From assembly GCF_035594125.1 (NCBI RefSeq), contig NC_087158.1:5816501-5880500 (forward strand): a stretch of DNA of 64,000 nucleotides. Reading direction: 5' to 3'. Below the pieces are notes generated by a model. The model was not told where the DNA came from. It did not search any database and was given only the letters and a program-made list of their open reading frames with translations. This DNA comes from Scylla paramamosain (taxonomy: Eukaryota > Arthropoda > Malacostraca > Decapoda > Portunidae). Both the position numbers and the translations under genes were made by a program. This document shows positions 1 to 64,000 of the stretch, piece after piece. Position 1 is the first letter of the stretch, and the number at the start of each line of letters is the position of its first letter.

Positions 1-1375
<1,375 letters not shown>

Positions 1376-4225
1376 TTTTTGTCCATATAGAGTGTTTTCC
1401 ATACTTTTTAGCGCTTAGATTAAAAATATACTGAAAAACATCCAAATGACACGTTTGTGGTGATGTTCCGTTATCCCAAACAGGGTGGTTTGCATGCAGT
1501 TTTTGGTTTTGCTATATAACAAGATGAAAAACACTTAAAACACACGTTTTTAATAATGTCGTCCTGTTTCTTCATATATGCTTTATATGCGTTTTGCCGA
1601 TTTGGTATGTAACATAGGGATAAACACTCATAATACACATTTTTGGCAAAGTTGTTCTGTTTCTTAATGCAGACAGGTATTCACAATTTTTAGCATTTTG
1701 GCACATAAGCTGAAAAAAGCTCATAATACTTGTTTTCGTTAATATCGTTTAATTTCTAAATATCATGTGATTTGCATGCATTTTTGCATGCATACTCAAA
1801 ACACCCGTTATTGGTTATGCTATTCTGTTTCTCCATAAAGGGTATTTTGCAAACGTTTTAGGGTTTTGGTGCATTAGAAGCTCAAAAAAAAAAAAAAAAA
1901 ATTAAGACACATTTTGATAATGTTTTGTTTTCCCATGTATAGTGTTTTCTATGTTTTTTTTTTTTTTAGCGTTTTTTGTGCCTAATATGGTCAAAAACAC
2001 CCATATGACACGTTTTTGGTAATATAGTGTCGTTCTCCAAATTAGCGTGCTTTGCAAGCATTTTAGCGTTTTGATCCTTACAAGCTGGGAAACACTTGAA
2101 ACATACGTTTTTGGTAAGGCTGTTCTGTTTCTCTATGATGGATGTTTTACATACGTTTTTGTACCTAAGAAGCTGAAAGCATTAAAAACACACGTTTTAG
2201 GTAATGTTTTATTTCTTTTCCCATATAGGATGCTTTGCATGCACTTTGACGTTTTGGTACCTAAGAAATTCGAAAACACTTATAATATACGTTTTTGGTA
2301 AAGTTGTTGTAATTCTTTTTATAGGGTGCATTGTTTGCATTTTGGCGTTTTGGAATAACTGGAAAACTCTCATAATACACGTTTTATGTAATGCTGCTTC
2401 CCCATATAGAGTGTTTTGGGGTTTTGGTATCATAATACACATTTCTGTTAGAATCGTTTCGTTTCCCCAAATCGGGCCCTTTGCATGGATTTTGGCGTTT
2501 TGTTATCTAAGAACCTCAAAACAATTAAAACACACTTTTTTTGCTAATGTTGCATTAATGCATTTTAGCGTTTGATGGTTAATACGCTCAAAAACACTTC
2601 AATTACACGTTGTTACCCAAATAGAGTGGTTTGCATGCATATTAACGTTTTGTTATTTAATAAGCTGAAAAATCTTAAAGTACACGCTTTTGTAAAAAAA
2701 AAAAATTCTCATAAAGGATGTTTTTAAAGCGTTTTAGCGCTTTAGTACGTATGATAAAAACAAAACAAAAAACATTCAAAAACATGTTTATATTTATTTA
2801 TTTATTTATTTATTTTTTTTTACATATAAGGTGCTTTGCATATAAAAACACTGAAAAGACACTATTTTAGAAATGCTGTTCTCTTTTCCCATATAAAATG
2901 CCTTGCATGAACAGTTGCGTTTTCGTACCTAAGAAAATAACACGTTTTTCTTAGTGTTTTTCTATTTCTCCATACAGATTACTATTCATATGTTTTATCG
3001 GTTTGTTACCTAAGAAGGTGGAAAATACTCATAAAACAAAATTCTGTTAATATCGTTTTGTTTCCCCATATCGGGACATTTGCATGCATTTTTGCGTTTT
3101 GGTACCTATTAAGCTGGAAAACACTTATGTTATGGGTAAAGTTTCCCCATAAAGGATATTTTGCCCGCGTTTTATTGTTTTGGTACGTACTCGTAAGAAG
3201 CTGAAAAATACTCAAAAGTCACGTTTATTTTAATGTTTTCTTTTTCCAAAATAGTGTTTTATATACTATTCTGCGTTTTGTTGCCTAATACGCTCAAAAA
3301 CACCCTAATGACACGTTTCTGGTAAAATCCTTTCGTTACCCCAAATAGGGTGTTTTGCAAGCATTTTGGAGTTTTGGTAAATACCAAGCAAGAAAAAACT
3401 CGAAACACATGTTTTTGATCATGTTCTGATTCTCTATAAAGGGTGTTTTCCATGCGTTTTAGCGTTTTGGTACGTAAGAAGCTAAAAAGGAAAAAAAAAA
3501 CACTTATAAGATACGTAATAATAGAAGTTTCTGTTAATATCCTTTTGTTTACCAATGTCCGGTGATTTTCATGGATTTTGGTGTTTTGTTACCTAACATG
3601 CTCTAAAAAATCTCAAAGTACACTTTTTTGCTAATGTTTTTTTCTGTTTCTCCATGAAGAGTGTTTTGTATGCGTTTCAGTGTTTTGGTAAGTACGAAGC
3701 TGAGAGATACTCAAAACAAATTTTTTGTAATGTTTGCTTTTCCCATACAGGATGCTCCGCATGCACTTCAGCATTTTGATACCTAACAAGATCAAAATTA
3801 TTGTTAATACACATTTTTGGTAATGTTGTTTTATTTCTTCATATAGGGTGCTTTGCATGAACTTTACCGTTTTGGTACCTTACAAACTCAAAAATATTCA
3901 TAATACACGTTATTGGTAATATTGTTCTGTTTTTCCATATATTGTGCTATTCACGTGTTTTAGCATTTTCTTACCTATGAAGTTCAAAAACACTTATAAT
4001 ACATATTTATGTAATATCGTTTCGTTTCTCAGTATGTATTGCATTTATTTTGGCGTTCTCGTACCTAAATGGCTCAAAACTTTCAATACACACGTTTTTG
4101 ATAATGCTGTTCTGTTTCTTCATAAATGGTGTTATCCATGCGTTTTAGCACGTTTGGTACGTAAGAAACTCAAAAAAGTTTCAAAAGACACATTTTTAAT
4201 AATGTTTTCTTTTCCCAAATGGAGT
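1376..4225 (-). repeat. AT-rich satellite, reverse-oriented monomers
   Basis: From about 1376 the same monomer family appears on the opposite strand, with phrases such as GTTTTGGTACCTAAGAAGCT, CACGTTTTTGGTAATGTTGT and TTGCATGCATTTT. The orientation flips back near 4225. The stretch 2220 to about 4900 is paralogous to 30948 to about 34420, except for a block of roughly 0.8 kb missing here near 3490-3520. A short TTTA tandem array lies near 2789-2820. No gene seen. Confidence 0.8.
2220..2225. other. Unoccupied paralogous target site (CCCATA)
   Basis: In this satellite copy CCCATA occurs once, in the context TTCTTTT-CCCATA-TAGGATGC. In the second copy the same context is split by the Polinton, with CCCATA on both sides. 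This is therefore the empty-site counterpart of the insertion. Confidence 0.9.
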
Positions 4226-7200
4226 GTTCTCCAATTATAAGTGTTTTTAAGTTCCTTAAGAACCAAAAAACTAAAACCCACAAATAACACTCTTTATAAA
4301 GAAAAAAATATATATATAAAAAAACGGCAAATTTTTTTTTTTTTATTCATCTTCAAAGTTACCGAGATGCCAAAATTCTGGGAAAATTCTGGCCAATTAT
4401 GTGATAAAAGAATATTATCAAAAAAGTTAATTTTAGCTTTTTTTTTGGAATGTTATGTACCAAACTCTAAAGTGAATGCAAAGCCACCTGCATGAGGAAA
4501 TTAAACGACTTTACGAGAAACCTTACTTTTGAGTGTTTTTTCAGTATGTTAGGCACCAAAACGATAATAATATGGAAGTCACTAAATATGGGAATCCAAA
4601 ACAAAATTACTGAAAACGTGTCTTTTCCTCGTTTTACGTAGAAAAACGCTAAAAAGGATGCAAACCAACCAATATGAAGAAATAGAATAACATTATCAAA
4701 AATGTATATTTTGAATGTTTTTGAGCTTGTTGCCTAAAAAAAAAATGCAAAAATGGATGGAAAGTATTGCAAAACAAAAGGACATTCCGAGAAACGTGTA
4801 TAATGAGTGTTTTATAATTCCACAAGAACCAAAAGGCAAAAAACGCAAAAACTCGTGTACCTAGAGAAGTTTCTTAGATACCAAAATGATGAAACTCATG
4901 AATAACACTTTTAATTGAGAAACAGAATTACCTTACAAAATGTGTGTATTTTGAGTGTTTTTCACATTCTTAGTTACGAAAATCCCAAATTACATGCGAA
5001 ACTAGCTTTATGTGGGAAATAAATGACATTACAAAAAAAGTGTCTTTTGAGTGTTTTTGAGCGTTATATGCAACAAAGCACTAAAAAGCTGAACAATCAC
5101 ATTACATTGGAATAAAACTAAATTTTACGGAAAATAAAAAAAAGAACAAGCTTACCAAATGAGTGAATTTTGGGTGTTTTCACAATCTTAGTTACCAAAA
5201 CCTTAAATTGCAAAGGACTCTATATTGGGAAACAAAAGGACATTACGAGAAACGTGTATAATGAGTGTTTTATGGTTTCACAAGAAGAACAAGGCAAAAA
5301 ACGCAAAAAATATATGGATAACTTTTCTTAGATACCAAAATGCTGAAACTCATGAATAACACTCTTAATTGAGAAACAGAACAACCTTACTAAATGCGTG
5401 TATTTTGAGAGCTTTTCACATTCTTAGTTACCAAAACTCCAAATTGCATGTGAAACCAGATTTATGTGGGAAAAAATGACATTCCCAGAAAAGTGTCTTT
5501 TGAGTGTTTTTGAGCGTGATAGGATATAAAGCACTAAAAAGCAGGGGAATCACATTAAATTCGAATAAAACCAATTTTTACCAATAACTTGCCTTTAAGT
5601 GTTTTTGAGCTCCTTATATACCAAAACGCTAAAACGCATGCAAAACACACTTTATGGAGAAACAGAATAACATTACCAAAAACATGTATTTTGAGTGTTT
5701 TTGATCATATTACCAATAAAACGCTTAAAACATGCTAAGAACCCTATTTGTGAAAAACGAAAAGACATTACGAGAAACGTGTATTATGAATGTTTTTAAA
5801 TTCATTAAGTACCAAAAAGCTAAAAGCCACAAATAACTCTATTAAGAAAAAATAAATAAATAAATAAAAAAATAAGAATTTTTTTTCTTTCTTGTTCTTC
5901 TTCACAGGTACCGAGATGCCAAAATTCGGGCAAAATTCATGAAATTTTGTGAAATAAGAACATTATCAAAAAAGTTAATTATAGCTTTTTTTTCGACTGT
6001 TATGTAGCAAACCCTAAAGTGCCTGCAAAACCACCTATATGGGGAAATCAAACGTCTTTGCCAGAAAACTGTCTTATGAGTGTTTTTCAGCATGTTAGGC
6101 ACCAAAACGATAAATAACATGGAAGTCATTCTATATGGGAATCCAAAACAAAATTACTGAAAACGTGTCTTTTCGGTGTTTTACGTAGAAAAACGGTAAA
6201 CGGATGCAAACCAACCGATATGAAAAAAAGAAAAGAATAACATTACCAAAAAGGTATATTTTGAGTGTTTTTGAGCTTGTTACCTACAAAAAAGGTGAAA
6301 ATGGATGCAAAGCACTTCCTATTGGGAAACAAAAGGACATTATGAGAAACGTGTATAATGAGTGTCTTATTATTTTTCGAGCAAAAGACTTGTGGTTCAC
6401 AAGAACCACAAAGCAAAAAACGCAAAAACTCGTGTATATAAAGAAGTTGATTAGATACCAAAATGCTGAAACTCATGAATAACAATCTTAATTGAGAAAC
6501 AGAACAACCTTACCAAAAGCGTATATTTTCAGTGTTTTTCACATTATTAGCAAAATCCCAAAAAGCATGCGAAACTAGCTTTATGTGGGAGAAAAATGAC
6601 ATTACCAGAAGTGTCTTTTGAGTGTTTTTGAGCGTGTTAGGCAATAGAGCACTAAAAAGCAGGGCAATCACATTACATGGGAATAAAACTAACTTCGACC
6701 AAGAACTTGTTATTATGTGTGTTTTTGAGCTCTTTACATACCAAAAAGCTTAAACGCATGCAAAACACTCCTTTATGGAGAAGCAGAAAAACATTACAAA
6801 AAATATGTGTTTTAAGTGTTTTTGATCATGTTACCTATAAAAACGCTTAAGTACATGCAAAGAACCCTATCATTGATAAACGAAAGGACATTACGAGAAA
6901 CGTGTATTATGACTGTTTTTAAGTTCCTTAAATACCAAAACGTTAAAACCCACAAATAACACTCTTTAAAGAGAAAAAATAAATATATAAATAAATAAAA
7001 AAAATAGCTTTTTTTTTTTATTGATTTTCATAAGTACCGAGATGCCAAAATTCTGCCAAAATTCAGAGAATTTATGTGGAAAAAAGAACATTATCAAAAA
7101 AGTTAATTATAGCGTTTTTTCGGATTGTTATTTACCAAACCCTAAAGTGCATGCAAAGCCACCTATATGAGGAAATTAAATGACTTCATCAGAAACCTGT

Positions 7201-9612
7201 CTTTTCAGTGTTTTTCAGCATGTTAGGCATCAAACCGATAAATAATAAGGAAGTTAGTCAATAACAAAATAACTGAAAACGTATCATTGCAGTGTTTTAC
7301 GTAGAAAAAACGCTAAATTGGAGGCAAAGCAACGAATATGAAGAAATAGAATAACATTACCAAAAAGTGTTTTTGAGCTTTTTACTTACAAAACACGCGA
7401 AAAAGGATGTAAAAGCACTCTATATTGGAAAGGAAAAGGACATTTAGAGTAACGTGTATAATGATTGTTTTATAGTTTCACACGAACCACAAGGCAAAAA
7501 ACGCAAAAACTCGTGTATATAGAGATGTTTCTTACATACGAAAATGCTGAAAGGCAGGAATAACACTTTTAATTGAGAAACAGAACTACCTTACCAAATG
7601 TGTGTATTTTGAGTGTTTTTCACATTTTTAGTTACGACAATCCGAAAATACATGCAAAACTAGCTTTATGTGGGGAAAAAAATTATATTACCAGAAAAGT
7701 GTCTTTTGAGTGTATTTGAGTGTATATGCAACAAAGCACTAAAAAGCAGAACAATCACATTACATGGGAATAAAACCAACTTTTACGAAGAACTTGCCTT
7801 CAACTGTTTTTTTTTTAACTCCTTACATACCAAAACGTTAAAACGCATGCAAAACACCCTTTATGGAGAAACAGAGTAACATTACCAAAAAACATGCATT
7901 TTCTGTGTTTTTGATCATGTTATTTATAAAAACGCTTAAATACATGCAAAGAACCTTATGTTTGGGAAATGGAAGGACATTACGAGAAACGTGTATTATG
8001 AGTGTTTTTAAGTTCCTTAAGTACCAAAAAAGCTACAACCCACAAATAACACTCTTTATAGAGAAAAAAAATAATATATTTTTTTTTTTTTCATCTTTAT
8101 AGGTTCTTAGATGTCAAAATTCTGTCGATATTCTTTGGGAATCGAAAACAAAATTACTGAAAACGTGTCTTTTCGGTGTTTTACGTAGAAAAACGCTAAA
8201 ACGGATGCAAACCAACCAATATGAAGAAATAGAATAACATTACCAAAAAAGTGTTTTTGAGCTTGTTACCTACAAAAAACGCGAAAAGTAGATGCAAAGC
8301 ACTCCCTATTGGGAAAGAAAAGGACATTACGAGAAACGTGTATAATGAGAGTCTTATTATTTTCGGGTAAAAGAAATTGTGGTTCACATGAACCACAAGG
8401 CAAAAAACTAAAAAACTCGTGTATATAGAGAAGTTTCTTAGATACCAAAATGCTGAAACTCATGAATAACAATCTTAATTGAGAAACAGAACTACCTTAC
8501 CAAATGTGTGTATTTTGAGTGTTTTTTTTTTCACATTCTTAGCAAAACCCCAATTAGCATGCGAAACTAGCTTTATATGGGAAAAAAAAATGACATTAAC
8601 AGAAGTGTGTTTTGAGTGTTTTTGATCCTGTTAGGCAATAAAGCACTAAAAAGCAGGGCAATCATATTACATTACGAGAAATGTGTATTATGAATGTTTT
8701 TAAGTTAAGTACCAAAACGTTAAAACCTACAAATAACACTTTATAGAGAAAAAATAAATAAATAAATAATAAAAAAAGCATTATTTTTTTGTTATTGATG
8801 TTCATAGGTACCAAGATGCCAAAATTCTGCCAAAATTCAGGGAAATTATGTGAAAAAAGAACATTATCGAAAAAGTTAATTTTACTTTTTTTTCAGAGTT
8901 ATGTACCAAACCATAAAGTGTATGCAAAGCCACCTATTTGGGAAAATTTAAGGACTTTACAAGAAACCTGTTTTTTTTTCAGTGTTTTTCCGCATGTTAG
9001 GCACCAAAACGATAGATAATATGAAAGTCACTCTATATGGAAATCCAAAACAATATTACTAAAAACGTGACTTTTAAAAGATTTACGTAGAAAAACGCTA
9101 AAACGGATGCAAACCAACCAATATGAAAAAAAATAGAATAACATTACCAGAAAAGTATATTTTGTGTGTTTTTGAGCTTGTTACATAAAAAAAAAACGCA
9201 AAAAAGGATGCAAAGCACTGTATATTAGGAAAAAAGACATAACGAGAAACGTGTATAATGGGTATTTTATAGTTTCACCAGAATCACAAGGCAAAAAACG
9301 CAAAAACTCGTCTGTGTGGAGGTTTCTAAGATACCAAAATGCTGAAACTCATGAATAACACTATTAATCAAGAAACAGAGCAACCTTACTAAATGCGTGT
9401 ATTTCGAGTGATTTTTTACATTCTTAGTTACCAAAACCCCAAATTCCATGCGAAACTAGCTTTATGTGGGAAAAAAAAATGACATTACCAGAAAAATATC
9501 TTTTTTTTTTGTTTTTGAGCGTGTTAGGCAATAAAGCACTTAAAAGCAGGGCAATCACATTACATGGGAATAAAAACAACTTTTACGAAGAACTTGCCTC
9601 TTGGTGTTTTTG
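4226..9612 (+). repeat. AT-rich satellite, forward, ~1.1 kb modules
   Basis: Forward monomers are grouped into modules of about 1.1 kb. Each module is marked by a TAAATAAATAAA-rich stretch, a T-run and the phrase AGGTACCGAGATGCCAAAAT, for example near 4310-4370, 5850-5920, 6970-7040 and 8750-8820. The region is paralogous to 33766-40180 but lacks part of it, since the offset between matching positions grows along the sequence. No gene seen. Confidence 0.8.
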
Positions 9613-9960
9613 ACAAGCATTTAGTAAGGTTGTTCTGTTTCTCAGTTAAGAGTGTTATTCATGAGTTTCAGCATTTTGGTATCTAGGAAACTTCTCCATA
9701 TACACGAGTTTTTGCGTTTTTTGCCTTGTTTTTTTTTTTTCTGAACTATAAAACATTCATTATACACTTTTCTCGCAATGTCCCTTTGTTTCCCAATATA
9801 GAGTGCTTTGTATCAATTTTTGCGTTTTTTTGTAGGTAACAAGCTCAAAAAAACTCAAAATATACATTTTTGGTGATGTTTTTCTCCTTCTTGATATTGG
9901 TTGTTTTTCATCAGTTTTAACGTTTTTCTACGTAAAACACTGAGAAGACACGTTTTCAGT
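9613..9960 (-). repeat. Short inverted satellite block
   Basis: A block of about 350 bp of monomers lies on the opposite strand to its neighbours. Paralogous inverted blocks occur near 40190-40640 and 53700-54160, so the inversion pre-dates amplification of the larger repeat. Confidence 0.75.
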
Positions 9961-13271
<3,311 letters not shown>

Positions 13272-14013
13272 AAACACTTACAAAGCAAGGAAAACACCCT
13301 ATATGGGAAAACGAGATAACCTTAACAAAATCGAGTGTTTTTGAGCTTCTTACGTACCAAAACGATAAAAGATGTTCGAAACAATATTAGCAAAAACGTA
13401 TGTTCAGAGATTTTTTTTTAGCTTGTTAGGTAATAAAACGCCAAAATGTATGCAAATTACTCTATATAGGTAAATGAAACGATATTAACATAAAGGTGTA
13501 TTATGTCTTTTTCAGCTTCATAGATACCAAAAGTCTAAAACACGTAAATAATACTATATTTGCAGAAACAAAACAACATTACCAAAAGCGTACTTTATGA
13601 GTTTTTTCCCCATGATAGGTACCAAAACGCCTAAAAGCATAGTGAACACCATACATAAAGAAACAGATCAACATTACGAAAAACTTATATACTGAGTGTT
13701 TTTGAGCTTGTTAGATACAAAAAAAAAACAAAGTGCATGCAAGACAACCTGTATAGGAAAAAACAATCAATATTAACAAAAACTTGTCTTTTGAGTGTTT
13801 TTCAGTTTCTTTCGTACTAAAACTCTAAAACGCATCAAAAACACCCTTTATGGAGAAAGAGGACATTACTATAAAGGTTTTTTTTTTTTTAGTGTTTTCC
13901 CGATCATTAGCCACCAAAACGTCAAAATGCAGACAGCACACTATTTGATGTAAAGAAATTATATTACCGGAAACATGTCATTTCAGTGTTTTGAGCATAT
14001 TAGAAACCAACCA

Positions 14014-14136
<123 letters not shown>

Positions 14137-15450
14137 CATCGAAAACGTGTCTTTCGAATGTTTTTGAGCTTCTTACGTACCAAATTTCTAAAAAGCGTGC
14201 AAAACATCCTTTATGGTGAAATAGAACATTACCAAAAATGTGTGTTTTGAGTATTTTTGAGCTTCTTGGGTACGAAAACGCCAAAATGCACACAAATTAA
14301 CGGTCGTTGACAAACTAAAATTTATTAAGAAAAAATATTATTATAAGTGTTTTTTCACTTATGTACGAAAACACTAAAACACGTGAATCTCTATATGGAG
14401 ATTTTTCTCTATATGGAGAAAAAAAAACATTAACCAAAAAAATGGGTGTTTTCCTCATGTTAGGTACGACAATCTATACAGAATACCATATATGAAAAAC
14501 AGAAATACATTACCAAAAACGTATATTATAAGTGTTTTTGAGCTTCTTAGGTAATAAAATACTGAAACACGTGATTAGTGTTTTCTTTGTCTATATAGAG
14601 TGTTTTCCATACTTTTTAGCGCTTAGATTAAAAATATACTGAAAAACATCCAAATGACACGTTTGTGGTGATGTTCCGTTATCCCAAACAGTGTGGTTTG
14701 CATGCAGTTTTTGGTTTTGCTATATAACAAGATGAAAAACACTTAAAACTCACGTTTTTAATAATGTCGTCCTGTTTCTTCATATATGCTTTATATGCGT
14801 TTTGCCGATTTGGTATGTAACATAGGGATAAACACTCATAATACACATTTTTGGCAAAGCTGTTCTGTTTCTTAATGCAAACAGGTATTCACAATTTTTA
14901 GCATTTTGGCACATAAGCTGAAAAAAGCTCATAATACTTGTTTTCGTTAATATCGTTTAATTTCTAAATATCATGTGATTTGCATGCATACTCAAAACAC
15001 CCGTTATTGGTTATGCTATTCTGCATACTCAAAACACCCGTTATTGGTTATGCTATTCTGTTTCTCCATAAAGGGTATTTTGCAAACGTTTTAGGGTTTT
15101 GGTGCATTAGAAGCTCAAAAAAAAAAAAAAAAAATTAAGACACATTTTGATAATGTTTTGTTTTCCCATGTATAGTGTTTTCTATGCTTTTTTTTTTTAG
15201 CGTTTTTTGTGCCTAATATGGTCAAAAACACCCATATGACACGTTTTTGGTAATATAGTCCCGTTCTCCAAATTAGCGTGCTTTGCAAGCATTTTAGCGT
15301 TTTGATACTAACAAGCTGGGAAACACTTGAAACATACGTTTTTGGTAAGGCTGTTCTGTTTCTCTATGATGGATGTTTTACATACGTTTTTGTACCTAAG
15401 AAGCTGAAAGCATTAAAAACACACGTTTTAGGTAATGTTTTATTTCTTTT

Positions 15451-15456
15451 CCCATA
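15451..15456. other. Target site duplication, left (CCCATA)
   Basis: CCCATA directly precedes the AG-starting terminus and is repeated after the other terminus at 30948-30953. Six bases is the usual Polinton/Maverick target duplication length. Confidence 0.95.
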
Positions 15457-16158
15457 AGTAGTTGGGAAATTGCCATGGGGGTCGCCCATCCTTATATGGC
15501 AAGCCATGACGGCCCCCATTTCATGGGGGGCCGTCATGGCTTGCCATATAAGACGGTGACGGTGACGGCGACACTGACGGAGAGGAGGTGAGGGGGCGTG
15601 CGTCCTTATGCTTCGGCGACGATGGAATGACTAATGAATCAATGATGGTGGGCGGAAAATAATTGAGTGAAAAGGGGGTGGAGGGGGGAGAGGGGAGGTG
15701 GGGGGGGGGGGGACTGGCGGCCAGACGTGGCAGCCGCCCGCCACACACGCGTGGTTAGGGGACTCTGACGGCGCTTGCCATAGAAGTCGCCTCACCATCC
15801 TCCACCCCCATATGGACAAGGTCGTTGCGACTGCCCACGAGGTCCCGGGGGGGGGGTGGACTGGCGGCCAGACGTGGAAGTCGTCCACGCACACGCGTGG
15901 TTAGGGGGACTCTGACGGCGTTGCCATGGAAGTCGCCTTTTCACTCACGTGAATCCTGGAGGGTGGGATGACTGAGTGTTACCATTGTGTGTTCCCTCCG
16001 ACACCTCAGTACATTCCAAGGTTGCCACCGCTGGATGGTCAAGGTCGGGTGGAAGGGAATGGGGTGGGGTTGGGGGGGGGGGGAGGACCGCACGTGTCAG
16101 GAAAGTGGCAGGCGATGTCCGCCAGGTCCCATGCGGCCTTACGCCGCCAGGAGTCACG

Positions 16159-16209
<51 letters not shown>

Positions 16210-16507
16210 GGCGGGAACGGGAAGTTGAGGGCTTAGAATGGGCCGCCACGTGGGCGTCACGCGCTAGTTGCCCGCGCGGATCCTGGACAGTCTGGGTGGC
16301 GAGACTTGCCATCACGCGTTCCCTCCGACATCTCAATACATCCCCTATGGTCAAGGTCGTCGCGACAGCCTCACGAGGTTCCGTTACCTGTCCATCGTTT
16401 TTACCTGGAGGAAGCGTCTGTGACGGTCAGGGCGGAGTGGCGGCCTCTTCCACTTTCACCGACCGCCAGCGGCGTGGCTGACGTAATACTTATGCCGGAT
16501 GGTCACC

Positions 16508-16552
<45 letters not shown>
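15457..16552 (+). repeat. Left terminal inverted repeat
   Basis: It starts AGTAGTTGGGAAATTGCC and matches the reverse complement of the right end through conserved subterminal blocks up to an (ATT)n array at about 16508-16552. It is imperfect. It contains a near-perfect hairpin (15491-15552, arms of about 29-30 bases around a TTC loop), G-rich tracts, and an extra stretch (about 15990-16310) with a 46-T run at 16163-16208 that the right repeat lacks. Open frames across it are GC-rich shadows in several frames and are not supported as genes. Confidence 0.9.
15491..15552. repeat. Terminal hairpin in left TIR
   Basis: An inverted repeat runs from CTTATATGGCAAGCCATGAC to its complement ending CATATAAG, with one unpaired base in a C/G run and a 3-base loop. 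It lies 34 bp inside the terminus. The right TIR carries the equivalent hairpin, so it is a conserved part of the end structure. Confidence 0.85.
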
Positions 16553-16580
16553 GAAAGGTTATGCAGAGTCGATGGAACAT

Positions 16581-16592
16581 TTTATTTTTATT
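16581..16592 (-). terminator. Tandem AATAAA polyadenylation signals
   Basis: On the minus strand two adjacent AATAAA hexamers lie about 50 bp beyond the stop codon of the spliced gene ending at 16641. They are well placed to end its transcript, and possibly also the capsid-protease transcript, for which no closer signal is seen. Confidence 0.6.
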
Positions 16593-16640
16593 AGGACAAA
16601 TACAGCTCATTGCTTATTAGGGCAAATACATCTCTTTCAT

Positions 16641-17355
16641 TCAAAACATTTGCGAATTGAAGGCGAAGAGATCATCGTCATCGCTGTCAATGACGGGCGT
16701 AGTTTTAATAACTCTAGGAACCAGCTTCTTACGAGGGGCGGCTGGAGCAACGGGGAGTTTTGGTGTGCTGTCGTCCTCTGGCGTGTTAGGGGGAATATTC
16801 TTTTTTTTTCTGTTTTCCTGCGACTTCTTCTTCACCTCCTGACCCTCTTTGCCGCCTACTGTCGACTCATCTGACCATTGCGGCTGTGCTTCGGTCGGAG
16901 GTGGCATCAGCGACTCCTGAGGTGGCGGAATCGACTGCGATGTCGGCTGCTGCTGTTGCGACTCCTGTCCTGATGGTGCGTCAGGAGGTGGGCTGGCCGG
17001 CAGTGGCGACATGTCGTCATCACTAAAGATCAATTTCTTCTTTGCAGGTTCTGACATTTTCTCCACATTGACATCCTCATGGTCAGCACGGCTTCGCTTA
17101 CCCCCAGCATCGCCCAGATAGATATCAAAGCGGAAAGAGATGCGTTCTGTAACAGACAAAAAAAAAAAAAAAAAAAAAAAAAAAAACGATGAGAACAATG
17201 GAAAAGTTTTTATTTCCCCTCCCACTCTCCCTCTTCTTATTCATTGGCAAAGAACGTTAATGTAATTTACAATGGTGAAGATGTCAGATGCCGTGCAAGG
17301 TAATGGTGTACTCACCCGCAGTTCTCAAGATGAAACGTTTGTTAGCTTGCTCCAT
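16641..17355 (-). CDS. Spliced Pro/Gln/Asp-rich protein, unknown function
   Basis: Two exons are supported. Exon 1 runs 17355-17316 from an ATG in a fair context and ends at a strong donor (GTGAGT from 17315). Exon 2 starts at 17146 after a poly-pyrimidine run of nearly 30 bases ending TTACAG, and reads to a stop at 16641. The exons join in frame in phase 1 and give a protein of about 181 residues. The product is largely disordered. Near the start of exon 2 it has a short ordered-looking segment, then a Lys-rich motif followed by LIFSDDD, a Pro/Gln-rich middle, a basic stretch, and an acidic end with VIDSDDDDLF. The two hydrophobic-Ser-Asp motifs resemble each other. I do not recognise the family. 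It is the last gene of the element, after the protease. An unspliced start inside the poly-T tract would give a run of Phe and is rejected. Confidence 0.65.
17147..17315 (-). other. 169-nt GT-AG intron
   Basis: The donor GG|GTGAGT (G at 17315) and acceptor TTACAG| (last G at 17147) follow consensus. The tract before the acceptor is almost pure T on the coding strand. Removal keeps the reading frame and replaces the Phe-rich unspliced N-terminus. Confidence 0.7.
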
Positions 17356-17472
17356 TCTTGGAGATGAGGCTTCGACGTCCGACTGGGTTGAGAGGTGATG
17401 GCGAAGTGACGCTTATCCGTCAGCAATTACCCCATATTGACCCCCTTTCCCACCCCCACCCCACCCCCCAAT

Positions 17473-18045
17473 CTACCTTATTACCGCTTTACAGATGTTA
17501 CGACATCTCGCCCGGCTGCCGGCTGGGCAAAACGTAGGCATGCAATGCGGCATATTACGAAATATTACGTATGCCATACGAGTAATTTTTTTGTCATTAT
17601 ATAGATATTGATGCTTTTTGAAGGTGGCGTGAATAATGCACATTGCACGTTTTAATGTATGCCAACTCAGTAGAAGGCAAAAGAACATGCAATAAATGCC
17701 ACACACGAGGGAATTCAACCCCTGAAGTCGATAATTTAATGTGCTAATTTTCATATGTGGACAAGTTTGCATAAAATGATGTAAGACAGCGGAATTGTAT
17801 TTGGGATGCAAGTTATAGCTATCGTAATAGCCTATGGTCTGACTTTGAAAATTAAGATAAACAGTAATCCAGTGGCCCATGGTCTTTGAGTCACTCAATG
17901 TATTTAGAATGAAAACGCATGGCTTCACCTGTTTTCTGGCAAGATTTATCAGATCTGTCACATGGCGATGATCGTGACAGCCTAAAAAATAAACTCGATC
18001 GCCCAAGATGCCTGCTAGACCGGCCTGTATTTCACGTGCATTCAT
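17473..18045 (-). CDS. PRO: Adenain-like cysteine protease (virion maturation)
   Basis: This 190-residue protein has the signature of adenovirus-type (C5/Ulp1-fold) maturation proteases found in Polintons. His58 is in GHWITVYL, Asp75 in YYDSYNL, Gln108 in the oxyanion position, and Cys115 in LVCGIYC. Order and spacing fit a His-Asp-Cys triad with the helper Gln. Such enzymes cut virion precursors during particle maturation. The ATG lies only 6 bases after the capsid-protein stop codon, so the two are probably co-transcribed. The length is close to the family norm (about 200 residues) and no break is seen. The C-terminal part is Cys- and basic-rich. Function is inferred from motifs and neighbours; the specific cleavage sites cannot be read from the sequence. 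Confidence 0.9.
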   Translation of the reverse strand: MNAREIQAGLAGILGDRVYFLGCHDHRHVTDLINLARKQVKPCVFILNTLSDSKTMGHWITVYLNFQSQTIGYYDSYNLHPKYNSAVLHHFMQTCPHMKISTLNYRLQGLNSLVCGIYCMFFCLLLSWHTLKRAMCIIHATFKKHQYLYNDKKITRMAYVIFRNMPHCMPTFCPAGSRARCRNICKAVIR

Positions 18046-18051
18046 GACGGC

Positions 18052-19419
18052 TTATGCGCGGACAATGCAGCGAACGTGACGATAATGATCAATTTCTATG
18101 ACGCCAGTAGTGTCGACGAAAAACATTATGACGCGGTTGTGATTACGTCCCTTGGCAAACGACAGATTAATTCTTAGATTTCCTGATTTATCCAGAGGGA
18201 TGGCATTGTGCACGTCCTCCGTCACAAAGTTAAAGAAACATACTGTCCGACCTTTATTGAATGCATCAAATGTTAGGGAATTACGCGTGTCCAATCCTAG
18301 TGACTCAAGGGTCGTGTAAAACAATTTTGACGCGTGATGCGGGAAAGAGCTGCGAACGTTATAAATGGTCGCCCCGTTCACGGTGATATGTACATGTGAC
18401 AGATCGGCGTGTTGAAAATATAAACCATTCTTATCAATTACGCCTTGTAAGCTGTCCATATCAACTATTGCCATGGTCAAATTTTGAGGTATGATTTGCG
18501 CGAAAGGTAATTCGGCAATCAAAGACGTTTGATTGGCGGCTAACACATACGTTTTATTGAGCGTTCTATTAAAAGTGTATTGCATTGGATTTCGAGTCAA
18601 GGAGTTATTTAACGATTCTAAGGCGGGCGGATGTGGCGTGACGCGGTCAACCCATAACTTAGCCATCTTGAGCTTAAATTTGAAACTGCTGGCATCTTGA
18701 TGTGAATTAAGAATCCATGTTTTGTTAGCCAATTCTAATCGAATTCTCACATCAACAGAGTCAAGCAGATAAGCGTCCAGACTTGATATATCCGAAAACA
18801 AAGGCGCAGTCATCGAAATGCCGTGCGTTTTACAATCTTTCATCATTTGTTTCTCGTCTTTATTCCCTCCCGTGAAATAGTCTTCATCAAATTTATTGAT
18901 TATGCCTTTTGATCCATCATAATCGCGGTGGTAGAAGGCGACGCGACCGATAGAGTCAATTTTATCCTGAGGGATTGTTGTAATCACTTTAATGAAGGCG
19001 TGATAGTTGAACAAAGAGGATGACTCCACAAGCTGTTCGTTAAAATAACAAGCGCATGACTTAAACATCGTATTATTCAAACCATTACTAAAAACGACGT
19101 GATCGCCATCGTCTAGTGGCGCGCCGTCTGCCTTCGTCGCGCTAACTCGCAATTCTAGAGACAGCGTTGATAGATCCAAAAATTGCCCTGGAATACCAGG
19201 CAGTCTAAATTCAATGTAAGGATCGTTGATCCCCGCATGATTATTAGCATTTGCATCTAAATTAACGGGTAATACGTCCAACTTTCCCCTCGCAGCGACT
19301 GACGATTCGATGGTATGCAAGCGATTCACCCGCGGAAAGTTCTCACTCACGGCCGTCAGATAATTGCTCAGGGGGGTGGAGGTCGCTCCACCCTGCACAT
19401 CCGGACCGTAATGAGTCAT
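18052..19419 (-). CDS. MCP: Major capsid protein (hexon-type double jelly roll)
   Basis: This 455-residue protein belongs to the Polinton/adintovirus major capsid family, relatives of which are annotated in invertebrate genomes as F54H12.2-like. Visible family features are an N-terminal segment with PYIEFRLPGIPGQFLDLSTL (residues 68-87), NNTMFKSCACYFNEQLV (115-131) followed by a YHAFIKV block, a central VRIRLELANK segment with a WVDRVTPHP block soon after, and a C-terminal part with repeated aromatic-hydrophobic strands. In this family the protein forms trimeric capsomers of an icosahedral shell. It is intact from ATG to stop, with protease immediately downstream and a TATA/initiator pair just upstream. 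Fold assignment is by family resemblance read by eye. Confidence 0.9.
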   Translation of the reverse strand: MTHYGPDVQGGATSTPLSNYLTAVSENFPRVNRLHTIESSVAARGKLDVLPVNLDANANNHAGINDPYIEFRLPGIPGQFLDLSTLSLELRVSATKADGAPLDDGDHVVFSNGLNNTMFKSCACYFNEQLVESSSLFNYHAFIKVITTIPQDKIDSIGRVAFYHRDYDGSKGIINKFDEDYFTGGNKDEKQMMKDCKTHGISMTAPLFSDISSLDAYLLDSVDVRIRLELANKTWILNSHQDASSFKFKLKMAKLWVDRVTPHPPALESLNNSLTRNPMQYTFNRTLNKTYVLAANQTSLIAELPFAQIIPQNLTMAIVDMDSLQGVIDKNGLYFQHADLSHVHITVNGATIYNVRSSFPHHASKLFYTTLESLGLDTRNSLTFDAFNKGRTVCFFNFVTEDVHNAIPLDKSGNLRINLSFAKGRNHNRVIMFFVDTTGVIEIDHYRHVRCIVRA

Positions 19420-19426
19420 CTTTGCG

Positions 19427-19459
19427 ACTAAGCTAAATATTGAAGATATCTGCTTTATA
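19427..19459 (-). promoter_or_regulatory. Core promoter of capsid-protease unit
   Basis: On the minus strand TATAAA (19459-19454) lies 30 bases upstream of the A in a TTAGT initiator (A at 19429). That would start transcription 10 bases before the capsid-protein ATG, giving a very short leader. Similar pairs precede the penton and ATPase genes. Confidence 0.6.
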
Positions 19460-19473
19460 GCAAGTCTTTCTTT

Positions 19474-19872
19474 TCAGTTGCCTGGTTGGTGGTTTTCTCT
19501 TTTTTTTTTTTTTCCGACTCCAACTTTCCTCTTTTTCATTACTCGTCCGCCTCGAACTATCCTTTCCCCCACACCCTTCACGGCTGCAACACCTCTATTT
19601 CTTAATGATTCGCGAAGTCGCTTCCCTTCTAAAACATCTGTTAATAAACCTTTTCCCATTTGGAGCGGTTCGGGTGCTACAGTGCGCATGAGAAAGGGAA
19701 TTGCTCTTTTAGCAAAGCCACTCAAAACGGAAAATAGACCGCCACCTCTTCTTGAATGGGGTGGAATAAAAACCCGGATGTCGTCTAAACCTCCACCTTT
19801 GCTTTGCGTAAAAAGCAAGTCGTATTCCGCTCGAGTGGGAGGTGTGAACGCTCTCGTCATGATGGTTGTCAC
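19474..19872 (-). CDS. Small glycine-rich basic virion protein (pVI-like)
   Basis: This 132-residue protein has an N-terminal third containing KGGGLDDIRVFIPP and RRGGGLFSVLSGFAKRAIPF (residues 41-60), a middle amphipathic stretch with GKGLLTDVLEGKRLRESL, and a strongly basic tail (GGRVMKKRKVGVGKKKKR, about 108-125). Proteins of this shape sit next to the capsid gene in many Polintons and adintoviruses. They are compared with adenovirus pVI-like, membrane-active or core proteins. The glycine-hydrophobic block suggests membrane interaction; the tail suggests nucleic-acid binding or nuclear targeting. Both are inferences. An ATAAATA box lies about 35 bases upstream (19912-19906). No break seen. 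Confidence 0.75.
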   Translation of the reverse strand: MTTIMTRAFTPPTRAEYDLLFTQSKGGGLDDIRVFIPPHSRRGGGLFSVLSGFAKRAIPFLMRTVAPEPLQMGKGLLTDVLEGKRLRESLRNRGVAAVKGVGERIVRGGRVMKKRKVGVGKKKKRENHQPGN

Positions 19873-20012
19873 GTCATGAATAAGACGTCGAGCATAATCA
19901 CTGGCTATTTATTTCTGTCTGATATGCTGCTCCCGCCATGATCAAAATAAATAATAACGGTCACCCCAATTAAGGAATACATTTATACTCGATTTGTCAA
20001 ACACACATCAAC

Positions 20013-20018
20013 TTTATT
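20013..20018 (-). terminator. AATAAA polyadenylation signal
   Basis: AATAAA on the minus strand lies 21 bases past the stop of the macro-domain-like gene and is followed by a GT-rich stretch (GTTGATGTGTGTTTG), the usual layout of an animal polyadenylation site. Confidence 0.7.
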
Positions 20019-20038
20019 TTAAAATTTACATGATATAG

Positions 20039-20707
20039 TTATTCAGACTTCCTCACCAGAATAGTTTCAACTCCAAAAGGTTGAAGTCGCTGCGCCAGCC
20101 CTTCCACCATAGGCAGGTAATTATTCTTCCACTCATCCTGGCAGCGACCTCTACATCCCAGTCCTTCCGGGATAATAATTTGCTCTACTTCAGCGTTTGC
20201 CATGGCTAGCAGGGCAATCTTTTTCAGGCAATTCTGGAAGTGTTGACGTCGATTCACGCTTGTATCCATCTTGAGTCCTTCCACGTAAGGCAAATCCTTC
20301 GACGTCGCGATTGCCTGTCGCGCCTTCTCGTTTCCCTCGACGGCCTCGCCCCAACCATACTGAGTCACGCAGGCCACCAGGTGAGGGAGATTTACGCTTC
20401 CTGTGGGAGGCGCGTGGATAATGATACGTCCTGGGTCATCTCTCGTGTCTGCCGTGGCCCGATGAAGCGAGTAGAGTCTCTTTCTAGCTGCATGTGTATT
20501 CTCGTATGGGTAAATCGTTTTGAGATCCCGCGCAATCCCACTCGGTTCGGTGGAGACGGCATTTACTGAATAAATGATATAACAGCGGCGGTCGCGGAAG
20601 ATGCCATCGGTCAGCTTGCCCTCGACCACCTTCATCTTGACGAGTAATTGGAGGGCTGATCCACACGTTGAACCCTCTGTGAGGGGAGTGAGGGGGAAAT
20701 GTGTCAT
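20039..20707 (-). CDS. Macro-domain-like protein (possible ADP-ribose binding/hydrolase)
   Basis: This is a 222-residue protein whose residues about 38-220 follow the order of a macro domain. Residues 43-62 have a beta strand then YSVNAVSTEPSGIARDL, resembling the first ADP-ribose loop. A strand before PTGSVNLPHL follows, then a helix with NRRQHFQNCLKKIALLA, and finally IIIPEGLGCRGRCQDEW (177-193), resembling the second loop with its Pro, Gly-Cys and Trp, before a terminal strand VETILVRK. It is closest in look to OARD1/POA1-type ADP-ribosyl hydrolases. Macro domains bind or remove ADP-ribose, and some viruses use them against host ADP-ribosylation. The first loop lacks the usual GGG run, so activity is uncertain. 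It has its own AATAAA downstream. Not a standard Polinton gene; probably acquired cargo. An unrelated Rossmann-like fold is the main alternative. Confidence 0.65.
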   Translation of the reverse strand: MTHFPLTPLTEGSTCGSALQLLVKMKVVEGKLTDGIFRDRRCYIIYSVNAVSTEPSGIARDLKTIYPYENTHAARKRLYSLHRATADTRDDPGRIIIHAPPTGSVNLPHLVACVTQYGWGEAVEGNEKARQAIATSKDLPYVEGLKMDTSVNRRQHFQNCLKKIALLAMANAEVEQIIIPEGLGCRGRCQDEWKNNYLPMVEGLAQRLQPFGVETILVRKSE

Positions 20708-21000
20708 CGCGGACCTTTATTCGCACGTATTGGTCGATATTACACCTTCTGCGTAGTAGAATTTATTCATTCAAATTGACGCAGGTGTTATTTTTTTTCC
20801 TTTGTTGGTGGGAAGGGATGGAGGGCTGGGAACGTATTATTTATTAGGGGATGTGGGTTAGGGGGGGGTGAACATTTTTTGACCATAACCCTCATCAATT
20901 ATCCATCCGTGGGCCTGCACCCCTGACGCGCCTAACACGTGCTCTCATGTATTATTGATGTACTTACTCGTTTACAGAGTAAGATGGGGAGCTTTCTCAT
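20708..21000. other. Intergenic region with polyadenylation signal
   Basis: About 290 bp without a supportable gene. On the minus strand AATAAA at 20845-20840 could end the ATPase-integrase transcript. G-rich tracts lie nearby (about 20861-20871). No clear TATA/initiator pair for the macro-domain-like gene is visible, apart from a weak ATAAAT near 20760. Confidence 0.5.
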
Positions 21001-21522
21001 TTAATATGCTTCCCAGATGTCACCGACCCCGCCACCTATCAGTTTACTTCGTTGAGTCGTATTTCTGATGGCATCCGCGGGGAGTTGCGCCATGCGAAGT
21101 AGCAGTGATAATAATGGACGCTTATCGGGTGAAAGTCTTTTCGCGGCCCCCTTTTCGTGACCGAGTACTCGTATGAAATCAAACACGCTTATGCCAGAAA
21201 ATGGTGGAAGTAAGTTACCGCGCTCATCCCATGAAATCCCAGGTTTACCCTCCAATAATTTCAAGAGAGATAAACCATATTATCTAAAGGAAGGAGGAAC
21301 GGCAACTCGAATCAAATCATCCAAGGGTGGATTGACAGGTGCGCGTGGTGGTGGTGGCGCCACGGTGGCGGCGTCGGGGAGGACGCCGGCCGGCAGTGGA
21401 AGTGAAGTTTTTTTTTTTTTCTTGACTTGTTTTGACGTGAATCGGTGATGAGTTGCGCTGTCGGTTGGTTTAAACTTACACCTCTCGGCAACTGAGACGG
21501 GAACTAAACAATATTCTTTCAT
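21001..21522 (-). pseudogene. Conserved Polinton small protein (MKEYC family), one internal stop
   Basis: One reading frame runs from the ATG at 21522 to the stop at 21001 but is cut by an in-frame TAA at 21282-21280. The upper part (80 residues) starts MKEYCLVPVS, a start I associate with a small protein found in many invertebrate Polintons. It then has a Lys-run and a Pro/Ala-rich linker. The lower part carries the family's second block, with ISWDERGNLLPPFSGISVFD and a Leu-rich segment. Function in the family is unknown to me; its position among virion genes suggests a structural or assembly role. The ATG overlaps the previous stop (ATGA, 21522-21519). The stop may be true decay, a sequencing error, or readthrough; splicing around it is not supported by nearby sites. 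Confidence 0.7.
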
Positions 21523-21860
21523 CTCTGTAGTAAACTTGTTATTGCCGACACGGCTATCGGGAGTAACGCGGCTAATATGTTGCCACCTCGTTTGGAGATT
21601 AGAATGGCTTTCTTCTTGTACACGGGCGTCTTCTTCAAGGCTACAGTGCGAATATCACTCTTGAATTTTTTCAGGCGGTTAATGATGGTATCGTCGTCCG
21701 TCAGACGTCTCTTCAAAAAGTTGGCGAATATTTCCGAGATGCAATTGACTTCGCGCTTATTCAAACTTTGCAAGACCTGCTTCCGCAATTTAGGGGTGAC
21801 GTGCGAGAGGAGAAAAACCAAATCCTTGTACTTCAATATCAATGGTTTTTCCTCATCCAT
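21519..21860 (-). CDS. Small basic virion protein with hydrophobic C-terminus (pX-like)
   Basis: This 113-residue protein is part of a family found beside the integrase in many animal Polintons. It has an N-terminal helix (YKDLVFLLSHVTPKLRKQVL), a CISEIFANFLKRRLT segment, a basic helix (RLKKFKSDIRTVALKK), a basic patch YKKKAILISKRGG, and a hydrophobic end NILAALLPIAVSAITSLL (about 94-111). The basic-RGG-hydrophobic ending recalls adenovirus pX, a DNA-condensing core protein; that comparison is by eye. The ATG follows the integrase stop after three bases, and its own stop overlaps the next ATG. It is therefore in the middle of a tightly packed string. Intact. Confidence 0.75.
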   Translation of the reverse strand: MDEEKPLILKYKDLVFLLSHVTPKLRKQVLQSLNKREVNCISEIFANFLKRRLTDDDTIINRLKKFKSDIRTVALKKTPVYKKKAILISKRGGNILAALLPIAVSAITSLLQR

Positions 21861-21863
21861 ATC

Positions 21864-22883
21864 TTATACTAAGTCGTCCGCATCTATCCAGCTGTCAAAT
21901 TTATCTGGAAGAGAGGACTTGATTAATTCTTCCCTGTAGAAAGCGCCGGTCACGTCCTCCCCCGCCAAATCCCTTATGAAATAAATAGGGATTTTATGTG
22001 AGTAATCCACACGACTTATCTTAAAAAGCTCCTCGGTATTGTTGACGGTATAACCCTTATTGAATTTAAATTGCGTTCGGGAAGCACGTTGCAAGCGTAC
22101 AATGTCTCCCACGTCTAATTTATGACTGACAACTTTCTTTCCCCTTGGCCGATTTAAATACATTCGTTTAAATTGCTTCCTGACTTGTGACAGCTCGCGG
22201 AGGCGGTGAACCTGAGCCGGCGTTTGGTTGCCGCCCAAACCGCGGTGTGGGGTGTGATTGTACGTATTTATTAGGGTGGGCAAGACGTTAATATACGTCA
22301 GTGTGTTGTTCTGCGTGAGATATTTATATATTTTTGTCTTTATGGTTCGGATGACCCTTTCTGCCAAACTCGCCTTTGTTTCACGCGAGTAATTGGAATA
22401 CAAGGTAATACCTTTCAAAGTTAGATATTTTTTCACTGCTTGATTATAAAATTCGGATCCCTGATCGGTAAAAAGACGCGACACGCCTGTAAAACTCTCC
22501 GACTCTAGAACTTTTTTCAGCGCTTGCAGGCTACTGTGTCCGGATTTACTTGTCAGCGTTGCCACTTTCAAGTATCTGCTGAAAACGTCCAGGCAAAACA
22601 TGATGTATCGGACGCCGCCATTGTGTCTGTGCAGCCTCGCAAAATCAGCCAAATCGCAAGTTAAAATGACGGACGGTTTAGGAGCGAGAATTTTTCGCCG
22701 CGGAAAACGTTTCAGTGTCGGCTTGTGAAGCGTATAAGTGCGGTTGCCCTGCAGAAATGCCCTCACATCGCGGAGTGTTAGATTCTTATCCCTTTTCTTC
22801 CCCTCTCTGTAGAGTGCTTGCACACCTCCTAAAGCCGCAGGATTCGTCATATCCCGGTAAAGTTCGTCCAAAACGGCGTTCAT
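21864..22883 (-). CDS. INT: RVE-type integrase (DDE)
   Basis: This 339-residue retroviral-type integrase is the enzyme that joins Polinton ends to target DNA and makes the 6-bp duplication. Catalytic residues are visible: Asp77 in TCDLADF, Asp140 in FTDQGSEF, and Glu175 in KASLAERVIRTIK, 34 residues after the second Asp (DD35E type). The N-terminus has the Polinton-style LYRDMTNPAALGGVQALY. The C-terminus has an SH3/chromo-like part with VGDIVRLQR, FNKGYTVNNTEELFKI and AFYREELI, typical of Polinton integrases. The frame is intact. The ATG overlaps the ATPase stop by four bases (ATGA at 22883-22880). Confidence 0.95.
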   Translation of the reverse strand: MNAVLDELYRDMTNPAALGGVQALYREGKKRDKNLTLRDVRAFLQGNRTYTLHKPTLKRFPRRKILAPKPSVILTCDLADFARLHRHNGGVRYIMFCLDVFSRYLKVATLTSKSGHSSLQALKKVLESESFTGVSRLFTDQGSEFYNQAVKKYLTLKGITLYSNYSRETKASLAERVIRTIKTKIYKYLTQNNTLTYINVLPTLINTYNHTPHRGLGGNQTPAQVHRLRELSQVRKQFKRMYLNRPRGKKVVSHKLDVGDIVRLQRASRTQFKFNKGYTVNNTEELFKISRVDYSHKIPIYFIRDLAGEDVTGAFYREELIKSSLPDKFDSWIDADDLV

Positions 22884-23539
22884 AGCAGATAGACTTTCTC
22901 ACAGGGCGGCTCATCCACAATATTCGTGCGCAGTTGAATTTCTTCGGGTGCGTTCGGGGATAAATCACACAACAAATAACCGTGATCTCGTCTAAGCACG
23001 ACATTTTTATAAATTTCCACAAAGTGTTTGGCGCGCTCCCTTCCATAAAGTTGCCTGCCCAGACATTCAATTTGATATATATCTCTGTTTTTCATAAGAA
23101 TGTAATGTGAGGCATTTAAAGTTATCGTTCTAGCATACTTTCCGGGGAAAAAGACATTCTGTGCTATCATTATAACTGACAAATTTTTATGTCTCCCTTT
23201 GGTGAAAGCCTCTGCTATCGTTTGAGAATTGCCAGCCGTGAGGAAATTGTCATCTAATATCAGGGGTGTGTGCGTTTGCGGGTCGGCGTATGGACTGTCA
23301 TCATCCATCACGGGATCAATAATTTTCTCATGCACTTCGACCTTATCTTGAAAAGGGGAATTCTGCTGCAGCGAATGCGATGAGATGCCACAAATGATAA
23401 TTCTGTTAAATCCATGCTGATATTTCTCTATAATTTTATTGCAGAGGTGTGTTTTGCCGGAATTTGTATAACCTGCAATAATTATGCATGCAGGATATCT
23501 GAAGAGATTCAGCATCTCTTCGCTAAATGTCTTGTCCAT
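22880..23539 (-). CDS. ATP: FtsK/HerA-family genome-packaging ATPase
   Basis: This 219-residue ATPase of the A32/FtsK-HerA group is used by Polintons and related viruses to pump DNA into capsids. Walker A is GYTNSGKT at residues 23-30. Walker B is PLILDDN at about 92-98, followed by a polar sensor-like MIAQN at 124-128. Length is typical of the family. The start ATG is preceded by a TATA-like box and initiator at 23591 and 23559. It heads a four-gene string (ATPase, integrase, pX-like, MKEYC protein) with stop-start overlaps or 3-base spacing, which suggests a single transcript. Intact. Confidence 0.93.
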   Translation of the reverse strand: MDKTFSEEMLNLFRYPACIIIAGYTNSGKTHLCNKIIEKYQHGFNRIIICGISSHSLQQNSPFQDKVEVHEKIIDPVMDDDSPYADPQTHTPLILDDNFLTAGNSQTIAEAFTKGRHKNLSVIMIAQNVFFPGKYARTITLNASHYILMKNRDIYQIECLGRQLYGRERAKHFVEIYKNVVLRRDHGYLLCDLSPNAPEEIQLRTNIVDEPPCEKVYLL

Positions 23540-23556
23540 GTTAAGTTCAGAGGGTT

Positions 23557-23591
23557 ACTAAAAGACGCTACGATATGTTTACAGTATTTAT
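23557..23591 (-). promoter_or_regulatory. Core promoter of ATPase-integrase unit
   Basis: ATAAATA (23591-23585) lies 32 bases upstream of the A (23559) in a TTAGT initiator on the minus strand. The predicted start is 20 bases before the ATPase ATG. Confidence 0.55.
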
Positions 23592-24122
23592 TGCTTAACC
23601 TTTATTTACATGGTCATGTAGGTAACAGCATAACTAAACTCCCAGCTGCATCCTCATCCCTGCCTTCTAATTATGACGTGGATCTCCCCGACCCACACCT
23701 CTTCCTCAACCTCCCCCTCCCTCTCCTTAACCTACCAAAGTACAAATGTTCTTACATTACCTCCTCTTCTTCCGCCTCCTCCTCCTCATCCTCCTTATCC
23801 CACGTGGACAGTACAAATGTTCTTACAGCACATGAACAAAATCCCCTTTCATTCCCCTCCTTAACCCCACACTCAAAACAAATGTTCTTACATTACATGA
23901 ATGGCAGCTGCTAGCGGCCGCGGTCTCTCTCAACCCTTAATTATGACGTGAATAATGTCATGGAATGCCACTCCCGATCACGTCACAGCCCACTCATTAA
24001 CCCATCCTTCACCTCCCCCTCTTCCTTAGCCTACGTGGTCAGTGCAAATGTTTTTTTTTTTTTTTTACATTACATGAAGGGCGGCTGCTAGCAGCTGCGT
24101 CCCCTCTTTCTCTACCCCTTAA
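23592..24122. repeat. Intergenic region with duplicated polymerase 3' end
   Basis: No gene is supported here. The stretch around 23943-24008 repeats 24124-24190 at an offset of about 181 bp, with common blocks such as GTGAATAATGTC, CTCCCGATCACG and CCACTCATTA. The preceding GCTGCTAGC and ACATTACATGAA blocks are also doubled. ACAAATGTTCTTACATTAC-like phrases recur three or four times. Because 24124-24190 encodes the polymerase C-terminus, this is a partial duplication of the gene's 3' end. CT-rich tracts fill the rest. Confidence 0.7.
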
Positions 24123-24178
24123 TCACGATGTGAATAATGTCGTGGAAAGTCTCTCCCGATCACGCCACAGACCACTCA

Positions 24179-24320
24179 TTATCCCATCCTCCCCCTCCCC
24201 ATCCCCCTCTTCCTCTTCCACCTCCTCCTCCTCCTCCTCCTCTTCCTCATCCACCTCCACCTCCCCCACATCCACCGCCGCCTCCTCTTCCATCTCATTC
24301 TCCACATCTCTTTCCCGCGG
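24179..24320 (-). repeat. Glu-rich low-complexity tract in polymerase tail
   Basis: A CT/CTC-rich stretch on the plus strand encodes a Glu-dominated acidic tail on the minus strand. It is rich in short TCC/CTC repeats, prone to length change. Its function, if any, is unknown; acidic tails can mediate protein contacts. Confidence 0.7.
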
Positions 24321-25011
24321 ATCATTGTCGGGGTGATAATACGCCCTTGAGGTGTAGCCATCGACGTGAAAGCGCTTGTCGTCAAAATGTGACAACGTAC
24401 GCTTTCGCATACGAGTGGTACAAATTTGTCCTTTCACATTCCTGATATTATAGCAATCTACCATCCCACATGCGACATTATTAAGTGTTTCCCTATACTG
24501 CCGATGCAATATATTTTGCTGAAGGTGAGTTGGAATGCCTTTACCTCGAGATACTTGCTTGTCATCTTCCAACAGCAGCGAATACATCTTTGGCTTTAAT
24601 ATAATCGCCTCTTTGATGAGCGTGGATCCGGTTTCAGATTTCAGCAAGCCTAGTTGACCCTTCCGCTCCCCATTAAAACACGGGTGATCTGAAGCAAAGT
24701 TACTGGTGTCGAGAAAATTTGCCATGGGTCCATGTTTCAGTTCATCATTTAAGTTTGTAGGTATGTGCAGACTGAAAATGAAACTGTCAGTATCTTCATA
24801 AGCTAATTTAGCTCTCTCCCCATAATTAGCTTTGATGACACGATACCAAAAGTTGTACATGTACTTCTTTGCCACTTCTAAAATATGGTATCCCAAGTAA
24901 TTTGGCTGCCTGATTTTAATCGTATTCTTACTGTTGACACATATGACTCGGTCCTCGCCTAATTGGTGGACCCTTTTAAAGGATGGATTTCTTGCATACT
25001 TCAGGAAAGAC

Positions 25012-25021
25012 TTTTTTTTTT
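25012..25021 (-). other. Frameshift at A10 run in polymerase
   Basis: On the coding strand ten A residues separate two polymerase frames. The upstream frame hits a stop soon after at about 24976. The downstream frame is open from the run to 24123 and holds motif C. The length of the run is out of register by one base for continuity. Alternatives are a mutated copy, a homopolymer sequencing error, or slippage during expression. Confidence 0.85.
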
Positions 25022-26390
25022 GTCACTAATTTCTGCTGGAGGCCATACTTCACTTCAGATAACATGGATCTACCATAAACTGCGTTTGACATCAGTTTGC
25101 AAATGCGATTTTTAATGGCGCACGTCTCATTTTTACGCTGAGCGACGTTCCTTTCTATGAAAGGTTTCAGGTATGGAGCCTGTCTGAAGCTATATATAGC
25201 ATGAACACATTGTATTTCCAGTCCAAGTGAGAGTAAAAGTTGCAGCAATTCCAGACTGATGAGATGATCTTTCAGTCCCTTATGACTGGCCACGAGTTTA
25301 TGATTTTTCCTCCCCAGCTTACGACCCTCAGCTTCTAACAGTCTTTTACTGTACGGCGAGATGTCATCTTCTGTAATAGTCATGTGTGCGAGGCACAGAG
25401 GGAACTCGTCCGTGATCCGAGCCACGTCGGGGGAAACGTCACAGCTGTCTAAATGCAGCCAGTAACCGACGTCGCCATCTGTCGCATGATTCTGGATGCC
25501 AACTTCAAAAAAATCATCCATCTCTGACTGAGAAAGCTTTTTGATGTCACCCATAGGCAGGGGGGAACACATAACGCTTGCATATAATGAATTATAGTCC
25601 AGATAAAACACATAGGTGCCGGGTCCACCGTCGGGTTCGTGGTTTGACTGCAGGTGTGGCCTGACGCAAGTTACAAAGCCTCCTCGTACATTTCTTTTGA
25701 TCAGGTGATACATGTTAGGGTCGTAAGGTGGATCAAGTTGAACGCCTGTCGACTTTAAAAAAGCGTCATAAGCATAAGAAGACAGTGACACGTAATGTGA
25801 CACGTCCAGCCCATAAAATTCATGCAGGTATGATCTATATTTGAGATATGTGTCGGCTAATAATCCCACATCAATCTCACAATACAGTCTTATGTAATCG
25901 CCTAAAGTGCGGCAGGATGTCATACTCCACACGCTTTGAGCGTGTTCATATTCTCCAGGTGGCAGAGCCTTCCCCTTGAGCGTGTCATAAAATGCCTCAT
26001 GAGGTGGCAATTGTCGATCTTCTAAGCGGCCAAGGTCGGTGATGTACTCATAACAAAGAAACTGTTTTTGAGTGCAAATTACACGCCTTACATCCTCGGG
26101 GAGGTAATTCACCATTTCCTGGGCGTAACGCGTGCTATAGCCCGCCTGCACGTGACTCTGAGCGAGATGACCGAGGCCAGCATTCATAATGGAAAGCGTG
26201 TCCTGAAACTGCAATTCCTTAATCCTTACTTTCAATAAATGCGATTCTGACTTGGCAAGGATGTCCACGTGCGACTCTGGCGAGTGAAGGTCTTTTATGA
26301 TTAAGGAGACGTCAAAGCTCATATTATGTGCCAGAGTGATGAGATATTTCCTCATGTCACGACACTGGAGGTTGCATCGTGCGCACAAAG

Positions 26391-26394
26391 CCCC
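26391..26394 (-). other. Frameshift at G4 run in polymerase
   Basis: At this run of four G residues on the coding strand the frame carrying Exo I and the CELC/HKHHDH cluster ends in off-family residues and a stop. The neighbouring frame continues the family pattern (CARCNLQ) into Exo II. One base is missing relative to an open frame. Confidence 0.85.
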
Positions 26395-27859
26395 TTGTAA
26401 TTATTTTGTGGTAATGAGTGGTCGTGATGTTTATGAGGTGGGGTTTTCACATTAAAGGGTTGATGGCAGAGCTCGCAGTGACGCTGACGTTTGAAGTGGG
26501 CTTCATCCTCCGCAGACATGCTAATTGGATAGCTAACTACACTTTCCTTGATGATTCCCCAAGCATTGGATAGGCTATCAATGAAATTATTCACGGGATC
26601 TTCACCGAAATAACTTCTCTTTTCCACGACATCTCTATGCCTATTGATGATGAGATACGAGTATCCAATTGGGTCATGTTCAGCTATCACACTCCTATTC
26701 TCCTTAGGTTTTATCATAGTTTCAAAATCAAAAAATGCTAAGTATGCAGGCTGATAGGTGTAGGAAAAATTTTTAAATTTTACTTTTTCACCGTCACCTG
26801 GAAAGAGAAGAGTTTGAGTGAAGTCGCAGTGACACTCGTGATCGCTCAAACTGACAGACTTGGGAACTGAGCTGAAACATACTTTGCAAAACTGATGACC
26901 CTTTGGGGTGGGGCTGCTTCTCGTCAATTTCCGGTGCAGCTTCTCCACGTCTTTAATGAGCGTCATATGTTTTCCACCTAGTAAAAGGAGTGAGACTACA
27001 GTTTTATACTTCCGCGAGCCTTTTCTTGATAATGTTAAATAGTATATCTCACCGCTTTTTGTCAGTGTATAAACGTCCAGAGACAGACAATTTAACCTTT
27101 CTAACTGACTCAAGTTCTCCCAAGTCACTGGACTGCCTACTTTTCCGCGCGTGACGTATTTCTCTCCGCCATGCCGTCTCCGTAATATTTTTGGAATTCT
27201 TTTCCAAGGTACACCTCGAGCATGAAGTCTGAAAGCCGCCAAACACTGAATAACACAGGATGAATGTCGGCCATCAGGATTGAAAATTTCATTCCCTCCT
27301 CGCACGCCTCTAGGATAAGCAACATAATCTCCTATGCCACTACATGCGACGTGCAAGCAATAGTTGATGAAAAAATTCTGAACTCTTGAAATGATAAAAC
27401 CAGATCCTTCAGTCTCGCTGGTAAGGCTTTCCAGCCGACTGTTCAGCTGATGGATCCATAAATCAACAAGGTCAGGCACATCTTGATAGGTGATCAGTCG
27501 TGCTCTAAAAGCAATATGAATGACTCGATGTTCATCCTCGCCTAAGGTAGAGAATTTCACTAGTAACAGAGAAATGTGTGAAAATATTTTCAGGGTGGGG
27601 GGGAATGGCGAGCCGTGTGACGTGAAATATGATCTAATTTCCCGTATAAAGAACTCCCTGTATTCGGTAAGTAGACCGAGTGGATTTCTGCTTACATGAT
27701 CAGGTATGTCATATTGATGTCTGGTGAAGCTCCTCATAAAATTTTCCCTCGAGTCAATTAACCGCGGCTCTTCCGACATCCCGCGCTCGTCAAGGTCTGC
27801 ATCCGCCGACTCTCCTGCCATGCTGCGCTCATCGTGGTCCGCCTCCGCTTGTGGCGTGT

Positions 27860-27891
27860 CTGGGAAGAAAAAATAGAAGTAGCAGCGACAG

Positions 27892-27936
<45 letters not shown>

Positions 27937-27950
27937 GAATTGATATTTAC
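27860..27950 (-). other. 91-nt intron with (AAT)n array
   Basis: Donor AAG|GTAAAT (G at 27950) and acceptor TTTTTTCTTCCCAG (last G at 27860) bound an intron made largely of an (AAT)n microsatellite. Both neighbouring exons are in phase 1, and without splicing the frame would encode a long Ile run. Confidence 0.75.
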
Positions 27951-28019
27951 CTTGTGTAGGTAGTGAAGGACTTGAAGTCTCGGAAGAATTGAATACACTC
28001 GGTCCCGGCCGTGGCGAGT
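27951..28019 (-). CDS. Polymerase 5' exon C (69 nt, phase 1-1)
   Basis: A 69-base exon lies between a TTTTTAAG acceptor (last G at 28020) and a GTAAAT donor. It is open in phase 1 for 23 codons rich in Ser and Pro and keeps frame with the main polymerase exon at 27859. Confidence 0.65.
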
Positions 28020-28100
28020 CTTAAAAAAAAAGAATATTAGTAGTGGCGGTGGCACCGTATTTATTGCTTTATTATTTGTAGTATTTTTTTTTTTTCTCAC

Positions 28101-28196
28101 CTCTTCCCCCGCCTCCGCGTGGGATGTCGCCTTGTGACGTCCGCCGACGTGGGCCTTCTACGCCGCCGTTCTGCTCAACCTCAATCGAGTGTGAGC
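28101..28196 (-). CDS. Polymerase 5' exon B (96 nt, phase 1-1)
   Basis: Acceptor CCTGTACAG (last G at 28197) and donor GAAGAG|GTGAGA (G at 28100) bound a 96-base exon. It is open in phase 1 for 32 codons with a Gly/Arg-rich end, compatible with both neighbouring exons. The intron to exon C is 81 bases (28100-28020). Confidence 0.65.
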
Positions 28197-28296
28197 CTGT
28201 ACAGGAAGATGTGCTCAGAGCTCAAACTTGTAAAGATTGACAGTCATTTCATCTTTATTATTATACATTCCCGCCAAAATAAATAATAATGCTTAC

Positions 28297-28519
28297 CAGA
28301 AGAAGCAGGATTGCCAACTTCGCAGGTGTGTTCTGGCGGTGGATGTGGAAACAGAAGTCCACACCGCTCGCATAAATCACACTGGTCTTCCACACATGAG
28401 GGGCAGGATGGATTAGTGCGCCATCTCCCACACACTTCACATAAAATCCGCGCCTCTGCTGTTCCACAGTGAACACCCGTTTTCTTTTCTTTTTTTTCTA
28501 TAACATTGTCAACACTTTG
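28297..28519 (-). CDS. Polymerase 5' exon A, Cys-rich zinc-binding-like
   Basis: An open frame runs from just after a TGA (28522-28520) to a strong donor TCTG|GTAAGC (G at 28296). It encodes a dense Cys cluster: HC, then CEVCGRW, CPSCVEDQCDLCERC, and a later C, which looks like one or two small zinc-binding modules. It ends in phase 1, matching exon B. No in-frame ATG is present, so the true 5' limit is unresolved. It may begin at an upstream exon joined at an AG near 28495, or at a non-ATG start. A Cys-rich N-terminus is common in Polinton polymerases. Confidence is moderate because splicing is inferred from sites alone. Confidence 0.55.
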
Positions 28520-28690
28520 TCACGGCCGCCATGCCGCGCGGGGAAACACTGAAGCTTCCCGCGCAGATGGTCGCGAGGCCCGTGCCTTGACTCGGAAGTA
28601 GGCAACACCTGCCTGTTTCATTATCCTCCACTCCACCCATTATCCCACCTTCATCGATTCTCTTCAAAATTTTACGTCCGAGACGCAAAG

Positions 28691-29617
28691 TTAACGTGGT
28701 CTTATATGTAACACGCAAGTAACACTGTTTTCCCCATCTTCAAACTGAATAGGTTTGCCTCTTTGATTAGCAATTTTGATGGCCACACTCTCTATAGTTG
28801 ATGCAGAAAGTGGTTTATACGTAATTGAATTCGCACCTTTACTGGTGCTGTCGCCGGGGAGTGGTATGACGTCTAATATATTAACTAGTTGGTTGCCAAA
28901 TCGCGAGGGGGAAATGATGTCGGTATAAACGTACATATAATCCGTCCCTGCATCAGCTCGCGGTACGTATTGAGCGAATAATTTTATGGGTGATGAGGAG
29001 GAAGCTTCGCTGGCGTCGGAAGATGAAATGCCGTCGCCAGATCTTTGAAAGTAGACGGTGTAGCGAAAATTTGGATTGAAACCCAGAATGTGAGCTATAT
29101 GCGATGCAAATTTTATACTTATATCACTGTAAATACGATCGTCATTAGGAGGGACAATCGCGTTATTCACAACGACCCGCTCCAAGTCGCGGTCATAATA
29201 AATGATATCCGAGTAAGGGAAATAGATCTTAAAGGAGTCATTCAAGATTGCTTGAAGTTCTCTCACTATCTGTCCATTAATTGCCTTAGTTATGGCCGGT
29301 ATGTTCTTATCGGTAAAATTGGAGATGATATTCCTTTCCGGTAGATAGGTATACATATTATATTCATACATATCAAAGTCTGACTGCTTAACCCGACCAT
29401 AGAACGATATACTGGAATTTGGATCCCCTTCCGCAATGCAGTAGAAATATTTAGGGAATAAAATATTACACAGGCCGACTTCATAATCCCTGCCGGTGTC
29501 TAAATGAATGGGTAAGATTCTGTTTTCAAATTCTGTTGTTGTGTTGTTGGGAAATGACCTACCACCTGCAAGAGAAGATAGGTATACGTATATATCGTCA
29601 CTATCTCTCAATGACAT
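28691..29617 (-). CDS. Penton-like minor capsid protein
   Basis: This 308-residue protein matches the Polinton/adintovirus minor capsid (penton) family in the order of its blocks. At the N-terminus it has DDIYVYLSSL, then FPNNTTTEFENRI, and YEVGLCNILFPKYF (about residues 45-58). The centre has AHILGFNPNF. The C-terminal third has DYMYVYTDIISPSRFGNQLV, a YKPLS segment, and an end with PIQFEDGENSVTCVLHIRP. The protein is expected to form the fivefold vertices of the capsid as a single jelly-roll. It is intact and is the first gene of the element inside the right terminal repeat, with a TATA + TCAGT promoter upstream. Older literature uses PX/PY names; I do not assign one. Confidence 0.85.
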   Translation of the reverse strand: MSLRDSDDIYVYLSSLAGGRSFPNNTTTEFENRILPIHLDTGRDYEVGLCNILFPKYFYCIAEGDPNSSISFYGRVKQSDFDMYEYNMYTYLPERNIISNFTDKNIPAITKAINGQIVRELQAILNDSFKIYFPYSDIIYYDRDLERVVVNNAIVPPNDDRIYSDISIKFASHIAHILGFNPNFRYTVYFQRSGDGISSSDASEASSSSPIKLFAQYVPRADAGTDYMYVYTDIISPSRFGNQLVNILDVIPLPGDSTSKGANSITYKPLSASTIESVAIKIANQRGKPIQFEDGENSVTCVLHIRPR

Positions 29618-29643
29618 GTTTTTTAAACCCTGTCAACTAACAG

Positions 29644-29679
29644 ACTGACTTTAAACTTTACCTTTTCATGACATATATA
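29644..29679 (-). promoter_or_regulatory. Core promoter of penton gene
   Basis: On the minus strand TATATAT (29679-29673) lies 33 bases before the A (29646) of TCAGT, the classic arthropod initiator. The predicted leader is about 29 bases before the ATG at 29617. Confidence 0.65.
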
Positions 29680-29795
29680 CGTCGGCAGACTGGAGATTAT
29701 GGCGGTACGGCGTGGATAGTCGCGACGACCTTGACCATAGGGGGAATGTACTGAGATATCGGAGGGAGCACGTGTCGGCTATAATAATAATAATA

Positions 29796-29847
<52 letters not shown>

Positions 29848-30579
29848 TAATGATAGTAATAAGACCGCCATCCGACATAAGTATTACGTCAGCCATGCCG
29901 CTGGCGGTCGGTGAAAGTGGAAGAGGCCGCCGCTCCGCCCTGGCCGTCACAGACGCTTTCTCCAGGTAAAAAGGATGGACAGGTAATGGGATCTCGTGCG
30001 GCAGTCGCGACGACCTTGACCATAGGGGATGTATTGAGATGTCGGAGGGAACGCGTGATGGCAACACTCAGTCATCCCACCCTCCAGGATTCCGTGAATG
30101 AAAGGGAAAGGGCGACTTCTATGGCAAGCACCGTCAGAGTCCCCTAACCACGCGTGTGTGGCGGGCGGCTGCCACGTCTGGCCGCCAGTCCACCCCCCCC
30201 CCGGGACCTCGTGGGCAGTCGCAACGACCTTGTCCATATGGGGGTGGAGGATGGTGAGGCGACTTCTATGGCAAGCGCCGTCAGAGTCCCCTAACCACGC
30301 GTGTGTGGCGGGCGGCTGCCACGTCTGGCCGCCAGTCCCCCCCCCCACCTCCCCCCCCCACCTCCCCTCCCCCCCTCCACCCCCTTTTCACTCAATTATT
30401 TTCCGCCCACCATCATTGATTCATTAGTCATTCCATCGTCGCCGAAGCATAAGGACGCACGCCCCCTCACCTCTTCTCCGTCAGTGTCGCCGTCACCGTC
30501 CCTCCCCCCTCCCTCCCCCCCCCACCCACCCCCCTGATGTCGCCGTCATGAATCACCCCCTTCCCAACCCCCACTAATC

Positions 30580-30845
30580 TACAGCCTGGGCCTCCATCTT
30601 GACATGGACTGCCACTGAAGTCTACGGAAAATTGCTGTCAGGTTTCCCCATTGCAACTTGATAAGGTCCACACTCGCAATATGGCATGCCATCAGAGTCG
30701 CTCCTGCGGGTGGGGGTGGGATCCCCATCCTGCCTCCCCCCCCTCCCCCCTCCCCCCTCCCCTCTCCCATCCCCAACACCCTATTTACAGCCAGGGTCTC
30801 CATCCTGAAATGGATCGCCACTCCGGGTAATTGCCAGGGGGGTCG
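30580..30845. repeat. Imperfect internal duplication in right TIR
   Basis: The block around 30580-30650 (CAGCCTGGGCCTCCATCTTG, then ATGGACTGCCACT) resembles the block around 30783-30845 (CAGCCAGGGTCTCCATCCTG, then ATGGATCGCCACT). A C-rich tract separates them. The left repeat lacks this region. Confidence 0.65.
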
Positions 30846-30945
30846 ACCATCCTTATATGGCAAGCCATGATGGCCCCCCATGAAATGGGGGCCGTCATGG
30901 CTGGCCATATAAGGATGGGCGACCCCCATGGCAATTTCCCAACTA
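30823..30945. repeat. Right-terminal foldback (~60-bp arms)
   Basis: The outermost sequence of the right end (reading inward GGGAAATTGCC, GGGGGTCGCCCATCC, TTATATGG) is repeated in inverted orientation beginning near 30823 (GGGTAATTGCC, GGGGGGTCGACCATCC, TTATATGG). The centre is an ATGAAAT loop near 30884. The arms are about 60 bp with a few mismatches. The left end has only the inner part of this palindrome. Confidence 0.8.
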
Positions 30946-30947
30946 CT

Positions 30948-30953
30948 CCCATA
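30948..30953. other. Target site duplication, right (CCCATA)
   Basis: CCCATA directly follows the CT-ending terminus and matches 15451-15456. The satellite then continues as TAGGATGC, exactly as after 2225. Confidence 0.95.
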
Positions 30954-33765
30954 TAGGATGCTTTGCATGCACTTTGACGTTTTGGTACCTAAGAAATTCG
31001 AAAACACTTATAATATACGTTTTTGGTAAGGTTGTTGTAATTCTTTTTATAGGGTGCATTGTTTGCATTTTGGCGTTTAGGAATAACTGGAAAACTCTCA
31101 TAATACACGTTTTATGTAATGCTGCTTCCCCATATAGAGTGTTTTGGGGTTTTGGTATCATAATACACATTTCTGTTAGAATCGTTTCGTTTCCCCAAAT
31201 CGGGCCCTTTGCATGGATTTTGGCGTTTTGTTATTTAAGAACCTGAAAACAATTAAAACACACTTTTTTTGCTAATGTTGCATTAATGCATTTTAGCGTT
31301 TGATGGTTAATACGCTCAAAAACACTTCAATTACACGTTGTTACCCAAATAGAGTGGTTTGCATGCATATTAACGTTTTGTTATTTAATAAGCTGAAAAA
31401 TCTTAAAGTACACGCTTTTGTAAAAAAAAAAAATTCTCATAAAGGATGTTTTTAAAGCGTTTTAGCGCTTTAATACGTAAGATAAAAACAAAACAAAAAA
31501 CATTCAAAAACATGTTTATATTTATTTATTTATTTATTTATTTTTTTTACATATAAGGTGCTTTGCATATAAAAACACTGAAAAGACACTATTTTAGAAA
31601 TGCTGTTCTCTTTTCCCATATAAAATGCCTTGCATGAACAGTTGCGTTTTCGTACCTAAGAAAATAACACGTTTTTCTTAGTGTTTTTCTATTTCTCCAT
31701 ACAGATTACTATTCATATGTTTTATCGGTTTGTTACCTAAGAAGGTGGAAAATACTCATAAAACAAAATTCTGTTAATATCGTTTCGTTTCCCCATATCG
31801 GGATATTTGCATGCATTTTTGCGTTTTGGTACCTATTAAGCTGGAAAACACTTATGTTATGGGTAAAGTTTCCCCATAAAGGATATTTTGCCCGCGTTTT
31901 ATTGTTTTGGTACGTACTCGTAAGAAGCTGAAAAATACTCAAAAGTCACGTTTATTTTAATGTTTTCTTTTTCCCAAATTTTGTTTTATATACTATTCTG
32001 CGTTTTGTTGCCTAATACGCTCAAAAACACCCTAATGACACGTTTCTGGTAAAATCCTTTCGTTACCCCAAATAGGGTGTTTTGCAAGCATTTTGGAGTT
32101 TTGGTAAATACCAAGCAAGAAAAAACTCGAAACACATGTTTTTGATCATGTTGTTCTGATTCTCCATAAAGGGTGTTTTCCATGCGTTTTAGCGTTTTGG
32201 TACGTAAGAAAAAAACACTTATAAGACACGTTTTTGGCAATGTTCTCTTCTTTTCCCATATCGGTTCCTTTGCATGCACTTTGGAATTTGTGGTACCTAA
32301 CAAGATCAAAAACATTCATGATACACGTATTTGGTAATCTTTTTTTTTTTTCATAGAGTTCTTTGCATGTATTTCGTCGTTTTGGTACGCAATATGGGGA
32401 AAACTCATAATAAACGTTTTTGGTATTGTTATTCGGTTTCCCCATATAGACTGATATTCACAAGTTTTAGCCTTTTGGCACATAAAAAGCTGAATAAAGC
32501 TTCTAGCGTTCTAGCTTTTTCCTACATAAGCTGTAAAACAATCATAAAACACTTTTGTGTTAATATCGTTTCGCTTCCCAATATCAGTTAATTTGCATGC
32601 ATTTTGGTGGTGTTACCTAACAAGCTCAAAACTTTCAAAACTTACGTTTTTAGTAATGTGATTCTTTTTCCTCATACAGGGTATTTTGCACGCGTTTTAA
32701 CTCTTTGGTACGTAAGAGGCTCAAAAAGCCTCTTACGTACCAAAAAGTTAAAACGCGTGCAAAATACCTCAAAAGACACTTAAAAGACACTTTTATAATA
32801 ATGCCCTTTAGTGTTTTGGTACCTAACAACCTCAAAAATACTCCATACACATTTTTTGGTAATGTTGCTTTGTTTTTTTCATATAAGGTGCTTTGTATGC
32901 ATTTTTCCATTTTGGTACATAATATGAGGAAAAACACTCATAATAAAAGATTTGGTAATGTTCTATTTCTCTATATAGAGTGCTATTCATGTGTTTAAGC
33001 ATGTTGGTACATAAAAAGATGAAAAATACTCATAATAGAAGTTTCTGTTAATATCCTTTTGTTTACCAATGTCCGGTGATTTTCATGCATTTTGGTGTTT
33101 TGTTACCTAACATGCTCTAAAAAATCTCAAAGTACACTTTTTTGCTAATGTTTTTTTTCTGTTTCTCCATGAAGAGTGTTTTGTATGCGTTTCAGTGTTT
33201 TGGTAAGTACGAAGCTGAGAGATACTCAAAACAAATTTTTTGTAATGTTTGCTTTTCCCATACAGGATGCTCCGCATGCACTTCAGCATTTTGTTACCTA
33301 ACAAGATCAAAATTATTGTTAATACACATTTTTGTTAATGTTGTTTTATTTCTTCATATAGGGTGCTTTGCATGAACTTTACCGTTTTGGTACCTTACAA
33401 ACTAAAAAATATTCATAATACACGTTATTGGTAATATTGTTCTGTTTTTCCATATATTGTGCTATTCACGTGTTTTACCATTTTCTTACCTATGAAGTTC
33501 AAAAACACTTATAATACATATTTATGTAATATCGTTTCGTTTCTCAGTATGTATTGCATTTATTTTGGCGTTCTCGTACCTAAAAGGCTCAAAACTTTCA
33601 ATACACACGTTTTTGATAATGCTGTTCTGTTTCTTCATAAATGGTGTTATCCATGCGTTTTAGCACGTTTGGTACGTAAGAATCTCAAAAAAGTTTCAAA
33701 AGACACATTTTTAATAATGTTTTCTTTTCCCAAATGGAGTGTTCTCCAATTATAAGTGTTTTTAA
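30954..33765 (-). repeat. AT-rich satellite, reverse monomers (continuation of copy two)
   Basis: It continues the unit interrupted by the element and parallels 2226-4225. It keeps about 0.8 kb (about 32210-33040) that the first copy has lost, and carries a short TTTA array near 31518-31550. No gene seen. Confidence 0.85.
32681..32767. repeat. 40-bp-arm hairpin in satellite
   Basis: Left arm 32681-32720 (starts GTATTTTGCACGCGTTTTAA) and right arm 32728-32767 are reverse complements with one mismatch, separated by 7 bases. The right arm is thus a local snap-back copy of part of one monomer. Confidence 0.9.
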
Positions 33766-34420
33766 GTTCCTTAAGAACCAAAAAACTAAAACCCACAAAT
33801 AACACTCTTTATAAAGAAAAAAAAAATAAATATATAAAAAAAACGGCAAATTTTTTTTTTTTTTTTATTCATCTTCAAAGGTACCGAGATGCCAAAATTC
33901 TGGGAAAATTCTGGCCAATTATGTGATAAAAGAATATTATCAAAAAAGTTAATTTTAGCTTTTTTTTGGGAATGTTATGTACCAAACTCTAAAGTGAATG
34001 CAAAGCCACCTGCATGAGGAAATTAAACGACTTTACGAGAAACCTTACTTTTGAGTGTTTTTCAGTATGTTAGGCACCAAAACGATAATAATATGGAAGT
34101 CACTAAATATGGGAATCCAAAACAAAATTACTGAAAACGTGTCTTTTCCTCGTTTTACGTAGAAAAACGCTAAAAAGGATGCAAACCAACCAATATGAAG
34201 AAATAGAATAACATTATCAAAAATGTATATTTTGAATGTTTTTGAGCTTGTTGCCTAAAAAAAAAAATGCAAAAATGGATGGAAAGTATTGCAAAACAAA
34301 AGGACATTCCGAGAAACGTGTATAATGAGTGTTTTATAATTCCACAAGAACCAAAAGGCAAAAAACGCAAAAACTCGTGTACCTAGAGAAGTTTCTTAGA
34401 TACCAAAATGATGAAACTCA
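33766..34420 (+). repeat. AT-rich satellite, forward, pre-HOR segment
   Basis: Forward monomers and one module marker (near 33815-33890) parallel to 4226-4920. They end where the ~13.5 kb repeat begins. No gene seen. Confidence 0.75.
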
Positions 34421-37400
34421 TGAATAACACTTTTAATTGAGAAACAGAATTACCTTACAAAATGTGTGTATTTTGAGTGTTTTTCACATTCTTAGTTACG
34501 AAAATCCCAAATTACATGCGAAACTCGCATGTAATTTCCCACTTTATGTGGGAAATAAATGACATTACAAAAAAAAAGTGTCTTTTGAGTGTTTTTGAGC
34601 GTTATATGCAACAAAGCACTAAAAAGCTGAACAATCACATTACATTGGAATAAAACTAAATTTTACGGAGAATAAAAAAAAGAACAAGCTTACCAAATGA
34701 GTGAATTTTGGGTGTTTTCACAATCTTAGTTACCAAAACCTCAAATTGCATGCGAAATATTGTGGGATAAAAATGTGGGAAAAAATTACATTAACATAAA
34801 AAAGTTTTTTCGAGTGTTTTTGAGCGTGTTAGGAAATAAAGCACTAAAAAGCAGGGCAATCACATTACATATGGATAAAACCAATTTTTACCAAGAATAT
34901 CCCTTTAAGATTTTTTTAACTCCTTACATACAAAAACGCTAAAACGCATGCAAAACACCCTTTATGGAGAAACAGAATAACATTACCAAAAACACGTAAT
35001 TTGAGTGTTTTTGTTCATGTTACCTATAAAAACACTTATAAACATGTTTGGGAAACGAAAAAAAACATTAGGAGAAATGTGTAATGTGAGTGTTTTTAAG
35101 TTTCTTAAGTACCAAAAAGCTAAAAGCCACAAATAACACTCTTATAGAGATAAATAAATAAATAAATAAATAAATAAAAAAATAGCATTTTTTTTTATCA
35201 TTCATATTCATAGGTACTGAGATGCTGAAAGTCTGGCAAAATTCAGGGAAATTATGTGGAAAAAACAACATTATCAAAAAAGTTAATTTTTAGCTTATTT
35301 TCAGACTGTTATGTACGAAACCCTAAACTGCATCCAAAGCCACCTATATGGGGAAATTACACGACTGTACCAGAAACCTCTCTTTTGAGTTTTTTTTTTC
35401 TTTTTTAGCATGTTTGGCATCAAAAGTATAAATAATATGGAAGTCACTCAATATAGGAATGCAAAACAAAATTACTGAAAACGTGTCTTTTCGTTGTTTT
35501 ACGTAGAAAAACGCTAAAACGGATGCAAACCAACCAATATGAAGAAATACAATAATGTTACCAAAAAGGTATATTTTGAGTGTTTTTTGAGCCTGTTCAC
35601 CACAAAAAACGCAAAAATGGATGCAAAGCACTCTATATTGGGAAACAAAAGGACATTACGAGAAACGTGTATAATGAGTGTTTTATGGTTTCACAAGAAG
35701 AACAAGGCAAAAAACGCAAAAAATATATGGATAACTTTTCTTAGATACCAAAATGCTGAAACTCATGAATAACACTCTTAATTGAGAAACAGAACAACCT
35801 TACTAAATGCGTGTATTTTGAGAGCTTTTCACATTCTTAGTTACCAAAACCCCAAATTGCATGTGAAACCAGATTTATGTGGGAAAAAATGACATTCCCA
35901 GAAAAGTGTCTTCTGAGTGTTTTTGAGCGTGATAGGATATAAAGCACTAAAAAGCAGGGGAATCACATTAAATTCGAATAAAACCAATTTTTACCAAGAA
36001 CTTGCCTTTAAGTGTTTTTGAGCTCCTTATATACCAAAACGCTAAAACGCATGCAAAACATACTTTATGGAGAAACAGAATAACATTACCAAAAACATGT
36101 ATTTTGAGTGTTTTTGATCATGTTACCAATAAAACGCTTAAAAACATGCTAAGAACCCTATTTGTGGAAAACGAAAAGACATTACGAGAAACGTGTATTA
36201 TGAGTGTTTTTAAATTCATTAAGTACCAAAAAGCTAAAAGCCACAAATAACTCTATTAAGAAAAAAATAAATAAATAAATAAAAAAATAAGAATATTTTT
36301 TTCTTTCTTGTTCTTCTTCACAGGTACCGAGATGCCAAAATTCGGGCAAAATTCATGAAATTTTGTGAAATAAGAACATTATCAAAAAAGTTAATTATAG
36401 CTTTTTTTTTCGACTGTTATGTAGCAAACCCTAAAGTGCATGCAAAACCACCTATATGGGGAAATCAAACGTCTTTGCCAGAAAACTGTCTTATGAGTGT
36501 TTTTCAGCATGTTAGGCACCAAAACGATAAATAACATGGAAGTCATTCTATATGGGAATCCAAAACAAAATTACTGAAAACGTGTATTTTCGGTGTTTTA
36601 CGTAGAAAAACGGTAAACGGATGCAAACCAACCGATATGAAAAAAAGAAAAGAATAACATTACCAAAAAGGTATATTTTGAGTGTTTTTGAGCTTGTTAC
36701 CTACAAAAAAGGTGAAAATGGATGCAAAGCACTTCCTATTGGGAAACAAAAGGACATTATGAGAAACGTGTATAATGAGTGTCTTATTATTTTTCGAGCA
36801 AAAGACTTGTGGTTCACAAGAACCACAAAGCAAAAAACGCAAAAACTCGTGTATATAAAGAAGTTGATTAGATACCAAAATGCTGAAACTCATGAATAAC
36901 AATCTTAATTGAGAAACAGAACAACCTTACCAAAAGCGTATATTTTCAGTGTTTTTCACATTATTAGCAAAATCCCAAAAAGCATGCGAAACTAGCTTTA
37001 TGTGGGAGAAAAATAACATTACCAGAAGTGTCTTTTGAGTGTTTTTGAGCGTGTTAGGCAATAGAGCACTAAAAAGCAGGGCAATCACATTACATGGGAA
37101 TAAAACTAACTTTGACCAAGAACTTGTTATTATGTGTTTTTGAGCTCTTTACATACCAAAAAGCTTAAACGCATGCAAAACACTCCTTTATGGAGAAGCA
37201 GAAAAACATTACAAAAAATATGTGTTTTAAGTGTTTTTGATCATGTTACCTATAAAAACGCTTAAATACATGCAAAGAACCCTATCATTGGGAAACGAAA
37301 GGACATTACGAGAAACGTGTATTATGACTGTTTTTAAGTTCCTTAAGTACCAAAACGTTAAAACCCACAAATAACACTCTTTAAAGAGAAAAAATATATA

Positions 37401-40400
37401 TATAAATAAATAAAAAAAATAGCTTTTTTTTTATTGATTTTCATAAGTACCGAGATGCCAAAATTCTGCCAAAATTCAGAGAATTTATGTGGAAAAAAGA
37501 ACATTATCAAAAAAGTTAATTATAGCGTTTTTTTTCGGATTGTTATTTACCAAACCCTAAAGTGCATGCAAAGCCACCTATATGAGGAAATTAAACGACT
37601 TCATCAGAAACCTGTCTTTTCAGTGTTTTTCAGCATGTTAGGCATCAAACCGATAAATAATAAGGAAGTTAGTCAATAACAAAATGACTGAAAACGTATC
37701 ATTGCAGTGTTTTACGTAGAAAAAACGCTAAAACGGAGGCAAAGCAACGAATATGAAGAAATAGAATAACATTACCAAAAAGTGTTTTTGAGCTTTTTAC
37801 TTACAAAACACGCGAAAAAGGATGTAAAAGCACTCTATATTGGAAAGGAAAAGGACATTTAGAGAAACGTGTATAATGATTGTTTTATAGTTTCACACGA
37901 ACCACAAGGCAAAAAACGCAAAAACTCGTGTATATAGAGATGTTTCTTACATACGAAAATGCTGAAAGGCAGGAATAACACTTTTAATTGAGAAACAGAA
38001 CTACCTTACCAAATGTGTGTATTTTGAGTGTTTTTCACATTTTTAGTTACAACAATCCGAAAATACATGCAAAACTAGCTTTATGTGGGGAAAAAAAAAA
38101 GATATTACCAGAAAAGTGTCTTTTGAGTGTATTTGAGTGTATATGCAACAAAGCACTAAAAAGCAGAACAATCACATTACATGGGAATAAAACCAACTTT
38201 TACGAAGAACTTGCCTTTAAATGTTTTTTTTTAACTCCTTACATACCAAAACGTTAAAACGCATGCAAAACACCCTTTATGGAGAAACAGAGTAACATTA
38301 CCAAAAAACATGCATTTTCTGTGTTTTTGATCATGTTATTTATAAAAACGCTTAAATACATGCAAAGAACCTTATGTTTGGGAAATGGAAGGACATTATG
38401 AGAAACGTGTATTATGAGTGTTTTTAAGTTCCTTAAGTACCAAAAAAGCTACAACCCACAAATAACACTCTTTATAGAGAAAAAAAATAATTTTTTTTTT
38501 TTTTTTTTCATCTTCATAGGTTCTAAGATGTCAAAATTCTGTCGATATTCTTTGGGAATCGAAAACAAAATTACTGAAAACGTGTCTTTTCGGTGTTTTA
38601 CGTAGAAAAAAAAAGTGTTTTTGAGCTTGTTACCTACAAAAAACGCGAAAAATAGATGCAAAGCACTTCCTATTGGGAAAGAAAAGGACATTACGAGAAA
38701 CGTGTATAATGAGAGTCTTATTATTTTCGGGTAAAAGAACTTGTGGTTCACATGAACCACAAGGCAAAAAACTAAAAAACTCGTGTATATAAAGAAGTTT
38801 CTTAGATACCAAAATGCTGAAACTCATGAATAACAATCTTAATTGAGAAACAGAACAACATTTCCAAATGCGTGTATTTTGAGTGTTTTTTTTCACATTC
38901 TTAGCAAAACCCCAATTAGCATGCGAAACTAGCTTTATATGGGAAAAAAAAAATGACATTAACAGAAGTGTGTTTTGAGTGTTTTTGATCCTGTTAGGCA
39001 ATAAAGCACTAAAAAGCAGGGCAATCATATTACATGGGAATAAAACCAACTTTTACCAAGAACTTGCCTTGAAGTGTTTTTCAGCTCCTTACATACCAAA
39101 TCGCTAAAACGCATGCAAAACACTCCTTTATGGAGAACCAGAATAACATTACCAAAAACAAGTGTTTTTGAGTGTTTTTTTTTTTATCATGTTGCCTATA
39201 AAAACGCTTAAATACATGCAAAGATCCCTATATTTGGGAAACGAAAGAACATTACGAGAAATGTGTATTATGAATGTTTTTAAGTTAAGTACCAAAACGT
39301 TAAAACCTACAAATAACACTTTATAGAGAAAAAAATAAAATAAATAATAAAAAAAGCATTATTTTTTTGTTATTGATGTTCATAGGTACCAAGATGCCAA
39401 AATTCTGCCAAAATTCAGGGAAATTATGTGGAAAAAAGAACATTATCGAAAAAGTTAATTTTACCTTTTTTTCGGAGTTATGTACCAAACCATAAAGTGT
39501 ATGCAAAGCCACCTATTTGGGAAAATTTAAGGACTTTACAAGAAACCTGTTTTTTTCAGTGTTTTTCCGCATGTTAGGCACCAAAACGATAGATAATATG
39601 AAAGTCACTCTACATGGAAATCCAAAACAAAATTACTAAAAACGTGACTTTTAAAAGATTTACGTAGAAAAACGCTAAAACGGATGCAAACCAACCAATA
39701 TGAAAAAAATAGAATAACATTACCAGAAAAGTATATTTTGTGTGTTTTTGAGCTCGTTACATAAAAAAAAAACGTAAAAAAGGATGCAAAGCACTGTATA
39801 TTAGGAAAAAAGACATAACGAAAAACGTGTATAATGAGTATTTTATAGTTTCACCAGAATCACAAGGCAAAAAACGCAAAAACTCGTCTGTGTGGAGGTT
39901 TCTAAGATACCAAAATGCTGAAACTCATGAATAACACTATTAATCAAGAAACAGAGCAACCTTACTAAATGCGTGTATTTTGAGTGATTTTTTACATTCT
40001 TAGTTACCAAAACCCCAAATTCCATGCGAAACTAGCTTTATGTGGGAAAAAAAAAATGACATTACCAGAAAAGTATCTTTGAGTGTTTTGACCGTGTTAG
40101 GCAATAAAGCACTAAAAAGCAGGGCAATCACATTACATGGGAATAAAAACAACTTTTACGAAGAACTTGCCTTTTACTGTTTTTTGACACGCATTTACAA
40201 AGGTTGTTCTGTTTCTCAATTAAGAGTGTTATTCATGAGTTTCAGCATTTTGGTATCTAGGAAACCTCCATATACACGAGATTTTTCGTTTTTTGCCTTG
40301 TTTTTTTTTTTTTCAACTATAAAACATTCATTATACATTTTTCTCGCAAAGTCTCTTTGTTTCTCAATATAGAGTGCTTTGTATCAATTTTTGCGTTTTT

Positions 40401-43400
40401 TTGTAGGTAACAAGCTCAAAAAAACTCAAAATATACATTTTTGGTAATGTTTTTTTCCTTCTTGATATTGGTTGTTTTGCATCAGTTTTAGCGTTTTTCT
40501 ACGTAAAACACTGAGAAGACACGTTTTCAGTAATTTTCTTTTGGATTCCCACATAGAGTAAATTTTATTTATCATTTTGGTGCCTAACATGCTGAAAAAC
40601 ACTCAAAAGACAGATTTCTGGTAAGGTTTTTAATTTTCTCATATGCGAGGCCTTGCATGTCTTTTGAGTGTTTTTGAGCGTGTTACGCAATAAAGGAGGG
40701 GCAATCACATTACATGGGAATAAAACCAAATTTTACCAAAAACTTGCCTTTAAGTGTTTTTGAGCTCCTTACATACCAAAACGCTAAAACGTATGCAAAA
40801 TACATTTTATGGAAAAAAAGAATAATATTACCAAATACATGTATTTTTAGTGTTTTTGATCATGTTATCTATAAAAACGCTTAAATACATGCAAAGAACG
40901 TTATGTTTGGGAAACGAAAGGATATTACGAGAAACGTGTATTATGAGTGTTTTTTAAGTTCCTTCAGTACCTAAAAGCTAAAACCCACAAATAACACTCT
41001 TTATTTAGTAAAGAAATAATAAATAAAAAAATTAAAAAATGGGAATTTTTTTTTTGTTATTCATCGTAATAGGTACCGAGATGCCAAAATTCTGCCAAAA
41101 TTCAGGGAATTTATGTGGAAAAAAGAACATTACCAAAAAAGTTAATTATAGCTTTTTTTCGGATTGTTATGTACTAAACCCTAAAGTACATGCAAAGCCA
41201 CCTATATAGGGAAGTTAAACGACTTTACCAGAAACCTGTCTTTCCAGTGTTTTTCAGCATGTTAGGTACCAAAACGATAAATAATATGGAAGTCAGTCAA
41301 TATGTGAATCCAAAACAAAATTACTGAAAACGTGTCCTTTCAGTACTTTACGTAGAAAAACGGTAAAGCGGATGCAAACCAACCTATATGAAGAAATTGA
41401 ATAACATTACCAAAAATATATATTTTGAGTGTTTTTGAACTTGTTACAAAAAAATGCAAAAATGGATGTAAAGCATTCTATATTAGGAAAGAATAGGACA
41501 TTAAGAGAAACGTGTATAATGAGTGTTTTATATTTTTTAAAAGAATCACAAGGCAATAAACACAAAAACTCGTGTATATAGAGAAATTTCTTACATACCA
41601 AAATGATTAAATGCATGAATAACACTTTTAATCAATAAACAGAACTACCTTACCAAATTCTTTATTTTGAGTGTTTTTTCACATTCTTAGTTACTAAAAT
41701 GCGAAATTACATGCGAAACTACCTTCATGTGGGAAAAAAAAATGATATTACCAAAAAAGTGTCTTTTTAGTTTTTTTGTGCGTGAGATGCAACAAAGCAC
41801 TAAAAAGCAGAATAATCACATTACATAGGAATAAAACCAACTTTTACGAAGAATTTGCCTTTAAGTGTTTTTTAGATCCTTACATACCAAATCGCTAAAA
41901 CGCATGCAAAACACGCTTAATGGAGAAAAAGAATAACATTACCAAAAACATGTATTTTGAGTGTTTTTGATCATGTAACCTATAAAAACGCTTAAATACA
42001 TGTAAAGAACCCTATGTTTGTATAACAAAAGGACATTACGAAAATCGTGTATTATGAGTGTTTTTAAGTTAAGTACCAAAAAGCTAAAACCCACAAATAA
42101 CACTCTTTACAGAGAGATTTTTTTTTTTTTTGTTATTCATCTTCATAGGTTCCGAAATGCAAAAATTCTGGCAAAATTCATGGAAATTTTGTAAAAAAAA
42201 AAATCATTTAAAAAAAAATCATTTTAGCTTTTTTCCGATGTTATGTACAAACCCTGAAGTGCATGCAAATCCACCTATATGGGGAAATTACACGACTTTA
42301 CCAGAAACCTGTCTTTTGAGTGTTTTTCAGCAATTTCAACAATATTACAGAAAACGTGTCCTTTCAGTGATTTACGTAGAAAAACACAAAACGGATGTGT
42401 TTTTGAGTTTGTTACCTACAAAAAATGTAAAAATGGATGGAAAACACTTTATATTGGCAAAGAAAAGGACATTACGAGAACCGTGTATGAGTGTTTTATA
42501 GTTTCACAAGAACCAAAAGGTAAAAAAAATAAAAAACTCGTGTACATAAAGAAGTTTCTTACATACCAAAAAGGTAAAACTCATGAATAACACTTTTTAA
42601 TTTTGAAACAGAAATACCTTATCAAATGTGTGTACTAGAAAAGTTTCTTACATACCAAAATGCTGAAACTCATGAATAACACTTTTAATTAAGAAATAGA
42701 ACAACCTTACTAATTGCCTGTGTTTTGAGTTTTTTCACATTCTTAGTTACCAAAACCCCAAATTCCATGCAAAACTAGCTTTATGTGGGAAAAAAAATGA
42801 TATTAGCAGAAAAGTGTCTTTTGAGTGTTTTTGAGCGTGTTAGGCAATAAAGCACAAAAAATCAGGGCAATCACATTACATGCGAATAAAAACAACTTTT
42901 ACCAAGAACTTGCCTTTAAGTGTTTTTGAGCTCATTACATACCAAAATGCTAAAACGCATGCAAAACACCTTTTATGGAGAAACAATAAAATTACCAAAA
43001 ACATTTATTTTGAGTGTTTTTGATCATATTATATATATATATATATAAAAACGCTTAAATACATATGTGAAGATCCTTATGTTTGCGAAACGAAAGGACA
43101 TTAAGAGAAATGTGTATTATATGTGATTTTAAGTTCCTTAAATACCAAAAAGCTAAAACCCACAAATAACACTCTTTATTTAGAAAAAAAAGTAAGAAAA
43201 TAAAAAAATAGGATTTTTTTTTATTCATCTTTATAAGTACAGAGATGCCAAAATTCTGGGAAAATTAAAAGAAAATGATCAAAAAAGTTAATTTTAGCTT
43301 TTTTTTCGGACTCTTATGTACCAAACCCTAAAGTGCATCCAAAGACTCCTATGTGAGGAAATTAAACGACCTTACCATAAATCTGTTTTTTGAGTGTTTT

Positions 43401-46400
43401 CAGCATGTTAGACACCAAAACGATAAAAAATAAGAACTCACTCTATATGAGAATCGTAAAACAAAATTGCTGAAAACGTGTCTTTTCAGTGTTTTACGTA
43501 GAAACACGCTGAAACGGATGTAAACCAACCAATATCAAGAAATAGAAAAATATTACCAAAAAGGTATATTTTGAGTCTTTTTCAGCTTGTTACCTACAAA
43601 AAAACTCGAAAATTCATGCAAAGCACTATATATTAGAAAATAAAAGGACTTTGCAAGAAAAGTGTATAATGAGTTTTTTTTTATAGTTCAATAGAACCAA
43701 AAGGCAAAAAACAAAAAACTCGTGTATATGGAGAAGGTTCCTAGATATCAAAATGCTGAAACTCATAAATAACACTCTTAATTGAGAAACAGAACAACCT
43801 TACTAAATGCGTGTATTTTGAGTGCTTTTCACATTCTTAGTTACCAAAACCCCAAATTGCATGCGAAACCACCTTTATGTGAGAAAAATATGTCATTACC
43901 AGAAAAGTGTGTTTTAAGTGTTTTTGAGCGTGATAGGCAATAAAGCACTAAAAAGCAGAGCAATCATATTACATTGCAGTAAGACCAATTTATAGCAAAA
44001 ACTTGCCTTTAAGTATTTTTGAGCTCCTAATATACCAAACCGCTAAAACGCATGCAAAACAAACTTTATGGAGAAACAGAATAACATTACCGAAAACATG
44101 TATTTTGAGTGTTTTTGATCATGTTATCTATAAAAACGCTTAAATACATGCAAAGAACATTATGTTTGGGAAAGAAAAGGACATTATGAAAAACGTGTAT
44201 TATGAGTGTTTTTTTTAAGTTCCTTAAGTACCAAAAAGCTAAAACTCACAAATAACACTATTTAGAAAAAATAAATAAATAAAAAAATGAAAAAAATAGG
44301 ATTTTTTTTTTTTTTTGTTATTTATCTTCATAGGTACAGAGATGCCAAAATTCAGGGAAAATTCAGGGCAATCATATGATAAAAGAATATTATCAAAAAA
44401 GTTAATTTCAGCTTTTTTTTCGGACTGTTATGTAACAAACCCTAAAGTGCATGTAAAGCTTCTTATATGAAGAAATTAAACGACCTTACCTTAAATCTGT
44501 TTTTTGAGAGTTTTTTAGCATGTTAGGCACCAAAACGATAAATAATAAGTAACTCACTCTATATGGGAATCCAAAACAAAGTTACTGAAAACGTATCTTC
44601 TCAGTGTTTTACGTAGAAAAACGCTAAAACGGAAGGTAAAGCAACCAATATCAAGAAATAGAAAAACAATACTAAAAAGGTATATTTCAAGTGTTTTTGA
44701 GCTTCTTACCTACAAAAAACGCGAAAATTGATGGAAAGCACTCTATATTGGGAAACCAAAGGACATTGCAAGAAAAGTGTATAATGAGTGTTTTATAGTT
44801 CAAAAGAACCACAAGGCAAAAAACGCAAAATCTCGTGTATATGGAGAGGCTTCCTAAAACTCATATATAACACTCCTAATTGAGAAACAGAACAACCTTA
44901 ATAAATGCGTGTATTTTGAGTGCTTTTCACATTCTTAGTTACCAAAAACCATAAATTGCATGCGAAAATAGATTTGTGGGAAAAAAAAAGACTTTACCAG
45001 TAAAGTGTCTTTTGAGTGTTTTTGAGCGTGATAGGCAATAAAGCACTAAAAAGGAGGGCAATCACATTACATTGGAGGAAAACGAATTTTTACCAAGAAC
45101 TTGCCTTTAAGTGTTTTTGAGCTCCTTATATACCAAAACACTAAAACGCATATAAAACACTCTTTTTGGTGAAACAGAATAACATTTCCAAAAACATGTA
45201 TTTTTAGTGTTTTTGATCATGTTACCAATAAAAAAGCTTAAATACATGGAAAGAACACTATTTTTGGGAAAGAAAAGAAGATTACGAGAAACGTATATTA
45301 TGAGTGTTTTTAATTTCATTTATTATCAAAAAGCTAAAAGCCACAAATAACACTCTTTATTGAGAAACAATAAATAAATAAAAAAAAAAAATACGATATT
45401 TTTTTTTCTTTCTTAATCATCTTCACAGGTACTGAGATGCCAAAATTCGGGCAAAGTTCAGGAAATTATATGAAGGAAGAACATTATCAAAAAAGTTAAA
45501 TTTAACTTTTTTTTCGGAATGTTATGTACCAAACCCCTAAAGTGCATGCAAAGCCACCTATATGGGGAAATTATACGTCTTTGTCTTATGAGTGTTTTTC
45601 AGCATTTTAGGAACCAACACGATAAAACCCAAGGAAGTCAACCTATATGGGAATCCAAAACAAAATTACTGAAAACGTGTTATACGTAGAAAACGCTAAA
45701 ACGGATGCAAACCAACTAAAATGAAGAAATAGAATAAGATTACCAAAAAGGTATATTTTGAGAGTTTTTGAAATTGTTACCTACAAAAAACGCGAAAATG
45801 GATGGAAAGCACTCTAGATTGGGAAGCAAATGGACATTACGAGAAACGACTATAATGAGTGTTTTATAGTTTCACAAGAACCACAAGGCAAAAAACGCAA
45901 AAAACTCGTGTATATAAAGAAGTTTCTTACATTCCAAAATGCTGAAACTCAAGAATAAGACTTTTAATTGAGAAACAAAACTATCTTACCAAATGTGAGT
46001 ATTTTGTGTTTTTCACATTCTTAGTTACGAAAAACCGAAATTACAAGCGAAACTAGTTTTATGTGGGAAAAAAATGACATTACCAGAAAAGTGTCTTTTG
46101 AGTGTTTTAGAGCATGATATGCAACAAAGCACTAAAAAGCAGAACAATCACATTGCATGGGAATGAAACCAACATTTACCAAAAACATACCTTTAAGTGT
46201 TTTTAACTCCTTACATAAGAAAACGCTAAAACGCATGCAAAACAATCTTTATGGAGAAATAAAATATCATTACTAAAAACATGAAATTTAAGTGTTTTTG
46301 ATGATGTTACCTATAAAAACGTTTAAATACATGCAAAGAACCCTATGTTTGTGAAACGAAAGGATATTATGAAAATTATGTATTATGAGAGTTTTTAGGT

Positions 46401-47936
46401 TCCTTAAGTACCAAAAAGCTAAAACACACAAATAACACTCTTTATAGAGAAAAAAATAAATAAATAAAAATAAATGAAGTTTTTTTTTTTTTTCTTATTC
46501 ATCTTCATAGGTACCGAGATGCATAAATTCCGGCAAAATTCAGGGAAATTAGGTGAAGAAAAAAAATTTACAAAAAAAAATTTTAGCTTTTTTCCGGAGT
46601 TATGTACCAAACCCTGAAGTGCATCCAAAGCCACTTATATGGAAAAATTACACGACTTTACCAGAAACCTGTACCAGAAACAATTTCAACAATATTACTG
46701 AAAACGAGTCTTTTCAGAGATTTACGAAGAAAAACGCTAAAACTGATACAAACCAACCAATATGAAGAAATAGAATAACATTACCAAAAAGATATATTTT
46801 TAGTGTTTTTAAGCTTGTTTCCTACAAAAAATGCAAAAATGGATGGAAAGCACTCTATATTAGGAAACAAAAGAACATTACGAGAAATGAGAAATAATGA
46901 GTGTTTTATAGTTTCACAAGAACCACAAGGCAATAAACGCAAAAACTTACATACCAAAATGATGAAATGCATGAATAACACTTTTAATCGAGAAACAGAA
47001 CTACTCTAACAAATTGTGTATTTTGCGTGTTTTTCACATTCTTAGTTACGAAATTGCCAAATTACATGCGAAACTAGCTTTATTTGGGGAAAAAATGACA
47101 TTATCAGAAAATTTCTTTTGAGTGTTTTAGAGCGTGATATGCAACAAAGCACTAAAAAGCAGAACAATCACATTAATTGGGAATAAAAGCAACTTTTACG
47201 AAGAATTTGCCTTTAAGTGTTTTTTAACTCCTTACATACCAAAACGCTAAAACGCATGTAAAACACGCTTTATGGAGAAACAGAAACGCTTAAATACATG
47301 TAAAGAACCCTATGTTTGTATAAGAAAAGGACATTACAAAAATCGTCTATTATGAGTGTTTTTAAGTTCCTTAAGTACCAAAAAGCTAAAACTCACAAAT
47401 AACACTTTATAGAGAAAATAAAATGTTATTCATTTTCATAGGTACCGAGAGAGCAAAATTCTGGAAAAATTCAGGGAAATTTTGTAAAAAAAAAAAATCA
47501 TTATAAAAAAATAATTTTAGCTTTTTTTCCGGAGTTATGTACCAAACCCTGAAGTGCATGCAAACCCACCTATATGGAGAAATTACTCGACATTACCAGA
47601 AACCTATCTTTTGAGTGTTTTTTCAGCAATTTCAACAATATTACTGAAAACGTGTCTTTTAATTGATTTACAAAGAAAAACGCTAAAACGGATGCAAACC
47701 AACCAATATGAAGAAATAGATACATTACAAAAAAGATATATTTTGATGTGTTTTTGAGCTTGTTACCTACAAAAAAATGCGAAAATAGATGAAACGTACT
47801 CTATATTAGGAAAGAAAGGGACATTACGAGAAACGTATATAATGAATGTTTTATAGTTTAACAAGAACCACAAGGCAAAAGACTCAAAAACTCGTGTACA
47901 GAAAGAAGTTTCTTGCATACCAAAATGCTGAAACTC
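34421..47936 (+). repeat. Higher-order satellite repeat, copy 1 (~13.5 kb)
   Basis: This is the first full copy of a unit that recurs with few differences at 47937 and 61446. It contains about twelve modules of around 1.1 kb, each marked by a TAAATAAA-rich stretch, a T-run and AGGTACCGAGATGCC-like text (near 35150, 36265, 37390, 38485, 39330, 41020, 42115, 43185, 44265, 45370, 46450 and 47415). A diagnostic palindromic variant, ATGCGAAACTCGCATGTAA, lies near the start (about 34516). An inverted block sits at about 40190-40640. No gene seen. Confidence 0.88.
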
Positions 47937-50900
47937 TGAATAACACTTTTAATTGAGAAACAGAATTACCTTACAAAATGTGTGTATTTTGAGTGTTTTT
48001 CACATTCTTAGTTACGAAAATCCCAAATTACATGCGAAACTCGCATGTAATTTCCCACTTTATGTGGGAAATAAATGACATTACAAAAAAAAGTGTCTTT
48101 TGAGTGTTTTTGAGCGTTATATGCAACAAAGCACTAAAAAGCTGAACAATCACATTACATTGGAATAAAACTAAATTTTACGGAGAATAAAAAAATGAAC
48201 AAGCTTACCAAATGAGTGAATTTTGGGTGTTTTCACAATCTTAGTTACCAAAACCTCAAATTGCATGCGAAATATTGTGGGATAAAAATGTGGGAAAAAA
48301 TTACATTAACATAAAAAAGTTTTTTCGAGTGTTTTTGAGCGTGTTAGGAAATAAAGCACTAAAAAGCAGGGCAATCACATTACATATGGATAAAACCAAT
48401 TTTTACCAAGAATATCCCTTTAAGATTTTTTTAACTCCTTACATACAAAAACGCTAAAACGCATGCAAAACACCCTTTATGGAGAAACAGAATAACATTA
48501 CCAAAAACACGTAATTTGAGTGTTTTTGTTCATGTTACCTATAAAAACATTTATAAACATGTTTGGGAAACGAAAAAAAACATTAGGAGAAATGTGTATT
48601 GTGAGTGTTTTTAAGTTTCTTAAGTACCAAAAAGCTAAAAGCCACAAATAACACTCTTATAGAGATAAATAAATAAATAAATAAATAAATAAAAAAATAG
48701 CATTTTTTTTTATCATTCATATTAATAGGTACTGAGATGCTGAAAGTCTGGCAAAATTCAGGGAAATTATGTGGAAAAAACAACATTATCAAAAAAGTTA
48801 ATTTTTAGCTTATTTTCAGACTGTTATGTACGAAACCCTAAACTGCATCCAAAGCCACCTATATGGGGAAATTACACGACTGTACCAGAAACCTCTCTTT
48901 TGAGTTTTTTTTTTTCTTTTTTAGCATGTTTGGCATCAAAAGTATAAATAATATGGAAGTCACTCAATATAGGAATGCAAAACAAAATTACTGAAAACGT
49001 GTCTTTTCGTTGTTTTACGTAGAAAAACGCTAAAACGGATGCAAACCAACCAATATGAAGAAATACAATAATGTTACCAAAAAGGTATATTTTGAGTGTT
49101 TTTTGAGCCTGTTCACCACAAAAAACGCAAAAATGGATGCAAAGCACTCTATATTGGGAAACAAAAGGACATTACGAGAAACGTGTATAATGAGTGTTTT
49201 ATGGTTTCACAAGAAGAACAAGGCAAAAAACGCAAAAAATATATGGATAACTTTTCTTAGATACCAAAATGCTGAAACTCATGAATAACACTCTTAATTG
49301 AGAAACAGAACAACCTTACTAAATGCGTGTATTTTGAGAGCTTTTCACATTCTTAGTTACCAAAACCCCAAATTGCATGTGAAACCAGATTTATGTGGGA
49401 AAAAATGACATTCCCAGAAAAGTGTCTTCTGAGTGTTTTTGAGCGTGATAGGATATAAAGCACTAAAAAGCAGGGGAATCACATTAAATTCGAATAAAAC
49501 CAATTTTTACCAAGAACTTGCCTTTAAGTGTTTTTGAGCTTCTTATATACCAAAACGCTAAAACGCATGCAAAACATACTTTATGGAGAAACAGAATAAC
49601 ATTACCAAAAACATGTATTTTGAGTGTTTTTGATCATGTTACCAATAAAACGCTTAAAAACATGCTAAGAACCCTATTTGTGGAAAACGAAAAGACATTA
49701 CGAGAAACGTGTATTATGAGTGTTTTTAAATTCATTAAGTACCAAAAAGCTAAAAGCCACAAATAACTCTATTAAGAAAAAATAAATAAATAAATAAAAA
49801 AATAAGAATATTTTTTTCTTTCTTGTTCTTCTTCACAGGTACCGAGATGCCAAAATTCGGGCAAAATTCATGAAATTTTGTGAAATAAGAACATTATCAA
49901 AAAAGTTAATTATAGCTTTTTTTTTCGACTGTTATGTAGCAAACCCTAAAGTGCATGCAAAACCACCTATATGGGGAAATCAAACGTCTTTGCCAGAAAA
50001 CTGTCTTATGAGTGTTTTTCAGCATGTTAGGCACCAAAACGATAAATAACATGGAAGTCATTCTATATGGGAATCCAAAACAAAATTACTGAAAACGTGT
50101 CTTTTCGGTGTTTTACGTAGAAAAACGGTAAACGGATGCAAACCAACCGATATGAAAAAAGAAAAGAATAACATTACCAAAAAGGTATATTTTGAGTGTT
50201 TTTGAGCTTGTTACCTACAAAAAAGGTGAAAATGGATGCAAAGCACTTCCTATTGGGAAACAAAAGGACATTATGAGAAACGTGTATAATGAGTGTCTTA
50301 TTATTTTTCGAGCAAAAGACTTGTGGTTCACAAGAACCACAAAGCAAAAAACGCAAAAACTCGTGTATATAAAGAAGTTGATTAGATACCAAAATGCTGA
50401 AACTCATGAATAACAATCTTAATTGAGAAACAGAACAACCTTACCAAAAGCGTATATTTTCAGTGTTTTTCACATTATTAGCAAAATCCCAAAAAGCATG
50501 CGAAACTAGCTTTATGTGGGAGAAAAATAACATTACCAGAAGTGTCTTTTGAGTGTTTTTGAGCGTGTTAGGCAATAGAGCACTAAAAAGCAGGGCAATC
50601 ACATTACATGGGAATAAAACTAACTTTGACCAAGAACTTGTTATTATGTGTTTTTGAGCTCTTTACATACCAAAAAGCTTAAACGCATGCAAAACACTCC
50701 TTTATGGAGAAGCAGAAAAACATTACAAAAAATATGTGTTTTAAGTGTTTTTGATCATGTTACCTATAAAAACGCTTAAATACATGCAAAGAACCCTATC
50801 ATTGGGAAACGAAAGGACATTACGAGAAACGTGTATTATGACTGTTTTTAAGTTCCTTAAGTACCAAAACGTTAAAACCCACAAATAACACTCTTTAAAG

Positions 50901-53900
50901 AGAAAAAATATATATATAAATAAATAAAAAAAATAGCTTTTTTTTTTATTGATTTTCATAAGTACCGAGATGCCAAAATTCTGCCAAAATTCAGAGAATT
51001 TATGTGGAAAAAAGAACATTATCAAAAAAGTTAATTATAGCGTTTTTTTCGGATTGTTATTTACCAAACCCTAAAGTGCATGCAAAGCCACCTATATGAG
51101 GAAATTAAACGACTTCATCAGAAACCTGTCTTTTCAGTGTTTTTCAGCATGTTAGGCATCAAACCGATAAATAATAAGGAAGTTAGTCAATAACAAAATG
51201 ACTGAAAACGTATCATTGCAGTGTTTTACGTAGAAAAAACGCTAAAACGGAGGCAAAGCAACGAATATGAAGAAATAGAATAACATTACCAAAAAGTGTT
51301 TTTGAGCTTTTTACTTACAAAACACGCGAAAAAGGATGTAAAAGCACTCTATATTGGAAAGGAAAAGGACATTTAGAGAAACGTGTATAATGATTGTTTT
51401 ATAGTTTCACACGAACCACAAGGCAAAAAACGCAAAAACTCGTGTATATAGAGATGTTTCTTACATACGAAAATGCTGAAAGGCAGGAATAACACTTTTA
51501 ATTGAGAAACAGAACTACCTTACCAAATGTGTGTATTTTGAGTGTTTTTCACATTTTTAGTTACAACAATCCGAAAATACATGCAAAACTAGCTTTATGT
51601 GGGGAAAAAAAAAAGATATTACCAGAAAAGTGTCTTTTGAGTGTATTTGAGTGTATATGCAACAAAGCACTAAAAAGCAGAACAATCACATTACATGGGA
51701 ATAAAACCAACTTTTACGAAGAACTTGCCTTTAAATGTTTTTTTTTAACTCCTTACATACCAAAACGTTAAAACGCATGCAAAACACCCTTTATGGAGAA
51801 ACAGAGTAACATTACCAAAAAACATGCATTTTCTGTGTTTTTGATCATGTTATTTATAAAAACGCTTAAATACATGCAAAGAACCTTATGTTTGGGAAAT
51901 GGAAGGACATTATGAGAAACGTGTATTATGAGTGTTTTTAAGTTCCTTAAGTACCAAAAAAGCTACAACCCACAAATAACACTCTTTATAGAGAAAAAAA
52001 ATAATTTTTTTTTTTTTTTTTTTCATCTTCATAGGTTCTAAGATGTCAAAATTCTGTCGATATTCTTTGGGAATCGAAAACAAAATTACTGAAAACGTGT
52101 CTTTTCGGTGTTTTACGTAGAAAAAAAAAAGTGTTTTTGAGCTTGTTACCTACAAAAAACGCGAAAAATAGATGCAAAGCACTTCCTATTGGGAAAGAAA
52201 AGGACATTACGAGAAACGTGTATAATGAGAGTCTTATTATTTTCGGGTAAAAGAACTTGTGGTTCACATGAACCACAAGGCAAAAAACTAAAAAACTCGT
52301 GTATATAAAGAAGTTTCTTAGATACCAAAATGCTGAAACTCATGAATAACAATCTTAATTGAGAAACAGAACAACATTTCCAAATGCGTGTATTTTGAGT
52401 GTTTTTTTTCACATTCTTAGCAAAACCCCAATTAGCATGCGAAACTAGCTTTATATGGGAAAAAAAAATGACATTAACAGAAGTGTGTTTTGAGTGTTTT
52501 TGATCCTGTTAGGCAATAAAGCACTAAAAAGCAGGGCAATCATATTACATGGGAATAAAACCAACTTTTACCAAGAACTTGCCTTGAAGTGTTTTTCAGC
52601 TCCTTACATACCAAATCGCTAAAACGCATGCAAAACACTCCTTTATGGAGAACCAGAATAACATTACCAAAAACAAGTGTTTTTGAGTGTTTTTTTTTTT
52701 ATCATGTTGCCTATAAAAACGCTTAAATACATGCAAAGATCCCTATATTTGGGAAACGAAAGAACATTACGAGAAATGTGTATTATGAATGTTTTTAAGT
52801 TAAGTACCAAAACGTTAAAACCTACAAATAACACTTTATAGAGAAAAAAATAAAATAAATAATAAAAAAAGCATTATTTTTTTGTTATTGATGTTCATAG
52901 GTACCAAGATGCCAAAATTCTGCCAAAATTCAGGGAAATTATGTGGAAAAAAGAACATTATCGAAAAAGTTAATTTTACCTTTTTTTCGGAGTTATGTAC
53001 CAAACCATAAAGTGTATGCAAAGCCACCTATTTGGGAAAATTTAAGGACTTTACAAGAAACCTGTTTTTTTCAGTGTTTTTCCGCATGTTAGGCACCAAA
53101 ACGATAGATAATATGAAAGTCACTCTACATGGAAATCCAAAACAAAATTACTAAAAACGTGACTTTTAAAAGATTTACGTAGAAAAACGCTAAAACGGAT
53201 GCAAACCAACCAATATGAAAAAAATAGAATAACATTACCAGAAAAGTATATTTTGTGTGTTTTTGAGCTTGTTACATAAAAAAAAAACGTAAAAAAGGAT
53301 GCAAAGCACTGTATATTAGGAAAAAAGACATAACGAAAAACGTGTATAATGAGTATTTTATAGTTTCACCAGAATCACAAGGCAAAAAACGCAAAAACTC
53401 GTCTGTGTGGAGGTTTCTAAGATACCAAAATGCTGAAACTCATGAATAACACTATTAATCAAGAAACAGAGCAACCTTACTAAATGCGTGTATTTTGAGT
53501 GATTTTTTACATTCTTAGTTACCAAAACCCCAAATTCCATGCGAAACTAGCTTTATGTGGGAAAAAAAAAATGACATTACCAGAAAAGTATCTTTGAGTG
53601 TTTTGACCGTGTTAGGCAATAAAGCACTAAAAAGCAGGGCAATCACATTACATGGGAATAAAAACAACTTTTACGAAGAACTTGCCTTTTACTGTTTTTT
53701 GACACGCATTTACAAAGGTTGTTCTGTTTCTCAATTAAGAGTGTTATTCATGAGTTTCAGCATTTTGGTATCTAGGAAACCTCCATATACACGAGATTTT
53801 TCGTTTTTTGCCTTGTTTTTTTTTTTTCAACTATAAAACATTCATTATACATTTTTCTCGCAAAGTCTCTTTGTTTCTCAATATAGAGTGCTTTGTATCA

Positions 53901-56900
53901 ATTTTTGCGTTTTTTTGTAGGTAACAAGCTCAAAAAAACTCAAAATATACATTTTTGGTAATGTTTTTTTCCTTCTTGATATTGGTTGTTTTGCATCAGT
54001 TTTAGCGTTTTTCTACGTAAAACACTGAGAAGACACGTTTTCAGTAATTTTCTTTTGGATTCCCACATAGAGTAAATTTTATTTATCATTTTGGTGCCTA
54101 ACATGCTGAAAAACACTCAAAAGACAGATTTCGGGTAAGGTTTTTAATTTTCTCATATGCGAGGCCTTGCATGTCTTTTGAGTGTTTTTGAGCGTGTTAC
54201 GCAATAAAGGAGGGGCAATCACATTACATGGGAATAAAACCAAATTTTACCAAAAACTTGCCTTTAAGTGTTTTTGAGCTCCTTACATACCAAAACGCTA
54301 AAACGTATGCAAAATACATTTTATGGAAAAAAAGAATAATATTACCAAATACATGTATTTTTAGTGTTTTTGATCATGTTATCTATAAAAACGCTTAAAT
54401 ACATGCAAAGAACGTTATGTTTGGGAAACGAAAGGATATTACGAGAAACGTGTATTATGAGTGTTTTTTAAGTTCCTTCAGTACCTAAAAGCTAAAACCC
54501 ACAAATAACACTCTTTATTTAGTAAAGAAATAATAAATAAAAAAATTAAAAAATGGGAATTTTTTTTTTGTTATTCATCGTAATAGGTACCGAGATGCCA
54601 AAATTCTGCCAAAATTCAGGGAATTTATGTGGAAAAAAGAACATTACCAAAAAAGTTAATTATAGCTTTTTTTCGGATTGTTATGTACTAAACCCTAAAG
54701 TACATGCAAAGCCACCTATATAGGGAAGTTAAACGACTTTACCAGAAACCTGTCTTTCCAGTGTTTTTCAGCATGTTAGGTACCAAAACGATAAATAATA
54801 TGGAAGTCAGTCAATATGTGAATCCAAAACAAAATTACTGAAAACGTGTCCTTTCAGTACTTTACGTAGAAAAACGGTAAAGCGGATGCAAACCAACCTA
54901 TATGAAGAAATTGAATAACATTACCAAAAATATATATTTTGAGTGTTTTTGAACTTGTTACAAAAAAATGCAAAAATGGATGTAAAGCATTCTATATTAG
55001 GAAAGAATAGGACATTAAGAGAAACGTGTATAATGAGTGTTTTATATTTTTTAAAAGAATCACAAGGCAATAAACACAAAAACTCGTGTATATAGAGAAA
55101 TTTCTTACATACCAAAATGATTAAATGCATGAATAACACTTTTAATCAATAAACAGAACTACCTTACCAAATTCTTTATTTTGAGTGTTTTTTCACATTC
55201 TTAGTTACTAAAATGCGAAATTACATGCGAAACTACCTTCATGTGGGAAAAAAAAATGATATTACCAAAAAAGTGTCTTTTTAGTTTTTTTGTGCGTGAG
55301 ATGCAACAAAGCACTAAAAAGCAGAATAATCACATTACATAGGAATAAAACCAACTTTTACGAAGAATTTGCCTTTAAGTGTTTTTTAGATCCTTACATA
55401 CCAAATCGCTAAAACGCATGCAAAACACGCTTAATGGAGAAAAAGAATAACATTACCAAAAACATGTATTTTGAGTGTTTTTGATCATGTAACCTATAAA
55501 AACGCTTAAATACATGTAAAGAACCCTATGTTTGTATAACAAAAGGACATTACGAAAATCGTGTATTATGAGTGTTTTTAAGTTAAGTACCAAAAAGCTA
55601 AAACCCACAAATAACACTCTTTACAGAGAGATTTTTTTTTTTTTTGTTATTCATCTTCATAGGTTCCGAAATGCAAAAATTCTGGCAAAATTCATGGAAA
55701 TTTTGTAAAAAAAAAAATCATTTAAAAAAAAATCATTTTAGCTTTTTTCCGATGTTATGTACAAACCCTGAAGTGCATGCAAATCCACCTATATGGGGAA
55801 ATTACACGACTTTACCAGAAACCTGTCTTTTGAGTGTTTTTCAGCAATTTCAACAATATTACAGAAAACGTGTCCTTTCAGTGATTTACGTAGAAAAACA
55901 CAAAACGGATGTGTTTTTGAGTTTGTTACCTACAAAAAATGTAAAAATGGATGGAAAACACTTTATATTGGCAAAGAAAAGGACATTACGAGAACCGTGT
56001 ATGAGTGTTTTATAGTTTCACAAGAACCAAAAGGTAAAAAAAATAAAAAACTCGTGTACATAAAGAAGTTTCTTACATACCAAAAAGGTAAAACTCATGA
56101 ATAACACTTTTTAATTTTGAAACAGAAATACCTTATCAAATGTGTGTACTAGAAAAGTTTCTTACATACCAAAATGCTGAAACTCATGAATAACACTTTT
56201 AATTAAGAAATAGAACAACCTTACTAATTGCCTGTGTTTTGAGTTTTTTCACATTCTTAGTTACCAAAACCCCAAATTCCATGCAAAACTAGCTTTATGT
56301 GGGAAAAAAAATGATATTAGCAGAAAAGTGTCTTTTGAGTGTTTTTGAGCGTGTTAGGCAATAAAGCACAAAAAATCAGGGCAATCACATTACATGCGAA
56401 TAAAAACAACTTTTACCAAGAACTTGCCTTTAAGTGTTTTTGAGCTCATTACATACCAAAATGCTAAAACGCATGCAAAACACCTTTTATGGAGAAACAA
56501 TAAAATTACCAAAAACATTTATTTTGAGTGTTTTTGATCATATTATATATATATATATAAAAACGCTTAAATACATATGTGAAGATCCTTATGTTTGCGA
56601 AACGAAAGGACATTAAGAGAAATGTGTATTATATGTGATTTTAAGTTCCTTAAATACCAAAAAGCTAAAACCCACAAATAACACTCTTTATTTAGAAAAA
56701 AAAGTAAGAAAATAAAAAAATAGGATTTTTTTTTATTCATCTTTATAAGTACAGAGATGCCAAAATTCTGGGAAAATTAAAAGAAAATGATCAAAAAAGT
56801 TAATTTTAGCTTTTTTTTCGGACTCTTATGTACCAAACCCTAAAGTGCATCCAAAGACTCCTATGTGAGGAAATTAAACGACCTTACCATAAATCTGTTT

Positions 56901-59900
56901 TTTGAGTGTTTTCAGCATGTTAGACACCAAAACGATAAAAAATAAGAACTCACTCTATATGAGAATCGTAAAACAAAATTGCTGAAAACGTGTCTTTTCA
57001 GTGTTTTACGTAGAAACACGCTGAAACGGATGTAAACCAACCAATATCAAGAAATAGAAAAATATTACCAAAAAGGTATATTTTGAGTCTTTTTCAGCTT
57101 GTTACCTACAAAAAAACTCGAAAATTCATGCAAAGCACTATATATTAGAAAATAAAAGGACTTTGCAAGAAAAGTGTATAATGAGTTTTTTTTTATAGTT
57201 CAATAGAACCAAAAGGCAAAAAACAAAAAACTCGTGTATATGGAGAAGGTTCCTAGATATCAAAATGCTGAAACTCATAAATAACACTCTTAATTGAGAA
57301 ACAGAACAACCTTACTAAATGCGTGTATTTTGAGTGCTTTTCACATTCTTAGTTACCAAAACCCCAAATTGCATGCGAAACCACCTTTATGTGAGAAAAA
57401 TATGTCATTACCAGAAAAGTGTCTTTTAAGTGTTTTTGAGCGTGATAGGCAATAAAGCACTAAAAAGCAGAGCAATCATATTACATTGCAGTAAGACCAA
57501 TTTATAGCAAAAACTTGCCTTTAAGTATTTTTGAGCTCCTAATATACCAAACCGCTAAAACGCATGCAAAACAAACTTTATGGAGAAACAGAATAACATT
57601 ACCGAAAACATGTATTTTGAGTGTTTTTGATCATGTTATCTATAAAAACGCTTAAATACATGCAAAGAACATTATGTTTGGGAAAGAAAAGGACATTATG
57701 AAAAACGTGTATTATGAGTGTTTTTTTTAAGTTCCTTAAGTACCAAAAAGCTAAAACTCACAAATAACACTATTTAGAAAAAATAAATAAATAAAAAAAT
57801 GAAAAAAATAGGATTTTTTTTTTTTTTTGTTATTTATCTTCATAGGTACAGAGATGCCAAAATTCAGGGAAAATTCAGGGCAATCATATGATAAAAGAAT
57901 ATTATCAAAAAAGTTAATTTCAGCTTTTTTTTCGGACTGTTATGTAACAAACCCTAAAGTGCATGTAAAGCTTCTTATATGAAGAAATTAAACGACCTTA
58001 CCTTAAATCTGTTTTTTGAGAGTTTTTTAGCATGTTAGGCACCAAAACGATAAATAATAAGTAACTCACTCTATATGGGAATCCAAAACAAAGTTACTGA
58101 AAACGTATCTTCTCAGTGTTTTACGTAGAAAAACGCTAAAACGGAAGGTAAAGCAACCAATATCAAGAAATAGAAAAACAATACTAAAAAGGTATATTTC
58201 AAGTGTTTTTGAGCTTCTTACCTACAAAAAACGCGAAAATTGATGGAAAGCACTCTATATTGGGAAACCAAAGGACATTGCAAGAAAAGTGTATAATGAG
58301 TGTTTTATAGTTCAAAAGAACCACAAGGCAAAAAACGCAAAATCTCGTTTATATGGAGAGGCTTCCTAAAACTCATATATAACACTCCTAATTGAGAAAC
58401 AGAACAACCTTAATAAATGCGTGTATTTTGAGTGCTTTTCACATTCTTAGTTACCAAAAACCATAAATTGCATGCGAAAATAGATTTGTGGGAAAAAAAA
58501 AAGACTTTACCAGTAAAGTGTCTTTTGAGTGTTTTTGAGCGTGATAGGCAATAAAGCACTAAAAAGGAGGGCAATCACATTACATTGGAGGAAAACGAAT
58601 TTTTACCAAGAACTTGCCTTTAAGTGTTTTTGAGCTCCTTATATACCAAAACACTAAAACGCATATAAAACACTCTTTTTGGTGAAACAGAATAACATTT
58701 CCAAAAACATGTATTTTTAGTGTTTTTGATCATGTTACCAATAAAAAAGCTTAAATACATGCAAAGAACACTATTTTTGGGAAAGAAAAGAAGATTACGA
58801 GAAACGTATATTATGAGTGTTTTTAATTTCATTTATTATCAAAAAGCTAAAAGCCACAAATAACACTCTTTATTGAGAAACAATAAATAAATAAAAAAAA
58901 AAAATACGATATTTTTTTTTCTTTCTTAATCATCTTCACAGGTACTGAGATGCCAAAATTCGGGCAAAGTTCAGGAAATTATATGAAGGAAGAACATTAT
59001 CAAAAAAGTTAAATTTAACTTTTTTTTCGGAATGTTATGTACCAAACCCCTAAAGTGCATGCAAAGCCACCTATATGGGGAAATTATACGTCTTTGTCTT
59101 ATGAGTGTTTTTCAGCATTTTAGGAACCAACACGATAAAACCCAAGGAAGTCAACCTATATGGGAATCCAAAACAAAATTACTGAAAACGTGTTATACGT
59201 AGAAAACGCTAAAACGGATGCAAACCAACTAAAATGAAGAAATAGAATAAGATTACCAAAAAGGTATATTTTGAGAGTTTTTGAAATTGTTACCTACAAA
59301 AAACGCGAAAATGGATGGAAAGCACTCTAGATTGGGAAGCAAATGGACATTACGAGAAACGACTATAATGAGTGTTTTATAGTTTCACAAGAACCACAAG
59401 GCAAAAAACGCAAAAACTCGTGTATATAAAGAAGTTTCTTACATTCCAAAATGCTGAAACTCAAGAATAAGACTTTTAATTGAGAAACAAAACTATCTTA
59501 CCAAATGTGAGTATTTTGTGTTTTTCACATTCTTAGTTACGAAAAACCGAAATTACAAGCGAAACTAGTTTTATGTGGGAAAAAAATGACATTACCAGAA
59601 AAGTGTCTTTTGAGTGTTTTAGAGCATGATATGCAACAAAGCACTAAAAAGCAGAACAATCACATTGCATGGGAATAAAACCAACATTTACCAAAAACAT
59701 ACCTTTAAGTGTTTTTAACTCCTTACATAAGAAAACGCTAAAACGCATGCAAAACAATCTTTATGGAGAAATTAAATATCATTACTAAAAACATGAAATT
59801 TAAGTGTTTTTGATGATGTTACCTATAAAAACGTTTAAATACATGCAAAGAACCCTATGTTTGTGAAACGAAAGGATATTATGAAAATTATGTATTATGA

Positions 59901-61445
59901 GAGATTTTAGGTTCCTTAAGTACCAAAAAGCTAAAACACACAAATAACACTCTTTATAGAGAAAAAAAAATAAATAAAAATAAATGAAGTTTTTTTTTTT
60001 TTCTTATTCATCTTCATAGGTACCGAGATGCATAAATTCCGGCAAAATTCAGGGAAATTAGGTGAAGAAAAAAAATTTACAAAAAAAAATTTTAGCTTTT
60101 TTCCGGAGTTATGTACCAAACCCTGAAGTGCATCCAAAGCCACTTATATGGGAAAATTACACGACTTTACCAGAAACCTGTACCAGAAACAATTTCAACA
60201 ATATTACTGAAAACGAGTCTTTTCAGAGATTTACGAAGAAAAACGCTAAAACTGATACAAACCAACCAATATGAAGAAATAGAATAACATTACCAAAAAG
60301 ATATATTTTTAGTGTTTTTAAGCTTGTTTCCTACAAAAAATGCAAAAATGGATGGAAAGCACTCTATATTAGGAAACAAAAGAACATTACGAGAAATGAG
60401 GAATAATGAGTGTTTTATAGTTTCACAAGAACCACAAGGCAATAAACGCAAAAACTTACATACCAAAATGATGAAATGCATGAATAACACTTTTAATCGA
60501 GAAACAGAACTACCCTAACAAATTGTGGATTTTGCGTGTTTTTCACATTCTTAGTTACGAAATTGCCAAATTACATGCGAAACTAGCTTTATTTGGGGAA
60601 AAAATGACATTATCAGAAAATTTCTTTTGAGTGTTTTAGAGCGTGATATGCAACAAAGCACTAAAAAGCAGAACAATCACATTAATTGGGAATAAAAGCA
60701 ACTTTTACGAAGAATTTGCCTTTAAGTGTTTTTTAACTCCTTACATACCAAAACGCTAAAACGCATGTAAAACACGCTTTATGGAGAAACAGAAACGCTT
60801 AAATACATGTAAAGAACCCTATGTTTGTATAAGAAAAGGACATTACAAAAATCGTCTATTATGAGTGTTTTTAAGTTCCTTAAGTACCAAAAAGCTAAAA
60901 CTCACAAATAACACTTTATAGAGAAAATAAAATGTTATTCATTTTCATAGGTACCGAGAGAGCAAAATTCTGGAAAAATTCAGGGAAATTTTGTAAAAAA
61001 AAAAAATCATTATAAAAAAATAATTTTAGCTTTTTTTCCGGAGTTATGTACCAAACCCTGAAGTGCATGCAAACCCACCTATATGGAGAAATTACTCGAC
61101 ATTACCAGAAACCTATCTTTTGAGTGTTTTTTCAGCAATTTCAACAATATTACTGAAAACGTGTCTTTTAATTGATTTACAAAGAAAAACGCTAAAACGG
61201 ATGCAAACCAACCAATATGAAGAAATAGATACATTACAAAAAAGATATATTTTGATGTGTTTTTGAGCTTGTTACCTACAAAAAAATGCGAAAATAGATG
61301 AAACGTACTCTATATTAGGAAAGAAAGGGACATTACGAGAAACGTATATAATGAATGTTTTATAGTTTAACAAGAACCACAAGGCAAAAGACTCAAAAAC
61401 TCGTGTACAGAAAGAAGTTTCTTGCATACCAAAATGCTGAAACTC
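47937..61445 (+). repeat. Higher-order satellite repeat, copy 2 (~13.5 kb)
   Basis: Second copy, offset 13,509-13,516 bp from the first, nearly identical by eye with scattered single-base changes and small length changes in A/T runs. It has the same module order, the same palindromic variant (about 48030), and the same inverted block (about 53700-54160). No gene seen. Confidence 0.88.
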
Positions 61446-64000
61446 TGAATAACACTTTTAATTGAGAAACAGAATTACCTTACAAAATGTGTGTATTTTG
61501 AGTGTTTTTCACATTCTTAGTTACAAAAATCCCAAATTACATGCGAAACTCGCATGTAATTTCCCACTTTATGTGGGAAATAAATGACATTACAAAAAAA
61601 AGTGTCTTTTGAGTGTTTTTGAGCGTTATATGCAACAAAGCACTAAAAAGCTGAACAATCACATTACATTGGAATAAAACTAAATTTTACGGAGAATAAA
61701 AAAAAGAACAAGCTTACCAAATGAGTGAATTTTGGGTGTTTTCACAATCTTAGTTACCAAAACCTCAAATTGCATGCGAAATATTGTGGGATAAAAATGT
61801 GGGAAAAAATTACATTAACATAAAAAAGTTTTTTCGAGTGTTTTTGAGCGTGTTAGGAAATAAAGCACTAAAAAGCAGGGCAATCACATTACATATGGAT
61901 AAAACCAATTTTTACCAAGAATATCCCTTTAAGATTTTTTTAACTCCTTACATACAAAAACGCTAAAACGCATGCAAAACACCCTTTATGGAGAAACAGA
62001 ATAACATTACCAAAAACACGTAATTTGAGTGTTTTTGTTCATGTTACCTATAAAAACACTTATAAACATGTTTGGGAAACGAAAAAAAACATTAGGAGAA
62101 ATGTGTATTGTGAGTGTTTTTAAGTTTCTTAAGTACCAAAAAGCTAAAAGCCACAAATAACACTCTTATAGAGATAAATAAATAAATAAATAAATAAATA
62201 AAAAAATAGCATTTTTTTTTATCATTCATATTCATAGGTACTGAGATGCTGAAAGTCTGGCAAAATTCAGGGAAATTATGTGGAAAAAACAACATTATCA
62301 AAAAAGTTAATTTTTAGCTTATTTTCAGACTGTTATGTACGAAACCCTAAACTGCATCCAAAGCCACCTATATGGGGAAATTACACGACTGTACCAGAAA
62401 CCTCTCTTTTGAGTTTTTTTTTTCTTTTTTAGCATGTTTGGCATCAAAAGTATAAATAATATGGAAGTCACTCAATATAGGAATGCAAAACAAAATTACT
62501 GAAAACGTGTCTTTTCGTTGTTTTACGTAGAAAAACGCTAAAACGGATGCAAACCAACCAATATGAAGAAATACAATAATGTTACCAAAAAGGTATATTT
62601 TGAGTGTTTTTTGAGCCTGTTCACCACAAAAAACGCAAAAATGGATGCAAAGCACTCTATATTGGGAAACAAAAGGACATTACGAGAAACGTGTATAATG
62701 AGTGTTTTATGGTTTCACAAGAAGAACAAGGCAAAAAACGCAAAAAATATATGGATAACTTTTCTTAGATACCAAAATGCTGAAACTCATGAATAACACT
62801 CTTAATTGAGAAACAGAACAACCTTACTAAATGCGTGTATTTTGAGAGCTTTTCACATTCTTAGTTACCAAAACCCCAAATTGCATGTGAAACCAGATTT
62901 ATGTGGGAAAAAATGACATTCCCAGAAAAGTGTCTTCTGAGTGTTTTTGAGCGTGATAGGATATAAAGCACTAAAAAGCAGGGGAATCACATTAAATTCG
63001 AATAAAACCAATTTTTACCAAGAACTTGCCTTTAAGTGTTTTTGAGCTCCTTATATACCAAAACGCTAAAACGCATGCAAAACATACTTTATGGAGAAAC
63101 AGAATAACATTACCAAAAACATGTATTTTGAGTGTTTTTGATCATGTTACCAATAAAACGCTTAAAAACATGCTAAGAACCCTATTTGTGGAAAACGAAA
63201 AGACATTACGAGAAACGTGTATTATGAGTGTTTTTAAATTCATTAAGTACCAAAAAGCTAAAAGCCACAAATAACTCTATTAAGAAAAAATAAATAAATA
63301 AATAAAAAAATAAGAATATTTTTTTCTTTCTTGTTCTTCTTCACAGGTACCGAGATGCCAAAATTCGGGCAAAATTCATGAAATTTTGTGAAATAAGAAC
63401 ATTATCAAAAAAGTTAATTATAGCTTTTTTTTTCGACTGTTATGTAGCAAACCCTAAAGTGCATGCAAAACCACCTATATGGGGAAATCAAACGTCTTTG
63501 CCAGAAAACTGTCTTATGAGTGTTTTTCAGCATGTTAGGCACCAAAACGATAAATAACATGGAAGTCATTCTATATGGGAATCCAAAACAAAATTACTGA
63601 AAACGTGTCTTTTCGGTGTTTTACGTAGAAAAACGGTAAACGGATGCAAACCAACCGATATGAAAAAAAGAAAAGAATAACATTACCAAAAAGGTATATT
63701 TTGAGTGTTTTTGAGCTTGTTACCTACAAAAAAGGTGAAAAAGGATGCAAAGCACTTCCTATTGGGAAACAAAAGGACATTATGAGAAACGTGTATAATG
63801 AGTGTCTTATTATTTTTCGAGCAAAAGACTTGTGGTTCACAAGAACCACAAAGCAAAAAACGCAAAAACTCGTGTATATAAAGAAGTTGATTAGATACCA
63901 AAATGCTGAAACTCATGAATAACAATCTTAATTGAGAAACAGAACAACCTTACCAAAAGCGTATATTTTCAGTGTTTTTCACATTATTAGCAAAATCCCA
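61446..64000 (+). repeat. Higher-order satellite repeat, copy 3 (partial)
   Basis: The third copy begins here and runs off the window, offset about 13,509 bp from copy two and nearly identical to it. The array therefore continues beyond the window. Confidence 0.88.

What the first reader, a model, noticed from the sequence alone, without database searches (positions are those of the whole stretch)
20039..20707. Macro-domain-like cargo gene in a Polinton
Between the MKEYC gene and the virion proteins sits an intact 222-residue gene. Its two conserved loops (YSVNAVSTEPSGIARDL and IIIPEGLGCRGRCQDEW) follow the macro-domain order. Macro domains bind or hydrolyse ADP-ribose and are used by several RNA and DNA viruses against host ADP-ribosylation (established for those viruses). 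It is not part of the usual Polinton core set as I know it. If real, it would be a host-interaction gene acquired by this lineage. The first loop is unusual, so binding without hydrolysis is possible.
Basis: partly seen in the sequence, partly recalled or inferred. Interest (0 to 1): 0.8.

Follow-up and report, generated by a model that had tools for sequence, protein, structure and literature searches.

The report
Macrodomain-fold gene in an animal Polinton
A virus-like transposon that is present in many copies in an animal genome carries an intact gene whose predicted fold is that of a macrodomain, the module cells and viruses use to read or erase ADP-ribose tags, but with an altered binding site, so it may bind something related without the usual cutting chemistry.

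The parts
20039..20707 (-). macrodomain-fold gene, 222 aa (P0001)
   Evidence: ORF; fold; selection; copies
19474..19872 (-). 132-aa ORF directly upstream of the capsid-type gene (the position of PW in PMC8097293)
   Evidence: NCBIfam 0 families; Pfam not run on it
18052..19419 (-). 455-aa putative major capsid protein (label from size, position and recall)
   Evidence: no supporting match: Pfam only Ntox24 at E 0.23, PDB 0 (118), NCBIfam 0 (119); 93 places scored
17473..18045 (-). protease-like ORF, 190 aa
   Evidence: Peptidase_C48 E 9.9e-4, under the curated cut-off
16641..17225 (-). 194-aa ORF of unknown function, found in copies
   Evidence: (0 families)
21001..21264 (-). 87-aa ORF found in copies, just upstream of the macrodomain gene
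21280..21522 (-). MKEYC ORF, 80 aa
21519..21860 (-). 113-aa ORF with hydrophobic C-terminus
   Evidence: NCBIfam 0 families
21864..22883 (-). RVE-family integrase
   Evidence: PF00665 E 9.9e-9, over cut-off
22880..23539 (-). A32-like packaging ATPase candidate
   Evidence: PF04665 E 3.3e-4, under cut-off
24123..28100 (-). type B DNA polymerase region, split over three ORFs in this copy
   Evidence: PF03175 E 3.1e-23 on 24976-26388; split seen
28691..29617 (-). 308-aa putative penton (minor capsid) gene (label from recall)
   Evidence: copies; Pfam and NCBIfam 0 families
15558..16552 (+). left inverted-repeat region (exact element end not fixed)
   Evidence: 15558-16017 pairs with 30026-30500 at 92%
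29818..30500 (-). right inverted-repeat region (exact element end not fixed)

Best explanation
The gene encodes a divergent single-domain macrodomain protein, on the side of the superfamily that holds DarG, TARG1/OARD1, ALC1 and Poa1p, with an apparent two-helix insertion (residues 127-147) and a rebuilt pocket. It is a fixed gene of this Polinton family and was kept functional while the elements were spreading. Most likely it binds free or protein-linked ADP-ribose, or a closely related nucleotide, without TARG1-type hydrolysis, and so shields, sequesters or reads host ADP-ribosylation during the element's replication. Shown by computation: the ORF, its copies, purifying selection and the predicted fold. 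Inferred from motif alignment: the insertion and the altered catalytic and adenine-binding positions. Inferred from what macrodomains do elsewhere: the ligand class and the host-facing role.
Against: No sequence-level link: 0 of 18 members match Pfam Macro at E <= 10, no PDB macrodomain by profile, and hhalign against an OARD1 profile scores below the mean of shuffled columns. Residues 76-87 of the model have pLDDT under 50 although this stretch holds invariant residues. The loss of the adenine-contact aspartate and the shortened loop 1 could equally mean that ADP-ribose is not bound at all. No evidence on ligand, expression or host target.
Confidence: 0.5

Rival explanations
1. Macrodomain fold kept as a scaffold: the pocket no longer binds ADP-ribose and the protein has a structural or protein-binding role, for example in virion assembly, as its place beside the capsid-type genes would allow.
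For: It lies directly before the virion-type genes, and before a penton-like gene in several diverged copies. The adenine-contact Asp is Arg or Lys in the 13 of 14 members that have a residue there, and loop 1 is shortened.
Against: Invariant polar residues (N49, Q116, S136, D138, D148, T149, R153, E192) look like a site rather than a plain scaffold, but their clustering in 116-163 is not significant (P 0.075).
Confidence: 0.27
2. Active ADP-ribosylhydrolase with a rebuilt catalytic site (for example through the conserved acidic residues of the insertion or of loop 2), working like viral or TARG1-type erasers against host PARPs.
For: Fold near the hydrolases DarG and TARG1; acidic residues D138, D148 and E192 invariant in 14 of 14 full-length members.
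Against: By motif alignment the TARG1/DarG lysine is an invariant Gln, the D125 place is variable, and the MacroD Asn place is a small residue; the alignment is by motif only.
Confidence: 0.17
3. Not a macrodomain: AlphaFold and Foldseek have matched a common alpha/beta arrangement, and the protein is a Polinton-specific fold.
For: No sequence evidence for the macrodomain family; alignment of only 18 sequences.
Confidence: 0.06

Closest known systems
TARG1/OARD1, ALC1, Poa1p and DarG macrodomains
   Different: 14-21% identity on the structural alignments, no profile match; catalytic Lys and Asp and the adenine Asp not conserved by motif reading; loop 1 two residues shorter; two extra helices before the long central helix.
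Nimavirus wsv206-like proteins (Metapenaeus ensis nimavirus A0A401IPE9)
   Same: Best structural match among viral models, E 3.0e-9, TM 0.63 and 0.69; a DNA virus of animals with a small stand-alone macrodomain gene; related proteins published as containing a macro domain (PMC7016691, passages).
   Different: 16% identity; a nimavirus, not a Polinton; whether it shares the two-helix insertion was not tested. PMC10871703 (passages) says wsv206 was acquired independently in majaniviruses and whispoviruses.
Uncharacterised conserved proteins of vertebrate Mavericks (PW, PZ, PM)
   Same: The 132-aa gene next to the capsid-type gene sits where PW sits; PZ, PW and PM have no known function (PMC8097293, passages).
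   Different: In that paper PM and PZ follow the ATPase in another module; here the macrodomain gene follows the integrase and three small ORFs. No PZ or PM sequence was available, so identity is untested.
MacroD-type macrodomains (alphavirus nsP3, YmdB)
   Same: Same fold.

Membership tests
Macrodomain fold superfamily | mixed beta sheet between helices in macrodomain order | tested here: met
   (predicted structure only)
Macrodomain fold superfamily | binding of ADP-ribose or a derivative | not testable with these tools
   needs purified protein
Pfam PF01661 Macro | profile score over the curated cut-off | tested here: not met
   0 of 18 members at E <= 10; the Macro profile over the genome finds 4 other exons (of 8 candidates) and none of the Polinton copies. 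So it is not filed in PF01661
TARG1/DarG-type hydrolases | catalytic lysine (K84/K80) and, in TARG1, D125 (D125 from recall; both are invariant) | tested here: inconclusive
   Q116 invariant and residue 189 variable at the motif-aligned places; no residue-level structural alignment was available
MacroD-type hydrolases | NAAN-type Asn and glycine-rich loop 1 | tested here: not met
   read directly off the sequences: N49 is kept, but the fourth place is S, G or A in 14 of 14, and the loop has a single conserved Gly
Polinton/Maverick | type B DNA polymerase | tested here: met
   PF03175 E 3.1e-23
Polinton/Maverick | RVE integrase | tested here: met
   PF00665 E 9.9e-9
Polinton/Maverick | packaging ATPase and cysteine protease | tested here: inconclusive
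   Pox_A32 E 3.3e-4 and Peptidase_C48 E 9.9e-4, both under cut-off
Polinton/Maverick | double jelly-roll capsid protein and penton | tested here: inconclusive
   labels by size, position and recall; sequence searches gave no supporting match; folds not predicted
Polinton/Maverick | terminal inverted repeats | tested here: met
   exact ends and target-site duplication not determined

The most novel reading that the evidence does not exclude
A lineage of Polintons carries, as a fixed gene, a new macrodomain subfamily that has lost the known hydrolase residues and reads or sequesters host ADP-ribose signals. This would be the first sign, as far as the papers searched here show, that Polintons meet an ADP-ribosylation-based host defence, as other viruses do.
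Probability: 0.35. Interest if true: 0.75.

Novelty: new variant of a known kind. Interest (0 to 1): 0.55.

Why it matters
Polintons are among the oldest known animal DNA-virus-like elements, and several of their conserved genes have no known function (PMC8097293, passages). A macrodomain gene fixed in one lineage and kept under selection gives a concrete, testable handle on how such elements deal with their hosts. It also adds a macrodomain subfamily that sequence profiles do not see, so similar genes in other elements may have been overlooked.

Tried and rejected
Sequence searches for a macrodomain link all failed: Pfam (the single-member hits, best E 3.7e-4 to DUF459, are to unrelated families), NCBIfam, PHROGs (best E 0.065, unrelated labels), PDB by phmmer and by profile (none; only FGF-receptor kinases at E 0.83 or worse), hhalign against an OARD1 alignment untrimmed and trimmed, with a reversed and 30 column-shuffled controls (2 of the 20 OARD1 rows, P0035 and P0082, were dropped there because they hold repeated domains).

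A search for relatives in IMG/VR viral contigs with this gene and with the capsid, polymerase and integrase genes, in 84,980 prokaryote genomes and in phage records found none. The relatives therefore have no known host or gene neighbourhood.

Copy L010 looked as if only the macrodomain gene had been replaced (68% against 87-99% for most of its neighbours). It is an ordinary frame-shifted copy, 96.6% identical at the DNA level.

An excess of invariant residues in the helical insertion was considered and dropped (14 of 41, P 0.075).

SPX-protein rows in the Foldseek lists are fusions with a macroH2A macrodomain carrier, not a rival fold.

The test by globin genes did not complete, so it stays a guess.

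Full report
What is there. The stretch 20039-20707 holds, on the minus strand, one ORF of 222 codons from ATG to stop. It lies inside a Polinton of about 15 kb (roughly 15.5-30.5 kb of the window; exact ends not fixed) flanked by inverted repeats, with a type B DNA polymerase (PF03175, E 3.1e-23) and an RVE integrase (PF00665, E 9.9e-9) over their cut-offs, and a protease and an A32-like ATPase under theirs. The capsid and penton labels rest on size, position and recall; sequence searches gave no supporting match.

Is the ORF a gene? Length alone is fair evidence (4 of 2000 shuffles reach 200 stop-free codons in some frame). Homology is strong: 11 proteins by single-sequence search and 23 by profile, fragments included, the weakest at E 1.5e-23 with a limit of 10, at 46-99% identity. 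In the genome itself 150 places match (the 150 scored of 301 candidates), 24 of them, the window's own included, with the same top score and 100% identity. I fetched 20 further gene copies: 18 that one search lists without stops, picked for spread of identity, and 2 diverged ones with stops. Against the 18 the window's gene shows dN/dS 0.15-0.62; the seven pairs with at least 20 synonymous differences lie at 0.21-0.31. Choosing stop-free copies favours conserved ones. Pairs between two old copies run higher, up to 1.23 at low synonymous counts, as expected if changes after insertion are neutral. So the protein was most likely under purifying selection while the elements multiplied.

Is it optional cargo? 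Of 93 scored capsid-gene places (of 370 candidates), 86 have the gene on the same strand within 6 kb. I fetched the other 7: 5 hold broken or partial copies, and 2 (L046, L047) lack it together with the five other genes that I looked for beyond the 132-aa ORF (87-aa, MKEYC, 113-aa, integrase, ATPase), within the 3.7-4.5 kb fetched. The gene is thus a standing part of this family. In the 8 larger pieces (L010-L017) the order integrase, 113-aa, MKEYC, 87-aa, macrodomain gene is kept in all; beyond it, L011 has no capsid match, L013 has nothing after a penton-like gene, L014 has the capsid side turned round, and the rest go on with 132-aa, capsid and protease.

Evidence against, told in full. No sequence method used here sees a macrodomain. 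None of 18 members hits Pfam Macro at E <= 10. The Macro profile run over the whole genome finds four other exons (two look like a MacroD gene and one like macroH2A, by my reading; the fourth is unclear) and none of the Polinton copies. Profile-profile comparison with 18 OARD1 sequences scores 13.0, below the shuffled mean of 14.6. The claim is therefore a structural one from a shallow alignment, and the stretch 76-87 is poorly modelled.

How might it work? I read the family alignment (14 full-length members of 18 rows; P0003, P0005, P0010 and P0023 dropped as fragments or near-duplicates) against OARD1 by motif, not by superposition. The G-D-L motif (G19-D20 in TARG1) is G-R/K-L here. Loop 1 keeps N49 and G57 but is two residues shorter than in TARG1 and has no glycine run. 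The strand end T83-K84 of TARG1 corresponds to residues 115-116, with Q116 invariant; K84 in TARG1 and K80 in DarG are the catalytic lysines (PMC8501950, passages). The place of D125 is residue 189, which varies, while E192 and W193 are invariant. If this reading is right, TARG1 chemistry and MacroD chemistry are both gone. Invariant polar residues (S136, D138, D148, T149, R153) sit in or beside the two-helix insertion, but the clustering of invariant positions there is not significant (14 of 41, P 0.075). I therefore favour a non-hydrolytic binder of ADP-ribose or a relative, acting on host ADP-ribosylation, at about even odds, with a scaffold role next and a rebuilt hydrolase third.

Relation to what is known. 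Vertebrate Mavericks have the conserved genes ppolb, atp, pm, pz, int, mcp, pw, Mcp and pro, and pz, pw and pm have no known function (PMC8097293, passages). PM and PZ lie after the ATPase there, the macrodomain gene after the integrase here, so position speaks against identity, but no PZ sequence could be tested. Searches of the paper library for Polinton with macro domain (0 papers), Maverick with macrodomain and transposon (45: 0), and Polinton with ADP-ribos- (5 papers, seen as a listing; the one opened, PMC12859917, is unrelated by its passages) found no report of a macrodomain in a Polinton. The other seven searches served other questions or returned capped listings (30 of 908 papers, 5 of 3,893); nothing of the kind stood in what was listed. 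The library holds open-licence papers only.

Verdict. It is a new variant of a known kind: a divergent macrodomain subfamily, new to Polintons as far as these searches reach.

Noticed in passing
window 28691-29617 and 19873-20038; L013 with L050, L015 with L051; L011, L012, L014, L048: One diverged copy (L013 with L050) carries two penton-like genes: one upstream of the polymerase (92% identical to the window's 308-aa protein) and a paralogue (31-36% in pieces) just after the macrodomain gene. A second copy (L015 with L051) has the first at 80% and a remnant of the other. L011, L012, L014 and L048 show the inner paralogue; on the polymerase side no match was seen in the pieces fetched for the first three, and none was fetched for L048. 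The window and L010, L016, L017 lack the inner one.
   Followed up: partly
window 24123-28100: The polymerase gene is split over three ORFs in this copy, while in L016 and L017 the POL_M and POL_C matches are spaced by 108 bases, a multiple of three (the spacer was not read). The window's element is probably not an intact one.
   Followed up: partly
window 19913-20018: Between the macrodomain gene and the 132-aa gene the minus strand has AATAAA and TATAAA motifs, as if separate transcription units.
   Followed up: no
window 21519-21860, 21280-21522, 21001-21264: Three small ORFs between integrase and macrodomain gene are found in the copies. The 113-aa one matches no NCBIfam model; the other two were not tested. 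Functions unknown.
   Followed up: no
G000:C35:11377225-11385811; G000:C17:21913708-21952966: Pairs of copies with equal scores lie close together (about 6 kb apart, and about 35 kb apart on opposite strands), which suggests local duplication or nested insertion.
   Followed up: no
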